Notes under the pieces: model-generated | The model's database searches: none | The model's input: only the letters and a program-made list of their open reading frames with translations | What the model was told of the DNA's origin: nothing | Made by a program: the position numbers and the translations under genes | From: Mesorhizobium sp. Pch-S | GTDB lineage: Bacteria; Pseudomonadota; Alphaproteobacteria; Rhizobiales; Rhizobiaceae | DNA length: 64,000 bases | NCBI RefSeq assembly: GCF_004136315.1 | Contig: NZ_CP029562.1 | Coordinates: 1,116,001 to 1,180,000, forward strand | Reading direction: 5' to 3' | Shown: positions 1 through 64,000 of the stretch, piece by piece | How the letters are laid out: the number at the start of each line of letters is the position of its first letter | Numbering within the stretch: position 1 is the stretch's first letter

Positions 1-367
1 CGTGCAGCTCGTCCCACGACAGGCGCCGCTCGACCTGATCCTCGCCGCGAAACACGATCGCGTTGGAGGAACCGCTCTTCTTGAGCAGGTTTTCCGCAAA
101 ATTCAGCCGGGCATCGGGGAAGAAATGCGCGCCCGGCATCCTGTCGCCGTCGGCGAGCACCGTTTCGCCCTTGTCGCCCGTGATACCGCAGAAATCCCAC
201 ACCAAATCCCAGAACGCTTCGCGTTCCGCCACCGACCAGGCATGCAGATCGCGATAGCTGGCGAAGCTCTGCCCGCTTGCCCGCTCGGCCGCGCGCGTGA
301 ACTCGGTCAGCGGCGCCTCGGCGATCCGTGCTTCCGATGGGCTCCAAAGGGGGGTATCTGCTGCCAT
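1..367 (-). CDS. aacS: Acetoacetyl-CoA synthetase, N-terminal part (runs off the window)
   Basis: The first 122 residues of an ANL-superfamily acyl-CoA ligase are present; the rest lies beyond base 1. The start ATG is at 367-365 with a GGGAGG-like ribosome site just upstream (about 373-380). The reading begins MAADTPLWSPS and contains a tryptophan-rich block (FWDLVWDF) followed by MPGARFFPDARLNFAENLL. That second block is typical of the N-terminal cap of acetoacetyl-CoA synthetases, where it separates them from acetyl-CoA synthetases. The family activates acetoacetate with ATP and CoA and in rhizobia serves ketone-body and PHB turnover. The AMP-binding motifs are outside the window, so the substrate is a family inference. 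Confidence 0.85.
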   Translation of the reverse strand, partial: MAADTPLWSPSEARIAEAPLTEFTRAAERASGQSFASYRDLHAWSVAEREAFWDLVWDFCGITGDKGETVLADGDRMPGAHFFPDARLNFAENLLKKSGSSNAIVFRGEDQVERRLSWDELH

Positions 368-491
368 CAATGTTCCTCCCGTGGCGTCACCCGTTAAGCA
401 TACTGCAACGCAACAACGCAAGGTCGGCGGATTGCGACAGGATGTGTGCTATCGCCATCGCATGGTCACAAAGACTTGAAATGCAGCCGTC

Positions 492-593
492 TAGAGCGTT
501 TCCGTTTTTCACGAAAACGCGGAAACGCTCTAACTTTTTGTTTTCGCGCAATTCCGGACGGAAAACCGTTACACACTTTTCCTGGAGTTGCTC
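492..593 (+). repeat. Intergenic bipartite repeat, copy 1 (most complete)
   Basis: An inverted repeat (TAGAGCGTTTCCG at 492-504 and its complement at 520-532) is followed by a T-rich linker. A conserved tail contains CAATTCCGGACGGAAAACCG and ends in a CTGGAGTTGCTC block. Related copies occur near 5.7, 22.6, 23.5, 31.4, 49.4 and 52.2 kb. All are intergenic, so this is a dispersed non-coding family and not a gene. Confidence 0.85.
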
Positions 594-640
594 TCGGTTT
601 ACACCCCTTCATGCGGTGGAATTGAAACGCTAAGGACCAG

Positions 641-2608
641 ATGCCATCACCCCTGATCTGGCGGGCCATTTGGGCTGTATCGATTGCGGTCATCGTCGCC
701 GTCCTGGCGTTCGTGGCCGTGCCCTATTTTGCGTCCAATCGCATCGTGCGCGACCGCATCGCATGGGAAATGAGCGCCTGGAGTGGTTTTCGCGTCACCA
801 TCGAAGGCACGCCCGAGATTTCGATCTGGCCGCAGTTCCGCGCCACGCTGTCAGGCGTCACGCTGTCGAAATGGAGCGATGACAAGGCTCCGCCGGTGAT
901 GCAGGCCGAACGGATCGACATCGACCTGTCGGCGATGGCGGCGTTGCGCGGCGATGTCGTGTTCTCCGGCGTGCAGCTGATCAAGCCGATTTTCCGCATC
1001 GAGCCCGCCGAGCATGGGATGCTTCTGCCTTCCGTACCGTCGGGCGGGCGCGTCGCGCGCGCCATCGACGCCGCCCGGGAAACGGTGAAGGCCAACCCCG
1101 GCAAGCCGGACGTCGTCAAGCTGCCCAAGGAAGGTTTCGGCAGCATCGAATTCCGCGACGGCCGTGTCGTCGCCAGCGTCGATGGTTCGGAAGAAGACGT
1201 CGTGACCGGGCTGTCGGGCATGGTCGACTGGGAGGCGCTGAATGCGTCGGGCTCGCTGACGGCCAACGGCACCTGGCGCGGCGAAAGCGTGTCCGTCGAG
1301 GCCAATTCACCGCAGCCCATGCTGTTGCTGGCGGGCGGTGCTGCCCCCTTCACCGTGTCGCTCAAGGCGCCGCCGGCCAATCTCTCGTTCGAAGGCAACG
1401 GCAACTTCTCCGCAAAGTCGTTCTTCGACGGCCAGGCCAAGTTCTCGGCGCCGTCGCTGCGGCGCGCGCTCTACTGGCTGCGGGCCGGCATCGCACCCGG
1501 CGCCACCACCGGTCCCGTCTCCGTCAGCAGCAAGGTCAGCGGCAACAGCGACCGGATCAAGTTCGACAATGCCGAAATGACGGTCGACAAGAACCCCGGC
1601 ACCGGCGCGCTCGACCTTTCCTTCAACGATGCACTGCCGGTGATCTCCGGCACCATGGCCTTCGATACCGTCAATCTGGCGGCCTTCCTCGCCGCCTTCA
1701 CCACGACGGCCGCCGCTCCCGGCGATCTCGACGCCATCGACACGTCCTTCGCCGACCGCTTCAACCTCGATCTGCGGCTGTCGGCAGCGCATGCCACCGC
1801 CGGACCGATCCAGCTTGCCGACATGGCCGGCACCGCCCAGGTCAAGAACGGCCTCGCCGTCTTCGACATTTCCGACGCCGGCGCCTTCGGCGGCAACATC
1901 CAGGCAAGCCTGCGCTTCGATCTGCGTCCGGAAGGCACCCAGGTCGAGATGAAGCTGCTGGCTTCCGACATCAACGGCGCCGAATTCACCTCGGCCGCAG
2001 GCATGACGCGCCTGATGCCGACAGGAACCGGCACAGTGTCGCTGATCCTGAAAGGCCCCGGCAAATCCTGGAATTCGATCCTGCAGAATGCAGACGGGTC
2101 GGTTTCGGCCACCTTCGGCCCGGGCAATCTCACCTCGCTGAACCTCCCATCCTTCCTGAAACACGCCGAGGACGGTGGTTTCTTCGCGCTCGACGAGGTC
2201 GCAGACGGCACCCTGGCCATCGACGGAGCCGAGCTCAAGGCCAGCATCGCCAAGGGCGTCGCCCGCATCGACCGAGCCGAGGCGAAGTCGGGCCAGACCA
2301 AGATCTGGCTGTCGGGCATCGTGCCTTATGCAGGGCGCGGGCTGGCGCTGTCAGGCGGCGTCATCCAGAAGCCGGCGGCCCAGCCGGCGCCTCCGGCACC
2401 TCAGGCCCAGCCGGCACCGGCGCAACCGGGCACCGTTCCGGACGGTCAGGCTCCAGCCAACCAGACCACGTCCACGACGCCACCTCCGGCAACGACGCCT
2501 GCCCCCACCACACCCGGCAACGGCGGCAACGAAGCGACCTTCTTCGTCGGCGGCACCTGGACAACGCCATTCGTGTCGCCGATCACGCGGCGCAAGACGG
2601 ACGAATAA
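641..2608 (+). CDS. AsmA-like envelope protein with Pro-rich C-terminus
   Basis: This 655-residue protein has an N-terminal membrane anchor (about residues 8-30, VSIAVIVAVLAFVAVPYF). An AsmA-type beta-rich body follows, with the usual opening pattern (anchoring helix, then a region beginning GFRVTIEGTPEISIWP). A later AsmA C-terminal-like block lies around residues 340-560. The last 90 residues are low-complexity Pro/Ala/Thr. The AsmA family sits at the inner membrane with its bulk in the periplasm and has been linked to outer-membrane assembly and bridge-like lipid transport. AAGGA lies upstream of ATG 641. The gene stands alone between a repeat and a bidirectional terminator. The family call is firm; the precise role is unknown. 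Confidence 0.8.
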   Translation: MPSPLIWRAIWAVSIAVIVAVLAFVAVPYFASNRIVRDRIAWEMSAWSGFRVTIEGTPEISIWPQFRATLSGVTLSKWSDDKAPPVMQAERIDIDLSAMAALRGDVVFSGVQLIKPIFRIEPAEHGMLLPSVPSGGRVARAIDAARETVKANPGKPDVVKLPKEGFGSIEFRDGRVVASVDGSEEDVVTGLSGMVDWEALNASGSLTANGTWRGESVSVEANSPQPMLLLAGGAAPFTVSLKAPPANLSFEGNGNFSAKSFFDGQAKFSAPSLRRALYWLRAGIAPGATTGPVSVSSKVSGNSDRIKFDNAEMTVDKNPGTGALDLSFNDALPVISGTMAFDTVNLAAFLAAFTTTAAAPGDLDAIDTSFADRFNLDLRLSAAHATAGPIQLADMAGTAQVKNGLAVFDISDAGAFGGNIQASLRFDLRPEGTQVEMKLLASDINGAEFTSAAGMTRLMPTGTGTVSLILKGPGKSWNSILQNADGSVSATFGPGNLTSLNLPSFLKHAEDGGFFALDEVADGTLAIDGAELKASIAKGVARIDRAEAKSGQTKIWLSGIVPYAGRGLALSGGVIQKPAAQPAPPAPQAQPAPAQPGTVPDGQAPANQTTSTTPPPATTPAPTTPGNGGNEATFFVGGTWTTPFVSPITRRKTDE

Positions 2609-2633
2609 AAAAGGCAGCCGAAGCTGCCTTTTC
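2607..2633. terminator. Bidirectional rho-independent terminator between asmA-like gene and potI
   Basis: The stem GGCAGC/GCTGCC has a CGAA loop and is flanked by an A-run on the left and a T-run on the right. It can therefore end transcripts of both converging genes, whose stop codons lie directly on either side. Confidence 0.85.
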
Positions 2634-2652
2634 TATTCCGGATCACGAATAT

Positions 2653-3471
2653 CTATCCCCGCAGGGCCGCCTGTTCGTCGCGCAGCCGCTGCACTTCGCG
2701 GCGCTTGTTGACGACCGAGGCGATGATCACGCCTGTTGCCACGATCGCGATCAGGATCGTGCAGGCGGCGTTGATCTCCGGCGTCACGCCAAGGCGGACC
2801 TGGCTGTAGATCTTCATCGGCAACGTCGTCGCACCCGGCCCCGAGGTGAAGGACGACGTCACCAGATCGTCCAGCGACAGGGTGAAGGCCAGCATCCAGC
2901 CCGACACGATGGCAGGCAGGATGACCGGCAGCGTCACCTGGAAGAAGGTGGCCACCGGCGAGGCGCCGAGATCCATCGCCGCTTCCTCGAGCGAGCGGTC
3001 GAAGGTGACGAGGCGCGACTGTACGACGACGGCGACGAAGCACATGGTGAAGGAGATGTGCGCCAGCGTCAGCGTGAAGAAACCGCGATCGAGGCCGACT
3101 GCAACGAACAGCAGCAGCAACGACAGGCCGGTGATGACTTCCGGCATGACCAGCGGCGCAAACACCATACCCGAGAACAACATGCGGCCGCGGAAGCGGG
3201 TGTAGCGGGTCAGCGCGAGCGCCGCCAGCGTGCCCAGCACCGTCGCCACGGTGGCCGAGATCAGGCCGACGCGGATGGTGACCCAGGCGGCATCGATGAG
3301 CGCCTGGTTCTGGAACAGCGAGACATACCATTTGGTCGAGAAGCCGCCCCAGACGGTGACGAGCTTCGATTCGTTGAAGGAGAAGATCACCAGAAGCACG
3401 ATGGGCAGGTACAGGAATGCAAAGCCCAGCGTGACCGAGGTGATGTTGAAACGGCTCCAGGTCGTGTTCAT
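2653..3471 (-). CDS. potI: Polyamine ABC transporter inner-membrane permease PotI
   Basis: About 272 residues of a binding-protein-dependent permease with six predicted membrane spans. The cytoplasmic EAA loop is visible as SLEEAAMDLGASPVATFFQVTLP near the middle, the contact point with the ATPase. I chose ATG 3471 (MNTTWSRFNITS), one base after the stop of potH, over an upstream start inside potH. The long frame would otherwise extend 17 residues with no homology-like character. It is the last gene of potFGHI. It should pair with PotH to form the channel for putrescine or spermidine uptake; polyamine specificity rests on the binding protein and gene order. Confidence 0.88.
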   Translation of the reverse strand: MNTTWSRFNITSVTLGFAFLYLPIVLLVIFSFNESKLVTVWGGFSTKWYVSLFQNQALIDAAWVTIRVGLISATVATVLGTLAALALTRYTRFRGRMLFSGMVFAPLVMPEVITGLSLLLLFVAVGLDRGFFTLTLAHISFTMCFVAVVVQSRLVTFDRSLEEAAMDLGASPVATFFQVTLPVILPAIVSGWMLAFTLSLDDLVTSSFTSGPGATTLPMKIYSQVRLGVTPEINAACTILIAIVATGVIIASVVNKRREVQRLRDEQAALRG

Positions 3472-3472
3472 G

Positions 3473-4438
3473 TCAGCGCCCCTGTTCCTGAGCGCGCGCC
3501 TGGGCGTGCTGGAAGATGACAATCGGAACGATCAGCACCAGCAGCAGCAGCACCGCCACCGCCGAAGACACCGGCCAGTCGCGGTTGGCGTTGAACTCGT
3601 TCCACAGCGTGCGACCGATCATCAGCGTCTGCGAGCCGCCGAGCAGGTCCGGAATGACGAATTCGCCGACGGCCGGGATGAAGACCAGCAGACTGCCGGC
3701 CAGCACGCCGGGCAGCGACATCGGGAAGGTGATCTTCCAGAAGGCGGTGATCGGCGGGCAGCCAAGATCCTGCGCAGCCTCGACCAGCGAATAGTCCATC
3801 TTCTCCAGCGCCGAATAGAGCGGCAGCACCATGAATGGCAAGTAGGAATAGACGATGCCGATGAAGATCGCCGTGTAGGTGTTGAGGATGATCAGCGGCT
3901 CGCTGATGATGCCCGTGCTCAAGAGAAGCTGGTTGAGCAGGCCTTCCGGTTTCAGGATGCCGATCCAGGCATAGACGCGGATCAGGAATGACGTCCAGAA
4001 CGGCAGGATGACCAGCATCAGCAGCGTCGGCCTGAGCGTCGCCGGCGCCCGCGCCATGCCGTAGGCGATCGGATAACCCACAAGCAGGGTGAGCAAGGTC
4101 GATATGCCGGCGACGATGACGCTGGTGAGGTAGGCGTTGATGTAGAGCGGGTCTTCCGTGAGGAAGATGTAGTTGTCGAAATTCAGTTCCTTCAGCTGGC
4201 CGATGATGCCGGAGATGCCGCCGCTGAAATCCAGCGCCGGCGTATAGGGCGGCATCGCGATCGCCGTTTGCGACAGCGATATCTTGAAGACGATGAAGAA
4301 GGGGACGAGGAAGAAGACCAACAGGAAGACATAAGGAATGATGATGACCAGCTTGCCGGTGAAGCTGGTAGCCTGCTGCGGAGCAGCCTGGGCCTGAGCG
4401 GCGCCGGCTGTGGTGGTCGCAAGGGTAGCACCCGCCAT
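3473..4438 (-). CDS. potH: Polyamine ABC transporter inner-membrane permease PotH
   Basis: This 321-residue permease has an N-terminal Ala/Gln-rich cytoplasmic tail (about 25 residues) followed by six membrane spans. The EAA loop reads LVEAAQDLGCPPITAFWKI around residue 215. PotB/PotH-type permeases have this length and tail. It lies 9 bases after the potG stop and is followed one base later by potI, consistent with one transcript. It forms the heterodimeric pore with PotI. The conserved LVGYPIAYGMAR segment is typical of the polyamine/iron-type permease family. Confidence 0.9.
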   Translation of the reverse strand: MAGATLATTTAGAAQAQAAPQQATSFTGKLVIIIPYVFLLVFFLVPFFIVFKISLSQTAIAMPPYTPALDFSGGISGIIGQLKELNFDNYIFLTEDPLYINAYLTSVIVAGISTLLTLLVGYPIAYGMARAPATLRPTLLMLVILPFWTSFLIRVYAWIGILKPEGLLNQLLLSTGIISEPLIILNTYTAIFIGIVYSYLPFMVLPLYSALEKMDYSLVEAAQDLGCPPITAFWKITFPMSLPGVLAGSLLVFIPAVGEFVIPDLLGGSQTLMIGRTLWNEFNANRDWPVSSAVAVLLLLVLIVPIVIFQHAQARAQEQGR

Positions 4439-4447
4439 GATCGCCCC

Positions 4448-5587
4448 CTATCGCGTCAGCACGACGCCGGCATCAGGCCGGAAGGAAACCCAGGCACGGT
4501 CGTTCCAGGTCAGGGGATCGTCCGAGATGCGCGCGGCATTCATGCTTTGCGCCCGCACGATCTGCCCGTCGCTCAACTTGACGTGGTAGACGGTCATGTC
4601 GCCGAGATAAGCGATGTCGTAGACCTCGCCTTCCAGCGCGTTGGTCGAACCTTCCGGCTTGGCCGAGGAGATGCGGATCTTTTCCGGGCGGATGGCGAAG
4701 GCGACGTCGGCGCCGGCAGCGGCATCACCGGCATTCTCGACCAGGATCTGCGCGCCGGTCGAGCCGGTGATCCTCGCGGTCTTTTCGGTGCGTTCGGCGA
4801 CCTTGCCCTCGAACATGTTCACATTGCCGACGAAGTTGGCGACGAAGCGCGAGGCTGGCGCCTCATAGACTTCGGCAGGCGTCGCCACCTGCATGACCTC
4901 GCCCTTGTCCATGATGGCGATGCGATCGGCCATGGTCATGGCCTCCTCCTGGTCGTGGGTGACGACGACAAAGGTCAGGCCGAGTTCCTGCTGCAGGTCC
5001 ATCAGTTCGAACTGGGTTTCCTCGCGCAGCTTCTTGTCGAGCGCGCCGAGCGGCTCGTCGAGCAGCAGCACCTTCGGGCGTTTGGCGACGGAGCGGGCAA
5101 GCGCGACGCGCTGGCGCTGGCCGCCGGAAAGCTGGTGCGGCTTGCGCTTGGCGAAAGGCTCGAGCTTGACCAGCTTGAGCATCTCGGCGACGCGCTTTTC
5201 GATATCGGCCCTTGGCATGCCTTCCTGCTTCAGCCCGAAGGCGATGTTCTTTTCCACCGTCATGTGCGGGAACAGCGCATAGGACTGGAACATCATGTTG
5301 ACCGGGCGCCGGTAGGGCGGCGTGCCTGCGAGGTTTTCGCCGTCGAGCAGGATGCGCCCCGAAGTCGGCTGTTCGAAGCCCGCCAGCATGCGCAGCAGCG
5401 TGGACTTGCCGCAGCCCGATGCGCCGAGCAGCGCGAAGAACTCGCGCTCGTAGATGGTCAGCGACAAGTTGTTGACGGCGACAAAGTCGCCGAACCGCTT
5501 GGTGACGTTTTCAAACTGGATATAAGGCTTTGCGTTCGGATCGTTCCACGGCGCAAAGTCTCTGCGGATGCTGCCCAGCGATTTCAT
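4448..5587 (-). CDS. potG: Polyamine ABC transporter ATPase PotG
   Basis: A 379-residue ABC ATPase: Walker A GASGCGKST at residues 55-63, Q-loop FQSYALFP near 100, signature LSGGQRQRVA at 153-162, Walker B VLLLDEP at 173-179, and H-loop THD. A C-terminal TOBE domain (about 290-379) follows. The N-terminal extension before the ABC fold is typical of PotG rather than PotA. It energises PotHI. It is preceded by 280 bases separating it from potF that hold a terminator-like hairpin, so potGHI may be expressed at a lower level than the binding protein. Confidence 0.92.
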   Translation of the reverse strand: MKSLGSIRRDFAPWNDPNAKPYIQFENVTKRFGDFVAVNNLSLTIYEREFFALLGASGCGKSTLLRMLAGFEQPTSGRILLDGENLAGTPPYRRPVNMMFQSYALFPHMTVEKNIAFGLKQEGMPRADIEKRVAEMLKLVKLEPFAKRKPHQLSGGQRQRVALARSVAKRPKVLLLDEPLGALDKKLREETQFELMDLQQELGLTFVVVTHDQEEAMTMADRIAIMDKGEVMQVATPAEVYEAPASRFVANFVGNVNMFEGKVAERTEKTARITGSTGAQILVENAGDAAAGADVAFAIRPEKIRISSAKPEGSTNALEGEVYDIAYLGDMTVYHVKLSDGQIVRAQSMNAARISDDPLTWNDRAWVSFRPDAGVVLTR

Positions 5588-5725
5588 TGTCCCACTCCCG
5601 TTCTGTCAGCACGCCGCGCATCCATCCGGACACGCAAAGGACGTTCCAACACTTTGAATCCACGCATCGCGCCTTCCAAAAACCGATCTCGATTTTCGGA
5701 CCGATACGCCAGAGCAGTCTGCCGT

Positions 5726-5814
5726 TTCAGGGAAACGGCGAACCGCTCCATCTCCTTGCTTTTACGCAACCCCTGCCGGAAAACCGCTACGCACTTTTCC
5801 CGGAATTGCCTGGT
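5726..5814 (+). repeat. Intergenic bipartite repeat, copy 2 (degenerate)
   Basis: The segment has the same order as copy 1: a decayed GTTTC/GAAAC inverted repeat, a linker with TTTTACGCAA, then CCGGAAAACCGCTACGCACTTTTCC and GGAATTGCC. It lies between potF and potG. A short minus-strand frame through it (5584-5769) is judged spurious. Confidence 0.6.
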
Positions 5815-5820
5815 TCCCCG

Positions 5821-5850
5821 AAAAGAACCCCGGCAGCCGGGCTGCCGGGG
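5821..5850 (-). terminator. Terminator or attenuator between potF and potG
   Basis: A GC-rich perfect stem (CCCCGGCAGC and its complement, 5828-5850) lies 16 bases after the potF stop. Read on the minus strand it is followed by TTCTTTT. It would end or thin out potF transcripts before potGHI, fitting the usual need for excess binding protein. Confidence 0.7.
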
Positions 5851-5865
5851 TTGTCCTTGTGGTGC

Positions 5866-6969
5866 TTATTGTCCGGTGATGACCTTGGTCCAGATGCGCG
5901 TGATGATGCGCTGGGTCTTGGGATCGTATGGCTTGACCGTGAAGAGCTTCTTCATCACGTCTTCGGTCGGGTAGATGGTGGGATCGCCGGTGATCTCCTT
6001 GTTGATCAGCGGCTGCGAAGCCTTGTTGCCGTTGGCGTAGAAGACATAGTCCGACGACTTGGCGATGACTTCCGGCTTCATCATGTAGTTGATGAATTCC
6101 AGCGCCTCTGCCGGATGCTTGGCGTCAGCCGGGATGGCCATCTGGTCGAACCACATCTCGGCGCCTTCCTTCGGGATCGTGTAGGCGATCTCGACGCCGG
6201 CCTTGGCTTCCTGGGCGCGGTTGCGCGCCTGGAACAGGTCGCCCGAGAAGCCGACGGCCAGGCAGATGTCGCCATTGGCGAGCGCGTTGATGTATTCCGA
6301 CGAGTGGAACTTGCGCACCGACGGACGGATGCTCAGCATCAGCTCCTCAGCCTTGGCGAGATCCTCGGCCTTGTTCGAGCTCGGATCGATCTTCAGGTAG
6401 TTGAGTGCGGTCGGCAGGATGTCGGTCGGCGAATCCAGCATCATCACGCCGCAGTCCTTCAGCTTGGCGAGATTTTCCGGCTTGAACACCGTGTCCCAGC
6501 TGTCGATGGTGTCGACGCCGAGCGCTTCCTTGATCTTCTTGGTGTTATAGCCGATGCCGGTGGTGCCCCACATGTAGTTGACCGAGTACTCGTTGCCCGG
6601 ATCGAAGGCAGCGACGCGCTCCTGCACGACGTTCCACATGTTGGCCAGGTTCGGCAGCTTGGACTTGTCGAGCTTCTGGTAGACGCCGGCAGCGATCTGG
6701 CGCACCAGGAACGGCGTCGCGGTCGGCACGACGACGTCGTAACCCGAGCCGCCTGCCAGCAGCTTGGTTTCCAGGATCTCGTTGGAATCATAGACGTCGT
6801 AGACGACCTTGATGCCGGTTTCCTTGGTGAAGTCGGCAATGATCGACTGGTCGATGTAGTCGGACCAGTTGTAGACGTTGACGACACGCTCCTGTGCCTG
6901 CGTGCCCAGCGTCGGCAACGTCAACGCCACGGCCGTCGCCGCCAGCAAAATCGCTTTGCGGATCATCAT
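5866..6969 (-). CDS. potF: Periplasmic polyamine-binding protein PotF
   Basis: A 367-residue extracellular solute-binding protein (PotD/PotF family). A signal peptide of about 25 residues ends at TQAQE. The mature start VVNVYNWSDYIDQSIIADF carries the family hallmark (YNWSDYI) that contributes to the polyamine site. Later ligand-pocket blocks include YDVVVPTATPFL, NYMWGTTGIGYN and MWFDQMAIPADA. GGGAG lies five bases before ATG 6969. It captures putrescine-like polyamines and hands them to PotHI. PotF-like proteins can also bind spermidine, agmatine or other amines, so the exact ligand is inferred. Confidence 0.92.
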   Translation of the reverse strand: MMIRKAILLAATAVALTLPTLGTQAQERVVNVYNWSDYIDQSIIADFTKETGIKVVYDVYDSNEILETKLLAGGSGYDVVVPTATPFLVRQIAAGVYQKLDKSKLPNLANMWNVVQERVAAFDPGNEYSVNYMWGTTGIGYNTKKIKEALGVDTIDSWDTVFKPENLAKLKDCGVMMLDSPTDILPTALNYLKIDPSSNKAEDLAKAEELMLSIRPSVRKFHSSEYINALANGDICLAVGFSGDLFQARNRAQEAKAGVEIAYTIPKEGAEMWFDQMAIPADAKHPAEALEFINYMMKPEVIAKSSDYVFYANGNKASQPLINKEITGDPTIYPTEDVMKKLFTVKPYDPKTQRIITRIWTKVITGQ

Positions 6970-7324
6970 TCAAACTCCCTTTGTCAGTGTTCCCTTGCCG
7001 GACGGCACGGTGGCCGAGATCCGGCATGCATTGTCGAATGGTGTTGTGGCAACGGACGACATGCCGCCGAAACGGCGGTGCCTGGACTGCGTGCGATAGA
7101 AAGGCGAAATGCAGCCGTGGTGGCTGTTTGGGGGAACTACCGCCCGCGTCTGCCCGATTGGCAGACCTAGGCGATGAAGCTCGATCCTGGTTTGGCCGGC
7201 TCTGTCACGTGGCAAGATGCGCCTGTCTTGTTGTTGCCGCATCTGCAGCCTGCCCGTCGCGCAGCAGGCTTGTCAATGGGCAAAGATGTTCCAATCGCTC
7301 CTGACAATCAAATCTCGGTTTGTG
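6970..7324. other. Gene-free interval upstream of potF
   Basis: About 355 bases with no credible gene. It holds two small hairpins (CCGCCG-AAA-CGGCGG near 7063-7077 and GTCTGCC-GATT-GGCAGAC near 7148-7166) and must contain the potF promoter. No recognisable operator was seen. Confidence 0.6.
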
Positions 7325-8257
7325 TCAGGTGGGCGACGGGATGCCGGTGGTGCCGGGTCGCGCCGGCCGCGACTGCCGCCGCAGCTCCAGGCCGATATGC
7401 ACGAGCAGGGCGGCAACGACGACGACACCCCCGACCATGGTGCGGGCGGAAGGCACCTCGCCATGCACCAGCCAGACCCAGATCGGCCCCAGGATGGGCT
7501 CGAATGTGCCAAGCAGTGCCGCCACGGCCGCCGGAACCAGCCTGGCGCCGGTGGCAAAGAAGGCGAGGCCTACGCCGAGATTGATGACGCCGAAGGCGAA
7601 CAGGAAACCCATGTCGCGCGGCGAAACCGCGAACTGGCCAACCTGCGAAGCGGCAAAAAGCGCGGCAAGGATCGTGCCGAGGCAGGTGGCCGGCGTCATG
7701 CGCACCTGGGCAAAGCGACGGGTGATGACGGTGGCGATCGAAAACATGAAGGCGATGAGCAGCGCCAGCCCGTCGCCGATCGGCGACACGGCGCCGCCGA
7801 GCGATTCCGAGACCATGATGGCGACGCCGACAATCACGCCGGCGATCGCCGCCCAGGTGGCAGCAGAGACTTTCTCGCGAAACAGCAGCCAGCTCAGCAG
7901 CGCCGCCAGCAAGGGGACGCCAGCCTGCATGAGCAGGATGTTGGCGACCTTGGTGTAGGAGAGCGCGACGACGAAACAGGTGGAAGCGGTGGCGAAACAG
8001 ACGGCGACCGCAAGACCCGGCAGCCCCATGTCACGGAACAGCTTCAGCGTTCCGCGCGGACCGTCGCGCCATGCCATGAAAGCAATCAGGAAGGCGGCTG
8101 CCCAGACCGAGCGCCAGAACACCACCGTCCAGCTGTCATCGATCGTTATGAAGCGCGCGATGGTGCCGCCAAGGCTCCACATCAGGGCGGACAGGAACAC
8201 CAGCAGATAGCCGATGCGTTCCTCGCGCAATGCCGATGGTTGAGCGATGGCGTTCAT
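7325..8257 (-). CDS. EamA/DMT-family inner-membrane exporter
   Basis: A 310-residue protein with ten predicted membrane helices arranged as two EamA repeats (about residues 10-145 and 155-290). The first helix is GYLLVFLSALMWSLGGTIAR and the second repeat ends near LGTFEPILGPIWVWLVHGE, a typical EamA ending. I start at ATG 8257, which has AAAGGTGGG upstream; the open frame continues 54 codons further without family character. The DMT superfamily exports amino acids, nucleosides or other small metabolites. It is monocistronic here and the substrate cannot be told. Confidence 0.82.
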   Translation of the reverse strand: MNAIAQPSALREERIGYLLVFLSALMWSLGGTIARFITIDDSWTVVFWRSVWAAAFLIAFMAWRDGPRGTLKLFRDMGLPGLAVAVCFATASTCFVVALSYTKVANILLMQAGVPLLAALLSWLLFREKVSAATWAAIAGVIVGVAIMVSESLGGAVSPIGDGLALLIAFMFSIATVITRRFAQVRMTPATCLGTILAALFAASQVGQFAVSPRDMGFLFAFGVINLGVGLAFFATGARLVPAAVAALLGTFEPILGPIWVWLVHGEVPSARTMVGGVVVVAALLVHIGLELRRQSRPARPGTTGIPSPT

Positions 8258-8415
8258 GGCCCACCTTTGCCCTTTCGCAGGCGACGCAGTGTGTGGGGGG
8301 CGACAGAATTTGCCGGTTTCCAATTGCCCCCTGAGCAGACAGAGCGTGAAAGAACCGATACGGGCAAGGGCCGGACTGCCCGCATCGTTTGTTCCAATCG
8401 GGGACCGCCAGCCGA

Positions 8416-8793
8416 TCACTCCGGCAACGGTGCCGCCTGTCCGGGCGACTTGGCATAGCCGAGTGCTTCCACGATCAGACCATCCCTGACCCGCATCAGA
8501 TTGACGCCACGCACCGAACCGCCGTCGCCGAAATTGAAACGCCAGCGGATGACGGCGTCGTCGCCCATCGCGGTGATATCCTCGAGCTCGAAATAGGCAA
8601 CGCGATCGGCGGCGATGGCATGCCAGAAGGCAAGGCAGGCTTCGCGGCCTTCGTAGCGGGTGCCGTTGGGGGCCGGCTGGATCGATTCCATGACGCAGTC
8701 CTCGGCGATCAGGTCGTCGAGAAGCGCAGGCCGATGTTCCTGGAATGCCTGGTTGAAGCGCCGCATGATGTCAAACGTACCGGTCGAGTGCAT
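8416..8793 (-). CDS. SnoaL-like/NTF2-fold protein
   Basis: A 125-residue protein of the SnoaL/NTF2-like fold. The opening MHSTGTFDIMRRFNQAFQEH is the usual first helices, followed by LDDLIAEDCVMES, EGREACLAFWHAI and a beta-rich C-terminal half (DDAVIRWRFNFGDGGSVRGVNL). Many members are small polyketide-cyclase-like or isomerase-like enzymes, or are non-enzymatic. ATG 8793 follows GAGGAAG. The gene diverges from a TetR gene and a double operator lies between them, so it is probably that regulator's target. Substrate unknown. Confidence 0.75.
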   Translation of the reverse strand: MHSTGTFDIMRRFNQAFQEHRPALLDDLIAEDCVMESIQPAPNGTRYEGREACLAFWHAIAADRVAYFELEDITAMGDDAVIRWRFNFGDGGSVRGVNLMRVRDGLIVEALGYAKSPGQAAPLPE

Positions 8794-8819
8794 GTCTTCC
8801 TCCTGATGATTGATAAAAG

Positions 8820-8862
8820 ACAGACAGGTCTGTCTACCATTGAAATAGACAGACCTGTCTGT
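8820..8862. promoter_or_regulatory. Duplicated TetR-type operator between divergent genes
   Basis: Two 16-base sites, ACAGACAGGTCTGTCT (8820-8835) and its exact reverse complement (8847-8862), are 11 bases apart. Each is itself a near-palindrome around AGACAG..CTGTCT. They sit between the SnoaL-like gene start and the TetR gene start, the expected place for an autoregulatory, divergent operator. Confidence 0.8.
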
Positions 8863-8875
8863 TAGTGTCAACTCC

Positions 8876-9445
8876 ATGCAAAAGACTGCTGACATGATCG
8901 ACGTCCCACCCGCCCGTCGCCTGCTGGATACGGCGGGCCGGCTCTTCTACGCCGAAGGCATCCACGCCGTCGGCATCGACCGCATCATCGCCGAGGCGGG
9001 TGTGGCCAAGGCGACGTTCTACAAGCACTTTCCGTCGAAGGATGATCTCGTCGTCGCCCATATCGAAGAACAGGACCGGCAGGGGCGTGCCTATGTGGCC
9101 GCTCTGCCGCCCAGGCCACCACGCGAAATGATCGCCGCGATCCTGGGACGCATCGGCAATGCGGCGACCGATGCCGACTACCGGGGCTGCGTGTTCCTCA
9201 ATGCCGCGGCGGAATATCCCGATCCGGCGAGCCCGGTGCGGCGGGCGGTGGATACGCGCCGTGCATGGTATCGCGACAGCCTGCACAAACTGTGCACCGC
9301 CAGCGGCGACCCGTCTCCCGCAATCACGGCCGGCCTGCTTGTCGCGCTGTCGGACGGCCTGCTGGAAGGCGCCTATCTCGACGACCCGGCTGCAATCCCT
9401 GCCCTGATCGAGGATGCCATCGCCCGGCTCCTGCCGAATGCCTGA
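8876..9445 (+). CDS. TetR/AcrR-family transcriptional repressor
   Basis: A 189-residue TetR-family regulator. The N-terminal HTH reads RLLDTAGRLFYAEGIHAVGI then AEAGVAKATFYKHFPSKDDLV (residues 14-60). The C-terminal ligand domain includes GCVFLNAAAEYPDP. ATG 8876 and ATG 8894 are both possible starts; neither changes the HTH. The gene begins 14 bases after the double operator, so it almost certainly represses itself and the divergent SnoaL-like gene. The ligand is unknown. Confidence 0.88.
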   Translation: MQKTADMIDVPPARRLLDTAGRLFYAEGIHAVGIDRIIAEAGVAKATFYKHFPSKDDLVVAHIEEQDRQGRAYVAALPPRPPREMIAAILGRIGNAATDADYRGCVFLNAAAEYPDPASPVRRAVDTRRAWYRDSLHKLCTASGDPSPAITAGLLVALSDGLLEGAYLDDPAAIPALIEDAIARLLPNA

Positions 9446-9482
9446 CCGGCGGCAATGCCCAGGCAGCAGGCCGTGATGGAGA

Positions 9483-10910
9483 TCACTTCGCCTGCTTCAA
9501 CGCTTCCGCCAGCACCGCATCCTCACCGGCGGCATAGCTTGCGAATGTCTGCGCGACAGGAATGGCGGGAGCCAGCGAACCCGACGGGGTGCCATAGACG
9601 TAGTTGAGGAAGAAGCACGTCGTGACCTGCGCCAGTCCGCAGCCGTCTTCCCAGTCGTGATAGGCGGTGGTGTAGCGGACCGTCAGCCTGGAATTCGGCA
9701 AGGTGACATTGCCACCCTCGCCCCAGAATTTCGACCGGTCGCCCATCGGCTCACCCACCAGGATGCCGCGCCCGCCGGCATGGTATTTCAGCATCGCCGC
9801 CGTGCTGAGCGCCGCCGAAAAGGTCGTACCGCTGGTGAGGATCAGGACCTTGCCGTCCTGCGGCACGAGCCCGGGCAACTGCTTCGAGAAATCGGCGCTT
9901 TGCGTGTAGTCGCCGCCTGGGTTGAACCGCAGGTCCACCACCGCGTTCCTGATCCGGCGCGTCTTCGCCTCGGCCAGTACATCGGCGAGATAGCCATGCA
10001 GGGATTTGCCGTCCTGGTCACGCACCCGGTTGATCTGGACATAGAGGACGCTGCCACCGGCCAGGTAGTCATGCCAGAAATACTGATCGGGACGCGCCAG
10101 CGCCGGCGGAACCTGGATGCCTTGCAGCACATGAATCCATGCACCTGTATCGCCCGGAACGGGAACGGGGCTCAGATAACGCCTGGGCCACGGGTTCCTG
10201 GGCAGCAGTTCCGGCGCACCCGGCAGGGCGGCGAGCTTCTGCACGCGCTCCGTCCCGTCACGCAGGCGCAATGCGAACTCGCTGACATCCGGGCTGTCGG
10301 CAAGGCCTGCCGCATGGAGAAGCTCCGGTGACACAAGCAGATTTGGCGAGAGCTCCCGCGCCAGATTGGCGGGGCCGCCGACATAAGCGCGCAACGCTTC
10401 GACCATCTGCTCGGGAGACTGACCATTCATGGCGAGGACCTGCGCACCGGGAAGGTCGCGCCGGTCAGGACTGGCCGCAACCACGTACAGGCCGTCGGCA
10501 AACCAACCGAGACGCACCGGCAGGACGTTGAAGCCATGGCCACCGACAAGTCCTCCGACATTGGTGTGGCCGTTGTCGGCAAGCGCCACCGCATGCGCGA
10601 CGCCCATCGCAAAGGCGGCGCGGTCGAGATCCGGAGCACGTGCCTCAAGCTTGTCCACAGCGACCTCGAAGGCCGAACGGGTCTGATCTGTGAAGCTTCG
10701 CTCCACGTCAGGCAGCCGTCGCAGCAGGTCGAGATCCTGCTGGTTCTTCTCGGACTGCGACGCTGCCGGCGGAAACGTCATCGCCGGATAGGACTTGAAG
10801 GTGGGATAGAGAATGTATGCGGCAGGAGCCACCACGAGTACCAGAACGGCGACCACAATGATGGCGATGCGCTTCAGCCAGCGCCGCACGGGACGATCGG
10901 GACCAGCCAT
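9483..10910 (-). CDS. S41-like (C-terminal processing peptidase fold) membrane-anchored protein
   Basis: About 475 residues. One N-terminal membrane helix (IAIIVVAVLVLVVAPAAYIL) places the rest outside the membrane. The second half has S41 features: VDLRFNPGGDYTQS, then VLILTSGTTFSAALSTAAML, in which the Ser after TF occupies the nucleophile position, then VGEPMGDR. A PDZ-like segment (GAQVLAMNGQSPEQMV) precedes it. The canonical Ser-Lys dyad lysine is not evident to me, so it may be a divergent or inactive relative. ATG 10910 (MAGPDRPV) has GAGGG upstream and is preferred to a start 24 codons earlier. Confidence 0.65.
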   Translation of the reverse strand: MAGPDRPVRRWLKRIAIIVVAVLVLVVAPAAYILYPTFKSYPAMTFPPAASQSEKNQQDLDLLRRLPDVERSFTDQTRSAFEVAVDKLEARAPDLDRAAFAMGVAHAVALADNGHTNVGGLVGGHGFNVLPVRLGWFADGLYVVAASPDRRDLPGAQVLAMNGQSPEQMVEALRAYVGGPANLARELSPNLLVSPELLHAAGLADSPDVSEFALRLRDGTERVQKLAALPGAPELLPRNPWPRRYLSPVPVPGDTGAWIHVLQGIQVPPALARPDQYFWHDYLAGGSVLYVQINRVRDQDGKSLHGYLADVLAEAKTRRIRNAVVDLRFNPGGDYTQSADFSKQLPGLVPQDGKVLILTSGTTFSAALSTAAMLKYHAGGRGILVGEPMGDRSKFWGEGGNVTLPNSRLTVRYTTAYHDWEDGCGLAQVTTCFFLNYVYGTPSGSLAPAIPVAQTFASYAAGEDAVLAEALKQAK

Positions 10911-11132
10911 GGGCGCCCTCAACGGTTGCGCAATTTCGGACGGGAAAATGAAGAGACAGCCGGCAAGCGTCAATGTCAGCAATGGCTAACATGCCATCTC
11001 TGCTGAAGCGATCCTGACAAAATGGCAGGACGCGACATGAGGCTTGCAACAGGCTGGTGCCGGCGTGCGATCCGGGATTTCGTCGCGCCGCAGGTCCGCA
11101 GGACCTCGAAAGCACGGCAGTGCGCCGGACGC

Positions 11133-11921
11133 TCAGGGATCGATGACAAGGTATCCGAATTCGCCGTTCCGGTAGTGCTCGAAATGCCGGCAACCCTCGA
11201 TCATCGGATCCAGCCGTGCGCGGCTGAGATAACCCGTCTCCACGTAGATCCGGCTCTGCCAGTTCCGGCGTCGTACCGAGTCGATGAAATCGATCAGGGT
11301 CACCACGGGGCCATCGGGATCGCAGATCGAAATGGGTGGCATCTGAGGACGCTCTTCCAGCTCGCGCCGGGTGTAGTCCGCGTCACCACCATATGGGATG
11401 TTCGCAATGATCACGTCGGGCTCCTGCATCCGCACGTCGTCCACGAAGTAGCTTTCCTGGAAATCGATCTCGGCCTGATGCGTCAGGGCATTTTCGCGTG
11501 CAAGCGCCAGCGCGTTGGGGTCGATATCACATGCGGAAATGACAAGGTCGGGCCGTGAGCACTTCAGCGAAATGGAGATCCAGCCGCAACCTGTGCCGAC
11601 TTCCAGCAGGGACCCCTCCTTCGGCGCCTCTGCCATCACGCGCTCGATCAGCTCTTCAGTGTAGGCATCAGGGATGTAACTGCGCCGATCGATCTTGAAT
11701 TTGCGCCCCAGCATTTTTGCCCAGCCTCGAAGATAGGCATTTGGTTCACCGAACTTCTTGCGGATCGCCAGACGGCGCAGCAGAGCGCCATCGCCGGCTG
11801 CCAAGTGCAATATCTCCAGGATTTCCTCTTGAGGCACATCGCGCTTCTCAAGCATGGACATAATATCCAGCTGGAACTTGCTATCCTCCATCTTCAAAAT
11901 TTGCGTTTCAGCAATATTCAT
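11133..11921 (-). CDS. PrmC/HemK-like class I SAM-dependent methyltransferase
   Basis: A 262-residue protein with a helical N-terminal domain (about residues 1-90) and a Rossmann methyltransferase domain. Motif I is LLEVGTGCGWISI, and SACDIDPNALALAREN binds the SAM ribose. The catalytic NPPY-type motif reads NIPYGGD. NPPY enzymes methylate amide or amino nitrogens. Here the first Pro is Ile, and the partner genes are metabolic rather than release-factor genes (no prfA neighbour), which argues for a small-molecule substrate. Its ATG overlaps the end of the exporter gene upstream by 14 bases, with GGAGAAAGCAG as ribosome site, so the two are co-translated. Confidence 0.75.
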   Translation of the reverse strand: MNIAETQILKMEDSKFQLDIMSMLEKRDVPQEEILEILHLAAGDGALLRRLAIRKKFGEPNAYLRGWAKMLGRKFKIDRRSYIPDAYTEELIERVMAEAPKEGSLLEVGTGCGWISISLKCSRPDLVISACDIDPNALALARENALTHQAEIDFQESYFVDDVRMQEPDVIIANIPYGGDADYTRRELEERPQMPPISICDPDGPVVTLIDFIDSVRRRNWQSRIYVETGYLSRARLDPMIEGCRHFEHYRNGEFGYLVIDP

Positions 11922-12804
11922 CTGCTTTCTCCAACCGGGTTGCAGCTACTGTGGCGTTTCTGCTGGGGAAAAAAGAGGCGATCGTTACGCCCACTATGAT
12001 CAGGCTTCCCCCGACGATCGTTTCAATCGATGGCGTCTCCCCCAGAAAGGCTGCCCCTCCGGCGATCGACACGGCCGGCACCAAAAGGAGATAGGGGGCC
12101 ACGAGATTGATCGCATGGCGAGAGATCAGGAAGTACCAAGTGCCGATCCCCCCTGCCGTCATGACGATCCCGAGATAGATGACCTGCAGCCAATTGGTCG
12201 CCGACGCGGTCCAGATCGACTGCATCTGCTGCTCCTCAAAAACAAAAGAGAGAATGACGAGCTGCGGCGCTGCCAGGAGCGACAAGGCGCCGAGCAAACT
12301 GAAGCTGGCGGTCAGGCTGAGCCTGCGGATCATCAACTGCCCGGTCGACCAGATCACCATGCTGACGACCGCCAGAATGACAGGGAAGAAACCACCGGAC
12401 ACAACTGGCCTCCCGGCTACGAAGATCACGCCGACGAAGGAGACGATCACCCCGATAATGATTGTCCGGCTGGGGATCTCCCGCAGGAAGAGCGCCGACA
12501 TGACGATCAATATGGGAGCCTCCATCTGAGCCAACATCACAGTAATGGAGACATCCAACTGACTCAGGCTATAATTGGAAAGACTGTATGGAATACTTAT
12601 TGATAAGATCGATAGAACAATAATATTCTTGAGTTTAAGATCCTTCCATTGACAGAACGGAAGCATGACGACGCCCGCACACGCGAACCGAAACGCGGCC
12701 ATGAGTATTGGCGGAAAATGATCGAGCGCCGCTTTTCCGAAAACCCAGCCCAAACCAAAGACAACCGACAAGGTTAAGGCCAGAAACCTATGTGACCAAA
12801 CCAT
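11908..12804 (-). CDS. EamA/DMT-family exporter of the serine-derived-metabolite cluster
   Basis: A 298-residue exporter with ten predicted helices in two EamA halves; AGGAAAG precedes ATG 12804. Helix 1 is LALTLSVVFGLGWVFGKAAL. The second half contains MVIWSTGQLMIRRLSL and ends in a Lys/Arg tail that overlaps the methyltransferase start. Parts of the gene are very AT-rich: 12601-12660 is about 33 percent GC by count, against more than 60 percent in most neighbours. It diverges from the desaturase operon, and the 188-base gap between them must hold both promoters. It probably exports the product of the cluster or confers resistance to it. Confidence 0.8.
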   Translation of the reverse strand: MVWSHRFLALTLSVVFGLGWVFGKAALDHFPPILMAAFRFACAGVVMLPFCQWKDLKLKNIIVLSILSISIPYSLSNYSLSQLDVSITVMLAQMEAPILIVMSALFLREIPSRTIIIGVIVSFVGVIFVAGRPVVSGGFFPVILAVVSMVIWSTGQLMIRRLSLTASFSLLGALSLLAAPQLVILSFVFEEQQMQSIWTASATNWLQVIYLGIVMTAGGIGTWYFLISRHAINLVAPYLLLVPAVSIAGGAAFLGETPSIETIVGGSLIIVGVTIASFFPSRNATVAATRLEKADEYC

Positions 12805-12992
12805 TTACGGCTTTCCTCAGGAATTTTTGTCGAAGGTGAATTGCCGTCATTGTTTCTTACCTTCTGTTGAAAGGCAGCCACGATAAATTCGAAGTCCATA
12901 TGAATTTATTGAATCGCAGACGTCTACTTCGATAGTGCAGTATCGTCTGCATCGATGCTCGCACTTTTCTGCTCAACTTGAGGGGACAAAGA

Positions 12993-13949
12993 ATGTCACT
13001 TAATGGAAGCGATGTTCGTGCAAGATTTATCAAAAAATTTATGTACATTTCGAGGAAAAATACACGGTCCGAAGCAATACTCACCCTTCTTCTGGAAGTG
13101 ACTGCGATCACATCCTGCGTGCTGGCGTCCATCCTGATCCTGCAGCACTCTCTGCTGGCCTTCGTTGCATTCTATCCGATCGCGATCGCGATGATCGGCA
13201 TGCGCCTGAGATGCTTCGGCAATATCATCCACGAGTGCAGCCACGGCGGATTCGTCAGCGAGCGGACCTGGAACGAGGCGATCGGCCGCCTCCTTTCGAT
13301 CCTGCTTCTCTATTCCTTCAGCAACTATCGCCGAGACCACATCACCCATCACCAGTATACGGGCGACTATGAGCGGGACCGGGAATTCGCGGAAACCGCG
13401 AAGTTCAATTTCCATGAACCACTCACGTCGTCCCGCTGGATCCACTATCTGCGCCGCTTTTTCGTTCCCGAGACAATCCTGGCTTATACAGGCCGCACGT
13501 TTCTCGGGAACGACGAGAGCCTGCCCTGGAGAGCCGGACGGTTGCTCTATGTCGGTTTTCTTCTTGCTGCGGTCGGCGGCCTCGTCGTCCTCAATCCCCT
13601 TGCCATCGCTGTCGTTGCGTTCTGGATTGTACCGCTTTGCGTCGTCTTGCCCGCCATAGGCTACGCCACCGACATCATGGATCACGCAGGGCTCCTGCAG
13701 AACGAGGACGACATCGACAAGGCCCGAAACTACGTGGTCCAGAATGCATTCGTGCAATGGCTGCTCTTTCCGCGAAACGACTCCTATCATCTGTTCCACC
13801 ATCTCTTTCCGGCGGTATCGACGCGTTCCTTTCCGGAATGCCACGCAATCCTGATGTCCGAATGCCCGGAGTACGCGGCCCGTAAACACTCATTGATGGA
13901 GTGGATCGAGGATTTTCGCCACCGAACCCCCGCCCCTTCAATCGGCTAG
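12993..13949 (+). CDS. Membrane fatty-acid-desaturase-fold di-iron enzyme
   Basis: A 318-residue integral membrane oxidase with the three His boxes of the desaturase/hydroxylase superfamily: HECSH (about residue 77), HITHH (about 116) and HLFHH (about 261), separated by hydrophobic hairpins. ATG 12993 has GAGGGG upstream; a TTG 15 bases earlier is the only alternative. It opens a plus-strand set with the ParB-like, decarboxylase and SbnA-like genes. In this setting an amino-acid-derived substrate, as for RtxC in rhizobitoxine synthesis, is as plausible as a lipid; this is inference. Its stop codon overlaps a short repeat. Confidence 0.82.
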   Translation: MSLNGSDVRARFIKKFMYISRKNTRSEAILTLLLEVTAITSCVLASILILQHSLLAFVAFYPIAIAMIGMRLRCFGNIIHECSHGGFVSERTWNEAIGRLLSILLLYSFSNYRRDHITHHQYTGDYERDREFAETAKFNFHEPLTSSRWIHYLRRFFVPETILAYTGRTFLGNDESLPWRAGRLLYVGFLLAAVGGLVVLNPLAIAVVAFWIVPLCVVLPAIGYATDIMDHAGLLQNEDDIDKARNYVVQNAFVQWLLFPRNDSYHLFHHLFPAVSTRSFPECHAILMSECPEYAARKHSLMEWIEDFRHRTPAPSIG

Positions 13950-13990
13950 AGCAATTCCGCCGGGGTTCGCAGCGAACTCCAGAATTGCGC
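13948..13990. repeat. Short inverted intergenic repeat
   Basis: AGAGCAATTCCG and CCAGAATTGC face each other around a GGGTTCGCAGCGAAC hairpin directly after the desaturase stop. This resembles the AATTGCTC end of the larger bipartite repeats and could act as a processing or weak termination site. Confidence 0.5.
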
Positions 13991-14086
13991 ATGAACGGAG
14001 CATTGAAGGCCATTTTGCCTTCGACGGATGCTCAAGACACCAGAGTCCAATCCTGATCATTGCCTGCTACATGGGGAACAATTGCC

Positions 14087-14503
14087 ATGACCTCGGCATC
14101 CACCGCCTTGCCGGAATACAACATAGTCATGATACAGCTCGATGAGCTCAGACCCACCGAGGAGATCAACCTTGATCGGGCGATGTCGCTCTCAAAGGTC
14201 ATCTCCCGCGGCTCCGTCTGGACACGCCCGCTTCTGGTAGAGCTCAAACACTCACTTGTCATGGATGGCCACCATCGGCTGCATTGCGCGCGTCACCTGT
14301 CGCTCCGCAAGGTGCCCTGCATTCAGCTATCCTATGAGGATCCGAGGCTCTCCGTCACCTCGTGGGAAGATGAGGCCTCATTCGACACGAAGAAGATCTA
14401 TGAGGCCGGACTGTCCGGAAAGCTTCTCGGGTTCAAGTCCACGCGTCATCGCCTGGAGCCCCAGATTCCAGCCTGTGTGATCGCTCTAGACGCCTTGATG
14501 TAA
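14087..14503 (+). CDS. Small ParB/sulfiredoxin-fold protein, SbnI/SerK-like (putative free-serine kinase)
   Basis: A 138-residue protein consisting of a single ParB-N-terminal-like fold: QLDELRPTEEINLDRAMSLS, then VWTRPLLVELKHSLVMDGHH (the DGHHR nucleotide-site block), HLSLRKVPCIQLSYEDPRL, and SGKLLGFKSTRH near the end. It has no DNA-binding helical domain of true ParB and no parA neighbour. Short proteins with DGHHR and a terminal GK..K.TRH block belong to the group that includes archaeal SerK and staphylococcal SbnI, which phosphorylate free serine to O-phosphoserine. The next genes encode PLP enzymes including an SbnA-like one, which supports this reading. ATG 14087 is preferred to TTG 14060. 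Activity is inferred, not shown. Confidence 0.68.
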   Translation: MTSASTALPEYNIVMIQLDELRPTEEINLDRAMSLSKVISRGSVWTRPLLVELKHSLVMDGHHRLHCARHLSLRKVPCIQLSYEDPRLSVTSWEDEASFDTKKIYEAGLSGKLLGFKSTRHRLEPQIPACVIALDALM

Positions 14504-14512
14504 GAGGCTGCG

Positions 14513-15853
14513 GTGAGCATGGACACCCGGACAGCCCCTCTCCTCAGCAGCCCGATTCAAGAGCTCCTTTCAGAAAGGACTTCATTGTCGGACTGGGTAT
14601 CCGGCTTCGGATCTCCATTGCATGTGGTGTTTCCTGCCCAGGCCCGCGAGAATTATCGGCAATGGGAAGACCTGCTCGGAAGGGCTTACGGGTCATGCAA
14701 AATCCAGTTCGCCCTCAAGTCCTGCAAGTCATCGGCGCTTCTGCAGGCATTTGCGAAGGCCGGTGCCGGTGCCGACGTTTCATCAGCGCAAGAGATCGTG
14801 TCGGCCTTCGTCAACATGGTTTCTGCACATGATATGGCCATGACCGGGCCGGCAAAAACAAACCATGAAATGGCGCTTTGCCTGAAGCACCGGATCCCCA
14901 TTCATGTAGACTGCATCGAAGAGCTTCGACGGCTCCTGGACATTGCCGGATGGGCCGGCGATCCGGCACGATTGTTTCTGAGGCTGCGGCCTGGATCAGA
15001 AGCCAGATCCCGCTTCGGAATGTCACCTGACCAGATCGAGGAGTGCCTGAACCTGCTGAAAGCGGCTGGTGTCGACCAGATTGGCTACTCCTTCCACCTC
15101 AACGACTACGAGATGTCCTCCCGTGTCAGGGAACTGGGCCGCTGTCTGCAACTGGCTCGCCGCAGTCATGCCGCGGGGTTTCGGTGCTGCGGCATAGACA
15201 TTGGTGGCGGCTTCCCGATGCGCTACCTCGCAGGCTTCGATCGAGATACCTACAACAACGGTCCTCTCTGGTCGGGCAGATGCGCTTCCGGAACCTACCC
15301 CTATGCTGCCGAGACCTACGGCCCCTTTCATGCGGCGGCCGTGATCGCGACGGCGCTGGCCGATCCCACCGACCTTGCCTTTCTCGAGGCCGGGAACATC
15401 CCGATCCTGCTGCAACCTGGACGTTCACTGCTCGACCAATGTGGCGTCACCGCCTTTCGCGTGACCGAACTGAAAGCGCTGGACGAGAACAGCCAGATCG
15501 CCGTGCTCGACGGCATGTCATTCTCCTTGTCGGAAACATGGTTTGGAAGTGATTTCGTCCCCGAACCCATCATCATCAATGTCGGTAACCGGGCACCCAG
15601 GACGGCCGATCTGCACACATATCTGGTCGGGAGAAGCTGCCTGGAATCCGACGTCATCCGAAAACGCAGCATCCGGCCATCCAACGGTATCTCGGCGGGT
15701 GATCTCGTGGTCTTCGTGAATACGGCCGGATACCAGATGGATTCCAACGAAAGCGCCTTCCATCAGATTCCCCTGCCAAGAAAACTTGCCGCCGTACGCA
15801 AAAGCACCGGTTGGGCGTTCCACCTGGACGAACAGGGATCGAGGGAGGAGTGA
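14513..15853 (+). CDS. Fold-type III PLP-dependent decarboxylase (DapDC/SbnH/Y4yA-like)
   Basis: A 446-residue enzyme of the alanine-racemase/ornithine-DAP-decarboxylase fold. The PLP lysine is in QFALKSCKSSALL (about residue 69). SFHLN (about 195) stacks on the cofactor. DIGGGFPMRY is the phosphate-binding glycine loop, and LQPGRSLLDQ replaces the usual EPGR. GRSCLESD carries the active-site Cys and Asp contributed across the dimer, and NTAGYQMDSNESAF is the C-terminal Tyr block. It starts at GTG 14513 (or ATG 14519) nine bases after the ParB-like stop, with GAGGC as ribosome site. It is longer than LysA and closer in pattern to siderophore SbnH and rhizobial Y4yA proteins. It probably decarboxylates an amino-acid conjugate. 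Confidence 0.78.
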   Translation: MSMDTRTAPLLSSPIQELLSERTSLSDWVSGFGSPLHVVFPAQARENYRQWEDLLGRAYGSCKIQFALKSCKSSALLQAFAKAGAGADVSSAQEIVSAFVNMVSAHDMAMTGPAKTNHEMALCLKHRIPIHVDCIEELRRLLDIAGWAGDPARLFLRLRPGSEARSRFGMSPDQIEECLNLLKAAGVDQIGYSFHLNDYEMSSRVRELGRCLQLARRSHAAGFRCCGIDIGGGFPMRYLAGFDRDTYNNGPLWSGRCASGTYPYAAETYGPFHAAAVIATALADPTDLAFLEAGNIPILLQPGRSLLDQCGVTAFRVTELKALDENSQIAVLDGMSFSLSETWFGSDFVPEPIIINVGNRAPRTADLHTYLVGRSCLESDVIRKRSIRPSNGISAGDLVVFVNTAGYQMDSNESAFHQIPLPRKLAAVRKSTGWAFHLDEQGSREE

Positions 15854-15856
15854 ACG

Positions 15857-16900
15857 ATGATCGTCGAGAATATTCTGGAAACAATCGGCAACACACCTGT
15901 TCTCCACATCGCATTGAGGGGTGGCGAAGTCAGTCTTTTCATCAAGCTGGAGATGTTCAATCCGACCGGCTCCATGAAGGACCGGATGGCTCTGAGCATG
16001 ATACGGAACCTGCCGCATGGCGAATACGGAGCCCCTCCTGAGGTCGTGGAATCCTCCTCGGGAAACACGGCAAGCGGGCTTTCGATGATCTCCGCGGTGA
16101 TGGGCATGAAGTTCACCGCATTGATGGATCATCATGCCAGCTCGGACAAGATCAACACAGTGCGGGCCCTTGGGGGCGCGGTCATCGTTGTGGGAAATCC
16201 TGACGGAACGCTGGCCACCGGCATGCGTGACAGCATGGCCAGGGAGATGTCCCTCAAGGAAGGCGTCCATTGGACGGAACAACATAACAACCCGGCCAAC
16301 AGCGAAGGATACGAAAGCCTGGCTGCCGAACTTCTCACGGATATCGGACCGAGCATCACCCATTTCGTTTCCGCCATCGGCACAGGCGGTTCCCTCTGCG
16401 GGACAGCCCGGGCGCTGCGCCGTGCACTTCCTGCCTTGCGGGTAATTGGTGTCGAGCCTGCCGGCAGCATTGTCTTCGGGGGCTCGGGCCATGTCTACCA
16501 TCAATCCGGCACTGGTACCCCTGCCGGAGCCGATGTTGGCCTGGTCATAGACTATGACGTGATCGACCATGGCCGGAAGGTCAGTGACGGAGCCGCGTTC
16601 TCGGTCTGCCGTTACCTCGCACGAAAGCACGGCCTCCTCGTTGGCGGGTCCACCGGCGGTGCCGTCTTTGAAGCACTCCGGATTGCGCGAGATGCACCGC
16701 GCGGCTCGAAGATCGTTACCTTGGCCTGCGATAGCGGAACCAAGTACCTGGACAGCATCTACAACGACGAGTGGCTCGTCGCACGCAATATAAGCCTCAC
16801 GAATATCGACGATGATTTCGCAGACGTCCTGATGGATACAACGAGTGTATCCGAGATTTTGCATCACAGGCCGGCAGATCTGGCGGAAGCACTCGCCTGA
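15857..16900 (+). CDS. SbnA-like PLP-dependent beta-replacement enzyme (cysteine-synthase fold)
   Basis: A 347-residue fold-type II PLP enzyme. The Schiff-base lysine lies in NPTGSMKDRMAL (about residue 43), the substrate loop is ESSSGNTASGL (about 66-76), and the phosphate loop is SAIGTGGSLCGT (about 174-185). VEPAGSIVFGG and LACDSGTKYLDSIYNDEWL closely parallel SbnA, which uses O-phosphoserine. GSMKDR rather than GSVKDR also matches SbnA. The start is three bases after the decarboxylase stop, with GGAGG before it. No SbnB-like dehydrogenase follows, so the product is probably not plain 2,3-diaminopropionate made by the staphylococcal route. It could also be a house-keeping cysteine synthase paralogue, but the context argues against that. 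Confidence 0.82.
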   Translation: MIVENILETIGNTPVLHIALRGGEVSLFIKLEMFNPTGSMKDRMALSMIRNLPHGEYGAPPEVVESSSGNTASGLSMISAVMGMKFTALMDHHASSDKINTVRALGGAVIVVGNPDGTLATGMRDSMAREMSLKEGVHWTEQHNNPANSEGYESLAAELLTDIGPSITHFVSAIGTGGSLCGTARALRRALPALRVIGVEPAGSIVFGGSGHVYHQSGTGTPAGADVGLVIDYDVIDHGRKVSDGAAFSVCRYLARKHGLLVGGSTGGAVFEALRIARDAPRGSKIVTLACDSGTKYLDSIYNDEWLVARNISLTNIDDDFADVLMDTTSVSEILHHRPADLAEALA

Positions 16901-16978
16901 ACCAGGTCGACAAGGAAACGCAGTCGCGGCCGCGGCCTCCATCAGGCGCCTGATCGCATGGCAGCGCGGTCAACGCGT

Positions 16979-17902
16979 TCAGGGCCGCATGATCTGGTTC
17001 ACGGTGCGCTTCAGCAGGGCTCTGAGCTGTTTTGTCGCTTCTCTTTGGGAGCGTCTCTTAGGGGTCAGGAGGTAGTAGCCATAAGGCGCATCGACCCACT
17101 GGTTAAACGGGCTCACCAGATTGCCGCGTCGAACCTCTTCGCCGACGGTGACATAGTCCATCATGGCAACGCATTGGCTCACCTTGAGCACTTCGACCGT
17201 AAATCTCGAACCTTTCACCGCATGTCCGAGTGAGATCTCGAATTTTCGGGCATACTCTTCGCTGTAGAAGGATTTCGCCCAATAGTACCATGTCGAACGA
17301 CCTTCCGGCGTCGATTCCGGTGAGGGCAACCGGGTGAGTTTCAGATAATCATCCACATTCTCGATAAGACGAGCCGTTTCGGGCGTACATACCGGGGCGA
17401 TCTTGTCCGTGAAAAGCAACTCGGAATCCGCATCCACGTAGTCCCCGCCGCCGTAGCGGATCGCGAAGTCTACCGTGTTGCGATCGAAACTCAGCGGTAC
17501 AGGCGAAAAATCACATTGAATATGAAGCCCCGGGAAGCGGAGCTCGAGTGCGGCCAACTGCTCCGCGAGCCAGGAGATTGCGAGTGTCGGAACGCATGTG
17601 ATGCGCAGTGGCCCGGACACTTCGTGCCGCATCAAACTATCGGTGGCATTGATAAGGATGTCGAAGCCTGGCCGAATTGCATCAGAATACATGCGCCCCT
17701 GCGGCGTCAGTGTAATCGAGTTCGTTGTTCGAGCGATGAGCTTGGTGCCCAGGAACTCTTCAAGCGTCTGAAGGTGATGGGTTACCGATGGAGGCGATAT
17801 CCCCAGTTCGAGCGCGGCCTTCGACATGCTTTCCTGCCGAGCGATCGCATCGAACGCACGGATTGCGTTCAGGGGTGGCAATTTTGACCGCGTCCCTTTC
17901 AT
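16979..17902 (-). CDS. LysR-family transcriptional regulator (GcvA-like)
   Basis: A 307-residue LysR protein. The N-terminal winged HTH reads LNAIRAFDAIARQESMSKAA then ELGISPPSVTHHLQTLEEFL (residues 11-52), and a periplasmic-binding-like effector domain follows (about 95-300). The spacing and the phrase PPLNAIRAFDAIAR are typical of GcvA-type members, many of which respond to amino acids. It converges on the SbnA-like gene (79-base gap), so it does not share a promoter with the biosynthetic genes but lies inside the same island. It is the obvious candidate activator. Confidence 0.85.
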   Translation of the reverse strand: MKGTRSKLPPLNAIRAFDAIARQESMSKAALELGISPPSVTHHLQTLEEFLGTKLIARTTNSITLTPQGRMYSDAIRPGFDILINATDSLMRHEVSGPLRITCVPTLAISWLAEQLAALELRFPGLHIQCDFSPVPLSFDRNTVDFAIRYGGGDYVDADSELLFTDKIAPVCTPETARLIENVDDYLKLTRLPSPESTPEGRSTWYYWAKSFYSEEYARKFEISLGHAVKGSRFTVEVLKVSQCVAMMDYVTVGEEVRRGNLVSPFNQWVDAPYGYYLLTPKRRSQREATKQLRALLKRTVNQIMRP

Positions 17903-18010
17903 CCGTACACTCCCAACGCTACTCCCTGACTAGAGAGGTGGCTCGCTTTGAACCGTACCGTCTGAGGTATTGCGGCGGACACTTGTGTAATTACGACATT
18001 GCCATGTTTC

Positions 18011-18097
18011 TCAGGCCGCACGGCGGGCCTCGCGCCAGATCCAAACAAGCGGTGGCAGCAGGATGAGACCCAACGTCTCCATGACCTGCGCGAGCAC
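18011..18097 (-). CDS. Candidate tiny membrane peptide downstream of the XRE regulator
   Basis: A 28-residue frame (GTG 18097, or ATG 18082 for 23 residues) reads MLAQVMETLGLILLPPLVWI and then a basic tail ending WREARRAA. That is a single hydrophobic helix followed by Arg-rich residues. AGGAG lies eight bases upstream, overlapping the end of the regulator gene, so it would be translated from the same transcript. It could be chance; only the ribosome site, helix and basic tail support it. Confidence 0.35.
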   Translation of the reverse strand: MLAQVMETLGLILLPPLVWIWREARRAA

Positions 18098-18108
18098 ACG
18101 GTGCTCTC

Positions 18109-19563
18109 CTACTGAAAATCGAAAGCGCTTAGGCCAGTGACCATCTCATCGAGACCCAGCGGGCGTGTGACCGGTGGCTCGGCGCGCGACAGGCAGCCGG
18201 AGCGCTCGCACAGGCGGCAGGCGGGACCGACTGGCGTTGCCTTGACCGCGCCGCTCTTGCCGCCAAGCGCCAGCGCGGGAAGCGCAGCGCCGTAGACGAT
18301 CTCGTCGCGGAAGGCGATGTCGCAGCCAAGCAGGATAGCGGTGCGGCGCGGCCGTTCCGAAAAAGCGCCCTGTGGTCCCTCCAGCGTGCGCGCGACAGTG
18401 AGGAACTCTGCGCCGTCCGGCATCTCGACCGCCTCGACGAAGATCTGGCCTGGCTGGGTGAAGGCGGCATGCACCGGCAGTTTCGGGCAGCCGCCGCCGA
18501 AACGGCTGTGCGGAAAACCCTGCGCGCCGCCGCGGCGGAAGCGGTTGCCGGCATTGTCGACCTCAAGCATGAAGAACGGCACGCCGGAAGCGCCGGCGCG
18601 CTGCAGCATGGTCAGCCGGTTGGCGGCCTGCTCGAAGGAGACGCTGAAGCGCGACCGCAGCACATCGACGTCGTAGCGGGCACGCTGGGCGGCGGAGAGA
18701 AAGGCCTGGTACGGCATCATCAGCGCATGCGCTGCATAGCGGCCGAGCTCGAAACGGGCGAGCCGCCTCGCCTCGTCGGACGACAGTTTGAGTGCCGCGA
18801 TCTCAGCCGCCACCGCCACCTGCATGCGGATCAGGCTCGCTTCCATCGCCACCTCGCGCAGCTGGTCGAAAGGCGACAGGCGCTCAGACAGGAACAGGCG
18901 CTGCGAATGACGATCATAGCGGCGCCGCCAGTTGGGCATCGTCGCGACAGGCAACACCTTGACGACGATGCCGTGTTCGCGCCGCAGCCATTCCTTCAGG
19001 GCGCCGAACAGGTCGTCGCCGGGGTTGAGCCCCGAATTGAGCAAAGTCGTGAACGCCTCGGCTTCTTCCTCGAGCGCCGGGAAATGATTGGGCCGGCGCT
19101 CGAAAACCTCATGCACCTCGTCGATCGGCAGGCGTGCACCGGAAAGCGCCGTGGTGTGGCCTTCGCGGGCAAGCAGTTCGGTAAGGTCCGACAGCCGCTC
19201 GGCCTGTTCGCGATAGGCGCGGAACAGCTTGATGACGGCCGCCGCTGCATTGGGGGCAGCCTCGGCGATCTCGACCAGCTCCTGGTCGCCCGGCAGTTCG
19301 CCGGCCAGCAGCGGATCGGTGAAGACCTCGCGCAAGGCCGAGATCGACCCGCGCGCCTCCCCCTGCAGTTCGTCCGGCTCGACCTTGTAGACGGAAGCAA
19401 GCTTGAGAATGAGCTGGACCGTCAGCGGGCGCTGGTTGCGCTCGATCAGGTTGAGATAGGAAGGCGAGATGCCCAGCCCCTCGGCCATCGCCGTCTGGGT
19501 CAGCCCCTTCTGGTTGCGGATGCGGCGGATGCGCGGACCGGCGAAGATCTTCTGCTCAGCCAT
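18109..19563 (-). CDS. XRE-family short-chain acyl-CoA-type regulator (ScfR/RamB-like)
   Basis: A 484-residue regulator. The Cro/C1-type HTH is at residues 8-65 (RIRRIRNQKGLTQTAMAEGL then SPSYLNLIERNQRPLT). A central IrrE/ImmA-like and DUF2083-type region follows, and the C-terminal Cys cluster GPACRLCERSGCLSRAEPP probably binds metal or a ligand. Proteins of this architecture (RamB, MccR, ScfR, PrpR-like) control acetate, propionate or glyoxylate genes. Here it sits 0.7 kb from aceA on the opposite strand. It starts six bases after the preceding small membrane protein stop, so the two are likely co-transcribed. Confidence 0.83.
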   Translation of the reverse strand: MAEQKIFAGPRIRRIRNQKGLTQTAMAEGLGISPSYLNLIERNQRPLTVQLILKLASVYKVEPDELQGEARGSISALREVFTDPLLAGELPGDQELVEIAEAAPNAAAAVIKLFRAYREQAERLSDLTELLAREGHTTALSGARLPIDEVHEVFERRPNHFPALEEEAEAFTTLLNSGLNPGDDLFGALKEWLRREHGIVVKVLPVATMPNWRRRYDRHSQRLFLSERLSPFDQLREVAMEASLIRMQVAVAAEIAALKLSSDEARRLARFELGRYAAHALMMPYQAFLSAAQRARYDVDVLRSRFSVSFEQAANRLTMLQRAGASGVPFFMLEVDNAGNRFRRGGAQGFPHSRFGGGCPKLPVHAAFTQPGQIFVEAVEMPDGAEFLTVARTLEGPQGAFSERPRRTAILLGCDIAFRDEIVYGAALPALALGGKSGAVKATPVGPACRLCERSGCLSRAEPPVTRPLGLDEMVTGLSAFDFQ

Positions 19564-19568
19564 GGCGC

Positions 19569-20021
19569 TTAGTCGGTCGTCGCGGGGGAGTTCAGAGCTG
19601 ACGGGGAGCCGAGGCTATGTACTGGAGTTCCTTCATTGCGCCCCTGAGCAGTCACCACGGTCATCGCGGTGAGGCCGATCAAGCTCAACATGAGAACGAA
19701 TTTCGACGCCATCGCCCTGCGAACAAAAAGAGCAGAACCGATAGCTGCGGCAATCAACACACACCATCCCATTTCCGAAACACTGTCCCAGCGCTGCGGA
19801 AACCGGACCGTCTGGATCAACCGCATGCCGGCGAACATACACACGATGGAAAACGACGCAGCCATCATGCGGGAACCGTTACCCTCCAGGGTCAATCCCA
19901 TGATGCGATTTTGCTCCTCCGACCGTGGCTGGCGAAAAATCGTATCGAAAAGACTGGGCAAAAAGACTGCCCCTATCGCGCCCAGGCTAGCGCCGGCGAG
20001 GAAGTTCCAGAAATTCGGCAT
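19569..20021 (-). CDS. Small membrane protein of unknown function
   Basis: A 150-residue protein starting [20 protein letters not shown], with an AGGAGGG ribosome site just before ATG 20021 (a GTG six bases earlier is also in frame). Three to four hydrophobic segments are visible: about 8-25, [30 protein letters not shown] and [17 protein letters not shown] do not recognise a family. It is the first gene of a probable operon with the XRE regulator and diverges from aceA. Confidence 0.55.
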
Positions 20022-20075
20022 CGCCACCCTCCTGTAAATATTTTTTCAACCCAACCAGCGGATCGATATTTACAC

Positions 20076-20088
20076 AATTTACAAATTT
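20076..20088. promoter_or_regulatory. Candidate ScfR/RamB-type operator upstream of aceA
   Basis: AATTTACAAATTT is an almost perfect palindrome around AC, in an AT-rich stretch between the divergent small-membrane-protein/regulator genes and aceA. A partial copy, AATTTGTGAA, lies at 20239-20248 directly ahead of aceA, next to the palindrome GTTTCACGAAAC (20225-20236). RamB-type regulators are known to bind TTTGCAAA-like sites, so these are plausible targets, but nothing here proves binding. Confidence 0.45.
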
Positions 20089-20260
20089 ACAGCGTGACTC
20101 TGTCAAACACAACACAGATTTTCCCTTATCTTTCAGCCGAAATCGTGAATTCACTAGGTCGATTTCGCACCGCAATGTAAATCAAGTCACAGGGAGATCG
20201 CCGTCAACTGACGAAAGCCTGGCGGTTTCACGAAACGCAATTTGTGAAGCGGAGCAGACA

Positions 20261-21550
<1,290 letters not shown>

Positions 21551-21569
21551 AAGCCGGATCGCAGATTAT

Positions 21570-21591
21570 CCCCGGCGCCGAGGCGCCGGGG
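21570..21591. repeat. Perfect 10-bp hairpin between aceA and the next small gene
   Basis: CCCCGGCGCC and its complement are separated only by GA, with no T-run after it. It is more likely an RNA-stability or processing structure than a terminator, and could set the ratio of aceA to the 80-residue protein downstream. Confidence 0.6.
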
Positions 21592-21644
21592 CGGCAACAG
21601 AGGAATCGCCTCGCAAGGCGAAGGAACATTCGAGGAGAACAACG

Positions 21645-21887
21645 ATGGCACCGCGTACCCGTGTCAAGGAAAGAGCCGAGGAACAGGCCACCACCATGAG
21701 CGCCGACCAGCAGGCAGTGATCCGCATCGTCGCCAACGATCTGCACCGCCTCAACCAGTCGGTGATGAAGGCCGTCGAAGCAGGCGTTTCGGTCGAACTG
21801 GTCCGTTCGGCCCGCCATCATGGCGGCGACGGCAACTGGGGTGATCTTTTGATCCCGGTCATCGTGACCCAGCAAAGTCACGGCTGA
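21645..21887 (+). CDS. Small conserved helical protein downstream of aceA
   Basis: An 80-residue soluble protein beginning MAPRTRVKERAEEQATTMSA, predicted mainly helical up to about residue 58. It ends GGDGNWGDLLIPVIVTQQ. CGAGGAG lies eight bases before ATG 21645, and a strong terminator follows the stop, so it is a real gene co-transcribed with or directly after aceA. I do not recognise a named family. The position suggests a role connected with glyoxylate-shunt growth, but this is only context. Confidence 0.65.
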   Translation: MAPRTRVKERAEEQATTMSADQQAVIRIVANDLHRLNQSVMKAVEAGVSVELVRSARHHGGDGNWGDLLIPVIVTQQSHG

Positions 21888-21916
21888 CAAAAGTCAAGAC
21901 TTACCCACAAAAAAGC

Positions 21917-21958
21917 AAAAAACCGCCGCGCGGATCACCGCGTGGCGGTTTTTGTTTT
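21917..21958 (+). terminator. Rho-independent terminator of the aceA region
   Basis: AACCGCC and GGCGGTT arms with inner GCGCGG/CCGCG pairing around ATCA, followed by TTTTTGTTTT. It is 30 bases after the small-protein stop. Confidence 0.9.
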
Positions 21959-22147
21959 ACCCATGCTTTCATCAGGCGACGGCCTGCTACTTTAGTTGCA
22001 TAGTTACCACTAATATTATTGTGATGTGCAAACAGGCCGGCTAGTACAGCCGTACGCTTGACATGGACGTGAGGCTCAACCCATTCTCAGGCCAAGGTAC
22101 AACCTAGCATTGAATTTGGACACGCAAGGCGCGTCCACTCTCCGGCA

Positions 22148-22600
22148 ATGAACGAGAACGATATGACGGTTGTTGACGAATCCACCCCGGCCAGGGGCGG
22201 CCCGAGGCTGGATTTCAGCAAGGTGCTGGTCGTCAGCCGATCGCCGATCAACCGCATCGTCGTTTCCAGGATCATCGAGCAGAGCGGACTGAAGGCGATC
22301 GCGGAATCACCCGAAACGGCGCCATCGGCATTGACGGATGTCATTCCCGGGGCCGTGGTGCTGGACGGCGGACCGGAAAACAGCGATTGCGACGCGGTGT
22401 TCTCAGGTGTCGTGGCGCTCCGCGGAATGGCGGGCCGATCGGCGCCATGCGTTGTCTTCCTTTCCAACCGCACCGGCACGGTGGAGAGCCTCGGGCTGCC
22501 GCGCACGGTGGATTTCGTGGTGGCCAAGCCGATCACGCCCGACCGGCTGCAGCAGATCATCGAGACGCTGAAGAGCAGCGCCAGGCATTCCCCGCGATAA
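22148..22600 (+). CDS. Degenerate CheY-like receiver-domain protein
   Basis: A 150-residue protein that is almost entirely one receiver fold: KVLVVSRSPINRIVVSRIIE (beta1-alpha1), GAVVLDGGPEN with the phospho-acceptor-position Asp, CVVFLSN (Ser at the Thr switch position) and VVAKPITPD with the conserved Lys-Pro. The acidic pair after beta1 (normally DD) is replaced by SRS. Metal-dependent phosphorylation is therefore doubtful, and it may be a pseudo-receiver acting by protein contact. It has no output domain. ATG 22148 or 22163 could start it. It is monocistronic and followed by a repeat. Confidence 0.7.
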   Translation: MNENDMTVVDESTPARGGPRLDFSKVLVVSRSPINRIVVSRIIEQSGLKAIAESPETAPSALTDVIPGAVVLDGGPENSDCDAVFSGVVALRGMAGRSAPCVVFLSNRTGTVESLGLPRTVDFVVAKPITPDRLQQIIETLKSSARHSPR

Positions 22601-22690
22601 AGCAGTTCCAGGAAAGCTGCCCTGCGGTTTCCGTCCGGAATTGCGTAACAGATGTTAGAGCGTTTCCGCGCTTCCGCGTCTCCTTGAAAA
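22600..22690 (-). repeat. Intergenic bipartite repeat, copy 3 (reverse orientation)
   Basis: Read on the minus strand it runs GGAAACGCTCTAAC, then TTACGCAATTCCGGACGGAA, then TTTCCTGGAACTGC, the same order as copy 1. The outer half of the inverted repeat is decayed. Confidence 0.7.
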
Positions 22691-22710
22691 AGGGAGCACT
22701 CCCGGCGCCG

Positions 22711-23412
22711 CTATTTGCCGATCTCGGCAAGCAGTCCCGGCAGTTCGCCGAGATGGCCGATTTCGCGGAAGCGCGGCGCGGCCTTCGGCGCTTCGACATG
22801 CTCGATCACCCAGGTCAGCTCATGTGGCACGAAAACGCCCCAGCTGCCGGCCTCGATTGCCGGAACGACATCGGATTTCAGCGAATTGCCGACCATCATC
22901 GCATGCTCGGCACCATCGCCGTGACGGGCAAAGATGCGCTCATAGGTCGGGCGCGACTTGTCGGATACGATCTCGACAGCCTGGAAGAAATCGCCAAGAC
23001 CGGACTGGGCGAGCTTGCGCTCCTGGTCGAACAGGTCGCCCTTGGTGATCAGCACCAGCCGGTAGCGTCCGGCCAGCAGCTCCAGCGTGTCATGCACATG
23101 CGGCAGCGTCTCGATCGGGTGGCTCAGCATCTCGCGTCCGGCCGCCAGGATCTTGCCGATGACTTCGCTCGGCACCTTGCCGCCAGTGACATCGATCGCC
23201 GTCTCGATCATCGACAGCGTGAAGCCCTTGATGCCGAAACCATAGGCGCCGAGGTTGCGCCTTTCGGCTTCCAGCAGCCGCTCCAGCAGATGCTCCGTGT
23301 CGACGTGATCGGAAAGCAGTTCGGCGAAATGACGCTCCGTCAGCCGGAAGAACTGCTCGTTCTGCCACAGCGTGTCGTCGGCATCGAAACCAATGGTGGT
23401 GAGGCTGGTCAT
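22711..23412 (-). CDS. HAD-superfamily phosphatase
   Basis: A 233-residue HAD hydrolase. Motif I is FDADDTLWQNEQFF (nucleophile Asp 9 and acid Asp 11), with a helical cap at about 20-95. Motif II is LITKGD (Thr), followed by a Lys in the DKSRPTYERIF block, and motif III/IV is MVGNSLKSDVVPA. It resembles YjjG/phosphoglycolate-type members. The substrate is probably a small phosphorylated metabolite; no neighbour identifies it. The gene lies alone between two intergenic repeats. Confidence 0.85.
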   Translation of the reverse strand: MTSLTTIGFDADDTLWQNEQFFRLTERHFAELLSDHVDTEHLLERLLEAERRNLGAYGFGIKGFTLSMIETAIDVTGGKVPSEVIGKILAAGREMLSHPIETLPHVHDTLELLAGRYRLVLITKGDLFDQERKLAQSGLGDFFQAVEIVSDKSRPTYERIFARHGDGAEHAMMVGNSLKSDVVPAIEAGSWGVFVPHELTWVIEHVEAPKAAPRFREIGHLGELPGLLAEIGK

Positions 23413-23733
23413 GACGCTGATTTAAAGCATGTCGCGCCATGTGTGCAGTGGTTTTGCGACAGCGCATTTTGCAGTCAAGTGGAATCACCTGGCGCTACAA
23501 AATGCGGCGAAAACAGAAGTTAGAGCGTTTCCGCATCTCCGTGAAAAAACGGAAACGCTCTAGCGGCATGCACCCGATCGAAACCCGGCGCACAAGGGGT
23601 GCATCGGGCTAAAAATGGCTCAAAACCAGCCTTTTGGAACGCATGGGCCAGCAAAAACCGGCATGAGCCCCCCTTTTCTTCCTTCCGGGGGCCCGGCTAT
23701 ACTCGGTAATCTGCAACCACAATCTGGTGATTG
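23413..23733. other. Divergent intergenic region with a repeat
   Basis: 321 bases between the HAD gene and the glutamine-synthetase-like gene. It contains repeat copy 4 and, to its right, GC-rich sequence with no credible gene. Both promoters must lie here. Confidence 0.6.
23476..23563 (-). repeat. Intergenic bipartite repeat, copy 4
   Basis: It carries the best-kept inverted repeat of the set: AGAGCGTTTCCG at about 23522-23533 and CGGAAACGCTCT at about 23551-23562. The tail on its left side is divergent from the other copies. Confidence 0.75.
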
Positions 23734-25167
23734 ATGCCGTCTGCCAAGAAGGAAGTCCGTCCGTCGAGCCGGGGGACACGAACCCGCGCGCCTGCGTTTC
23801 TGAAAAATCTCAGGGGAGTGAAGAGCTTCAAGGAGGCGAGCGTCTGGCTGGAATCGCGCGGCATCGAGGACATCGAATGCATCACACCCGACCAGGCCGG
23901 CGTCGCCCGCGGCAAGATGATGCCGTCGTCCAAATTCACTTCCAACACCTCGCTGGCGCTGCCTTCCGCACCGTTCATGATGACGATTTCCGGCCAGTAT
24001 CCGGAAGACGGCAACGGCTTCGAATATCCGGAAGACGATGGCGACCTGAAGCTGGTGCCCGACCTTTCGACGCTGACCGCCGTGCCATGGGAAGAAGACC
24101 CGACCGCTGCCGTCATCTGCGACCTCGTCCATCAGGACGGCCGTGCCGTCGAATTCACGCCGCGCAACGTGCTGAAGCGCGTGGTCGCCGCCTATGATCG
24201 CCATGGCCTGAGGCCCGTCGTCGCGCCCGAGATCGAGTTCTACCTGGTGCGCAAGAACCCGGACCCGGACTATCCGCTGACCCCGCCGGTCGGCCGTTCG
24301 GGCCGGCCGATCGCCGGTGGCTCAGGTTACTCCATCGCCGGCGTCAACGAATATGACGAGCTGATCGACGACATCTATCATTTCTCCGAAGCGCAGGGCC
24401 TCGAGATCGACACGCTGATCCATGAGGAAGGCGCGGGTCAGCTCGAGATCAACCTGCGCCATGGCGACCCGATCGAACTGGCCGACCAGGTCTTCCTGTT
24501 CAAGCGGACCTTGCGGGAAGCAGCGCTGAAGCACGATGTCTATGCCACCTTCATGGCCAAGCCGATCCAGGGCCAGCCGGGTTCGGCCATGCATATCCAC
24601 CAGTCGATCGTCGACAAGAAGACCGGCAGGAACATCTTCTCGGCGGAAGACGGCACCGAGACGGAAGCCTTCTTCCATTTCATCGGCGGCATGCAGAAGC
24701 ATGTGCCGAACGCGCTGGTGATGTTCGCGCCCTATGTGAACTCCTATCGCCGCCTCACCCAGGCAGCGTCGGCTCCGGTCAACAATAAATGGGGTTACGA
24801 CAACCGCACCACCGCCTTCCGCGTGCCGCGTTCGGACCCGAACGCGCGGCGCGTGGAAAACCGCATCCCGTCGTCGGACGCCAACCCCTATCTGGCGCTC
24901 GCCGCATCGCTGGCCTGTGGCCTGATCGGCATCAACAACAAGCTGCAGGCCGAGCCGCCGGTGCTGACCACGGCCAACGAGGATGAGATCGACCTGCCGC
25001 GCGGCCTGCTCGAGGCCGTCGACCTGTTCGAGGGTGACGAGGAACTGGCCGCCATGCTCGGCCGCACCTTCGCCGCCACCTATGCAGCGATCAAGCGTGC
25101 GGAATTCGAGACCTTCATGGAAGTGATCAGCCCGTGGGAGCGGGAGTATCTGCTGCTCAATGTGTGA
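23734..25167 (+). CDS. puuA: Glutamine-synthetase-family enzyme, probable gamma-glutamylputrescine synthetase
   Basis: A 477-residue glutamine-synthetase-fold enzyme. An N-terminal beta-grasp domain (about 25-125) contains the D-x-x-G-x-x-R-G-K block (PDQAGVARGKM). The catalytic domain has EIEFYLV and HEEGAGQLEINL metal ligands, GSAMHIHQS with the active-site His, NKWGYDNRTTAFRVP in the ATP region, and ENRIPSSDANPYLALAASLA near the end. The pattern and length are those of PuuA-type enzymes rather than GlnA: the Tyr-adenylylation loop is absent. With the oxidase gene next door and potFGHI 17 kb away, a role in putrescine breakdown is likely. ATG 23734 follows a TTG; no strong ribosome site is seen. 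Confidence 0.82.
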   Translation: MPSAKKEVRPSSRGTRTRAPAFLKNLRGVKSFKEASVWLESRGIEDIECITPDQAGVARGKMMPSSKFTSNTSLALPSAPFMMTISGQYPEDGNGFEYPEDDGDLKLVPDLSTLTAVPWEEDPTAAVICDLVHQDGRAVEFTPRNVLKRVVAAYDRHGLRPVVAPEIEFYLVRKNPDPDYPLTPPVGRSGRPIAGGSGYSIAGVNEYDELIDDIYHFSEAQGLEIDTLIHEEGAGQLEINLRHGDPIELADQVFLFKRTLREAALKHDVYATFMAKPIQGQPGSAMHIHQSIVDKKTGRNIFSAEDGTETEAFFHFIGGMQKHVPNALVMFAPYVNSYRRLTQAASAPVNNKWGYDNRTTAFRVPRSDPNARRVENRIPSSDANPYLALAASLACGLIGINNKLQAEPPVLTTANEDEIDLPRGLLEAVDLFEGDEELAAMLGRTFAATYAAIKRAEFETFMEVISPWEREYLLLNV

Positions 25168-25174
25168 GGAGATA

Positions 25175-25288
25175 GGCAGTCGGGAGTAGGCAGTCGGCAG
25201 TCGGGAAGAGCAGCGCAGGTCGTTGCTCGGGCCGACGCTCACTGCGACGATCAAAAACCCGACTGCCGACTGCCTACTCCCGACTGCC
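25175..25288. repeat. Perfect 31-bp inverted repeat between puuA and puuB
   Basis: Left arm 25175-25205 and right arm 25258-25288 are exact reverse complements over 31 bases, separated by 52 bases. Each arm is built from repeated GGCAGTCGG units with one GAGTAG insertion. There is no transposase. The arms flank unrelated sequence, so this is a structural element or small mobile repeat and not an IS. Confidence 0.9.
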
Positions 25289-25307
25289 TCACTTCCTGAA
25301 AGCTCCC

Positions 25308-26594
25308 ATGCCCTACCAATCCCCCATTTCCCCCGGCCGCTCCTGGTATGAGGACAGTGCCGGTCCGCGTCCTGAGTATCCCACGCTGGACGGCGACCGG
25401 CAGGCCGATGTCGTCATCGTCGGCGGCGGCTTCACCGGCCTTTCGGCCGCTGTGCATCTGGCCAAGGCCGGCACCAATGTGGTGCTGATCGAAAGCTACC
25501 GGTTCGGCGACGGTGCGTCCGGCCGCAACGGCGGCCAGATGGGCACGGGCCAGCGCGCCTGGGCGGAGGAACTGGAAAGCGAATACGGCCTCACCCGCGC
25601 CAGGGCGCTGTTCGACCTCGCCGAAGAAGCCAAGGCGCATCTCATCGACTTCTCCACCGCCAACGGCATCGAGATCGACTACATGCCCGGCCAGCTGTCG
25701 GTGGCGCACAAGCCGCGCTACGTCGACGATTACAAGGCGCATGCCGAGATCATGGCAACGCGCTTCAACTATCCGCACATCACGTTCATGGATGCCAGGG
25801 AGACGGCCGAGCGGCTCGGCTCGACACTCTATTACGGCGGCAGCCGGGACACCGGCACCGGCCACATCCATCCGCTGAAGCTGGTGATCGGCACGGCACG
25901 CGCGGCCGCGGCCGCCGGCGCGCATATCTTCGAGAATACGCAGGCCACCAGCATTGCGGCGCAGGGCGGCAAGGTGAAGGTGACGACGGCACGTGGCACG
26001 ATCACCGCCGACAAGTGCCTGCTCGCCGCCAATGCGTATGGCGGCGACCTCGAACCGGTGAGCGCGTCGCATATCATGCCGATCGGCTCCTTCATCGGCG
26101 CCACCGTGCCGCTGGGCGACGAACTGAAGGTGCTGCCTGGCGGCGAATCGGTCGACGATTCCCGCTTCGTGGTGCGCTATTTCCGCAAGTCGAAGGACAA
26201 CCGGCTTCTGTTCGGCGGACGCGAGGTCTATGCGGTCAACGACCCGAAGGACATCCACATCCATATCCGCAAGCAGATCACCGAGATCTATCCGGCGCTG
26301 AAGGATGTCGAGATCACGCATGGCTGGGGCGGCTATGTCGGCATCACCGTGCCGCGCAAGCCCTTCGTGCGCGAAGTGATGCCGAATGTCCTCTCCATCG
26401 GCGGCTATTCCGGCCACGGCGTCATGCTGTCGAACTTCTTCGGCAAGCTTTATGCCGAGACGGTTTCGGGCAACCGCGATCGCCTCAAGCTGATCGAAGA
26501 ATTAAAGATACCCCCCTTCCCGGGCGGACGCCGCTTCCGTGCGCCGCTGCTGTTCCTGGCGCTCAACTGGTTCGCGCTGCGCGACCGGATTTGA
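25308..26594 (+). CDS. puuB: FAD-dependent oxidase, probable gamma-glutamylputrescine oxidase
   Basis: A 428-residue DAO-fold flavoenzyme. The dinucleotide-binding motif is VVIVGGGFTGLSAAVHLAKA (about residues 32-51). GDGASGRNGGQMGTGQRAW is the substrate/FAD loop characteristic of PuuB/OrdL-type amine oxidases. GHIHPLKL and HGWGGYVGITVPRKPF lie in the C-terminal half. It follows puuA on the same strand by 140 bases that contain the 31-bp inverted repeat. The last 32 bases overlap the converging histidine kinase gene. Expected reaction: oxidation of gamma-glutamylputrescine to the aldehyde with H2O2; the substrate is inferred from the family and neighbour. Confidence 0.83.
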   Translation: MPYQSPISPGRSWYEDSAGPRPEYPTLDGDRQADVVIVGGGFTGLSAAVHLAKAGTNVVLIESYRFGDGASGRNGGQMGTGQRAWAEELESEYGLTRARALFDLAEEAKAHLIDFSTANGIEIDYMPGQLSVAHKPRYVDDYKAHAEIMATRFNYPHITFMDARETAERLGSTLYYGGSRDTGTGHIHPLKLVIGTARAAAAAGAHIFENTQATSIAAQGGKVKVTTARGTITADKCLLAANAYGGDLEPVSASHIMPIGSFIGATVPLGDELKVLPGGESVDDSRFVVRYFRKSKDNRLLFGGREVYAVNDPKDIHIHIRKQITEIYPALKDVEITHGWGGYVGITVPRKPFVREVMPNVLSIGGYSGHGVMLSNFFGKLYAETVSGNRDRLKLIEELKIPPFPGGRRFRAPLLFLALNWFALRDRI

Positions 26595-28041
26595 CCGCAG
26601 GCTTGACCGTTGCCGCCAGCGGCAGTTGCAGCCGGATATGCGTGCCTTTCCAGGCGCCATCGAGGATTTCGACGGTGCCGCCATGCAGGCGCGCGATCTC
26701 GCGGACAAGGTTGAGGCCAAGCCCCGCACCGGTGGATCGCGGCCTTAGCCGGTAGAACGGCTCGAACACGCGCTCGCGCTCCGCCTGAGGAATGCCCGGT
26801 CCTTCGTCGTGGATCTCAAGGCCACCCTCATCATCGACGAAGACGGTGATGGTGCCCGAACCGCCGCCGTGCTCGATGGCGTTGCGCAGGAGATTGGCGA
26901 CCGCACGTTCGATCTGCTGCTGCCGGATGTTGACCGGCACCTTGCCTCCGGCCGGCTCGAAAGACAGCTCATAACCGGCCTCAAGCGCCAGCGGCGCAAA
27001 ATCGGCTGCCAGGTTCCGGGCGAGATCGACCAGGTCGACCACGTCGCGCTGGCCGGACGAATGATCGATTGCCTGGCTGTCCAACAATTGCTGCGCAAGA
27101 TGCGACAGGCGTTCGATGTCCTGCAGCAGCTTGCGGCTCTCTGGATCCTCGCGCAGCAATTCGGCGCGCGTGCGCATGATGGCGATTGGCGTGCGCAGTT
27201 CATGCGCAGCATCCGTAAGGAAACGGTTACGCTTTTCGTACCCCTCACCGAGCCGGGCAAGCGCGCGATTGAACGCCTGCACCAGCGGCGCCACCTCCTG
27301 CGGCACACCTTCGGTCGGCAGCTGTACGGCACGATTGTCGATGTCGATGGCGCTGGCTTCCTCGGCGGTGGCGACCAGCCCGGCAAGCGAGCGGCGCACG
27401 ACCGCCGGCGTCGTCACCAGCGTGGTGAAGCCCATGACGATGATGATCGGCATCAGCATGACGACGGTGAGGATGAGCAGGATCGGCCCGACGCGCAGCC
27501 AGTTGGTGGTGCCGTCGGGATTGCGCGCCAGCTCGATCTGCAGGTCGATGTTGACCTCGACGCCATCGTTTTCAGCGCGCGATGACAGAGTGGAGGCGAT
27601 CACGCCCACACGGCCGGCCGGTGTATCCAGGTTGGCAAGGGTAGCAGCCGGACGCAGATCGTTCTGTGCAAATGTCAGCGCGGCACGGTCGACACTCTTC
27701 AGCAAGCCGTCGCCACCGCCGGCATACACCGCAGGCACGTTGCCGCGATGCAATTCCTGGCCGTTCTGGTCACGCGCCACGAACCACATGTTCGGAAAAC
27801 TCTGGCGGAACCGCTTGAGGTCTTCGGTCTCCCTGAGCACCAGCTGTCCGTTGCCGTCACGGCTCAGCGCCTCGCCAACGATAACGGCCGCCTCTTCATT
27901 GTCGACCAGCAGGCGCGGCTGCGCGATGAAAAGCACCAGGGTGAGCAGGCCCAGGAAGACAAGCAGCATGGCTGCCTGCAGCAGGATCAGCCTGCGCACC
28001 AGCACCCATTGCAGCGAACGCGGACGCGGCCTCTTTTTCAT
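26563..28041 (-). CDS. Sensor histidine kinase of a two-component pair
   Basis: A 492-residue membrane kinase. TM1 is at about 18-40 and TM2 at about 185-210, flanking a periplasmic sensor of about 145 residues. A HAMP-like linker follows, then the H-box DAAHELRTPIAIMR (phospho-His about residue 281), N-box NLLRNAIEHG, G1 DEGPGIP, F-box and G2 GAGLGLNLV. ATG 28041 overlaps the regulator stop (ATGA). The 3' end overlaps the converging puuB gene by 32 bases. The periplasmic domain gives no ligand clue. Confidence 0.9.
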   Translation of the reverse strand: MKKRPRPRSLQWVLVRRLILLQAAMLLVFLGLLTLVLFIAQPRLLVDNEEAAVIVGEALSRDGNGQLVLRETEDLKRFRQSFPNMWFVARDQNGQELHRGNVPAVYAGGGDGLLKSVDRAALTFAQNDLRPAATLANLDTPAGRVGVIASTLSSRAENDGVEVNIDLQIELARNPDGTTNWLRVGPILLILTVVMLMPIIIVMGFTTLVTTPAVVRRSLAGLVATAEEASAIDIDNRAVQLPTEGVPQEVAPLVQAFNRALARLGEGYEKRNRFLTDAAHELRTPIAIMRTRAELLREDPESRKLLQDIERLSHLAQQLLDSQAIDHSSGQRDVVDLVDLARNLAADFAPLALEAGYELSFEPAGGKVPVNIRQQQIERAVANLLRNAIEHGGGSGTITVFVDDEGGLEIHDEGPGIPQAERERVFEPFYRLRPRSTGAGLGLNLVREIARLHGGTVEILDGAWKGTHIRLQLPLAATVKPAVKSGRAARTS

Positions 28042-28712
28042 GTCACCGCACGCAGCAGATAGCCGAGATTGCGGATCGCCCGGATCTCGACGCCGGCATC
28101 GACCTCGTCGAGTTTGCGCCGCAACCGCGAGAGATGGGAATCCAGGGCATTGGAGCCGATCTCGTCGTCCATGGCATAGACCGATTCCTCCAGCGTCGAG
28201 CGCAGCACCGCGCGACCGGGCCGGCGGATCAGGGCCTCCAGGGCCAGTTGTTCACGGCGCAGCAATTCGAGCGGCTTGTTGTTCACCATCGCCTCGCGAT
28301 GATGGAAGTCATAGGTCAGGCGCCCGACCACGATGAGCTCGGAGCGCAAGGTCGCCGGCCGGCGCTGCAGGGCACGCAGCCGCGCCATCAGCTCCTCCAC
28401 GGCGAAAGGCTTGGCCAGATAATCGTCGGCGCCGCCGTCGAGCCCGGCGACGCGGTCATCCAGTCCGCCGAGCGCGGTCAGCATCAGGATCGGCGCATCG
28501 ACGCGGCTGGCCCGCAGCTTCGGAATCAGATCCAGGCCCTCGCCGTCCGGCAGCCGCCGGTCGAGAACCAGCGCATCATAAGGACCGAAGGCGGCAGCGG
28601 CCTCGGCGTCCGCGATGGTGGCGACATGATCGACGATGACATGCCGGCGCTCCAGCGCCGTCTTCAGCACCGAAGCCATCTCCGGCTCGTCCTCGAGCAG
28701 CAGAATACGCAT
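28038..28712 (-). CDS. OmpR-family response regulator
   Basis: A 224-residue regulator. The receiver MRILLLEDEPEM has acidic residues E8/D9, phospho-acceptor Asp in ALVLDRRLPDGEG, Thr in MLTALGG and Lys in AKPFAVEE. A winged-helix OmpR/PhoB output domain (about 125-222) ends IRAIRNLGYLLRA. ATG 28712 has GAGAGGG before it and is preferred to a GTG 12 bases upstream. It is coupled to the downstream kinase by a 4-base overlap. Confidence 0.9.
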   Translation of the reverse strand: MRILLLEDEPEMASVLKTALERRHVIVDHVATIADAEAAAAFGPYDALVLDRRLPDGEGLDLIPKLRASRVDAPILMLTALGGLDDRVAGLDGGADDYLAKPFAVEELMARLRALQRRPATLRSELIVVGRLTYDFHHREAMVNNKPLELLRREQLALEALIRRPGRAVLRSTLEESVYAMDDEIGSNALDSHLSRLRRKLDEVDAGVEIRAIRNLGYLLRAVT

Positions 28713-28739
28713 TATCCCTCTCACCCATGCTCTGGGTTT

Positions 28740-28777
28740 GCGCCGCCTTCGGCTCTGGCCATCCGGCGGCGCTTTTT
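28740..28777 (+). terminator. Plus-strand terminator-like hairpin in a minus-strand context
   Basis: GCGCCGCC and GGCGGCGC arms around a 17-base loop, followed by TTTTT on the plus strand. Both flanking genes are on the minus strand. It is therefore either a structure that also serves the lipoprotein transcript or the end of an antisense RNA. Confidence 0.5.
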
Positions 28778-28795
28778 CAGAAACGTCAAAAACGC

Positions 28796-29179
28796 TTATT
28801 CACATTCCAGCTTCGGCTTGCGGAAGCTGGTGACATACCAGCCCTGCCCCCAGCGCCGTGCGTAGAATGTGTAGAAACACTCCTGCTCCTCGACATAGCC
28901 CGGCGTCACCGTCTCCTCGTAGCGCGTGCCGCGCCTCGTGTCCTTGATCTCGCCGCTGGTCGAACCCGCCACCACGTTGGTCGAGACCTTGCGCCATTGG
29001 TAGGCGCGCTCGTCACGGCTGAGGTCGAGGACGGTCGATGGCGGGCCATAGTCGATGATGACCTCGGAGATCGGCCGGCCGACATAGTTCTTCATGATGT
29101 CGGAAGCACAGCCGACGAGTAAGGTCGCCGCAGCAAGCGCGGCAGCGGTGCATGCAGCACGAATAAGATGAGAAGGCAT
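28796..29179 (-). CDS. Small predicted outer-membrane lipoprotein
   Basis: A 127-residue protein. Its signal peptide has a lipobox (TLLVGCAS; Cys about residue 23). A compact SmpA/BamE-like segment follows (IMKNYVGRPISEVIIDYGPP, then DERAYQWRKV) and the protein ends SFRKPKLECE. The GRPISEVI...G.P pattern resembles lipoproteins of the BamE/OmlA fold, but membership is uncertain. ATG 29179 gives the signal peptide; the longer frame has no support. Confidence 0.7.
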   Translation of the reverse strand: MPSHLIRAACTAAALAAATLLVGCASDIMKNYVGRPISEVIIDYGPPSTVLDLSRDERAYQWRKVSTNVVAGSTSGEIKDTRRGTRYEETVTPGYVEEQECFYTFYARRWGQGWYVTSFRKPKLECE

Positions 29180-29654
29180 GGTGAATCCCGTTTGGCGTCC
29201 CTGCACGGCTGCTAGCGGTACTAGATTACATGGACATTGCAGAAAACGACGCGGATCGCTGCTTCGCCTGTGTGCTTTCGGCGTCGAACTGATTCGCGCA
29301 ATCGGGCTCAAAATGTAATCATGTACTTACGCATACCTCCCCAAAAAGCGCCTGAACCGGCTCCCATGACAAAATCTGCATATAAGTTTGGGGGGAACGG
29401 TTGTCGTTTAAGCTTGAAAGGCGCATAGATGCCACAATCGTCTGCCAGATGATCCAGACTGGGCATTGCGAAATCGGAGCTTCGTATCGCCTGGAGGGAT
29501 TTCGGGACCGACGCTGATCACGGCGCTGCCCTTGATCGAAGAACGTCGGCCGTGTTCAGGGGTAACCAGAACCTCAGATGCTCAACTTGGTTCAGTTCTG
29601 TTTCGCTGACCGCGGGACCGTCGACACCTCAGGCCATCGAGCCCAAAGCGCCCA
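29180..29654. other. 475-base gene-free region
   Basis: Divergent interval between the lipoprotein and SH3 genes. I see no credible gene. There is an AT-richer patch around 29310-29420 that includes CCTCCCC (about 29337) and GGGGGGAAC (about 29391), which could pair weakly. Promoters for both genes are expected here. Confidence 0.6.
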
Positions 29655-30494
29655 ATGGAGGCCGTGTTGAAACGGCCGCTCGGTTTCGGAGCGTCCAGGC
29701 CGCACCGCATTTCGATGCAGTTCGGCTACAACACAAAGCCGTCCTTCTGGCAGAAAGTCGGAGCGCACTCTCATCTGGTGATCGCGGCCGTCGGCACCAT
29801 GGCGCTGCTCAGCGTCGCCGGCACCGCACTGTGGCTGGCGCTGCCATCGGGCGAAAGGCAAGCTTTCGCCAAACATCCGGTCGCCTCCGAGGCCGCAGCT
29901 TCCGAGCAGAGCGCTGAACCCGCGCAGGTCGCGGAACAGAAGCCTGCCGAGCCGGCAGTCACCACCGCGAAGGGCGCACAGGTCAAGCCGACCGCCGTAC
30001 AGACAGCAACTGCAAGCGCCGTACCTTCCAACACGCCAAAGCCGCAGACGGCTGCCGCGATCCAGGAGGCCGCCAAATCGGTGGTGGTCGCCAAGCCTGG
30101 CCAGGACGACGCGGACGACACCGAAGACGAGCCGACCACCGAACAGGCCTTTGCCGAGCCGGAAGATACGAGCTCCCCTGCCGAAGCCGTGCTGGCCAAG
30201 GCAGCGCCGGTGCCACAGGCAAAGCCCGCGAAGGTAAAGGCTGAATCGACCGCCGGCATTCCTGCAGCGGAAGAGCCCGAGCAGGAAGCGACTCCCGCCG
30301 CGGCGAGTGGCAACGGAACGATCCTGCGCTCGGTGACAATGCGTTCAGGCCCGAAGAAAGGCGCCGGCGTCATTGCCACGGTGCCGGCCAAGGCCAGCGT
30401 CGACGTCATCTCGTGCGGCAAGCACAAATGGTGCGAGATCGTCTACCAGAACAAGCGCGGCTGGATCTACCAGGGCTTCCTCAACCGCGGGTGA
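29655..30494 (+). CDS. Membrane-anchored SH3-domain protein with disordered Ala/Pro/Glu linker
   Basis: About 279 residues in four parts. First, a short cytoplasmic N-terminus. Second, one transmembrane helix (VIAAVGTMALLSVAGTALWL, about 42-61). Third, a long low-complexity Ala/Glu/Pro/Lys linker (about 70-215). Fourth, a C-terminal bacterial SH3 domain (about 218-279: SVTMRSGPKKGAGVIATVPA, then KWCEIVYQNKRGWIYQGFL). SH3b domains usually bind cell-wall peptides. The start is uncertain (ATG 29655, TTG 29667 or ATG 29715); no clear ribosome site supports the first. Confidence 0.75.
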   Translation: MEAVLKRPLGFGASRPHRISMQFGYNTKPSFWQKVGAHSHLVIAAVGTMALLSVAGTALWLALPSGERQAFAKHPVASEAAASEQSAEPAQVAEQKPAEPAVTTAKGAQVKPTAVQTATASAVPSNTPKPQTAAAIQEAAKSVVVAKPGQDDADDTEDEPTTEQAFAEPEDTSSPAEAVLAKAAPVPQAKPAKVKAESTAGIPAAEEPEQEATPAAASGNGTILRSVTMRSGPKKGAGVIATVPAKASVDVISCGKHKWCEIVYQNKRGWIYQGFLNRG

Positions 30495-31285
30495 CGAGGT
30501 TCCCTCTCCCGCAAGGGGAGAAGGAAAAAAGCAGCCCCCTCAGATACACCTTCCGCCGTCCACCTCAGCGCAACGCCGGTGATGAATTCGGCTTCGTCGG
30601 AAGCCAGCCATAAGGCGGCATTGGCGATGTCGAGCGGCGTCGACAGGCGGCCGAGCGGAATGGAGGCGCGGAACCTGGCGCGCAGCTCGGGGGTATCCTC
30701 GCCCATGAACTGGGCCAGCATCCCGGTTTCGCCGGCGACCGGACAGAGGCAGTTGACGCGGATGTTCTTCGGCGCCAGTTCCACCGCCATCGACTTGGTG
30801 GCAGTGATCGCCCAGCCCTTGGAGGCGTTGTACCAGGTCAGCCCCGGACGCGGACGCAGGCCGGCGGTCGAGGCCGTGGTCAGGATGACACCGCCACCCT
30901 GCCGCTCCATGATCGGCACCACGGCGACCGTAGCGTGATAGATCGCCTTCATGTTGACGGCGGTGATGAGGTCGAACGTCGCTTCGTCCACGGCCAGCAT
31001 GTCGCCGTTGCGGTGGGTGTAGCCGGCATTGTTGACCATGATGTCGACGCGGCCGAAGGTGTTTTGGGCGGCATAGACCATCTCGTCGACCTCCGAGCGG
31101 CTGGAGACGTCGCTGGCGACGGCAATCGCGGAAGAGCCGATCTCGGCGGCGACGCGTTCCGCGCCCCGTGCGTTCAGGTCGGCCACCACCACTCTCGCGC
31201 CTTCCTCGGCAAAGCGCCTGGCCATGCCTTCGCCAAATCCGGAAGCAGCGCCGGTGATGATCGCAACCTTGTCTTTCAAACGCAT
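30467..31285 (-). CDS. SDR-family oxidoreductase with a 3'-end frameshift
   Basis: Short-chain dehydrogenase: TGAASGFGEGMA nucleotide loop (about residue 11), NNAGYTHR, catalytic Ser in TTASTAGLRP, and WYNASKG with the catalytic Tyr and Lys. The usual C-terminus of this family (ITGVALEVDGG) is broken. After ITGVAL the frame reads RWTAEGV and runs on to 30467, overlapping the converging SH3 gene. Adding one G at about 30565 restores LEVDGGRCI and a stop at 30540. The 746-base span then becomes 249 codons. The enzyme is probably functional or only slightly altered; a sequencing error is possible. Substrate unknown. It is probably linked to the aldehyde dehydrogenase upstream. Confidence 0.75.
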   Translation of the reverse strand: MRLKDKVAIITGAASGFGEGMARRFAEEGARVVVADLNARGAERVAAEIGSSAIAVASDVSSRSEVDEMVYAAQNTFGRVDIMVNNAGYTHRNGDMLAVDEATFDLITAVNMKAIYHATVAVVPIMERQGGGVILTTASTAGLRPRPGLTWYNASKGWAITATKSMAVELAPKNIRVNCLCPVAGETGMLAQFMGEDTPELRARFRASIPLGRLSTPLDIANAALWLASDEAEFITGVALRWTAEGVSEGAAFFLLPLREREPRHPRLRKPW

Positions 31286-31358
31286 GTCTTGTCCTTGTGC
31301 AGAAATTCCCGTCAGCGGGAGATGGCAGCCCCCGATCTCAAAGCGCTGAATTCACCCT

Positions 31359-31421
31359 GGAGCGTTTCCGTTTTTCGTGAAAACGCGGAAACGCTCTAAC
31401 TATTTGTTTTTACGCATTCCG
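31359..31421 (+). repeat. Intergenic bipartite repeat, copy 5
   Basis: GGAGCGTTTCCG and CGGAAACGCTCT form the inverted repeat, followed by TTTGTTTTTACGCATTCCGC. The tail is truncated right at the stop codon of the aldehyde dehydrogenase gene, so the element lies between that gene and the SDR. Confidence 0.8.
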
Positions 31422-31423
31422 CT

Positions 31424-32899
31424 CTACCCGTGATTGAACACGACGGTCTTTGTCGCCGACATGTCGTACAGCGCCTCGAAGCCTTTCTCGCGGCCATGGC
31501 CGGAACGCTTGAAACCGCCGAAGGGCAGTTCGATGCCGCCGCCGGCACCGTAACCATTGACGAACACCTGGCCGGAACGCACCCGCTTGGCCAGCCGGTG
31601 CTGGCGCGCGCCGTCCCTGGTCCAGATGCCTGCGACGAGGCCGAATTCGGTGCCATTGGCGAGCCTGACCGCCTCGTCCTCGCTGTCGAAGGCAAACAGG
31701 GTCAGCACCGGACCGAACACCTCTTCCTGCGCAATGGTGGCGGCAGGATCGACGGAACCGAACAGCGCCGGCGCGAAATAATAGCCGCTGGCCGGCGCCG
31801 CCTTGTCGACCGAACCGCGCGCCAGCACCGGGATGCCGGCCTTTTCGGCATCGGCCACCATGCCGGCGACACGTGCCTGCTGGCGTGGATTGATCAGCGC
31901 ACCGAGATCGAGATCGGCATCGTGTGGACCGGCGACCAGTTTCGAGAAGCGTTCGGCAAGCGCCTTGGCAACCTCGTCATAGACCGGCCGCTCCACGAGC
32001 ACGCGGCTGCCGGCAGAGCAGGTCTGGCCACCGTTCTGGATGATGGCGTTGACCAGCACCGGCACGGCCTTTTCGAGGTCGGTGTCGGCGAACACCAGTT
32101 GCGGCGACTTGCCGCCGAGCTCCATGGTGACGCCGCGATTGTGCACCGCTGCCGCCTGCTGGATCGCCGTGCCGGTGACCGGCGAGCCGGTAAAGGTGAC
32201 ATAGTCGACATCGGGGTGACCCGACAGGAGCGCACCCGCCTCGCGGCCGTAACCGGTGATGACGTTGAAGACGCCTTCCGGGATTCCTGCTTCCAGCGCC
32301 AGTTCCGCCATGCGAATGGTGGTGAGCGAGGCATCCTCGGCCGGCTTCACCACCAGTGTGTTGCCCATGGCGAGTGCTGCACCGGCGACGCGCGCCAGGA
32401 TCTGCAGCGGATAGTTCCACGGAATGATGCCAGCGACGACACCATGCGGCTCGCGCAGCGTCAGCGCGGTATAACCGTCGAGGAAGGGAATGGTGGCACC
32501 GTGGATCTTGTCGGCGGCGCCGCCGTAGAATTCGTAATAACGCATGGTGGCGGCAACATCGGCCTTGCCCTGCCGCACGGGCTTGCCGGTATCACGCGAT
32601 TCCAGCGCCGCGAGTTCGGCGCCGTGCTTTTCGACCAGCTGGAACAGCCGGGTCAGGCAGCGGCCGCGTTCCACCGCCGGCATTTTTGCCCACGGGCCAT
32701 CCTCGAAGGCGCTGCGCGCACTGGCCACCGCCAGATCGACATCGGCCTGCCCGGATGCCGGAATCGAGGCGAACACCTGGCCATCCGAGGGAGCGGCGAC
32801 ATCGATGCGCAGGCCGGAAACGGCATCGACCGCCTTGCCGCCAATGATCTGGCGAAAGCTGCGGCCTTCCGCAACCGAGCTCGAAAGATGTCCGTCCAT
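31424..32899 (-). CDS. NAD(P)-dependent aldehyde dehydrogenase
   Basis: A 491-residue ALDH-superfamily enzyme. IPWNYPLQILARVAGAALAM is the cofactor-binding segment. ELGGKSPQLVFADTDLE carries the general-base Glu (about residue 255), and NGGQTCSAGSR holds the catalytic Cys (about 289). EEVFGPVLTLFAF and GGFKRSGHGREKG follow. ATG 32899 (MDGHLSSS) has GGGAGAC upstream and is preferred to a start 46 codons earlier. It resembles betaine- or gamma-aminobutyraldehyde-type ALDHs, but the substrate cannot be fixed. The SDR follows on the same strand after a repeat. Confidence 0.88.
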   Translation of the reverse strand: MDGHLSSSVAEGRSFRQIIGGKAVDAVSGLRIDVAAPSDGQVFASIPASGQADVDLAVASARSAFEDGPWAKMPAVERGRCLTRLFQLVEKHGAELAALESRDTGKPVRQGKADVAATMRYYEFYGGAADKIHGATIPFLDGYTALTLREPHGVVAGIIPWNYPLQILARVAGAALAMGNTLVVKPAEDASLTTIRMAELALEAGIPEGVFNVITGYGREAGALLSGHPDVDYVTFTGSPVTGTAIQQAAAVHNRGVTMELGGKSPQLVFADTDLEKAVPVLVNAIIQNGGQTCSAGSRVLVERPVYDEVAKALAERFSKLVAGPHDADLDLGALINPRQQARVAGMVADAEKAGIPVLARGSVDKAAPASGYYFAPALFGSVDPAATIAQEEVFGPVLTLFAFDSEDEAVRLANGTEFGLVAGIWTRDGARQHRLAKRVRSGQVFVNGYGAGGGIELPFGGFKRSGHGREKGFEALYDMSATKTVVFNHG

Positions 32900-33156
32900 T
32901 GCAAAGTCTCCCGTGGCCTTCCGGCAAATGCGCCCTATCTCGGCGGGGCGTGATAGTGACGGCACTATTGCGCAATGAACAGTACCCGTGCTGGACCAGT
33001 CGCCTACACGATGCTGTGACACCATAACCCTAGTCAAATTAAATCGATTAGATTATATGGACATCCGTCGCATGGCGGCAGTGTTGTTAGCGCATCATGA
33101 CCAACGACCGGACCCAGCCGGGTGACGGGCAAAGGCAGCGCGAGATCGGACGAAAC

Positions 33157-34629
33157 ATGACCAGCCAGATCATCCCCGTCGACCCGTTCGACTTCATCAT
33201 TTTCGGTGGCACCGGCGATCTGTCGGAACGCAAGCTCCTGCCGGCACTCTATTATCGCCAGCGCGACCATCAGTTCTCCGAGCCGACCAGGATCATCGGC
33301 ACGTCGCGAACCAAGATGAGCGACGACGAATTCCGCGCCTTCGCAAAGAAGGCGATCGAGAGCCATGTCGCAGCGGCCGATATCGATGCCAAGGAACTGG
33401 ACGTCTTCCTTGCCCGCCTTTCCTACGTACCGGCTGACGCCACCAGCGGCACCGGCTTCGATGAGCTGAAGAAGGCGATCGGCGATTCAAAGGCCATCCG
33501 CGCCTTCTACATGGCGGTTTCGCCGTCGCTGTTCGGTTCGATCTCGGATCAGCTCAAGCAGCACAAGCTGATCACGCCGACCTCGCGCATCGTCGTGGAG
33601 AAGCCGATCGGACGAGACCTCGCTTCGGCCAGGGCGCTGAACGACCTGGTCGGCGACGATTTCGACGAAAGCCAGATTTTCCGCATCGACCACTATCTCG
33701 GCAAGGAGACCGTGCAGAACCTGATGGCGCTGCGCTTCGCCAACGCGCTCTACGAGCCGTTGTGGAATTCGGCCCATATCGACCATGTCCAGATCACTGT
33801 GGCCGAGACCGTCGGCCTCGAAGACCGCGTCACCTATTACGACAAGGCTGGCGCGCTGCGCGACATGGTCCAGAACCACATGCTGCAGCTGCTCTGCCTC
33901 GTCGCCATGGAAGTGCCTTCCTCGATGGATGCGGACGCCGTGCGCGACGAGAAGCTGAAGGTGTTGCGTGCGCTGAAGCGCATCAACGGCACCGAAGCGC
34001 CGAAACAGACCGTGCGTGGCCAGTACCGTGCCGGCGCTTCCGCCGGCGGTCCGGTGAAGGGTTATGTCGAGGAACTCGGCGCCGAAAGCAACACCGAGAC
34101 CTTCGTCGCCATCAAGGCCGAGATCGCCAACTGGCGCTGGGCCGGGGTGCCGTTCTACCTGCGCACCGGCAAGCGGCTGGCGTCGCGCGTTTCTGAGATC
34201 GTCATCGAGTTCAAGCCGATCCCGCATTCGATTTTCAACGGCGACAGCGCCGGGCCGATCTTCGCCAACCAGCTCGTCATCCGCCTGCAGCCGAACGAGG
34301 GCGTCAAGCAGTACATCATGATCAAGGATCCGGGCCCGGGCGGCATGCGCCTGCGCCAGATCTCGCTCGACATGAGCTTCGCGCAGCAGTTCCAGGGCCG
34401 CGCGCCGGACGCCTATGAACGCCTGATCATGGACGTGATCCGCGGCAACCAGACGCTGTTCATGCGCCGCGACGAAGTCGAGGCGGCCTGGAAATGGATC
34501 GACCCGATCCAGAACGCCTGGGAAAATGCCCGCCAGGACGCGCAGGGCTATACTGCCGGAACCTGGGGTCCGTCCGCATCGATCGCGCTGATCGAGCGTG
34601 ACGGCCGCACCTGGCACGAGAGCAACTGA
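33157..34629 (+). CDS. zwf: Glucose-6-phosphate 1-dehydrogenase
   Basis: A 490-residue Zwf that oxidises glucose-6-phosphate to 6-phosphogluconolactone with NADP. The NADP motif is IFGGTGDLSERKLLPALYYR (about residues 14-33), the substrate signature RIDHYLGKETVQNL carries the active-site His-Tyr-Lys, and the TGKRLA loop is present. ATG 33157 (MTSQIIPVDPFDF) is preferred; the frame continues 20 codons upstream without homology character. It is the first gene of zwf-pgl-edd, with pgl starting one base after its stop. Confidence 0.95.
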   Translation: MTSQIIPVDPFDFIIFGGTGDLSERKLLPALYYRQRDHQFSEPTRIIGTSRTKMSDDEFRAFAKKAIESHVAAADIDAKELDVFLARLSYVPADATSGTGFDELKKAIGDSKAIRAFYMAVSPSLFGSISDQLKQHKLITPTSRIVVEKPIGRDLASARALNDLVGDDFDESQIFRIDHYLGKETVQNLMALRFANALYEPLWNSAHIDHVQITVAETVGLEDRVTYYDKAGALRDMVQNHMLQLLCLVAMEVPSSMDADAVRDEKLKVLRALKRINGTEAPKQTVRGQYRAGASAGGPVKGYVEELGAESNTETFVAIKAEIANWRWAGVPFYLRTGKRLASRVSEIVIEFKPIPHSIFNGDSAGPIFANQLVIRLQPNEGVKQYIMIKDPGPGGMRLRQISLDMSFAQQFQGRAPDAYERLIMDVIRGNQTLFMRRDEVEAAWKWIDPIQNAWENARQDAQGYTAGTWGPSASIALIERDGRTWHESN

Positions 34630-34630
34630 G

Positions 34631-35326
34631 ATGGCCGGGAATTATCGCCGCAACGACTTCGCCGACCGGGAGAGCCTGGCCGCCGCGCTTGCCGAGACGG
34701 TCGCCGGAAGGCTGTCGACCGAAATCCGGGCCACGCAGGCGGCGAGCCTCGCCGTCTCCGGCGGCTCGACCCCTGCCCGCTTCTTCGAGGTGCTGTCGAA
34801 CACCGGCATCGCCTGGGACAGCGTCAACCTGACGCTGATCGACGAACGCTACGTGCCCGACACCTCGCCGCGCTCCAATGCCGGCCTGGTCAAGGCCAGG
34901 CTGCTGCAGAACAAGGCGGCCGCCGCCCATTTCCTGCCGCTCTACCGCGGCGGCGAACTCGACGCGGACCTGAAGGACGCCGAGCATTTCCTGACGACCT
35001 TCTTCAATCCGCCCGACGTGGCGATCCTCGGCATGGGCAATGACGGCCACACGGCTTCATTCTTCCCGGACGCGAAGGAGCTGGAGCATCTGCTCGACCC
35101 CACCTCGCGTGACGAGATCGCCGCCGTCCATGCCGACAGCGCCGGCGAGTTGCGACTGACACTAACGCTTTCGCTGATCCGCCGGGCGCGCTTCCTCGCC
35201 CTGCATATCGAAGGCGCCGAAAAGCTTGAGACGCTTGAAAAGGCGCTCGCGCCGGGATCGCAACTGCCGATCCGTCGCGTCATCGATGCAGCGACGAGCC
35301 CGGTCGAAATCTTCTGGGCCCCCTGA
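34631..35326 (+). CDS. pgl: 6-phosphogluconolactonase
   Basis: A 231-residue glucosamine-6-phosphate-isomerase-like lactonase. [16 protein letters not shown] is the phosphate loop (about 39-54). TLIDERYVP and [15 protein letters not shown], with the catalytic-region His, follow. It hydrolyses 6-phosphogluconolactone from Zwf. The ATG overlaps the zwf end almost completely (one-base gap), indicating coupled translation. edd follows after 61 bases. Confidence 0.95.
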
Positions 35327-35387
35327 TTGTGAATGGCGAAGGCCGGACGGCCTGGCGTGCCGTCGTCTTCGCGAAAGGACGATAGCC

Positions 35388-37205
35388 ATGACAGCCAGAT
35401 CCGACATCGAAGCCATCACCAGCCGTATCCGCGAGCGCTCCCGCGCCAGCCGCGAGACCTATCTCGGCCGCATCGACGCAGCATCAAGCCGCGTCGCCAA
35501 TCGCGGCGTGCTGTCCTGCGGCAACCTCGCCCACGGCTTCGCCGTCTGCAGCCCTTCGGAGAAGGTCGCGCTCGGTGCCGACCGCGTGCCGAACCTCGGC
35601 ATCATCACCTCCTACAACGACATGCTGTCGGCGCATCAGCCGTTCGAGAGCTATCCGCAGCTCATCAAGCAGGCAGCAACGGAGGCCGGCGGCATTGCCC
35701 AGGTCGCAGGCGGGGTGCCGGCCATGTGCGACGGCGTCACCCAGGGCCAGCCCGGCATGGAACTGTCGCTGTTCTCGCGCGACGTGATCGCCATGGCTGC
35801 CGCGATCGGGCTTTCGCACAACATGTTCGACGCCGCCGTCTATCTCGGCGTCTGCGACAAGATCGTGCCGGGGCTGGTGATCGCAGCTCTCACCTTCGGC
35901 CATCTGCCGGCCGTCTTCATTCCGGCGGGCCCGATGACCTCCGGCATCCCGAATGACGAAAAGGCGCGCGTGCGCCAGCTCTATGCGGAAGGCAAATGCG
36001 GGCGCGCCGAACTGCTGGAGGCCGAGTCCAAATCCTATCACGGCCCCGGCACCTGCACCTTCTACGGCACCGCCAACTCCAACCAGATGCTGATGGAGAT
36101 CATGGGCCTGCACACGCCGGGCGCTTCCTTCGTCAATCCCGGCACGCCGCTGCGCGACGCGCTGACCCGCGAGGCCACCAAGCGGGCCCTGAGCCTGACC
36201 GCCATGGGCAACGCCTATACGCCGGTCGGCCGCATGATCGACGAGCGCTCCTTCGTCAACGGCATCGTCGGCCTGCATGCCACCGGCGGCTCGACCAACC
36301 ACACCATCCACCTGATCGCGATGGCGGCCGCAGCCGGCATCAAGCTGACCTGGCAGGATATTTCCGATCTTTCCGAGGCGGTGCCGCTGCTCGCCCGCGT
36401 CTATCCGAACGGGCTTTCCGACGTGAACCATTTCCACGCCGCCGGCGGGCTCGGCTTCATGATCCGCGAGCTGCTCGATGCCGGCCTGCTGCATGAGGAC
36501 GTGCAGACGGTGTGGGGCGAAGGCCTGCGCCCTTACACGGTCGAAGCCAGGCTTGGCGCCGACGGTTCCGTCATGCGCGAGGCCGCCCCCGCGGTGAGCG
36601 GCGACGAGAAGGTGCTGGTGCCAGTGAAGCAGGCCTTCCAGGCGACCGGCGGCCTCAAGGTGCTCGCCGGCAATCTCGGCCACGCCATCATCAAGACCTC
36701 CGCCGTCAAGCCGGAGCGGCGCATCATCGAAGCACCCGCCAAGGTGTTCCACAGCCAGCAGGGCCTGAACGATGCCTTCAAGGCCGGCGAGCTGACCGGC
36801 GATTTCGTCGCCGTCATCCGCTTCCAGGGGCCCAAGGCCAATGGCATGCCGGAACTGCACAAGCTGACCACGGTGCTCGGCATCCTGCAGGACCGTGGCC
36901 AGCGCGTGGCGCTGGTCACCGACGGGCGCATGTCTGGCGCTTCCGGCAAGGTGCCGGCAGCAATCCACGTCACGCCGGAAGCGCTGGAAGACGGCCCGAT
37001 CGCCCGCGTGCATGACGGTGACATCGTCAGGCTCGACGGCGAAGCAGGCACGCTGGAAGTGCTGGTGCCGGCCGGCGAGTTCGCCGTACGGTCCTCGGCC
37101 TCGGCCGACCTTTCCGAGCACGAATTCGGGCTGGGCCGCGAACTGTTCGCCGGCTTCCGCCAGATGGCCGGCCGCGCCGACCACGGCGCCAGCGCGTTCG
37201 GCTGA
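35388..37205 (+). CDS. edd: 6-phosphogluconate dehydratase (Entner-Doudoroff)
   Basis: A 605-residue IlvD/Edd-family Fe-S dehydratase converting 6-phosphogluconate to KDPG. Cluster-binding Cys are in [15 protein letters not shown] (about residue 107 region), [20 protein letters not shown] and GVCDKI-type blocks; [19 protein letters not shown] is the C-terminal hallmark. Its length and sequence distinguish it from the shorter IlvD. ATG 35388 follows GAAAGGAC. No eda lies in the window, so KDPG aldolase must be elsewhere. Confidence 0.95.
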
Positions 37206-37210
37206 TGCCC

Positions 37211-37275
37211 CCACCTCCTCCCCTGGCGGGAGAAGGTGGATGGGCGCGTCAGGACCTTATCTCCCCTTCGCGGAG
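37211..37275. repeat. Hairpins between converging edd and VWA genes
   Basis: CCACCTCCTCCC and GGGAGAAGGTGG (37211-37239) form a stem with one mismatch. A second, CTCCCCTTCGCGGAGAG-like hairpin follows near 37262-37278. Such CTCCC/GGGAG elements between converging genes are common in rhizobia and probably act as 3'-end structures. A similar short one lies at about 30503-30525. Confidence 0.6.
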
Positions 37276-37308
37276 AGATGGAGAGGGTCTGCTCTTGCAA
37301 ACAGAACC

Positions 37309-38958
37309 TTATGGCACCGTCACTTCGGTCCGTTCTCCGGCCTTGATCGTGACCGGGATCTCGGACTTGGCATCGTCGTCGCCGCGGGTCGCCACCACGA
37401 CATAGTCGCCCGCCGGCAGGGTGGCCTGATGCGACTCGTCGTAAGAAAAGCCAAACGCCTGGCGCTTGCCCTCGAGATCCTTCCTGGCTCCGAAGACTTC
37501 GATCTCCTTGGCGCCGTCCGCCGTCGCGGCGAGCACGCCGGCGTTGAGCACGACATCGACGTCGGTCCTTTCACCGACCTTCACCGCGAAGGGCGTCTCC
37601 GCGACCGCCTCATCCATCTTGGCCTGCAGGACGTAATTGCCGGCCGGCAGGTCGAACTGCTGGTCCGGCCCATAGGAGGTTGAGACATCCTGGCGCTCTC
37701 CGGCCAGGTTCTTCTCGGCCTTCAGCACGCGCACGACCAGACCACCGGAATCCACCTTGTCGCCTGCGACATAGAAGGCGTTGGCCGCCACCTTGCCGAC
37801 GCCAGCAACGATGTCCTTCTCAATCGTCTCGCCAGCCTTCAGCGTGAGGTTCTCCGTCACGACGCCCTCACCGACCTTGACCGTGATTTCCTGCGCCCCT
37901 GCCGGAACGAAGGTCTTCATCTGACCATAGTCTGTGGCCGTGCCGCCCGGATATTTGACCTGGATGGCAGCGCCGTCCGCGATCTCCGACCCTTCGCTGG
38001 CATGGGCTCTCAGGATCAACATGCCGGCATCCAGGACAAAATACGGTTCGGCGACCTTGCCTGCCTCGACCGTGACAAACTGTTCGCGCTCGACCTCGCC
38101 AGCCTTGACGGCGAGAACGTATTTGCCCGGCTGAACGCTGCCTTTCCAGTCACCGTATTCGGTCAGGATGTTCTCGCCGCGGCTGTTGTCGTCCTTGGTC
38201 CTGTAGAGAGCCCAGCTCTGGCCGACGTCGTCGGTGATCTCGGCGCCACCCTCGGCAAGCGCAAAGGTCGGCCGCAGGTTGAATTCGGCCTTTGCTGGCT
38301 TGGGCTCAGGCGCTGGTGCCGACTGCGGCGCGGGCTTTTCGACGACGGTCTGCTTCAGCGCCGATTCCAGGCCCTTCGCGTCGGTGGCCTGGATGTATCT
38401 GCCGCCGGTGTTTTCGGCGAGACAGGCCACCTGCCTGCCTTCGTCCGTCGTCAGACCGAAGCCGACGACATGGGCGGTGAAGTTGACGCCCGATGCCTTC
38501 AGTTCCTTGCCGAGCGCGCAAGGGTCGGCATTGCAGGTCTCGAGCCCGTCGGTGATCAGGACGACGGTCGCCTTGTCCTCAGTGTATTTCAGCGCTTCCG
38601 CGGCCTTGCGCACGGCGGCCGTCAGCGGTGTCTTGCCAAGGAATTTCATGGAACCGGCGGCCGTCGTGATGGCGCCCGCGGTACCGGCGGCCGGCGGAAC
38701 GATCAGTTCGATGTCCTCGCAGCTGCCTTTTTCGCGATGGCCATAGGCCATGAAGCCCACCTCCCTGTCGGCAGGCAGCGACTGCAGCACGGTGCGCAGC
38801 GACTGGCGCGCGATCTCGAGCTTCGGCTTGCCGTCAATCTTGCCCCACATCGAGCCGGAAGCATCGAGGATGATGATGGTGCGATCGGCGCCGAGCGCCG
38901 GCACCGCCAAGAGCAGGACCGCGGCGAAAACCGTGATCCATCGGGCAAAAGTCGACAT
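37309..38958 (-). CDS. Secreted von Willebrand factor A protein, paralogue 1
   Basis: A 549-residue exported protein. The signal peptide [17 protein letters not shown] ends near residue 23. A vWA domain (about 24-205) follows, with MIDAS motif [10 protein letters not shown] (D-x-S-x-S), Thr in GKTPLTAAV and Asp in [10 protein letters not shown] Pro/Ala linker (about 215-235) leads to repeated beta-sandwich segments, each built on phrases such as [20 protein letters not shown] and [13 protein letters not shown]. vWA domains bind metal and protein or matrix ligands. It is one of two tandem copies; the partner lies 590 bases upstream. Confidence 0.8.
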
Positions 38959-39548
38959 GGTATCTTTCCTTGCGAGCCTAGTGGTTGCGAAGTGTGCCCC
39001 GGTGCCCACCGCAGTATCTGGAACGCGCCGAAATCAGAATGCTGTGCCGTACCGCCGCCGGAATTCGCCCATGACCGACAAGGGCCGCCGGATAGCGACC
39101 CGATCAGACAGTGCAAATTCCAGAAACGAGATACCGGCCCGATCCAGAGAAGCCGCGAACATAGCGGCTCGGCAGGTGGATGAAAATCGGCGGCGGCCCC
39201 GCCGGCCGTTTACTCAGCGGAAGAAAATCGTCGTTTTGCCCGATTTGATGATTGTTCTTTCGCTAAGAATAGCGCCTTTCCAGGCAAACTGGCTGGAAAA
39301 ATAACCGTCAACCATTCTTATTTATCATTTTGTTATCAAACATATTTTTTAGGAATCGAGGCTCCATCGCCTTGACGATCACGCTTTTATAAATGACGTT
39401 TTTATAATTTTAGTGCATTTCGATCGCGACCAGCTGAACGCGGCCAGGGGCCTGTGCGAAACAGGCGCCAGTCGACGACGCGCCGCACCGAAATCCCGTC
39501 GTGACCATGCGACGCGACCGGTTTCTCAATGCGGGAACGCGTCCGTTT
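38959..39548. other. 590-base gene-free spacer between the vWA paralogues
   Basis: No credible gene is seen. 39240-39420 is strikingly AT-rich, with several TTTAT/ATTTTA stretches, and is the likely promoter region for paralogue 1. The rest is ordinary GC-rich spacer. Confidence 0.6.
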
Positions 39549-41201
39549 CTACGGCACCGTCACCTCGGCCCGCTCGCCGGCTTTCACCGTCACCGGGGCT
39601 TCCGTCTTGACGTTGTCATCGCCACGGATCGCCACCACGACGTAGTCGCCGGCCGGCAGCGTCGACTGATGCGTCTCACCATAGGAATTGCCGAAGGGCT
39701 GGCGCTTGCCTTCGATGTCCTTCTTGGCGCCATAGACCTCGATCTCCTTGGCCCCCTTCGCATCGACGGACAGCACGCCCGCATTGAGCACGACATTGAC
39801 GTCGGTCTTCTCGCCGACCTTCACGGTGAAGGGAGTCTCGGCGGTCGCTTCGTCCATCTTGGCGACGACGACATAGTTGCCGGGCGGCAGGTCGAACTTC
39901 TGGTCCGGCCCATAGGACGTCGACACATCGTCGCGCTGGCCGTCGAGGTTCTTCTCGGCCTTGAAGACGCGCACGACGAGGCCGCCGGAATCCACTTTCT
40001 TGCCCTCGGCATAGAAGGCGTTGGTCACAGCCTTGCCGACACCGACGGCGATATCCTTTTCGATCGTCTCGCCGGCCTTCAGCGTGACCTTTTCGGTCGC
40101 GGTGCCTTCGCCGACCTCGACGGTGATCTCCTGTTCGCCGGCCGGGAAGACGGCCTTCATCTGGCCGTAATAGGTGGTGGTGCCGTCACCCGGATATTTG
40201 ACCTGGATGGCGGCGCCGTCGGCGATCTCCGAACCCTCGCTGGCGTGCGCGCGCACGATCAACGTTCCGGCATCCGCCACGTAATGCGGCGCGGCGATTT
40301 TGCCGGCCTCGATGGTCACGGCCTGCTCGCGCTCGACATGGCCGACCTTGGCGACGAGCACATATCTGCCGGGCTCGGCATTGCCTTTCCAGGCGCCATA
40401 TTCGGTCGAGACATAGTCGCCGCGGCTGCCATCCGGATTGGCTTTGTAAAGCACCCAGGACTGCCCGATGTCGGTGGTGATGTCGGGATTGCCTTCGGCC
40501 AGGGTCAGCGTCGGCACCAGGTTGAATTCAACCTTTGCCGGTTCCGGCGCGGGAGCCGGCTTGGGTTCGGGCGCAGGCTTCTCGGCGACGGTCTGCTTGA
40601 GTGCGTCCTCGAGACCAGCCGCGTCAGTGGCCTGGATATATTTGCCGCCGGTGTTTTCGGCGAGGCAGGCCACCTGCCGGCCTTCGTCCGCCGTCAGGCC
40701 GAAACCGACGACATGGGCGGTGAAGTCGACGCCGGATGCCTTCAATTCCTTGCCGAGCGCGCAAGGATCGGCATTGCAGGTCTCGAGCCCGTCGGTGATC
40801 AGGACGACGGTCGCCTTGTCCTCGGTGTATTTCAGCGCTTCCGCGGCCTTGCGCACGGCGGCCGTCAGCGGTGTCTTGCCGAGGAATTTCATGGAATCGG
40901 CGGCCGCCGTAATGGCACCTGCGGTGCCGGCGGCCGGCGGAACGATCAGTTCGATGTCCTCGCAGCTGCCTTTCTCGCGATGGCCATAGGCCATGAAGCC
41001 CACCTCCCTGTCGGCGGCCAGCGACTGCAGCACGGTGCGCAGTGACTGGCGCGCGATCTCGAGCTTCGGCTTGCCGTCGATCTGCCCCCACATCGAGCCG
41101 GACGCATCCAGGATGATAATGGTTCGGTCGGCGGCCAGCGCGGGCGCGGTGAGCAGCAGCGCCGTCACGACAGCTGCGATCCATCTGGCAAAAATCGGCA
41201 T
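39549..41201 (-). CDS. Secreted von Willebrand factor A protein, paralogue 2
   Basis: A 550-residue paralogue with the same architecture: signal peptide (WIAAVVTALLLTAPALAA), vWA domain with [16 protein letters not shown] and LITDGLETC, a Pro-rich linker, then beta-sandwich repeats. ATG 41201 is chosen because it gives the signal peptide. The vWA half is nearly identical to paralogue 1 even at silent sites (compare 40660-41110 with 38400-38870). The C-terminal repeats differ much more, which suggests recent gene conversion. The shared Cys residues in the vWA domain may form disulphides in the periplasm. Confidence 0.8.
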   Translation of the reverse strand: MPIFARWIAAVVTALLLTAPALAADRTIIILDASGSMWGQIDGKPKLEIARQSLRTVLQSLAADREVGFMAYGHREKGSCEDIELIVPPAAGTAGAITAAADSMKFLGKTPLTAAVRKAAEALKYTEDKATVVLITDGLETCNADPCALGKELKASGVDFTAHVVGFGLTADEGRQVACLAENTGGKYIQATDAAGLEDALKQTVAEKPAPEPKPAPAPEPAKVEFNLVPTLTLAEGNPDITTDIGQSWVLYKANPDGSRGDYVSTEYGAWKGNAEPGRYVLVAKVGHVEREQAVTIEAGKIAAPHYVADAGTLIVRAHASEGSEIADGAAIQVKYPGDGTTTYYGQMKAVFPAGEQEITVEVGEGTATEKVTLKAGETIEKDIAVGVGKAVTNAFYAEGKKVDSGGLVVRVFKAEKNLDGQRDDVSTSYGPDQKFDLPPGNYVVVAKMDEATAETPFTVKVGEKTDVNVVLNAGVLSVDAKGAKEIEVYGAKKDIEGKRQPFGNSYGETHQSTLPAGDYVVVAIRGDDNVKTEAPVTVKAGERAEVTVP

Positions 41202-41311
41202 GGTATCCCCCTCGCGAGCCTGGCTCGATCCGACGAAGCGGCGAAGATAGCGGTTCGGCAGGAGGAAGGGAATCTGCAATAGCCGATGAAATCGGCGGCC
41301 CGGCAAAAAGC

Positions 41312-41764
41312 CTAACGTTCTTCGGCGCGGACTCGATGCAACGCTTCGGCATAGGCCGAGAGCCCGGCCACGACGACGCGACGCTGGTCATCGGACAGAT
41401 GCAGGAAGGCTGCCGCGACCTGGCCATGGCCGAAACGGTTGATCGCTGCAAACGTGGCCTTCCCACGCGCCGTCAGCCGCAGAAGCTTCGAGCGGGCATC
41501 ATCCGGGTTGACGCGCTCTTCGACTTCGCCGGCATCGATCAGTTTGCGCAGCATCCGGCTGACGCTCGATTTCTCGAGATTGAGGATTTCCCCAAGCGCG
41601 CCCGCGGTCAAACCGTCATTGGAGCCGATCTCGATGATCGCATGGACTGCCGAGGCAGGCAGGTCGGTGCCCGCCACGGTCGGCTTCATGAAACCAAGTT
41701 CGCGCACGATCCTGCGCGACGAATCGCGGACTTTCTGGATCTCGACCGTCTCGCTTTCGCTCAC
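41312..41764 (-). CDS. MarR-family transcriptional regulator
   Basis: About 150 residues. The winged helix reads LPASAVHAIIEIGSNDGLTA, then LGEILNLEKSSVSRMLRKLI, then the DDARSKLLRLTARG wing. The frame is open back to 41830, but that would put the palindromic operator inside the gene. GTG 41764 (or 41767) has AAGGAAG at the right distance and is preferred. It diverges from an SDR gene, with a perfect palindrome between them. It probably represses both. Confidence 0.85.
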   Translation of the reverse strand: MSESETVEIQKVRDSSRRIVRELGFMKPTVAGTDLPASAVHAIIEIGSNDGLTAGALGEILNLEKSSVSRMLRKLIDAGEVEERVNPDDARSKLLRLTARGKATFAAINRFGHGQVAAAFLHLSDDQRRVVVAGLSAYAEALHRVRAEER

Positions 41765-41788
41765 CACAAAGCTTCCTTGCGTCTTATT

Positions 41789-41805
41789 AGTTGTATGATA
41801 CAACT
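41789..41805. promoter_or_regulatory. MarR operator
   Basis: AGTTGTATGATACAACT is a perfect 8+1+8 palindrome of the TTGTAT..ATACAA kind used by MarR proteins. It lies 24 bases upstream of the MarR start and 38 bases upstream of the SDR start. Confidence 0.88.
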
Positions 41806-41842
41806 TTATTCTCTGGATCCAAAACAGCAATGCGGGATCATC

Positions 41843-42646
41843 ATGTCAGCCAAAGCCTCGAATGTCAGCGCCGGGAGGGAAGCAGGCCGGATGGATGGCC
41901 TGGTCTGCCTGGTCACCGGAGGCGGCAGCGGCATCGGCCGGGCGACGGCACTGCGGATGGCGGAGGCTGGAGCAGCCGCGGTCATCATTGCCGGCCGTCG
42001 TGACGAGGAAGGAGAGGCTGTCGCACAGGCCTGCCGTGCAGCTGGCGCCGAGGGCCTGTTCCTGCGCACGGACGTGACGCGGGAAGAAGATGTCAGCCAT
42101 CTCATGCAGACCATTGTCGCGCGGTTCGGCAGGCTGGACGCAGCCTTCAACAATGCCGGTTATCAGGAACGGCCCGCCCCGCTGGAACATCAGGACAGCG
42201 ATGTCTTCGACGCTGTTTTCGACACCAATGTGCGCTCGGTCTTCCTGTCCCTCAAACATCAGCTTGCCGTCATGCTGGCACAGCAAAGCGGCGGCAGGAT
42301 CGTCATCAACGCCTCGGTGAGCGGCGTCCGCAATCCCAACCCCGGCTTTGCGCTCTACTCGGCGTCCAAGGCAGCGGCGATTTCGCTGATGCGCTCCGCG
42401 GCCATGGCCTATGCTCCCCACGGCGTACGCATCAATGCCGTGGCACCGGGTCGTGTCATGACCGACATGATGATGAGGGCGGCGGCCGGTGTGGGAAGCA
42501 TGGAAGCCGTGGCGGCGGGCCTGCCACTGCGCCGCATGGGCCGGCCCGAGGACGTCGCCGAAGCGGTCGTCTGGCTCGCCTGCGACCAGTCCGCCTACAT
42601 TGTCGGGCATGTCCTGGCCGCCGACGGCGGTTTCCTGGCGAGTTGA
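41843..42646 (+). CDS. SDR-family oxidoreductase under MarR control
   Basis: A 267-residue SDR: VTGGGSGIGRATALRMAEAG cofactor loop, NNAGYQERP, catalytic Ser in NASVSGVRNP, and YSASKAAAISLMRS with Tyr-x-x-x-Lys. It ends with VGHVLAADGGFLAS, the standard intact C-terminus. ATG 41843 is 38 bases past the MarR palindrome. Likely reduces a small carbonyl compound or dehydrogenates an alcohol that also serves as MarR ligand; no specific substrate can be named. Confidence 0.87.
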   Translation: MSAKASNVSAGREAGRMDGLVCLVTGGGSGIGRATALRMAEAGAAAVIIAGRRDEEGEAVAQACRAAGAEGLFLRTDVTREEDVSHLMQTIVARFGRLDAAFNNAGYQERPAPLEHQDSDVFDAVFDTNVRSVFLSLKHQLAVMLAQQSGGRIVINASVSGVRNPNPGFALYSASKAAAISLMRSAAMAYAPHGVRINAVAPGRVMTDMMMRAAAGVGSMEAVAAGLPLRRMGRPEDVAEAVVWLACDQSAYIVGHVLAADGGFLAS

Positions 42647-42665
42647 GGGGCAATCGCCGCCCGGC

Positions 42666-43664
42666 TCAATAGGTCGTGCGTCGCTCTTCGCTCGGCGGGC
42701 GGCCGAACTGCAGCCGGTAGCTTTGCGCGAAATAAGAGTGCGAGGTGAAGCCGGTGGCGATCGCCACGTCGAGGATCGGCATGTTGGTCTGGCGCAGCAG
42801 TTCGCGGGCGCGCTCGAGCCTGAGCCGCATGTAGTAGCGCCCCGGCGTCACGGTCAGGTGCCTGAGGAACAGCCGCTCCACCTGCCGCACCGAAAGCCCT
42901 GCCGACTTGGCGAGCTGAACCGCCGACAAGGGCTCGTCGAGATGATCGGCCATCAGCTCGACGATCTTGCGCAGCTTCTCCGACTTGCCGGTCAGGTCAC
43001 GCTCCGGCCCGACACGCTGGCGGTCTCCGGCCGAGCGGATGCGTTCGTGCTGGAACTGGTTGGCGACGGCATTGGCGAGATTGGCGCCAAAATCGGTGCG
43101 CACGATTTCCAGCATCAGGTCGATCGAGGTGGTGCCGCCGGCGCTGGTGTAGCGCTTGCGGTCGATCTCGAAGACGTTGCCGGTGCATTCGATGTCCGGG
43201 AAGCGCTCCATGAAGCCGGCGCGATTCTCCCAGTGGATGGTGCAGCGATGGCCCTCGAGCTGGCCGGCTTCGGCCAGGACGTAGGAGCCGACCGACAGCG
43301 CGCCCAGCACACCGCCACGCCGTCCCCAGGCGCGCAGGGCGCCGAGCACCTTCGACTTGCCGGGGAATTCCAGGTTGAGCGCGGCGCAGACGAACAGGAT
43401 ATCGACCGGCGGCACGTCGGCCACGGCATAGTCGACCTTCAGCGGCAGGTCGTTGGAGGCGGTAACCGCATCGCCATCCGGAGAAACGGTGGTCCAGCTG
43501 TAGAAATCATGGCCGAGCAGGCGGTTGGCCGAGCGCACCACGTCGATCGCCGCCGCCACGGAAAACATCGGAAACTTGTCGACCAGCAGGAAGGCGAAGC
43601 GCCTGCCGCCTTGAACGGCGTCCGTCACGATGGGCCGTTCTATGGGAACAGGAGGCGTCGGCAA
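42666..43664 (-). CDS. GlxA/GbdR-type AraC-family regulator (DJ-1/PfpI domain plus HTH)
   Basis: A 332-residue protein. The N-terminal amidotransferase-like domain (about 22-190: RFAFLLVDKFPMFSVAAAID, GALSVGSYVLAEAG) has Ser where the enzyme Cys would be. The C-terminal AraC double HTH (about 230-325) includes VQLAKSAGLSVRQVERLFLR and AIATGFTSHSYFAQSYRLQF. This is the layout of GlxA, GbdR and CdhR regulators of choline, carnitine and betaine use. The start appears to be TTG 43664 with GAGAG upstream; no ATG precedes the domain. It stands between an SDR gene and folD. Confidence 0.85.
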   Translation of the reverse strand: MPTPPVPIERPIVTDAVQGGRRFAFLLVDKFPMFSVAAAIDVVRSANRLLGHDFYSWTTVSPDGDAVTASNDLPLKVDYAVADVPPVDILFVCAALNLEFPGKSKVLGALRAWGRRGGVLGALSVGSYVLAEAGQLEGHRCTIHWENRAGFMERFPDIECTGNVFEIDRKRYTSAGGTTSIDLMLEIVRTDFGANLANAVANQFQHERIRSAGDRQRVGPERDLTGKSEKLRKIVELMADHLDEPLSAVQLAKSAGLSVRQVERLFLRHLTVTPGRYYMRLRLERARELLRQTNMPILDVAIATGFTSHSYFAQSYRLQFGRPPSEERRTTY

Positions 43665-43688
43665 AGCTGGGCTCTCAAATGGCGGCTA

Positions 43689-44579
43689 TCAGAAGGAAGG
43701 GCGGTCGAGTCCGGCGGCAAGATAGGCGGAAATAACCGTGTTGGCCATCAGCATGGCGATGGTCATCGGACCGACGCCACCGGGCACCGGCGTGATGGCA
43801 CCGGCAACGGCCGCGGCCTCGGCATAGGCGACATCGCCGACCAGCCGCGTCTTGCCCTCGCCTTTTTCCGGCGCCGGAATGCGGTTGATGCCGACGTCGA
43901 TGACGGTGGCACCCGGTTTGACCCAGTCACCCTTGACCATTTCCGGCCGGCCGACCGCCGCGACCAGGATGTCGGCCGTGCGGGCCAGCGCGGGCAGATC
44001 CTTCGTGCGGCTGTGCGCGATGGTCACGGTGCAGTTGGCGGCGAGCAGCAGGTTGGCCATCGGCTTGCCGACAATGTTGGAACGGCCGACGACCACGGCG
44101 TTGAGACCCGACAGGTCCTTGCCGCGCACGCGTTCGATCAACAGCATCGAGCCGGCGGGCGTGCAGGGCACGAAGGCCGTTTCGAGCTCGCCGGCGCCGA
44201 GCTTGCCGACATTGATGAAGTGGAAGCCGTCGACATCCTTTTCCGGCGCGATCGCCTGGATGACCTTGCCGGCATCGATATGGTCCGGCAGCGGCAATTG
44301 CACCAGGATGCCATGGATGGCCGGGTCTGCGTTGAGATCGGCGATGATGCCGAGCAGGCCGGCTTCGCTTGTCTCGGCCGGCAGCGTGTGCTGCACGGAA
44401 TGGAAGCCGCATTCCTTCGCGGTACGGGACTTCGAGGCGACATAGACCTGGCTGGCCGGGTCTTCGCCGACGATGACGACGGCAAGGCCGGGCCTGGTGC
44501 CGGCAAGGGCCGCGGTCAGCGCCTTGACCTTGCCGACCACATCCTCGGCCACTTTCTTTCCATCGATCACGTCAGCCAT
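43689..44579 (-). CDS. folD: Methylenetetrahydrofolate dehydrogenase/cyclohydrolase
   Basis: A 296-residue bifunctional FolD interconverting 5,10-methylene-THF and 10-formyl-[17 protein letters not shown] carries the catalytic Lys, [12 protein letters not shown] is the substrate-site signature, and [15 protein letters not shown] is the NADP motif. [18 protein letters not shown] is the C-terminal signature. ATG 44579. The upstream 190 bases are AT-richer and hold its promoter. Confidence 0.97.
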
Positions 44580-44772
44580 GCTTCACCCGGTCAGCCAAAT
44601 CACGTTCATGCCAGAACAGAGGCGCGACCTTCTCACGAAATTCCATCAATGCAATCCCGCCAAAACGCCGTCGCATGCCGTAAACTCGAAACTCCACTTC
44701 GTTGTTTCGCGGCATTCTGTAAGTTTCACCTTACCATTTAACTGGCTGCAGGGCGTCTTCGACGCAACGCAC

Positions 44773-45633
44773 TCACCGCTTGATCCGGACCGGAGATGCG
44801 GTCCGCTTCTGGCGCATGACACGGCACAGGAACAGTGGGTTGCCGATGAGATAGCGGCGCCACATCCGGCCGGGTTCGACCGCCAGCCGGAACGCCCATT
44901 CGAGCCGGAGCCTGCGCAGCCAGAGCGGTGCCCGCGGCACCGCGCCGCTCAGGAAATCGAACAGCGCACCGACAGCCAGAGGCAGCGTGCAATGGCGGTG
45001 GTCGAGATTGCGGGCGATCCACAATTCCTGGCGCGGCACGCCCATGGCGACCAGTAGGATGTCGGGCCGATGCTCGGCCAGTTGCTGGACGATCCGCGCC
45101 TCTTCGGTCGGGGAGAAGAAGCCATCGTTGAAGACGACGATCCTGTGCTGCGGCACCAGCTGCCGCAGCCTGGCACCGGCGCCCTCGGCATTGGCTCGTG
45201 TGGCGCCGAGCAAACCAACCGTCAGCGGCTCCTTGATGGCCATGAGCAGGTCCGGCACGAAATCGGTGCCGTTGAGATTGGCCGGGAACTTCCGGCCGTA
45301 GAGCAGCATGGCGGCGATATCGACGCCGATACCGTCCGGCAGGACCAGGAAATCGTCCAGCGCCCCCGCGAAACTGTCATCGACCGAGGCAATGTTGGCG
45401 TTGTGCGCGTTGAGAAAGGTGACCTTGGTGAACCGCCTGTCGCGTACGAAGCCGGCAAGCTGCGACAGTGCCTCTTCCCAGCCCAGGCTGGCGACGGAAA
45501 CTCCCAGAACCGACCGTGTGCATCCCATGCCGAAGTCCCAGACAGCAGGCACTTGCTCGGCCCGCCTTTCGATCGCAGCCGCACCGCCACCGGCGCAGAC
45601 ATAAGGAGGTTTTCCCATCTCCGGCACGGGCAT
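44773..45633 (-). CDS. WecG/TagA/CpsF-family glycosyltransferase
   Basis: About 286 residues. The GT26 domain runs TFLNAHNANIASVDDSFAGA (the conserved N/D block), LPDGIGVDIAAMLLYGR with the catalytic-region Asp, VGLLGATRANAEGAGARL, LVAMGVPRQELWIARN and VGALFDFLSGAVPRAPLWLR. The C-terminus is basic (RRLRLEWAFRLAVEPGRMWR), typical for membrane association in this family. It transfers a sugar such as ManNAc or glucuronate to a lipid-linked acceptor in polysaccharide synthesis. ATG 45633 or 45618 could start it. No other polysaccharide gene is nearby. Confidence 0.82.
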   Translation of the reverse strand: MPVPEMGKPPYVCAGGGAAAIERRAEQVPAVWDFGMGCTRSVLGVSVASLGWEEALSQLAGFVRDRRFTKVTFLNAHNANIASVDDSFAGALDDFLVLPDGIGVDIAAMLLYGRKFPANLNGTDFVPDLLMAIKEPLTVGLLGATRANAEGAGARLRQLVPQHRIVVFNDGFFSPTEEARIVQQLAEHRPDILLVAMGVPRQELWIARNLDHRHCTLPLAVGALFDFLSGAVPRAPLWLRRLRLEWAFRLAVEPGRMWRRYLIGNPLFLCRVMRQKRTASPVRIKR

Positions 45634-45822
45634 CGCTGACGCAGCGATGGTGCGGACCGGAGATGCCCGCACTATCGCCCGGCGGGCAGCATTAGCAAAG
45701 GGCGATGAAATGATGATTAAGCGACGTGGGAGCGTTTTACCTTCCTGTGCAAGGGGAAGGTAAGCGTCTCTCTTCCACCCCCGCGCATGACCGTCTAAGG
45801 AAGAGCTTTCGGGAGGCCTTCC

Positions 45823-46638
45823 ATGACCATCAAGCTTGTTCTCGCCGGCTGCGGCAATATGGGTTACGCCATGCTGGCCGGCTGGGTGAAATCCGGCAAG
45901 CTCAAGGCAGCGGAAGTGCTGGTGGTGGAACCTGCCGATGCGCTGCGCGCCCGCGCGGAGGCCCTGGGCTGCCCGGCAGTGGCGGACGCTGCGGACATTG
46001 CGGCAGATGTAAAACCGGCGCTTGTCGTGCTGGCGGTCAAACCGCAGGTGATCCGGGAAGTGACGGCCGCCTACGCAAAATTCGGCAATGGCGGGACGAC
46101 CTTCCTCAGCGTCGCCGCCGGCACGCCGGTCGCCACCTTTGCCGGCATTCTGGGCGACCGCACGCCGATCGTGCGCTGCATGCCGAACACACCGGCGGCC
46201 ATCGGCAAGGGTATGATGGTGGTGTTCTCCAACAGCCTGGTTTCCGAGACCGCCAGGAGCGTCGTGGCCGACCTGCTCTCTTCCAGCGGCGCCGTCGCGA
46301 CGATCGACGACGAAGCCCTGATGGATGCGGTGACCGCCGTTTCGGGTTCCGGCCCCGCCTACATCTTCCATTTCATCGAATGCCTGACTGCCGCCGGCGA
46401 ACAGGCCGGCCTGCCTGCGGACACGGCAAAGCTGCTTGCCATGCAGACGGTCTATGGCGCCGCCACCCTGGCCGCCGATAGCGGCGAGGAACCCGGCCTG
46501 CTACGCCAGCAGGTGACCAGCCCGAACGGCACCACCGCGGCAGCGCTCGGCGTTCTGATGGGCGGCGACCGGCTGAAAAGCCTCGTCACCGAAGCCGTCG
46601 AGGCGGCGCGCGCACGCTCGGTGGAACTGGGCAAATAG
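45823..46638 (+). CDS. proC: Pyrroline-5-carboxylate reductase
   Basis: A 271-residue ProC, the last step of proline synthesis. The Rossmann start LVLAGCGNMGYAMLAGWVKS (about 5-24), VLAVKPQ, RCMPNTPAAIGKGMM and the signature VSGSGPAYIFHFIECLTAAG near residue 170 are present, as is QVTSPNGTTAAAL in the C-terminal dimer domain. GGGAGG lies before ATG 45823. A 9-bp TTACCTTCC/GGAAGGTAA hairpin sits in its leader (about 45740-45766). Confidence 0.95.
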   Translation: MTIKLVLAGCGNMGYAMLAGWVKSGKLKAAEVLVVEPADALRARAEALGCPAVADAADIAADVKPALVVLAVKPQVIREVTAAYAKFGNGGTTFLSVAAGTPVATFAGILGDRTPIVRCMPNTPAAIGKGMMVVFSNSLVSETARSVVADLLSSSGAVATIDDEALMDAVTAVSGSGPAYIFHFIECLTAAGEQAGLPADTAKLLAMQTVYGAATLAADSGEEPGLLRQQVTSPNGTTAAALGVLMGGDRLKSLVTEAVEAARARSVELGK

Positions 46639-46656
46639 CTTCGCCTTTTCGGACGA

Positions 46657-47673
46657 TCAGGCCGCGCGGTTCCTGTCGCGCCAGGTTGCGGGACTGAGCG
46701 ACGTCACCCGGCGGAACTCCCGGTTGAAGTTCGACTTTGTCTGGAAACCGGACTCGAACATCGCGGCGGTCACCGAGCCGTTGTCCTGCCGTAGCAGCCG
46801 GCAGGCTTCGGCGATCCTGAAATCGTTGATGTATTGCGAGACGTTCTTGCCGGCCAGCCGGTTCACCGCACCCGATATCTGCCTGGCCGGCAGGCTCGCA
46901 CGGCGCGCCAGCCGCGACAGGGTCAGGTTCTCGTCGAGGAACAACCTGTGTTCGTTGAGCAGACGGTCGACGCGGTCGAGCACCTCGCGGTCCTGGGCAG
47001 TCGTGATTGACGATCGCTGCGCCTCCGCGACGGGCTCGGGAAGGGCTCGCGCCCGCGCCGCAACGATCGCCGCAAGACCAAGCGCCAGCAGCCAGAGCAG
47101 ATTGGCATTGGTCACGATCAACGGGACACTCGCGCCCTGTTTCCATTCGAAATCCAGCCGGACGACAAGGTCGAACACGGCGGAAAGGCAGAGCGAAACG
47201 GCAGCAATGATCAGGGCCTTGTGCGCGGCCACCGCGCCATCGAAGCGGGCGCCATCCAGCGCGTCGGGTCCGGCCCTGCCCAGCCGCAGCAAAGCGATAG
47301 CATAACCGACGAAGAGCAGGATCAGTGCAAAATCGATGAGGTTGGGGGCGAGGAACAGCAGCGCCACGATGACGAATGGCGGCAGCGCCTGAAGCCAGAT
47401 GTCATGCTCCCGGGCGCCGTCTCGGTCGATCAGGCTGTGGAAGCTTGCCAGCACCAGCGGCGGCAGGCAGCCGCCCATTACCGGCAGGATGAAGCGCATT
47501 GCCTCGACGCCATAGCCCCAGCGCAGCCCAAGCACGATCGACTGCAGGCAGCACAGGCCGATCAGCGCCAGGAAGGGCCGGTTGACACTGACCCGATCTG
47601 AATTGCGCAGCAGGACGACAAGCAGGATCAGCAACAGCAGTGCGACGACGAAGGGCAAGGGAACGAAGATCAC
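46657..47673 (-). CDS. AraC-family regulator with N-terminal multi-spanning membrane domain
   Basis: A 338-residue protein. Six to seven hydrophobic helices occupy about residues 1-205 (FVVALLLLILLVVLLRN, PFVIVALLFLAPNLI, LIIAAVSLCLSAVFDLVV). A C-terminal AraC HTH domain (about 235-335) includes LTLSRLARRASLPARQISGA and MFESGFQTKSNFNREFRRVT. Membrane-embedded AraC proteins sense signals at the membrane and act on nearby DNA. The frame opens at GTG 47673 and has no clear ribosome site. It diverges from the secreted hydrolase gene, a plausible target. Confidence 0.8.
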   Translation of the reverse strand: MIFVPLPFVVALLLLILLVVLLRNSDRVSVNRPFLALIGLCCLQSIVLGLRWGYGVEAMRFILPVMGGCLPPLVLASFHSLIDRDGAREHDIWLQALPPFVIVALLFLAPNLIDFALILLFVGYAIALLRLGRAGPDALDGARFDGAVAAHKALIIAAVSLCLSAVFDLVVRLDFEWKQGASVPLIVTNANLLWLLALGLAAIVAARARALPEPVAEAQRSSITTAQDREVLDRVDRLLNEHRLFLDENLTLSRLARRASLPARQISGAVNRLAGKNVSQYINDFRIAEACRLLRQDNGSVTAAMFESGFQTKSNFNREFRRVTSLSPATWRDRNRAA

Positions 47674-47811
47674 GACACGTATCGGCGTTGGAATTTCAGA
47701 AGCGATGATGGCTCGGATCGCAATCGAGAACGACCTGAATCACGATCGAGGAAGCATCAAGCCGCGGTGCCTGCAATGGGTCTTGCGTATTTTTTCATAA
47801 CGGAGCTTCCG

Positions 47812-48879
47812 ATGCCGACCTTCCAGACCGTTGCCACCGCCGCGCTTTTCGCCGCCTTCGTCACCCCTTGCCTCGCCGCCGAGGTCGGCGTGCGCCAGAT
47901 TGTCATAGAGGCGAGCGAACACGGTCGCGATCTTGTCGCCACCGTCTGGTATCCGGCAGATGCCGGTGGACAGCCGACAGTGGTTGGCGACAGCAGGGTG
48001 TTCAAGGGTGAGCCAGCCTTCCTCGATGCTCCCGCCGCCAGGGGCCGCTATCCACTCGTTGTCCTGTCGCACGGCTCGGGCAGCCGCGTTCAGGCGATGG
48101 GGTGGCTGGCGACGGCGCTGGCCAAGGCCGGGTTTGTCGTCGCAGGCCCGAACCATCCCGGCACCACCAGCGGCTATTCGCTACCGGCCGAAACGCCGAA
48201 GGTGTGGCAGCGCACGCAGGATCTCTCGCGCGTGATCGACAAACTGTCGACCGATCCGCAATGGCAGGGCGTTGTCGACCCCGACAAGGTCGGTGTCGCC
48301 GGCTTCTCGCTCGGCGGCGCCACCGCCATGGAGATCGCCGGTGCCCGCGCCAAGCTGGAAACCTATGCCAGGTACTGCGACAGTTATACGAAATGGGACT
48401 GCGCCTGGTTTGCCAGCGGCGTCGGCTATCTCAACGATGCGCGGGTGACGGTTGACAAGGTCGACCTGCGTTCGATCGACAAAGACCTTTTCGAACAGTC
48501 CAATCTCGATCGCCGCATCAAGACGGCGGTGCTGATAGACCCTGGCCTGGCGCCGGCCTATGACGAGCAGAGCCTGAAGGAGATCGCCATTCCGATGGCG
48601 TTCATCAATCTCGGCAACCCGGACGTCATCCCGACCGCGGTGCTTGCCGACAGGCTGGCATCGCTGACGCCGCAGGGAACCTATGCGGCGATAAAGGACG
48701 CCAACCACTTCAGCTTCCTGCCCGAATGCAAGGAGGGTAGCGCCGCACTGCTGAAATCCGTCGGGGAGTTCGACCCGATCTGCGACGACGCCGGCAACCG
48801 CTCGCGCGCGGACATCCATGCCGAAGCGACCCGGCTGGTGCTGGAGGCCCTGCAGCGGACGTTGAAAGGCCGATCCTAG
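47812..48879 (+). CDS. Secreted alpha/beta hydrolase (dienelactone-hydrolase/PAF-acetylhydrolase-like)
   Basis: A 355-residue exported hydrolase. The signal peptide TVATAALFAAFVTPCLA ends near residue 20. YPLVVLSHGSGSRVQ is the oxyanion-region motif, and VGVAGFSLGGATAMEIAG holds the nucleophile Ser. The catalytic Asp and His lie later (DANHFSFLPEC for the His). ATG 47812 follows CGGAG and gives the signal peptide; the frame is open 15 codons further up. It faces the membrane AraC gene across 138 bases. Confidence 0.83.
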   Translation: MPTFQTVATAALFAAFVTPCLAAEVGVRQIVIEASEHGRDLVATVWYPADAGGQPTVVGDSRVFKGEPAFLDAPAARGRYPLVVLSHGSGSRVQAMGWLATALAKAGFVVAGPNHPGTTSGYSLPAETPKVWQRTQDLSRVIDKLSTDPQWQGVVDPDKVGVAGFSLGGATAMEIAGARAKLETYARYCDSYTKWDCAWFASGVGYLNDARVTVDKVDLRSIDKDLFEQSNLDRRIKTAVLIDPGLAPAYDEQSLKEIAIPMAFINLGNPDVIPTAVLADRLASLTPQGTYAAIKDANHFSFLPECKEGSAALLKSVGEFDPICDDAGNRSRADIHAEATRLVLEALQRTLKGRS

Positions 48880-49002
48880 GCTTTCCGGGAGATTGCCGGA
48901 ACATCTTGATCGATGTTCGGCTTTCCGCGATCGTCGGCGATCATGCGTGGCGGCTCCGTTTTCGCAGCAAAGCGGAGCCAGCCCGTGCAGGCGGAGACCA
49001 GG

Positions 49003-49329
49003 ATGGCAGAAGCACTGAAGGCCGGCGATCCGGTCAGCATCGAGGTCGCGGGAACGCAACGACCGGGGAAGGTGCTGGCGACAGCCGACTGGCAGTGGAT
49101 TCTCGTGCAGGCCGATGATGGGCGTCTGTGGCTCGACGTGATGATGAATGTCTCCGCCGCCTATTGGTCACAACTCGTCCTGCTGGATCGCGATACGGAC
49201 GCAGACGACCTGCCTGCCATCGCGGAGATCGCACGTGCCGTCGCATGGCATCCACGCCGCGTCGATGCCGCGGATGTTCCGGGCGCCGAGCGGCTGGCCG
49301 GGCCGGGCGAGCGGCTGACCCGGCTGTAG
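49003..49329 (+). CDS. Small hypothetical protein
   Basis: A 108-residue protein. KAGDPVSIEVAGTQRPGKVL, DWQWILVQADDGRLWLDVMM and AAYWSQLVLLDRDTDADDLP suggest a small beta-barrel in the first 70 residues, followed by a helical tail. ATG 49003 follows a GGAGACCAGG region; an in-frame start 30 codons earlier is less likely. Not recognised. It has coding-like composition and ends just before a repeat. Confidence 0.5.
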   Translation: MAEALKAGDPVSIEVAGTQRPGKVLATADWQWILVQADDGRLWLDVMMNVSAAYWSQLVLLDRDTDADDLPAIAEIARAVAWHPRRVDAADVPGAERLAGPGERLTRL

Positions 49330-49340
49330 GCGGCGACACG

Positions 49341-49437
49341 AGAGCGTTTAGGCTTCTGCCGGAAGCGCTCTCGCTCCTTGTTTCCTGGCAATTCCGGCTG
49401 TAAAACCGCCGGGCATCTTTGCAGGAATTGTTCCAGC
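49341..49437 (+). repeat. Intergenic bipartite repeat, copy 6
   Basis: GAGCGTTTAGGC and CCGGAAGCGCTC form a partly decayed inverted repeat, then CTTGTTTCCTGGCAATTCCGG, AAAACCGCC and CAGGAATTGTTCC follow in the usual order. It sits between converging genes. Confidence 0.75.
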
Positions 49438-50748
49438 TCAGCCGTAGAGCATCTCGTCCTGTTTTTTGCGCAAGGCATAAAGCCGCGTCGAGCTGTCCGG
49501 AGCAGCGTTGTCGGCAGTGAGCAGTTCGCCCTTTTTCACCGGCTTCAATACCTTGCCGCCCTCGAGCAGACCGACCGGCACGGCGCGCACGGCGCGCGCT
49601 TCCCCGACCGTCATCGTCCAGGAGCGGTAGCAGGTCTCGCCGATGGCATCGAAGGTCTCGCCGGCGGCGAGGTCGCGCTTGGCCACCGCGCAGACTTCGG
49701 CGACGGGACGCGGCAGCGGCACCATGTCCGGCTTGCCATAAAGCATGATGCGGGCCGCCGTCAGCGGCACTTCCAGCGAGGTCAGGTGATAGGGCCGGAA
49801 CAGGCCGTAATAGGGGCCCTTGCCGACATGCAGGTCATCCAGGCGCTCGATGACGCGCGGATGCGTGGCTTCGACGATGACGAAAACGCCGGGCGCCACG
49901 CCCTTGCCGATGGTGTAGTCGACCACGCCCTTCTTCGACAGCACGCCGCCGTCGGCGCGCGGAATCAGCACCTTGGCCAGTTCGTCACGATTGGCGGCGG
50001 GGCCATGCATGCCCGGTCTGTCCGGCACCAGGCCGGTGGCATTGGCGATGGCGCACATCTCGACCATCGTCTTGGAACCGTCGACGAACTCGACCAGCAT
50101 GCGCGGGTTCATGTTGCGGCGTTCGGCCTCGGCACGATAGTCGTCCGGCACGGCATCATGATTGAGCGGATTGTTCTTGCCCTTGCCGGCGGCGACGACC
50201 GTGCAGCCGAGCGCGGACACGAACTCGATCAGCTCCATGCAGGAGGACGGCTCGTCGCCGGCGCCGAGCGAATAGACGACGCCGAGCCGGTCGGCCTCCT
50301 TCTTCAGCAGGCAGCCGATGGTGACATCGGCCTCGACATTCATCATCACCAGATGTTTGCCGTGCTCCATGGCCGACAGGCAGAAATCGGCGGCGACACC
50401 GGGCTTGCCGGTGGCATCGATCACGACGTCGACCAGCGGGTTGGTGACCAGCATGTCGTTAGAGGTGATGGCGATCCTGCCTGCCTCGATCGCCGCGGTG
50501 ACCTGCGCCTGGTTCCCGGCCTCGCGTGCCATCGCCTCGTCGCCATAGGCGATGCGGATCGCCTCGCGCGCCGTGTGCGGGCGCCTCGTCGAAATGGCGC
50601 AGACCTCGATGCCCGGCATCAGCATGCCCTGCGTGACAAGGTCGGTGCCCATCTCGCCGGAGCCGATGACGCCGATGCGCACCGGCCTGCCCTCATCGGC
50701 ACGCCGGGCAAGATCGCGGGCAAGTCCGGTCAGGGCGACATTGGTCAT
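49438..50748 (-). CDS. NAD(P)-dependent oxidoreductase with C-terminal SAF-like domain
   Basis: About 436 residues. The Rossmann domain opens RIGVIGSGEMGTDLVTQGML and is followed by ICAISTRR-type and VVIDATGKPGVAADFCLSAM segments, as in homoserine-dehydrogenase-like proteins. A long middle domain contains YSLGAGDEPSSCMELIEFVS and YYGLFRPYHLTSLEVPLTAA. The C-terminal segment CAVAKRDLAAGETFDAIGE, with PVKKGELLTADN, is SAF-like (antifreeze/FlgA-type). Proteins of this layout occur in sugar-acid and polyol catabolism clusters, but no such cluster is here, so the substrate is open. ATG 50748 (MTNVALTGL) is chosen. Confidence 0.72.
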   Translation of the reverse strand: MTNVALTGLARDLARRADEGRPVRIGVIGSGEMGTDLVTQGMLMPGIEVCAISTRRPHTAREAIRIAYGDEAMAREAGNQAQVTAAIEAGRIAITSNDMLVTNPLVDVVIDATGKPGVAADFCLSAMEHGKHLVMMNVEADVTIGCLLKKEADRLGVVYSLGAGDEPSSCMELIEFVSALGCTVVAAGKGKNNPLNHDAVPDDYRAEAERRNMNPRMLVEFVDGSKTMVEMCAIANATGLVPDRPGMHGPAANRDELAKVLIPRADGGVLSKKGVVDYTIGKGVAPGVFVIVEATHPRVIERLDDLHVGKGPYYGLFRPYHLTSLEVPLTAARIMLYGKPDMVPLPRPVAEVCAVAKRDLAAGETFDAIGETCYRSWTMTVGEARAVRAVPVGLLEGGKVLKPVKKGELLTADNAAPDSSTRLYALRKKQDEMLYG

Positions 50749-50932
50749 GAACAAGGTCCTGTGGCTTGGTCGGCGGCTCTTGCAGGAAACCGGGCGGCCT
50801 TGTCAACAAACCGCCAGCGCCTCGGGCCTGCAGTGCCGGGTGTGGCGGCAGAACATCCGATCTGGATCATTGGGAAACAGCTCCCGTTTGTCTATGCAGG
50901 GATCGCAGCCGGTCGGACACATGGGGTGTTGC

Positions 50933-51652
50933 ATGCGCATTCTCGTCTTCCAGCATGTCGATGTCGAACATCCGGGCATCTTCCGCGACTTCTGGGCCGA
51001 ACAGGGGCATGAATGGGTGCCCGTCGAACTCGACGCCGGCGAGCCGATCCCGGACTTCGACGGCTTCGACCTGCTCGCGGTGTTCGGCGGACCGATGGAT
51101 GTCTGGCAGGAAGAGGTGCATCCCTGGCTGGTGCCCGAGAAGGCGGCGATCCGGCGCTGGGTGAGCGAACTCGGGCGGCCCTATCTCGGCATCTGCCTCG
51201 GCCACCAGCTGCTGGGGGGCGCACTCGGCGGCACGGTCGGCCTGATGGGCAGGCCGGAAGTGGGCTTGGCATCGGTCGAACTGACCGCGACCGGCCGCAA
51301 CGATCCGGTCTTTGCCGGGCTCGGACCGACGGTCGAATGCCTGCAATGGCACGGTGCCGAAATCGCGCGCCTGCCCGAAGGCGCCGAGATCCTGGCCAGC
51401 AATGCCGCCTGCGTGACGCAGGCGATCCGCTGGGGCCGGCACGCCTATGGTTTCCAGTATCATCTCGAAGCCATGGAAACGACGGTGGCCGACTGGGCGG
51501 CGATCCCGGAATACAAGCAGAGCCTGGAGCGGGTGATGGGCAGCGGCGCCGCCGCAACCCTTGAAGCGTCGATGGCGCCGCGGCTTGTCGATTTCCGCCA
51601 GGCAGCCAAAAGGCTGAACGACAATCTGATGGCAATCGTCGCCGCATCGTAG
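50933..51652 (+). CDS. Class I glutamine amidotransferase-like protein
   Basis: A 239-residue stand-alone GATase1 domain. The nucleophile elbow is GICLGHQLLGG (Cys about residue 86), and the His/Glu pair lies in FQYHLEAMETTVADW (about 180). AVFGGPMDVWQEEVHPWL is characteristic of GMP-synthase-like or gamma-glutamyl-hydrolase-like free-standing proteins such as PuuD relatives and YfeJ. All triad residues are present, so it should be an active glutaminase or gamma-Glu amide hydrolase. The partner or substrate is not evident. Confidence 0.8.
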   Translation: MRILVFQHVDVEHPGIFRDFWAEQGHEWVPVELDAGEPIPDFDGFDLLAVFGGPMDVWQEEVHPWLVPEKAAIRRWVSELGRPYLGICLGHQLLGGALGGTVGLMGRPEVGLASVELTATGRNDPVFAGLGPTVECLQWHGAEIARLPEGAEILASNAACVTQAIRWGRHAYGFQYHLEAMETTVADWAAIPEYKQSLERVMGSGAAATLEASMAPRLVDFRQAAKRLNDNLMAIVAAS

Positions 51653-51816
51653 GGCGCCGACAGCCCGCAAGGGAGGGTTGCCGTTCCGGCATGGCACCTC
51701 GTACCCCTTATGAAATCCTTATTTTTTGTCGCCGCCTTCTCTCTCGAACCCTTATGCCGGGGCTCCTAACTTCCCGGCTGCACACGCTCCAAGGCGCGGT
51801 GCGAAAGGAACGAGAC

Positions 51817-51978
51817 ATGTACAGCTACCACATCCCCGACGACGACGACCGCATGCCCCATGCTGTCGCGCGCAGCCTGCAATCCCGGGCGGACGAGCCA
51901 CTGATGTTCTTGCGGCTCTTCCTGGTGGTCGGCATCTTCTTCGCCGCCATCGGCGGCTTCCACCAGTTCATCGGGTGA
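51817..51978 (+). CDS. Small single-span membrane protein (53 residues)
   Basis: It starts MYSYHIPDDDDRMPHAVARS, an acidic cytoplasmic head, and ends with one hydrophobic helix (FLRLFLVVGIFFAAIGGFHQ). AAAGGAA lies seven bases before ATG 51817. The next small gene starts six bases after its stop, which supports a real two-gene unit. No known family is recognised. Confidence 0.6.
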   Translation: MYSYHIPDDDDRMPHAVARSLQSRADEPLMFLRLFLVVGIFFAAIGGFHQFIG

Positions 51979-51984
51979 TCGGCG

Positions 51985-52206
51985 ATGCGCAATTCCCTGA
52001 TTTCGGAGCCTCTTTCCGCGACCCATCGTTTCCTGGTCGGGCGCGATGGCGAAGGGCGCTGGATCGCCCGCGATGAGCTTGGCCTGACCGGCGGTGTCTT
52101 CACCGACAAGGCATCGGCGATGCATTTCGCCGAGACCGAAAGCGATCATAAGGCCGGCTGCGTCAGCCTCGCGCCGGAGAGCGCGCGGCTTTCGCTCTTC
52201 AACTGA
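51985..52206 (+). CDS. Small soluble protein (73 residues)
   Basis: FLVGRDGEGRWIARDELGLT is a compact beta-hairpin typical of small rhizobial proteins of unknown role, followed by GGVFTDKASAMHFAETES. GGTGATCGGCG lies before ATG 51985. It is probably translated together with the 53-residue membrane protein upstream. A repeat follows directly after its stop. Confidence 0.6.
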   Translation: MRNSLISEPLSATHRFLVGRDGEGRWIARDELGLTGGVFTDKASAMHFAETESDHKAGCVSLAPESARLSLFN

Positions 52207-52210
52207 CCCA

Positions 52211-52302
52211 GAGCGTTTCCGTTTTTACGGAAACGCGTAAACGCTCCAAGTTTTTGTTTTGACGCTATTCCGGACGCAAAACCGTTGCTGGAATTGCTCC
52301 AA
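52211..52302 (+). repeat. Intergenic bipartite repeat, copy 7
   Basis: AGAGCGTTTCCG / GTAAACGCTCC arms are followed by TTTTTGTTTTGACGC, then ATTCCGGACGCAAAACCG and CTGGAATTGCTCC, matching copy 1 closely. Confidence 0.85.
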
Positions 52303-52389
52303 TCCGTTTCGGACCGGCCGGCGACGCGGCGCCATGCCCACGCCCAGGTGCGCCGCCGCTGGTCCGAATCCCTGCAAGAGAGAACCTCC

Positions 52390-53316
52390 ATGCACATCGA
52401 CAGAACCCGCTTCAAAGGCGCCATTTCGGCACTGCCGACCCCATTCCGCAAAGGCGCGGTCGACATGGCCGCCTTCGATTTCCTGATCCGCTGGCAACTC
52501 GACCAGGGCATTGATGGTGTCGTCGTCTGCGGCACCACCGGCGAGGCGCCGACGCTGACACATGACGAACGCCTCGCCGTGACGCGCCGCTGCGTCGAAA
52601 CCGTCGCCAGCCAGGTTCCGGTGATCGCCGGCACCGGCTCGAACAGCACCGAAGAGACGATTGCCGCGACACTGGCCGCAGCCGCCTGCGGTGCCGACGC
52701 TGCCCTTGTCGTGACGCCTTATTACAACAAGCCCGGCCAGGAAGGTCTCTACCGCCATTTCGCGGCAATCGCGCAGGCGACGACCATCCCGCTCATCCTC
52801 TACAACGTGCCGTCGCGCACCGGTGTCGACCTGTTGCCGGATACGGTGCGCAGGTTGGCTGCCTTTCCGGCGATCATCGGCATCAAGGACGCCACCGGCG
52901 ATCTCGACCGGCCGGAGCGCACCGTCAGGCTCGCCGGCCGGGACTTCCTGCAGTTCTCAGGACATGATGCCACCGCGCTGGCGTTCAACACGATCTGCGG
53001 CGCCGGCACGATCTCGGTCGTCGCCAATGTGGCGCCCGGTCTCTGCACCGAAATGTTTCGCGCCTGCCGCAATGGCGACCTGCTCTCGGCACGCACGATC
53101 CGCCACCGGCTGGAGCCGCTGGTTGCCGCACTGGAACGCGAAACCAATCCGGTCCCGGTGAAATATGCGCTGCATCGCCTGCTCGGGCTGAGCCCGGAAG
53201 TGCGCCTGCCCCTGACGGCGGCGCGGCCGGAAACCGAAACCGCCGTCGAACAGGCGATCACGGCGCTGTTTCCGTTTGATTTCGACCAGCCCAGGCGCGT
53301 CGCCGCACGACGATAA
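52390..53316 (+). CDS. DapA-family (N-acetylneuraminate lyase superfamily) aldolase/dehydratase
   Basis: A 308-residue TIM-barrel Schiff-base enzyme. The GTTGEAPTLTHDE substrate loop (about 49-61), VTPYYNKPGQEG with the catalytic Tyr (about 135), and GIKDATGDLDRPERT with the Schiff-base Lys (about 165) are present. This motif set is fully DapA-like. However, the gene is isolated, and rhizobia carry several DapA paralogues that act on other oxo-acids, so I give no symbol. ATG 52390 lies after CTCC-rich leader sequence. Confidence 0.85.
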   Translation: MHIDRTRFKGAISALPTPFRKGAVDMAAFDFLIRWQLDQGIDGVVVCGTTGEAPTLTHDERLAVTRRCVETVASQVPVIAGTGSNSTEETIAATLAAAACGADAALVVTPYYNKPGQEGLYRHFAAIAQATTIPLILYNVPSRTGVDLLPDTVRRLAAFPAIIGIKDATGDLDRPERTVRLAGRDFLQFSGHDATALAFNTICGAGTISVVANVAPGLCTEMFRACRNGDLLSARTIRHRLEPLVAALERETNPVPVKYALHRLLGLSPEVRLPLTAARPETETAVEQAITALFPFDFDQPRRVAARR

Positions 53317-53363
53317 AATGGCGAGACAACGGGTTATTACCGGCATTTTGGATCAGTAAGGAT

Positions 53364-53379
53364 AGGGTTTATAAACCCT
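53364..53379. promoter_or_regulatory. Perfect 16-bp palindrome ahead of the autotransporter
   Basis: AGGGTTTATAAACCCT is a perfect palindrome 48 bases after the DapA-like stop, followed by TTTTG. It may be an operator for the autotransporter promoter or a short terminator-like end for the upstream gene. Confidence 0.45.
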
Positions 53380-53454
53380 TTTGCTGGTCCAAACGCCGAC
53401 ACCTTTTTAGGCGATTGCGTTCATTAGAAGTTACTTTTATTCCTCTTGCCGCAA

Positions 53455-53498
53455 GGTAAGTTGAGAGTGACGATTGATTCTCTCAACATTATTTACCT
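53455..53498 (+). promoter_or_regulatory. Leader hairpin of the autotransporter gene
   Basis: GTTGAGAG (53460-53467) and CTCTCAAC (53480-53487) pair perfectly, and flanking GGTAA and TTACC can extend the stem. It ends about 55 bases before the start codon and lies in an AT-rich leader, so it may shape mRNA stability or translation. Confidence 0.5.
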
Positions 53499-53552
53499 GG
53501 CTAACAAGGTGGTTCGGGGTGGCGGCCCCGCGGCAAGAGGGGGCCACGACCT

Positions 53553-56500
53553 GTGTTGACCAATCGATATTCCAAACGGACCTTTTTGAGTGCCGGCGTT
53601 TCGTTTGCCGCGCTTATCGCAGCAAGCCTGGGCGGCGTATCGCTGGCCTCCGCGGCAGATTTCACGGCCGGCACCGAGCAGCAATTGCGCGACGCGATCG
53701 CGGCGGCGAACGCTTCGCCCGATGCCGCCTCGACGATCACGCTGACCAACAGCTTCACAGTGTTGAGCGCGCCCGACCTGCCGACGTCCAACAAGTCGAT
53801 AACGATTAAAACCGGCGCTTTCGAATTATCCGGTCTAGGCATGCCCGGCAGCCCAGGCAACATCAGCTTTTCCGGCGCCTTTCCGAGCGGGACACTTATC
53901 ATAGAAGGCGCCTTCAAGGGCGGGGATCAGTCGGGCAGCATAGCAGCCGGAACAGGCCTTATGGTCAACGGTACGGGATCGGGTGGTGCCATCGTCAACA
54001 ATGGAACCATCAAAGCCGGTGACGCGACGGCCGCCACTGGCATTGGAGGCATTGGCGTCAGCTTGAACGGCGGCGTGACCCTCGCCAACAAAGGCACGAT
54101 CGCAGGCGGTACAGGAAGTGGCAGCGGCAACTCCAACAACATGGCCGGCGTTTACGTGGGCGGCGCCAACACCGTCGTCAACAGTGCCGGAGCGACGATC
54201 CAGGGCGGAAACAGCACTCAGGGCGGCTACACAGGCGCCGGTGTCTATTTGAGCTTTGTGAATTCCTCGACATTCACCAATTACGGCACAGTCCAGGGTG
54301 GCTCCGATCTCAGCGGAACGGTGGCCGGAAACGGCGCCGTTGTCGTTCGTGCCAGTGGCGGCACGATAATCAATTACGGCACCTTGATTGGAGGCAACCA
54401 AGCCGCTGCAATCCGTGGGGAGGGGGCGTCTTCGATTGGCGTTGTCATCAACAGCGGCACCATCCAGGCTGGTGCCGGTGCTGCCAATGCTATCCAGCTC
54501 GGTGGATTGGCGGGCTGGGTCACCCTCGAACTTCAGGCCGGCTCGACGATTGTCGGTAACGTTGTTGCCGGCAACGGAACCAGAGATATCCTCCGGCTCG
54601 GCGGTGCAGCCGACAGCAGCTTCGATACGTCGGCTATCGGCGCCGCCGCACAATACCGGAACTTCGACACGTTCGAGAAGGCAGGAACCAGCACCTGGAC
54701 GCTGACCGGCTCGACCAGCGCCGTCACGCCATGGACGATCCGCCAGGGCACGCTGTCGATTTCCACCGACAGCCAGCTCGGCGATCCTTCCGCCACGCTG
54801 ACCTTCATGGGCGGCACGCTGCGCATGACCGCCGCCGCAGCAAGCACGCGCGCGGTCAACCTCGCAGCCAGCGGCACGGTTGAGACCGACGGCACGACGT
54901 CCGGGCTCTCCGGTGTCATTTCGGGCGTCGGGGGCCTGACCAAAACCGGCACGGGCACGCTGGTCCTGGGCAACGCGAATACCTATCTGGGCGGCACCAC
55001 CATCGCTGGCGGAACCGTATCCGTGCTGGCCGACAACAATCTCGGCGACGCAGCCGGAGATCTGATTTTCAACGGCGGCGTGCTGCAGGTGGGCGGCAAT
55101 ACGTTTTCCTCCACCGCGCGCACCATCAACTGGGGCGCCAATGGCGGCGGCTTCACCATTCTCGATGCCGGCAACAACTTCACGGTTTCGCAGGCGCTCA
55201 ACGGACCAGGCGGCTTGAGCAAGTCCGGTGCCGGGACACTGACGCTGACCGGTTCGAACAGCTATGCCGGCACCACCACCATCAACCAGGGCACACTGCG
55301 GCTCGGCAATGGCGGCACGTCGGGCTCGATCGCCGGCAATGTCGTCAACAATGGCGGCACTCTGGCCTTCAACCGGTCCGACACACTCACCTTCGCCGGC
55401 GCCATCTCCGGCACCGGTGCCGTGCAGCAGATCGGCAGCGGCACCACCACGCTGACCGGCGCCAACAGCTACAAGGGCGCGACCGTGGTGAACAACGGCA
55501 CCCTGCTCATCAACGGCGACCAGACGGCGGCAACCGGCCCGACCTTCGTCCTGCCCAATGCCACGCTCGGCGGCAGCGGCATCATCGGCGGCGATGTGAC
55601 CATCATCGATCTCGCCACGCTGGCACCCGGCAATGCCGGCGCTGCACCGGGTACGCTGACCATCAACGGCAACCTGTTCCTCAGCGAGGCCAGCAAGCTT
55701 GCCTATGGCTTCGGCCAGGCCAATGTCGTTGGCGGTGCACTGAACGACCTCGTCAAGGTCGGCGGCAACCTGACGCTCGACGGCAAGCTGAACGTGACCC
55801 TGGCGCCCGGCGGCGCCTTCGACGCCGGCATCTATCGCATCGCCAGCTATGGCGGCACGCTGACCGACAATGGGCTGGACATCACCAGCCTGCCAGCCGG
55901 TACGCCGGCGGGAACGGTGCTCCTGCAGACCGCCGTCGACAAGCAGGTTAACCTGGTCAACACCACCGGGCTCAATTTCAGCTTCTGGGACCCGATCAAT
56001 CCACAATCCAATCCCGGCAACAATGGCAGGGTCGTCGGCGGCGCCGGAATCTGGCGCAACGATGCAGGTAACAACAACTGGACGACGGCGGACGGTGCGG
56101 TGAACGCGCCCTGGGCCAACGGCAATTTCGCCGTCTTCCAGGGGGCGGCTGGGACCGTGACGGTGGACAATTCTGGCTCGGCCCCGGTGACGGTGGGCGG
56201 CATGCAGTTCGCCGACACCGGCTATGTCATTGCCGGTGATGCGCTGACGCTGGCCGGCTCGTCCGGTACCGTCGTCCGCGTCGGTGACGGCACCAGCGAA
56301 GGCGCCAGCTACACCGCCACCATCAGCGCGGCGCTGCAAGGCAATTCCCAGCTGATCAAGAGCGATCTCGGCACGCTGAAGCTGACCGGCGACAGTTCAG
56401 GCTTCACCGGCGGCACAGCGGTCAGGCAAGGTATTCTTTCCGTCGACGGCAAATTGGGTGGCACGGTCGACGTGCTGGCCGGCGGCCGCCTGCAGGGCAA

Positions 56501-58079
56501 CGGCACCATCGGCGGCCTGAGCGTCGCCAATGGCGGCGTGGTCGCGCCGGGCAATTCGATCGGCACGCTGAACATCGCGGGCGATGTCACCTTCGCCGCG
56601 GGCTCGACCTATGAGGTCGAGATCGCGGGCAACGGCAGCGGCGATCGTATCGCCGCCACCGGCAAGGCAACGCTCGGCGGCGGCACGGTGGCGGTGACGG
56701 CGCTGGATGCGCAGACCAGCTACAAGGCCAGCCAGACCTACACCATCCTGACGGCAGCTGGCGGTGTGACCGGCGGCTTCGACCCTGCGGTGCTGGCCCG
56801 TTCGGCTTTCCTCGACGCCAGCCTCATCCAGAGCGCCAATGCTGTCGACCTGAAGATCGCGATCAAGGGCTCGAAACCGGAGGAACCCGGCAAGCCTGAA
56901 GAGCCCGGAAAACCCGAGGAGCCGGGCGGTGCAAAGCCGCTCTTCGCCACTGTCGCCGACACCTACAACCAGAAACAGACCGCCGGCGCGCTCGACACGC
57001 TGCAGCAGAGCGGGACGCCGCTGGCGCTCTACAACACACTGCTGGTGCTGTCGGCGGACAAAGCCCGCGCCGCCTTCGACAGCCTGTCGGGCGAGATCCA
57101 TGCATCGACGGTGACGGGTTTGCTCGAGGACAGCCGTTTCGTGCGCGATGCCGTGAACGATCGCCTGCGCTCGGCCTTCGAGACCGTCGGCGGCCTGCCG
57201 CTGATGGGCTATGGCGACGATGCGAAAGAGATCACCACGGCTTCGGTTGCTTCCGAGCGCTACGGCGCCTGGGGCTCGGTGTTCGGTTCGTGGGGGCACT
57301 TCGGCGGCGACGGCAATGCCGCCAGGCTGTCGCGTTCGACCGGCGGTTTCGTCACCGGTGTCGATGGTCTGATCACCGACGACGTCCGCCTCGGCTTGCT
57401 CGCCGGCTACAGCCATTCGTCCTTCAAGGTCGATGATCGCAGGTCATCGGCTTCGAGCGACAACTACCATCTCGGCGTCTATGGCGGCACCGAGTGGGGA
57501 GCTCTCTCCTTCCGCTCCGGCCTTGCCTACACATGGAGCGAGATCGATACGAGCCGGCAGGTCGCCTTCCCCGGCTTCAGCGACAGCCTGACCGGTTCCT
57601 ACCGCGCCGGCACCACGCAGGTCTTCGGCGAACTCGGCTACAGCCTCAAGGCCGGCAGCGTCGCCTTCGAGCCGTTCGCCAACCTCGCCTATGTCAACGT
57701 CCACACCAACGGCTTCACCGAGCAAGGCGGAGCATCGGCGCTGACCGTCCACGGCGGCTCCAACGACAGCACCTTCACGACGCTCGGGCTGCGCGCCGCG
57801 ACCGACTTCGACCTCGGTTCAACCAAGGCCACGGTTCGCGGCATGATCGGCTGGCGCCATGCCTATGGCGATGTCACGCCGACGGTCAGCCAGGCCTTCA
57901 CCGGCTCAAGCGCCTTCACCATCGCCGGTGCGCCGATCGCGAGAGACAGTGCCGTCATCGAGGCCGGGCTCGACTTCGCCATCACACCGCAGGCCACGCT
58001 CGGGCTGTCCTATCACGGACAGGTCGGATCGAAGGCCAGCGACCACGGTGTGCGGGCGGATCTCAATGTGAGGTTCTGA
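53553..58079 (+). CDS. Type V autotransporter with PATR passenger repeats
   Basis: A 1508-residue type Va autotransporter. The signal peptide (AGVSFAALIAASLGGVSLAS) is cleaved near ASA-ADF, about residue 35. The passenger is a Gly/Asn/Thr-rich beta-helix. It contains passenger-associated repeats such as LTKTGTGTLVLGNANTYLGG (about 465), LSKSGAGTLTLTGSNSYAGT (about 555) and TTLTGANSYKGA (about 635). A KPEEPG x3 linker is near residue 1107. The C-terminal autotransporter barrel (about 1235-1508: RYGAWGSVFGSWGHFGGDGN) ends in ADLNVRF with the terminal Phe needed for BAM recognition. GTG 53553 is the start, with GAGGGGG upstream. A surface adhesin-like role is likely; no protease triad is evident. 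Confidence 0.92.
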   Translation: MLTNRYSKRTFLSAGVSFAALIAASLGGVSLASAADFTAGTEQQLRDAIAAANASPDAASTITLTNSFTVLSAPDLPTSNKSITIKTGAFELSGLGMPGSPGNISFSGAFPSGTLIIEGAFKGGDQSGSIAAGTGLMVNGTGSGGAIVNNGTIKAGDATAATGIGGIGVSLNGGVTLANKGTIAGGTGSGSGNSNNMAGVYVGGANTVVNSAGATIQGGNSTQGGYTGAGVYLSFVNSSTFTNYGTVQGGSDLSGTVAGNGAVVVRASGGTIINYGTLIGGNQAAAIRGEGASSIGVVINSGTIQAGAGAANAIQLGGLAGWVTLELQAGSTIVGNVVAGNGTRDILRLGGAADSSFDTSAIGAAAQYRNFDTFEKAGTSTWTLTGSTSAVTPWTIRQGTLSISTDSQLGDPSATLTFMGGTLRMTAAAASTRAVNLAASGTVETDGTTSGLSGVISGVGGLTKTGTGTLVLGNANTYLGGTTIAGGTVSVLADNNLGDAAGDLIFNGGVLQVGGNTFSSTARTINWGANGGGFTILDAGNNFTVSQALNGPGGLSKSGAGTLTLTGSNSYAGTTTINQGTLRLGNGGTSGSIAGNVVNNGGTLAFNRSDTLTFAGAISGTGAVQQIGSGTTTLTGANSYKGATVVNNGTLLINGDQTAATGPTFVLPNATLGGSGIIGGDVTIIDLATLAPGNAGAAPGTLTINGNLFLSEASKLAYGFGQANVVGGALNDLVKVGGNLTLDGKLNVTLAPGGAFDAGIYRIASYGGTLTDNGLDITSLPAGTPAGTVLLQTAVDKQVNLVNTTGLNFSFWDPINPQSNPGNNGRVVGGAGIWRNDAGNNNWTTADGAVNAPWANGNFAVFQGAAGTVTVDNSGSAPVTVGGMQFADTGYVIAGDALTLAGSSGTVVRVGDGTSEGASYTATISAALQGNSQLIKSDLGTLKLTGDSSGFTGGTAVRQGILSVDGKLGGTVDVLAGGRLQGNGTIGGLSVANGGVVAPGNSIGTLNIAGDVTFAAGSTYEVEIAGNGSGDRIAATGKATLGGGTVAVTALDAQTSYKASQTYTILTAAGGVTGGFDPAVLARSAFLDASLIQSANAVDLKIAIKGSKPEEPGKPEEPGKPEEPGGAKPLFATVADTYNQKQTAGALDTLQQSGTPLALYNTLLVLSADKARAAFDSLSGEIHASTVTGLLEDSRFVRDAVNDRLRSAFETVGGLPLMGYGDDAKEITTASVASERYGAWGSVFGSWGHFGGDGNAARLSRSTGGFVTGVDGLITDDVRLGLLAGYSHSSFKVDDRRSSASSDNYHLGVYGGTEWGALSFRSGLAYTWSEIDTSRQVAFPGFSDSLTGSYRAGTTQVFGELGYSLKAGSVAFEPFANLAYVNVHTNGFTEQGGASALTVHGGSNDSTFTTLGLRAATDFDLGSTKATVRGMIGWRHAYGDVTPTVSQAFTGSSAFTIAGAPIARDSAVIEAGLDFAITPQATLGLSYHGQVGSKASDHGVRADLNVRF

Positions 58080-58275
58080 CGCCATGGCATCATCGCCGCT
58101 CCGGTTCGCCGGAGCGGCGCTTGCCATTGTGGCCGGTGGCGAAACCCGAACACGTGGTCAGGACGATCCCGGCGAGTTCAATTCCCAACAGGAAACGAAG
58201 TTGCCTGATCCAAATGCATCGGATATTCGAACTGTCGGGCACTCTGCCCGAAAATCCAATTGGGAGAGGTTCATC

Positions 58276-58632
58276 GTGACACGCGACACACTTATCAAGT
58301 TCGGCAAGGTGGAGAACGCCGATGCCAGCGACCTGCCGGGCTGGGTGGTGGTCGAAGGAACGCCGACGATGAAAACCGCCGTCCAGCACACCACCGAGGA
58401 TGGCAAGGTCCTGTCGGGCACCTGGCAAGCGACCCCGGGCACCTATCACGCGACCTACACCGATTACGAATTCGTCCACATGATCGCCGGGCGCATCATC
58501 ATCACACCGGATGGCGGTGATCCGGTTGAAGTCGGTCCGGGCGATGCGTTTGTCGTGGAAGCCGACTTCAAGGGAACCTGGAAGATCGTCGAGCCGGTGA
58601 CGAAGCACTTCGTGGTCACTGTTGGCTCGTAG
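58276..58632 (+). CDS. Cupin-domain protein
   Basis: A 118-residue single cupin of the DUF861/ureidoglycine-type group. GTWQATPGTYHATYTDYEFV is cupin motif 1, with a reduced set of metal ligands, and GGDPVEVGPGDAFVVEADFK is motif 2. GTG 58276 has GAGAGG six bases upstream and is preferred to a frame open to 58084, whose first 60 residues look non-coding. The function of this subgroup is unclear (small-molecule binding or isomerisation). Confidence 0.75.
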   Translation: MTRDTLIKFGKVENADASDLPGWVVVEGTPTMKTAVQHTTEDGKVLSGTWQATPGTYHATYTDYEFVHMIAGRIIITPDGGDPVEVGPGDAFVVEADFKGTWKIVEPVTKHFVVTVGS

Positions 58633-58739
58633 GACGCGGCCGGCCGGCGATATTTTTCGGCAGCGCTGTTTGCATTCCAGGACTCGCTGGCGCGACCTCC
58701 GGTTGGCCAGGCCATCGTCAGCCTGAGATCGCAAATTTC

Positions 58740-58885
58740 AGAAAAATATCAGAATCCGGACCTTGCTCCGTCGGGACATTAGCCCGAAGACATATATGGG
58801 CCGCCGTTGCAGTCGCTTCGGCGGTCCGATGTCACATTCCGGCCCCAACGGCCGCCCGCTCAGCTCCGGCTGGGCGGGCTTTTTT
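58740..58885 (+). ncRNA. Candidate structured small RNA or long 3' end
   Basis: In 146 non-coding bases, several stems follow one another: TCGGG/CCCGA (58770s), GGCCGCCG/CGGCGGTC (about 58799-58825), CGGCC/GGCCG (about 58840-58853) and a strong terminator. The density of hairpins ending in a T-run is what an independent sRNA looks like. It could equally be the 3' untranslated region of the cupin gene. No Rfam family is recognised. Confidence 0.35.
58854..58885 (+). terminator. Strong rho-independent terminator
   Basis: GCCCGC-T-CAGC / GCTG-G-GCGGGC with a TCCG loop, followed by six T. It ends rightward transcripts just before the converging LysR stop at 58884. Confidence 0.9.
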
Positions 58886-59822
58886 ATGGGATACGGGGGG
58901 CGTCCTGTCCCTGGCTTGCCTCGAACAACGGGCGGTGTTTCACCAGTGCCTGGCCGGCAAATTCGGTGAAGGCGCTGACGCGGGCGGTGCGGCGCAGATC
59001 CTCATGGGTAAGGATCCACAGCGCCGTCGCCATCTCGGCGACCGGGGAACCGATGCGGACAAGGCCCGGCGTCCGTTCGCCGAGATAACATGGCAGACCG
59101 ACGAGGCCGAGGCCGGCAGCCGCTGCCTCGCGGGCCGCGACCAGCGAGTCGCAACGCAGCACCGAGGCCGAGCCCGGCAGCCTGGCACGCATCCACCGGG
59201 CGACGCTGGAGCCGGCCAGTGCATCGCTGAGGCCTATCCAGCGTTCATCGGTTACCGCCAGATCGTCACCGGCTTCGAGGCCACGCTCCTGGAGATAGGC
59301 AGGCGCGGCATAGATGGCGAAGGCAATGCCCGAGATGCGGCGGCCGACCAATGTCTCCGGTGGATCCATGGCCGGGCGCACGGCGACATCGGCGTCGCGA
59401 TGGGTGAGGTTGGCGAAGGCATTTGCCGTGGCCACTTCCAGCAGCACGCCGGGATGGCGCTGGCGGAAGGCCGCCAGGACCGAGGGCAGCACCGACGCCA
59501 TCAGCGTGTCGGTGGTGGTGATGCGCAGGCTGCCTTCGAGGCGCAGGTCCTGCCCGGTCAGGCGGCGCTCCAGCTCGGTGACAGTTTCCGCCATCTGCCG
59601 TGACACGGCAAGCAGTTCCTCGCCGCCGGCGGTCAGCGTGTAGCCGGTCGGCAGGCGGTCGAACAGGCGCACGCCGAGCTTCTGCTCGAAGGCGCCGACC
59701 CGGCGCAGCACGGTGGTGTGGTTGACACCGAGCGAACGCGCCGCCGCGGCGAGCGAACTCGTTTCCGCAACCGCCAGCACGAAACGCAGGTCTTCCCAGT
59801 CGATGCGATAGTTACTGTGCAT
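58884..59822 (-). CDS. LysR-family transcriptional regulator
   Basis: A 312-residue LysR protein. The HTH reads WEDLRFVLAVAETSSLAAAA then SLGVNHTTVLRRVGAFEQKL (residues 9-50), and the effector domain is at about 92-295. The variant NHTTV recognition helix is typical of a subgroup often found beside small oxidoreductases or GSTs. It diverges from the GST/transporter pair, with 213 bases between, and probably controls it. Confidence 0.88.
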   Translation of the reverse strand: MHSNYRIDWEDLRFVLAVAETSSLAAAARSLGVNHTTVLRRVGAFEQKLGVRLFDRLPTGYTLTAGGEELLAVSRQMAETVTELERRLTGQDLRLEGSLRITTTDTLMASVLPSVLAAFRQRHPGVLLEVATANAFANLTHRDADVAVRPAMDPPETLVGRRISGIAFAIYAAPAYLQERGLEAGDDLAVTDERWIGLSDALAGSSVARWMRARLPGSASVLRCDSLVAAREAAAAGLGLVGLPCYLGERTPGLVRIGSPVAEMATALWILTHEDLRRTARVSAFTEFAGQALVKHRPLFEASQGQDAPRIP

Positions 59823-60035
59823 GATTGCACGAACCTAGCGCAAGATAACGCTTCAGGCGAGCATTTCCGCAGAGGTCGAACGCAAAACCGGAGCATGCCT
59901 CGTCGCGTAATCCCGCCTCATCAGCCTCTGTGCGTTTTTGCAGGATAAGACGGCAAACAGACAGATCGAACTGCGAACAAGCACAGTCTACCCAAACTCC
60001 AACGATCGGACGGACCGGTCGAAGGAGACCACGAG

Positions 60036-60668
60036 ATGACCCCCATCCAGCTCTACACCTACCAGACGCCGAACGGCCACAAGGCCTCGATCATGCTCGA
60101 AGAGACCGGATTGCCCTACGAGGTCCAGATCATCGACATCGAGGCCGGCGAACAGAGGACGCCGGAGTTCCTGGCGCTCAACCCCAACAACAAGATCCCG
60201 GTCATCGTCGATCCGGACAGGGACCGCACCATCTTCGAATCCGGCGCGATCCTGCACTATCTCGCCGAACGCTCCGGCGTGCTTGTACCGGGTTCCGATG
60301 CCGAACGCGTTCAGGTGCAGAGCTGGACCCTGTTCCAGGCAGCACATGTCGGCCCGACCTTGGGGCAGCTGTGGAACTACAAGATCTTCGCGCCGGAGAA
60401 GATCCCCTATGTCATCGGTCGCTTCGAGGCCGAGGCAAACCGCGTGTTCCGCGTGCTGGAGAGCCAGCTGTCGCGCCACGCCCATATCGTCGGCGAAGCC
60501 TATGGAATTGCCGACGTGATGACCTGGCCGTGGATCCACGCCGGGCTCACCAAGCTCGGGCTCTCGCTCGACGCCACGCCCAGCCTCGCACGCTGGTACA
60601 TGGCCATCGGCGCGCGGCCTGCCGTGCTGCGCGGCCTCGTCGTGCCGCGGCTGCCAGCCCACCACTGA
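60036..60668 (+). CDS. Glutathione S-transferase family protein
   Basis: A 210-residue GST. The thioredoxin-like N-domain starts IQLYTYQTPNGHKASIMLEE. NPNNKIPVIVDPD contains the cis-Pro, and FESGAILHYLAERSG contains the glutathione-contact Glu-Ser (about 68). The all-helical C-domain has VGEAYGIADVMTWPWI with the N-cap Asp. It resembles the Ure2p/YfcG-like nu class. GAAGGAGACC lies before ATG 60036. The exporter gene follows after 41 bases. Confidence 0.9.
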   Translation: MTPIQLYTYQTPNGHKASIMLEETGLPYEVQIIDIEAGEQRTPEFLALNPNNKIPVIVDPDRDRTIFESGAILHYLAERSGVLVPGSDAERVQVQSWTLFQAAHVGPTLGQLWNYKIFAPEKIPYVIGRFEAEANRVFRVLESQLSRHAHIVGEAYGIADVMTWPWIHAGLTKLGLSLDATPSLARWYMAIGARPAVLRGLVVPRLPAHH

Positions 60669-60709
60669 TCCCTCAAACATCATTCGCATTCTTTTCAAAG
60701 GAGGCTCCC

Positions 60710-61633
60710 ATGGAGACCCTGTTCGTACCCCTGTCCCTGTTCGCCGGCGGCCTGCTCGCCGTCCAGGCCGGCGCCAATGCACAGCTCTCGAAGGCCATCG
60801 GTTCGCCCTTCGCGGCGACCACGCTGCAGCTCACGGTCGGCACCGGACTGCTGCTGCTGATCGCCCTGTTCACCGGCACGCTGGCCGCGCTCGGCGCCTT
60901 GCCGCAGGCTGAATGGTGGCACCTCATCGGCGGCACCGCCTCGGCGATCTATGTCGTCTCGACCATCGTGCTGTTCCCCCGCCTCGGCGCCGTCGTCTCG
61001 GTCGGACTGTTCATCGCCGGGCAGATGCTCGCCTCGCTTGCCCTCGACAGCTTCGGCCTGCTCGGCGTGGCGCAGACCGGTCTGCAGGCCGGAGCGGCCA
61101 TCGGCACGCTGGTGGTGCTGGCCGGCGTCGCCATGATCGTCTTCGGCCAGGGTGGCAGCGACAACCTCAAGGCCGACAAGTTGGGCTGGATCGCACTGGC
61201 GCTGATCGCCGGTGCGGTGCTCCCGGTCCAGGGTGCGGTCAATGCGCTGCTGCGACATGATCTTGGCGGCGCACCTTTCGCAGTGGGCGCCATCTCATTC
61301 TTCGTCGCGACGCTGGCGATGGCAGCGGTGATGCTGGTGGTGCTGGCCTTGCGCAAGACGCCGAGCCCCAACATCGGCGGCGTGCAGACCATGCCCTGGT
61401 GGGGCTGGCTCGGCGGCGTCGCGGGGGCAACCTACGTCACCACCGTGTTCACCGCGATCCCGGTCATCGGCGCAGCCGCCGCGGTCGGCTTCACCGTCGC
61501 CGGCCAGCAAGTCGCCAGCGTGTTCGTCGATCGCTATGGCTGGTTCCGCCTGCCGCAGCGGCCGGTGTCGGGCCTGCGCCTCGCAGGGGTGGTGCTGCTC
61601 CTCGCCGGCGTCGCCGTCATCAAGCTGGTCTGA
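60710..61633 (+). CDS. DMT-family inner-membrane transporter (YdcZ/DUF606 type, two fused halves)
   Basis: A 307-residue, ten-helix protein built from two homologous halves. Each begins with a block like AVQAGANAQLSKAIGSPFAA or PVQGAVNALLRHDLGGAPFA and carries YVVSTIVLFPRLGAVVSVGL or YVTTVFTAIPVIGAAAAVGF. Single-half YdcZ proteins are about 150 residues, so this is the fused form. An excellent ribosome site (AAAGGAGG) precedes ATG 60710. It is co-transcribed with the GST, suggesting export or uptake of a small electrophile-related metabolite. Confidence 0.83.
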   Translation: METLFVPLSLFAGGLLAVQAGANAQLSKAIGSPFAATTLQLTVGTGLLLLIALFTGTLAALGALPQAEWWHLIGGTASAIYVVSTIVLFPRLGAVVSVGLFIAGQMLASLALDSFGLLGVAQTGLQAGAAIGTLVVLAGVAMIVFGQGGSDNLKADKLGWIALALIAGAVLPVQGAVNALLRHDLGGAPFAVGAISFFVATLAMAAVMLVVLALRKTPSPNIGGVQTMPWWGWLGGVAGATYVTTVFTAIPVIGAAAAVGFTVAGQQVASVFVDRYGWFRLPQRPVSGLRLAGVVLLLAGVAVIKLV

Positions 61634-61646
61634 ACCGTCAGGTTTG

Positions 61647-61858
61647 TGGTGCGTCCTTCGAGGCTCGTCCGTGCGTATCTTCCAATGCCTTGCGGGCTCA
61701 CACCTCAGGATGAGGACGGTTGTGCAATGGAGGCCACATTCTGAGGGGTTTCAGAACTTGGGTGGCGTTGCACAACCGTCCTCATCCTGAGGTGCGAGCC
61801 CGCACAAGCATTGGATGGATTGCACAACCATTGCGGGCGAGCCTCGAAGGACGCACCA
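61647..61858. repeat. 212-base palindromic mosaic repeat
   Basis: Outer arms TGGTGCGTCCTTCGAGGCTC (61647-61666) and its complement (to 61858) enclose inner 26-base perfect arms (61702-61727 and 61768-61793) built on CCTCAGGATGAGG and TTGTGCAA. A further partial TTGCACAACC unit lies in the right half. Such CCTCATCCTGAGG elements are widespread between rhizobial genes. Confidence 0.85.
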
Positions 61859-61866
61859 AATCACCG

Positions 61867-62511
61867 CTAGTGTTCCGCCAGATAAAGACGGATCAGCCTG
61901 ACCAGCTCGTCGCGGACCTGCGCCTCATGCAGCATGCCGCGGCGCGCCGCGTTGTGGATGACGCCATCGATGGCGTCCGACAGCACCAGGCCGACGACGG
62001 CCGGACCCCTGTCGTTGGGTCGGTAGGCCGCAGCAGCCTCGGTATAGAATGCGAGGTATTGCCGCTCGATCTGGCTGTTCTGGTCGCGATAGGCTTCAAG
62101 GCCCGGCGCCTCGTCCAGCAGCACCCGGTGCAGACCAGGATGGATGCTGTGGGCTTCGACGATGTTGGCCACCAGCGTCGCGGCGAAATCGGCGAGAGGC
62201 TGTCGCTGCGCCAGGGCTGTCCTCACGGCGGCAAGGCTGTCGTCCAGATGATGGCGGCGGATCGCCCCCACCAGCGAGACCTTGTCGGGAAAATACTGGT
62301 AGAGCGAGCCGACGCTGACGCCGGCCGCCTCGGCCACCCTGTTGGTGGTGAAACCCGGCCATCCCTGCTCGCTCAGAATGCGAGCCCCGGCCTCGACGAT
62401 CGCATCGACCGTCGCCCGGGACCGCGCTTGTCGCGGCTCCTTGCGCATCAACGGCTGCCGCTTTGTTATGCGAGTAGACAATTTCGCACCCTCGCCAAAA
62501 TATAGAGACAT
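61867..62511 (-). CDS. TetR-family transcriptional regulator
   Basis: A 214-residue TetR protein. The HTH is ATVDAIVEAGARILSEQGWP, then RVAEAAGVSVGSLYQYFPDK (residues 33-78), and a C-terminal ligand domain follows. ATG 62511 or ATG 62448 (MRKEPRQARS) could be the start; the second is nearer the usual length. It diverges from the DinB gene across about 35 bases, or 100 if the shorter start is used. It is a likely regulator of that gene. Confidence 0.87.
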   Translation of the reverse strand: MSLYFGEGAKLSTRITKRQPLMRKEPRQARSRATVDAIVEAGARILSEQGWPGFTTNRVAEAAGVSVGSLYQYFPDKVSLVGAIRRHHLDDSLAAVRTALAQRQPLADFAATLVANIVEAHSIHPGLHRVLLDEAPGLEAYRDQNSQIERQYLAFYTEAAAAYRPNDRGPAVVGLVLSDAIDGVIHNAARRGMLHEAQVRDELVRLIRLYLAEH

Positions 62512-62545
62512 TACTCACATTTTCTCGGCAGGGACAGGTTCGGCA

Positions 62546-63064
62546 ATGCGTGAAATGCTTCGCACCCTTTACGGCTACCAGGCCTGGGCAAACAACGAGC
62601 TGTTCGACAGGCTGGCGCTGCTCGACCAGCAGACGCAGGCGGCGGAACTGCATACCGCACTGCGCCTGGTCAGCCACCATCACGTGGTGGCCGAGATCTT
62701 CGCGGCGCATCTCAGCGGCGCCAGACAGCACCACACATCCGACAACACGCCGGAGACGCCGACGCTGGAGGCCCTGCGGGCGTCGGTATCGGCAACGGAC
62801 GGATGGTACCAGCAATACGTCCTCGACGTGACGGACGGTCAGCTCGATGAAGCCGTCGCCTTCACCTTCACCGATGGCGACAAGGGCAGCATGACACGGC
62901 ACGAAATGCTGCAGCACGTCGCCCTGCATTCGGCGATCCATCGCGGCGAGGTCAGCCGCATCCTGGTGCAGCTTTCGATCACGCCGCCCTGGGATACGCT
63001 CGCCGTCTACCTGCACCGGACGCAGCCGGCGCGGCGTGAGCAGGAACTGCGGCCGACCGGGTGA
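62546..63064 (+). CDS. DinB-fold metal-dependent protein
   Basis: A 172-residue four-helix-bundle protein of the DinB/YfiT group. LYGYQAWANNELFDRL is the typical start. His residues in RLVSHHHVVAEIFAAH (about 44) and HVALHSAIHRGEVSRILVQL (about 133-137) form the three-His metal site. AGGGACAGG lies before ATG 62546. Relatives include bacillithiol/mycothiol-dependent transferases and stress proteins; the thiol cofactor here is unknown. Confidence 0.82.
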   Translation: MREMLRTLYGYQAWANNELFDRLALLDQQTQAAELHTALRLVSHHHVVAEIFAAHLSGARQHHTSDNTPETPTLEALRASVSATDGWYQQYVLDVTDGQLDEAVAFTFTDGDKGSMTRHEMLQHVALHSAIHRGEVSRILVQLSITPPWDTLAVYLHRTQPARREQELRPTG

Positions 63065-63097
63065 ACCAGCCCTCCGCCGATCCAGTCCCTCCAGCGC

Positions 63098-63648
63098 TCA
63101 AGCCGGCATCGCGTCCTGCCAGCCGGTTTTCTCGAGAACAATCCTGGCCAGCTCGACAGGCGTCCGTCCGTCTGTCGGCACCACGATCAGGCCATCGGCA
63201 TTCTCGCCGGCCATGCGCCTTGCCTGCCGCAGCGAGCGTTCGGCCTGCGCTTCCGCGCCCCGGCCGATCTCGCGCTGCGCCAGGCGCTCAAGCAGCACGG
63301 GCTCGCTCACGCCAAGCCGCACGAGGTGATCTCGGCGTCGGGAATGGCTGCCAGGATCCAGCGCCTGTCGAAGGCAAGATGCTGCATGACGCCCGACATG
63401 ATCAGCCGCGTGTGGCCCAGGGCCCGGTATGTCGACCAGATAGCGGCAAGGTTGATGCTGCTGATGTCGACGGTGCCCGGCCACAGCCGGTCGAGCTCTT
63501 CCCGTGTCGGGCGCGGGAACACCCTGTCGAGCTCGTCGGTTTCGACAACCGCGTGCGCGATCTGCGCGGCGGCGAGCTCAACACTGAGTTCCCAGCAAAG
63601 CGTCGACTTGCCGACACCCGCCGGTCCCGTAATCAGCAACAGCTGCAT
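63098..63648 (-). pseudogene. P-loop kinase/AAA ATPase broken by one frameshift
   Basis: ATG 63648, with a GAGG ribosome site, starts MQLLLITGPAGVGKSTLCWE, a textbook Walker A. It continues VETDELDRVFPRPTREELDR and LIMSGVMQHLAFDRRWILAA. After AEIT (about 63325) this frame reads SCGLA and stops at 63307. The next frame continues VRLGVSEPVLLERLAQREIG to 63098, exactly where the protein should go on. One missing base explains it: 551 bases become 184 codons. The whole protein would be a small adenylate/gluconate-kinase-like P-loop enzyme of about 183 residues. It is either a real mutation or a base-calling error. Confidence 0.78.
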
Positions 63649-63724
63649 TTTGCCTCTTCGGTTCTGTGCCGGTCCAACCGGCTGACATTGACAACGCGCC
63701 AAACCATACCCATACCTTGTGCCC

Positions 63725-63790
63725 ATGAGACAGATGTTTGCCTCCGCCACGACCACGACGACCATCGCTTTGCGGTGGCCGGTCGTCTGA
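63725..63790 (+). CDS. Threonine-rich leader peptide of the synthetase gene
   Basis: A 21-codon frame (or 18 from ATG 63734, which has GAGACAG upstream) reads MRQMFASATTTTTIALRWPV plus V and a stop. Five consecutive Thr codons (ACG ACC ACG ACG ACC, 63749-63763) are followed by Ile. GACGACC inside the Thr run can pair with GGTCGTC at its end (63781-63787), and a terminator lies 32 bases after the stop. This is the arrangement of ribosome-mediated attenuation: stalling at Thr codons when tRNA-Thr is uncharged would prevent the terminator. The gene downstream is a threonyl-tRNA synthetase-like gene, which fits exactly. Confidence 0.8.
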   Translation: MRQMFASATTTTTIALRWPVV

Positions 63791-63821
63791 TGCGCTGAAC
63801 AAACAGCTTCTCGACCCCCAG

Positions 63822-63847
63822 CCCCGCCGGATCGTGCGGGGTTTTTT
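63822..63847 (+). terminator. Attenuator terminator ahead of the threonyl-tRNA synthetase-like gene
   Basis: CCCCGC and GCGGGG arms around an 8-base loop, followed by TTTTTT, placed between the Thr leader peptide and the start of the synthetase gene 40 bases on. There is no full gene before it to terminate, so its role is regulatory. Confidence 0.85.
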
Positions 63848-63886
63848 GTTCCTTTCGCTGTCCGGCTTTTTTTCAAGGACAGAACC

Positions 63887-64000
63887 ATGGAACAAGACGA
63901 TCACCGTATCCTGGCCAACCGGCTCGACCTCTTCCATTTCGAAGAGGACGCTCCCGGCATGGTCTATTGGCACCCGGCCGGCTGGCAGCTCTATCGCCAG
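63887..64000 (+). CDS. thrS: Threonyl-tRNA synthetase-like protein, start only
   Basis: The first 38 codons are visible; the gene runs past base 64000. The text [20 protein letters not shown], followed by [17 protein letters not shown], matches the start of the ThrRS catalytic core (class II motif 1 region, DHR..G..LDLFHF...PGMV.WHP.G). In full-length ThrRS this block comes after about 240 residues of TGS and editing domains. Here it begins directly at ATG 63887, so this copy lacks both and should be the short catalytic-plus-anticodon-domain type. It is controlled by the Thr leader/attenuator. Confidence 0.8.

Follow-up and report, generated by a model that had tools for sequence, protein, structure and literature searches.

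A probably horizontally acquired seven-gene cluster in Mesorhizobium sp. Pch-S that may produce and export a serine-derived amino acid or amine

The DNA analyzed here (the window, 64,000 nucleotides, positions 1116001-1180000 of the single-contig 6.62 Mb genome of Mesorhizobium sp. Pch-S) contains seven genes, A to G, that probably form one horizontally acquired cluster, kept nearly gene for gene in Roseovarius aestuarii. The gene families suggest biosynthesis and export of a small amino acid or amine derived from serine, and we put the probability of this reading slightly above one half (about 0.55). Genes D, E, and F correspond to y4yB-y4yA-y4xP of Sinorhizobium fredii NGR234 (pNGR234a). The families proposed in a sequence-only reading of this DNA were recovered: MTS/PrmC-like, EamA, FA_desaturase, SerK-like, Orn/DAP/Arg decarboxylase, PALP, and LysR.

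Table 1. Genes of the cluster and the extra stretch that contains them (window coordinates).
Feature	Position	Strand	Description
Gene A	11133..11921	-	PrmC/HemK-type SAM methyltransferase; EVGTGCG and NIPY motifs
Gene B	11908..12804	-	EamA/DMT-type transporter; 14 bp overlap with A
Gene C	12993..13949	+	Membrane diiron desaturase/hydroxylase; three His boxes intact
Gene D	14087..14503	+	Compact (138 aa) SerK/SbnI-type putative free serine kinase
Gene E	14513..15853	+	Fold-III PLP decarboxylase; relatives annotated as Y4yA family
Gene F	15857..16900	+	Fold-II PLP beta-replacement enzyme, Y4xP family
Gene G	16979..17902	-	LysR-type regulator (GcvA-like)
Whole extra stretch	8229..18109	.	Absent from five same-genus genomes

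The cluster lies in a stretch of unusual composition that is missing from related genomes. All seven reading frames, at 11133-17902, are present where the sequence-only reading had placed them, apart from two starts: homologues place the likely ATG starts of C and D at 12993 and 14087, correcting the earlier coordinates. D also has a longer frame starting at 14060 (TTG). The last three plus-strand genes are tightly packed as described (D ends at 14503 and E starts at 14513; E ends at 15853 and F starts at 15857). The GC content of 11133-17902 is 0.567 versus 0.639 in the remainder of the window, confirming the odd composition of the island. Values of 0.567 or less occur in only three of 573 segments of the same length (step 100), all overlapping the island, and the lowest value of any such segment clear of it is 0.616. 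GC3 is 0.66-0.73 in A to G and 0.81-0.87 in four host genes that were checked. In all five aligned genomes, taken from 15 same-genus genomes with a match to the right flank, the matches to window positions 8228 and 18110 are only 189-209 bp apart, showing that about 9.9 kb (about 8.23-18.11 kb) is extra here. The left third of this stretch also includes SnoaL-like, TetR, and S41 peptidase genes. It has near-normal GC (0.665 for TetR, 0.641 for S41) with GC3 of 0.75-0.77, under that of the four host genes, and it may represent a separate event. A tRNA-borne island is ruled out, since the 64,000-nt window has no tRNA gene. Between 10400 and 18700, a range that starts to the right of the left border at about 8.23 kb, the only candidate border repeats were a direct pair and an inverted pair, each of 20 nt.

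The same genes are found together in a distant organism. R. aestuarii (L012), which by its name belongs to a different order, has A to F with unchanged order and orientations, and a LysR gene lies at the opposite end of its cluster. The identities are 57% for A, 44% for B, 42% for C, 41% for D, 43% for E, 60% for F, and 38% for G. The claim that these genes form one conserved cluster is therefore supported. An E-alignment scan of genome contigs found at least 481 confirmed relatives of E. The best 80 of these, four plasmid records, one further locus (L138), and the window make up a set of 86 loci chosen for E, in which 16 gene types were tracked; an absence means within roughly 10 kb, or less where the contig is shorter. 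Among these 86 loci, F is present in 82, a gene of the ornithine-cyclodeaminase type (OCD, SbnB-like) in 70, D in 20, C in three, and A in two, and only the window and L012 have the full set. Scattering of the three plus-strand genes was thus not observed for E and F, while only 20 loci contain D. The desaturase and exporter occur beside the trio here and in L012, and in a Rhodovibrionaceae MAG (L011) a piece of a desaturase adjoins D-E-F, next to another long reading frame; the rest of the 20 loci with D do not show this association. Outside the genome itself, close relatives of E were found in none of 393 family genomes and one of 384 class genomes (E<=1e-75), and in three of 145 same-genus genomes (E<=1e-60). 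Mesorhizobium strains that do not show in those species samples carry E proteins that are 55-58% identical. In the open-access literature searched, no listed title or abstract start describes the A-G cluster.

The partners of E and F differ among loci. In the same 86 loci (the best 80 of at least 481 E relatives, plus six), 33 have exactly E, F, OCD, MATE, and TauD-like genes, while 11 have E, F, OCD, MATE, a TonB receptor, and an aminotransferase. The trio occurs with an opine dehydrogenase and an NIS synthetase in four loci and with a ketosynthase in two (L013 and L138), and E-F is found with a D-Ala-ligase-like ATP-grasp gene in four. L009 combines the trio with two ATP-grasp ligases. A TonB receptor is near E in 22 loci, 20 of which also have F. 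The window belongs to this Y4yA/Y4xP group, as E has F nearby and F falls inside the family clade.

D is likely a free serine kinase of the SerK/SbnI type, judging from its conserved residues. It has no Pfam match, and it matches the NCBIfam archaeal SerK model (1.3e-10) at 40.9 bits, under the equivalog cut-off of 380. D is about 100 residues shorter, with 138 residues compared to 240-254 in SerK/SbnI chains. It aligns at SerK residues E30, D69, H72, T223, and H225, the T/H pair lying in a second piece with a negative score, and none of the five varies among 15 D proteins. We take these to be the catalytic and nucleotide-site residues of SerK, and for E30 PDB titles also indicate this role. 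In overall fold, the SerK/SbnI match ranks above other ParB-fold proteins.

F is neither a true SbnA nor a housekeeping cysteine synthase. On the SbnA model TIGR03945 it scores 225 bits, under the cut-off of 350, while two annotated SbnA controls score 427 and 436. A cystathionine-beta-synthase-like paralogue from the same genome scores 244, above F, so this profile alone would mislead. In a tree of 41 rows, rooted on three paralogues from the same genome and having no CysM row, the F family, SbnA, and housekeeping enzymes separate with strong support, although long branches lead to SbnA and to the housekeeping enzymes. F is split from the three CysK/CBS-type paralogues at 99/91 and lies inside a family clade of 35 rows (100/99). 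The low score and separate clade rule out the identification of F as SbnA, and the tree and a residue census against the three paralogues rule out a housekeeping enzyme. Grouping with CysK or CysM, which would have counted against the sequence-only reading, was thus not seen for the CysK/CBS-type paralogues in the tree. Within the family, the window protein belongs to a clade of seven rows that lack OCD (100/100); OCD-less members are scattered over several clades. Its closest relatives, in L009 and L010, are encoded without A, B, or C nearby (the L010 contig stops about 1 kb past F). A search of 200 sampled genomes of the phylum for true SbnA at E<=1e-100 found none, and no control matched either.

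The substrate pocket of F points to O-phosphoserine. The part of PMC12414870 that was consulted reports that SbnA selects this substrate through Arg132, Tyr152, and Ser185. R124 of F corresponds to Arg132, the O-phosphoserine-binding arginine. S. aureus SbnA is outside the alignment, and this column was located by its 19-residue spacing to the conserved Gln of an annotated SbnA. It is Arg in 84 of 84 F-family proteins (the window, 18 of 18 without OCD, and 65 of 65 with OCD) and in three of three annotated SbnA, but in none of the three paralogues. The Tyr152 column has His in the window protein and in all 65 OCD-type members; the 18 OCD-less members have His (seven), Ser (seven), or Ala (four). 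Gly fills the Ser185 column throughout the family, as it does in one annotated SbnA out of three. The His and Gly of F suggest a pocket unlike that of SbnA. Together with the D residues, the arginine supports O-phosphoserine as the likely intermediate, as had been proposed.

E is a LysA-like member of the Orn/DAP/Arg decarboxylase family. All 24 aligned members share Lys69, Phe194-His195, Gly231-233, Pro302-Gly303-Arg304, Cys376, Glu378, and Asp380, residues whose roles are presumably those known from diaminopimelate decarboxylase. That E almost always occurs with F suggests the F product, or a derivative of it, as the substrate of E.

C belongs to the FA_desaturase family and has the His boxes HX3H, HX2HH, and HX2HH. 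The histidines (H85/H89, H121/H124/H125, and H271/H274/H275, numbered from 12978) are invariant in seven of seven proteins. Its closest named homologue is from Mesorhizobium sp. UC22_110, and 35 plasmid records contain a match, with identities of about 25-28% at best. The best NCBIfam model is GntB (NF041365), with 97.8 bits against a cut-off of 380. At E<=1e-25 the C profile matches six of 385 class genomes: its own, a GntB-level protein, an RtxC-type protein, and three others. Genes for a methyltransferase, a class-V PLP enzyme, and an EamA protein lie close to that of the GntB-level homologue (386.5 bits on NF041365). The RtxC-type homologue (302 bits) is in an rtx-type locus, where its neighbors are aminotransferase-V and Cys/Met-type PLP sequences. 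In a tree with long branches, C clusters with its kin (95/95), separately from RtxC and GntB (99/96), and it is therefore not placed in the RtxC clade. A structure model of C has a pLDDT of 77.8, and a fold search with it gave two hits at E<=0.001, both to chains of chloroplast complexes that bear the name FADL and say nothing about function. It is a reasoned guess that C oxidizes a modified amino acid, by desaturation or hydroxylation.

A, B, and G would supply methylation, export, and regulation. A scores 104 bits on the PrmC model TIGR03534, under the cut-off of 199, and a true PrmC is encoded elsewhere in the genome (G000:C1:3228061, 274.5 bits), which rules out A as the housekeeping PrmC. 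We take its NIPY motif to suit nitrogen methylation, and A is likely a small-molecule N-methyltransferase. Matches to A occur in 52 plasmid records; the ones listed are PrmC or unnamed, and none covers 80% of the query. The methyltransferase gene that follows F in L009 has no meaningful match to A. B is a transporter of the EamA family, for which export is the expected role.

The predicted enzyme classes, the residues of the O-phosphoserine step, and the gene linkage are supported by sequence and structure models, and they suggest a pathway. D would phosphorylate free L-serine to O-phospho-L-serine. F would form aminoacrylate from it and add an amino-acid nucleophile at the beta-carbon. E would then remove the serine-derived carboxylate and leave a 2-aminoethyl group, C would hydroxylate or desaturate the acceptor amino acid, and A would methylate a nitrogen. 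The product would be exported by B, under the regulation of G. We infer all of these activities, the order of the E, C, and A steps, the nucleophile, and the product. L-glutamate is tentatively the likeliest nucleophile, at somewhat less than an even chance, because SbnA uses glutamate, an amino acid (PMC12414870, consulted in part), and OCD is present in 70 of the 86 loci (best 80 of at least 481, plus six). Homoserine is an unlikely choice, and ammonia or another nucleophile would account for the rest. No diaminopropionate-releasing gene (SbnB or opine dehydrogenase) was found in either cluster, that of the window or that of L012, which counts against the scheme, as do the separate grouping of C, the altered pocket of F, the absence of A, B, and C beside the closest F relatives, the presence of D in just 20 of the 86 loci, and the occurrence of the full set in two genomes alone. 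As the OCD-less clade has no obvious adduct-splitting enzyme, E may decarboxylate the adduct itself, giving an N-(2-aminoethyl)amino acid that C and A would then modify. A modified amino acid or amine would be a plausible product. No NodC or ACC deaminase above cut-off was found in the genome, so no symbiotic role can be claimed, and a link to plant symbiosis or ethylene is set aside.

An alternative, which we consider improbable, is an oxyvinylglycine. F would couple O-phosphoserine to the hydroxyl of L-homoserine to give oxa-cystathionine, E would decarboxylate the serine half of this to yield O-(2-aminoethyl)homoserine, and C would desaturate it to aminoethoxyvinylglycine (AVG), as RtxC does with dihydrorhizobitoxine; A may N-methylate the product. 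Meso-diaminopimelate resembles cystathionine, which is consistent with the LysA-like nature of E. The RtxC-type protein among the C homologues, with its PLP-enzyme neighbors, also favors this route, but F relatives paired with OCD favor glutamate, oxygen nucleophiles are to our knowledge rare for the fold-II PLP enzymes, C is outside the RtxC/GntB clade, and neither NodC nor ACC deaminase reaches its cut-off in the genome. According to the parts of the sources consulted, RtxC performs the final step to the enol-ether rhizobitoxine (PMC5827301, PMC3222319, PMC6304460), AVG and rhizobitoxine appear to begin from homoserine (PMC4357302), and the genes for AVG biosynthesis are little known (PMC5827301). 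If true, this would be a second, RtxA-independent route to oxyvinylglycines, in which enzymes related to siderophore precursor synthesis were recruited for an exported inhibitor of PLP enzymes.

A metal-chelating product, a reduced relative of staphyloferrin-like or opine-type metallophores, is similarly improbable. The four loci with an opine dehydrogenase and NIS synthetase and the 22 with a TonB receptor near E, 20 of them with F (best 80 of at least 481, plus six), would fit it. However, none of these three genes was found near the trio, either in the window or in L012 (whose other neighboring genes are mostly unclassified), and the seven genes include no importer. The sequence-only reading was right that SbnB, NIS synthetases, and a siderophore (TonB) receptor do not accompany the cluster, and with neither a receptor nor an NIS gene the product is more likely an exported antimetabolite or signal than a metallophore. 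An EDDS-type zincophore was also considered, but the open-access papers listed include none on its genes. Less probable still is a diaminopropionate-type product, in which F adds ammonia or methylamine, A methylates, and E acts on the result or a side product; the cluster does have D, F, and an NIPY-motif methyltransferase, but C and E are left with no clear role, and SbnA, the described relative, takes an amino acid as nucleophile (as stated in the part consulted). That A-B and C-F are two unrelated groups joined by one insertion is very doubtful: other genes are found in the extra stretch and the nearest relatives of F lack A-C, but L012 keeps the order and orientations of A to F, and all seven genes share the lowered GC3.

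The preferred reading, an exported serine-derived amino acid or amine, shares features with several known systems. GntB of guanitoxin biosynthesis, an L-arginine gamma-hydroxylase, is the best-scoring model for C, yet C is far under its cut-off, and no other guanitoxin model is among the matches listed for the seven genes. The rhizobitoxine genes rtxACDEFG likewise include a membrane diiron enzyme, and it probably acts on a modified amino acid; that pathway is built on RtxA (aminotransferase and O-acetylhomoserine-sulfhydrylase-like; PMC3222319, consulted in part), and A-G include no such gene. The staphyloferrin B genes sbnA, sbnH, and sbnI share the logic of a serine kinase, O-phosphoserine-dependent beta-replacement, and a fold-III decarboxylase, but the cluster lacks SbnB and NIS synthetases, and F falls short of the SbnA cut-off and branches separately from SbnA. 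The sequence-only reading compared the cluster with the sbn genes, but the nearest precedent is the y4yB-y4yA-y4xP module. On pNGR234a these genes have the same order and tight packing, with identities of 30% (D), 34% (E), and 43% (F). There the trio is followed by y4xO-y4xN-y4xM, with opine dehydrogenase, IucA/IucC, and MFS genes, and unlike the window the locus has no desaturase, methyltransferase, or EamA gene. The consulted part of a review calls the role of the trio enigmatic and y4xP a cysteine synthase (PMC3973906). The family is often annotated plainly as cysteine synthase. Reconstitution of four enzymes is now feasible and could reveal an exported amino-acid antimetabolite. Overall, the rhizobial trio emerges as a portable building-block module, probably dependent on O-phosphoserine, whose partners change between loci: OCD and MATE, opine dehydrogenase and NIS synthetase, ketosynthase clusters, or ATP-grasp ligases, and here a putative diiron oxidase, methyltransferase, and exporter.

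The partners of E and F, the decarboxylase and beta-replacement enzyme of the cluster, vary among the loci compared. A D-Ala-ligase-like ATP-grasp gene accompanies them in L023, L044, L060, and L076, which come from Patescibacteria, Nomurabacteria, and Bacilli MAGs, and this set is a small cluster of small-genome lineages. Homologues of an arginase-family gene and a radical-SAM gene are additionally found in L023, L060, and L076 (Pfam was run on L023 only). In L016, L035, and L070, an aminotransferase and a TonB-receptor-like gene lie alongside E, F, an SbnB-like ornithine cyclodeaminase, and a MATE gene, and no NIS synthetase was found at these three loci. They are possible metallophore loci of Pseudomonas, Acinetobacter, and Thalassomonas. 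In L013 and L138 a ketosynthase/ACP-like cluster surrounds E, F, and the serine kinase-like D, and a phosphopantetheinyl transferase gene adjoins F in L138. Here the module apparently supplies a polyketide-like pathway.

An E protein with 85% identity (P0018), encoded on a contig of 6.48 Mb, carries the label Mycolicibacterium aubagnense. The other close named homologues are mostly mesorhizobial, and this label may be wrong. At the insertion border, the second EamA gene is common to relatives as far as 8228.

Coordinates of the window border gene and of compared loci
Feature	Source	Position	Setting
Second EamA transporter gene	window	7325-8419	left border of insertion
D-E-F-type locus	L089	9534-16579	pNGR234a, inside T3SS region
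GntB-level desaturase locus	L117	6800-13230	1.6 Mb genome, same class as window
rtx-type locus	L116	3308-12370	genome from same order as window

In L117 the desaturase, akin to C of the window, has as neighbours a methyltransferase, a class-V PLP enzyme, a DAP-epimerase-like protein, and an EamA gene. This gene layout is an architecture parallel to the cluster in the window. The RtxA-like frame of L116 is split into separate pieces.

The product of y4xP on pNGR234a is described as a cysteine synthase in a review (PMC3973906). Y4xP has the O-phosphoserine arginine, and its neighbours are serine-kinase-like, decarboxylase, opine dehydrogenase, IucA/IucC, and MFS genes. The locus as a whole looks like a metallophore-type cluster rather than one for sulfur assimilation.
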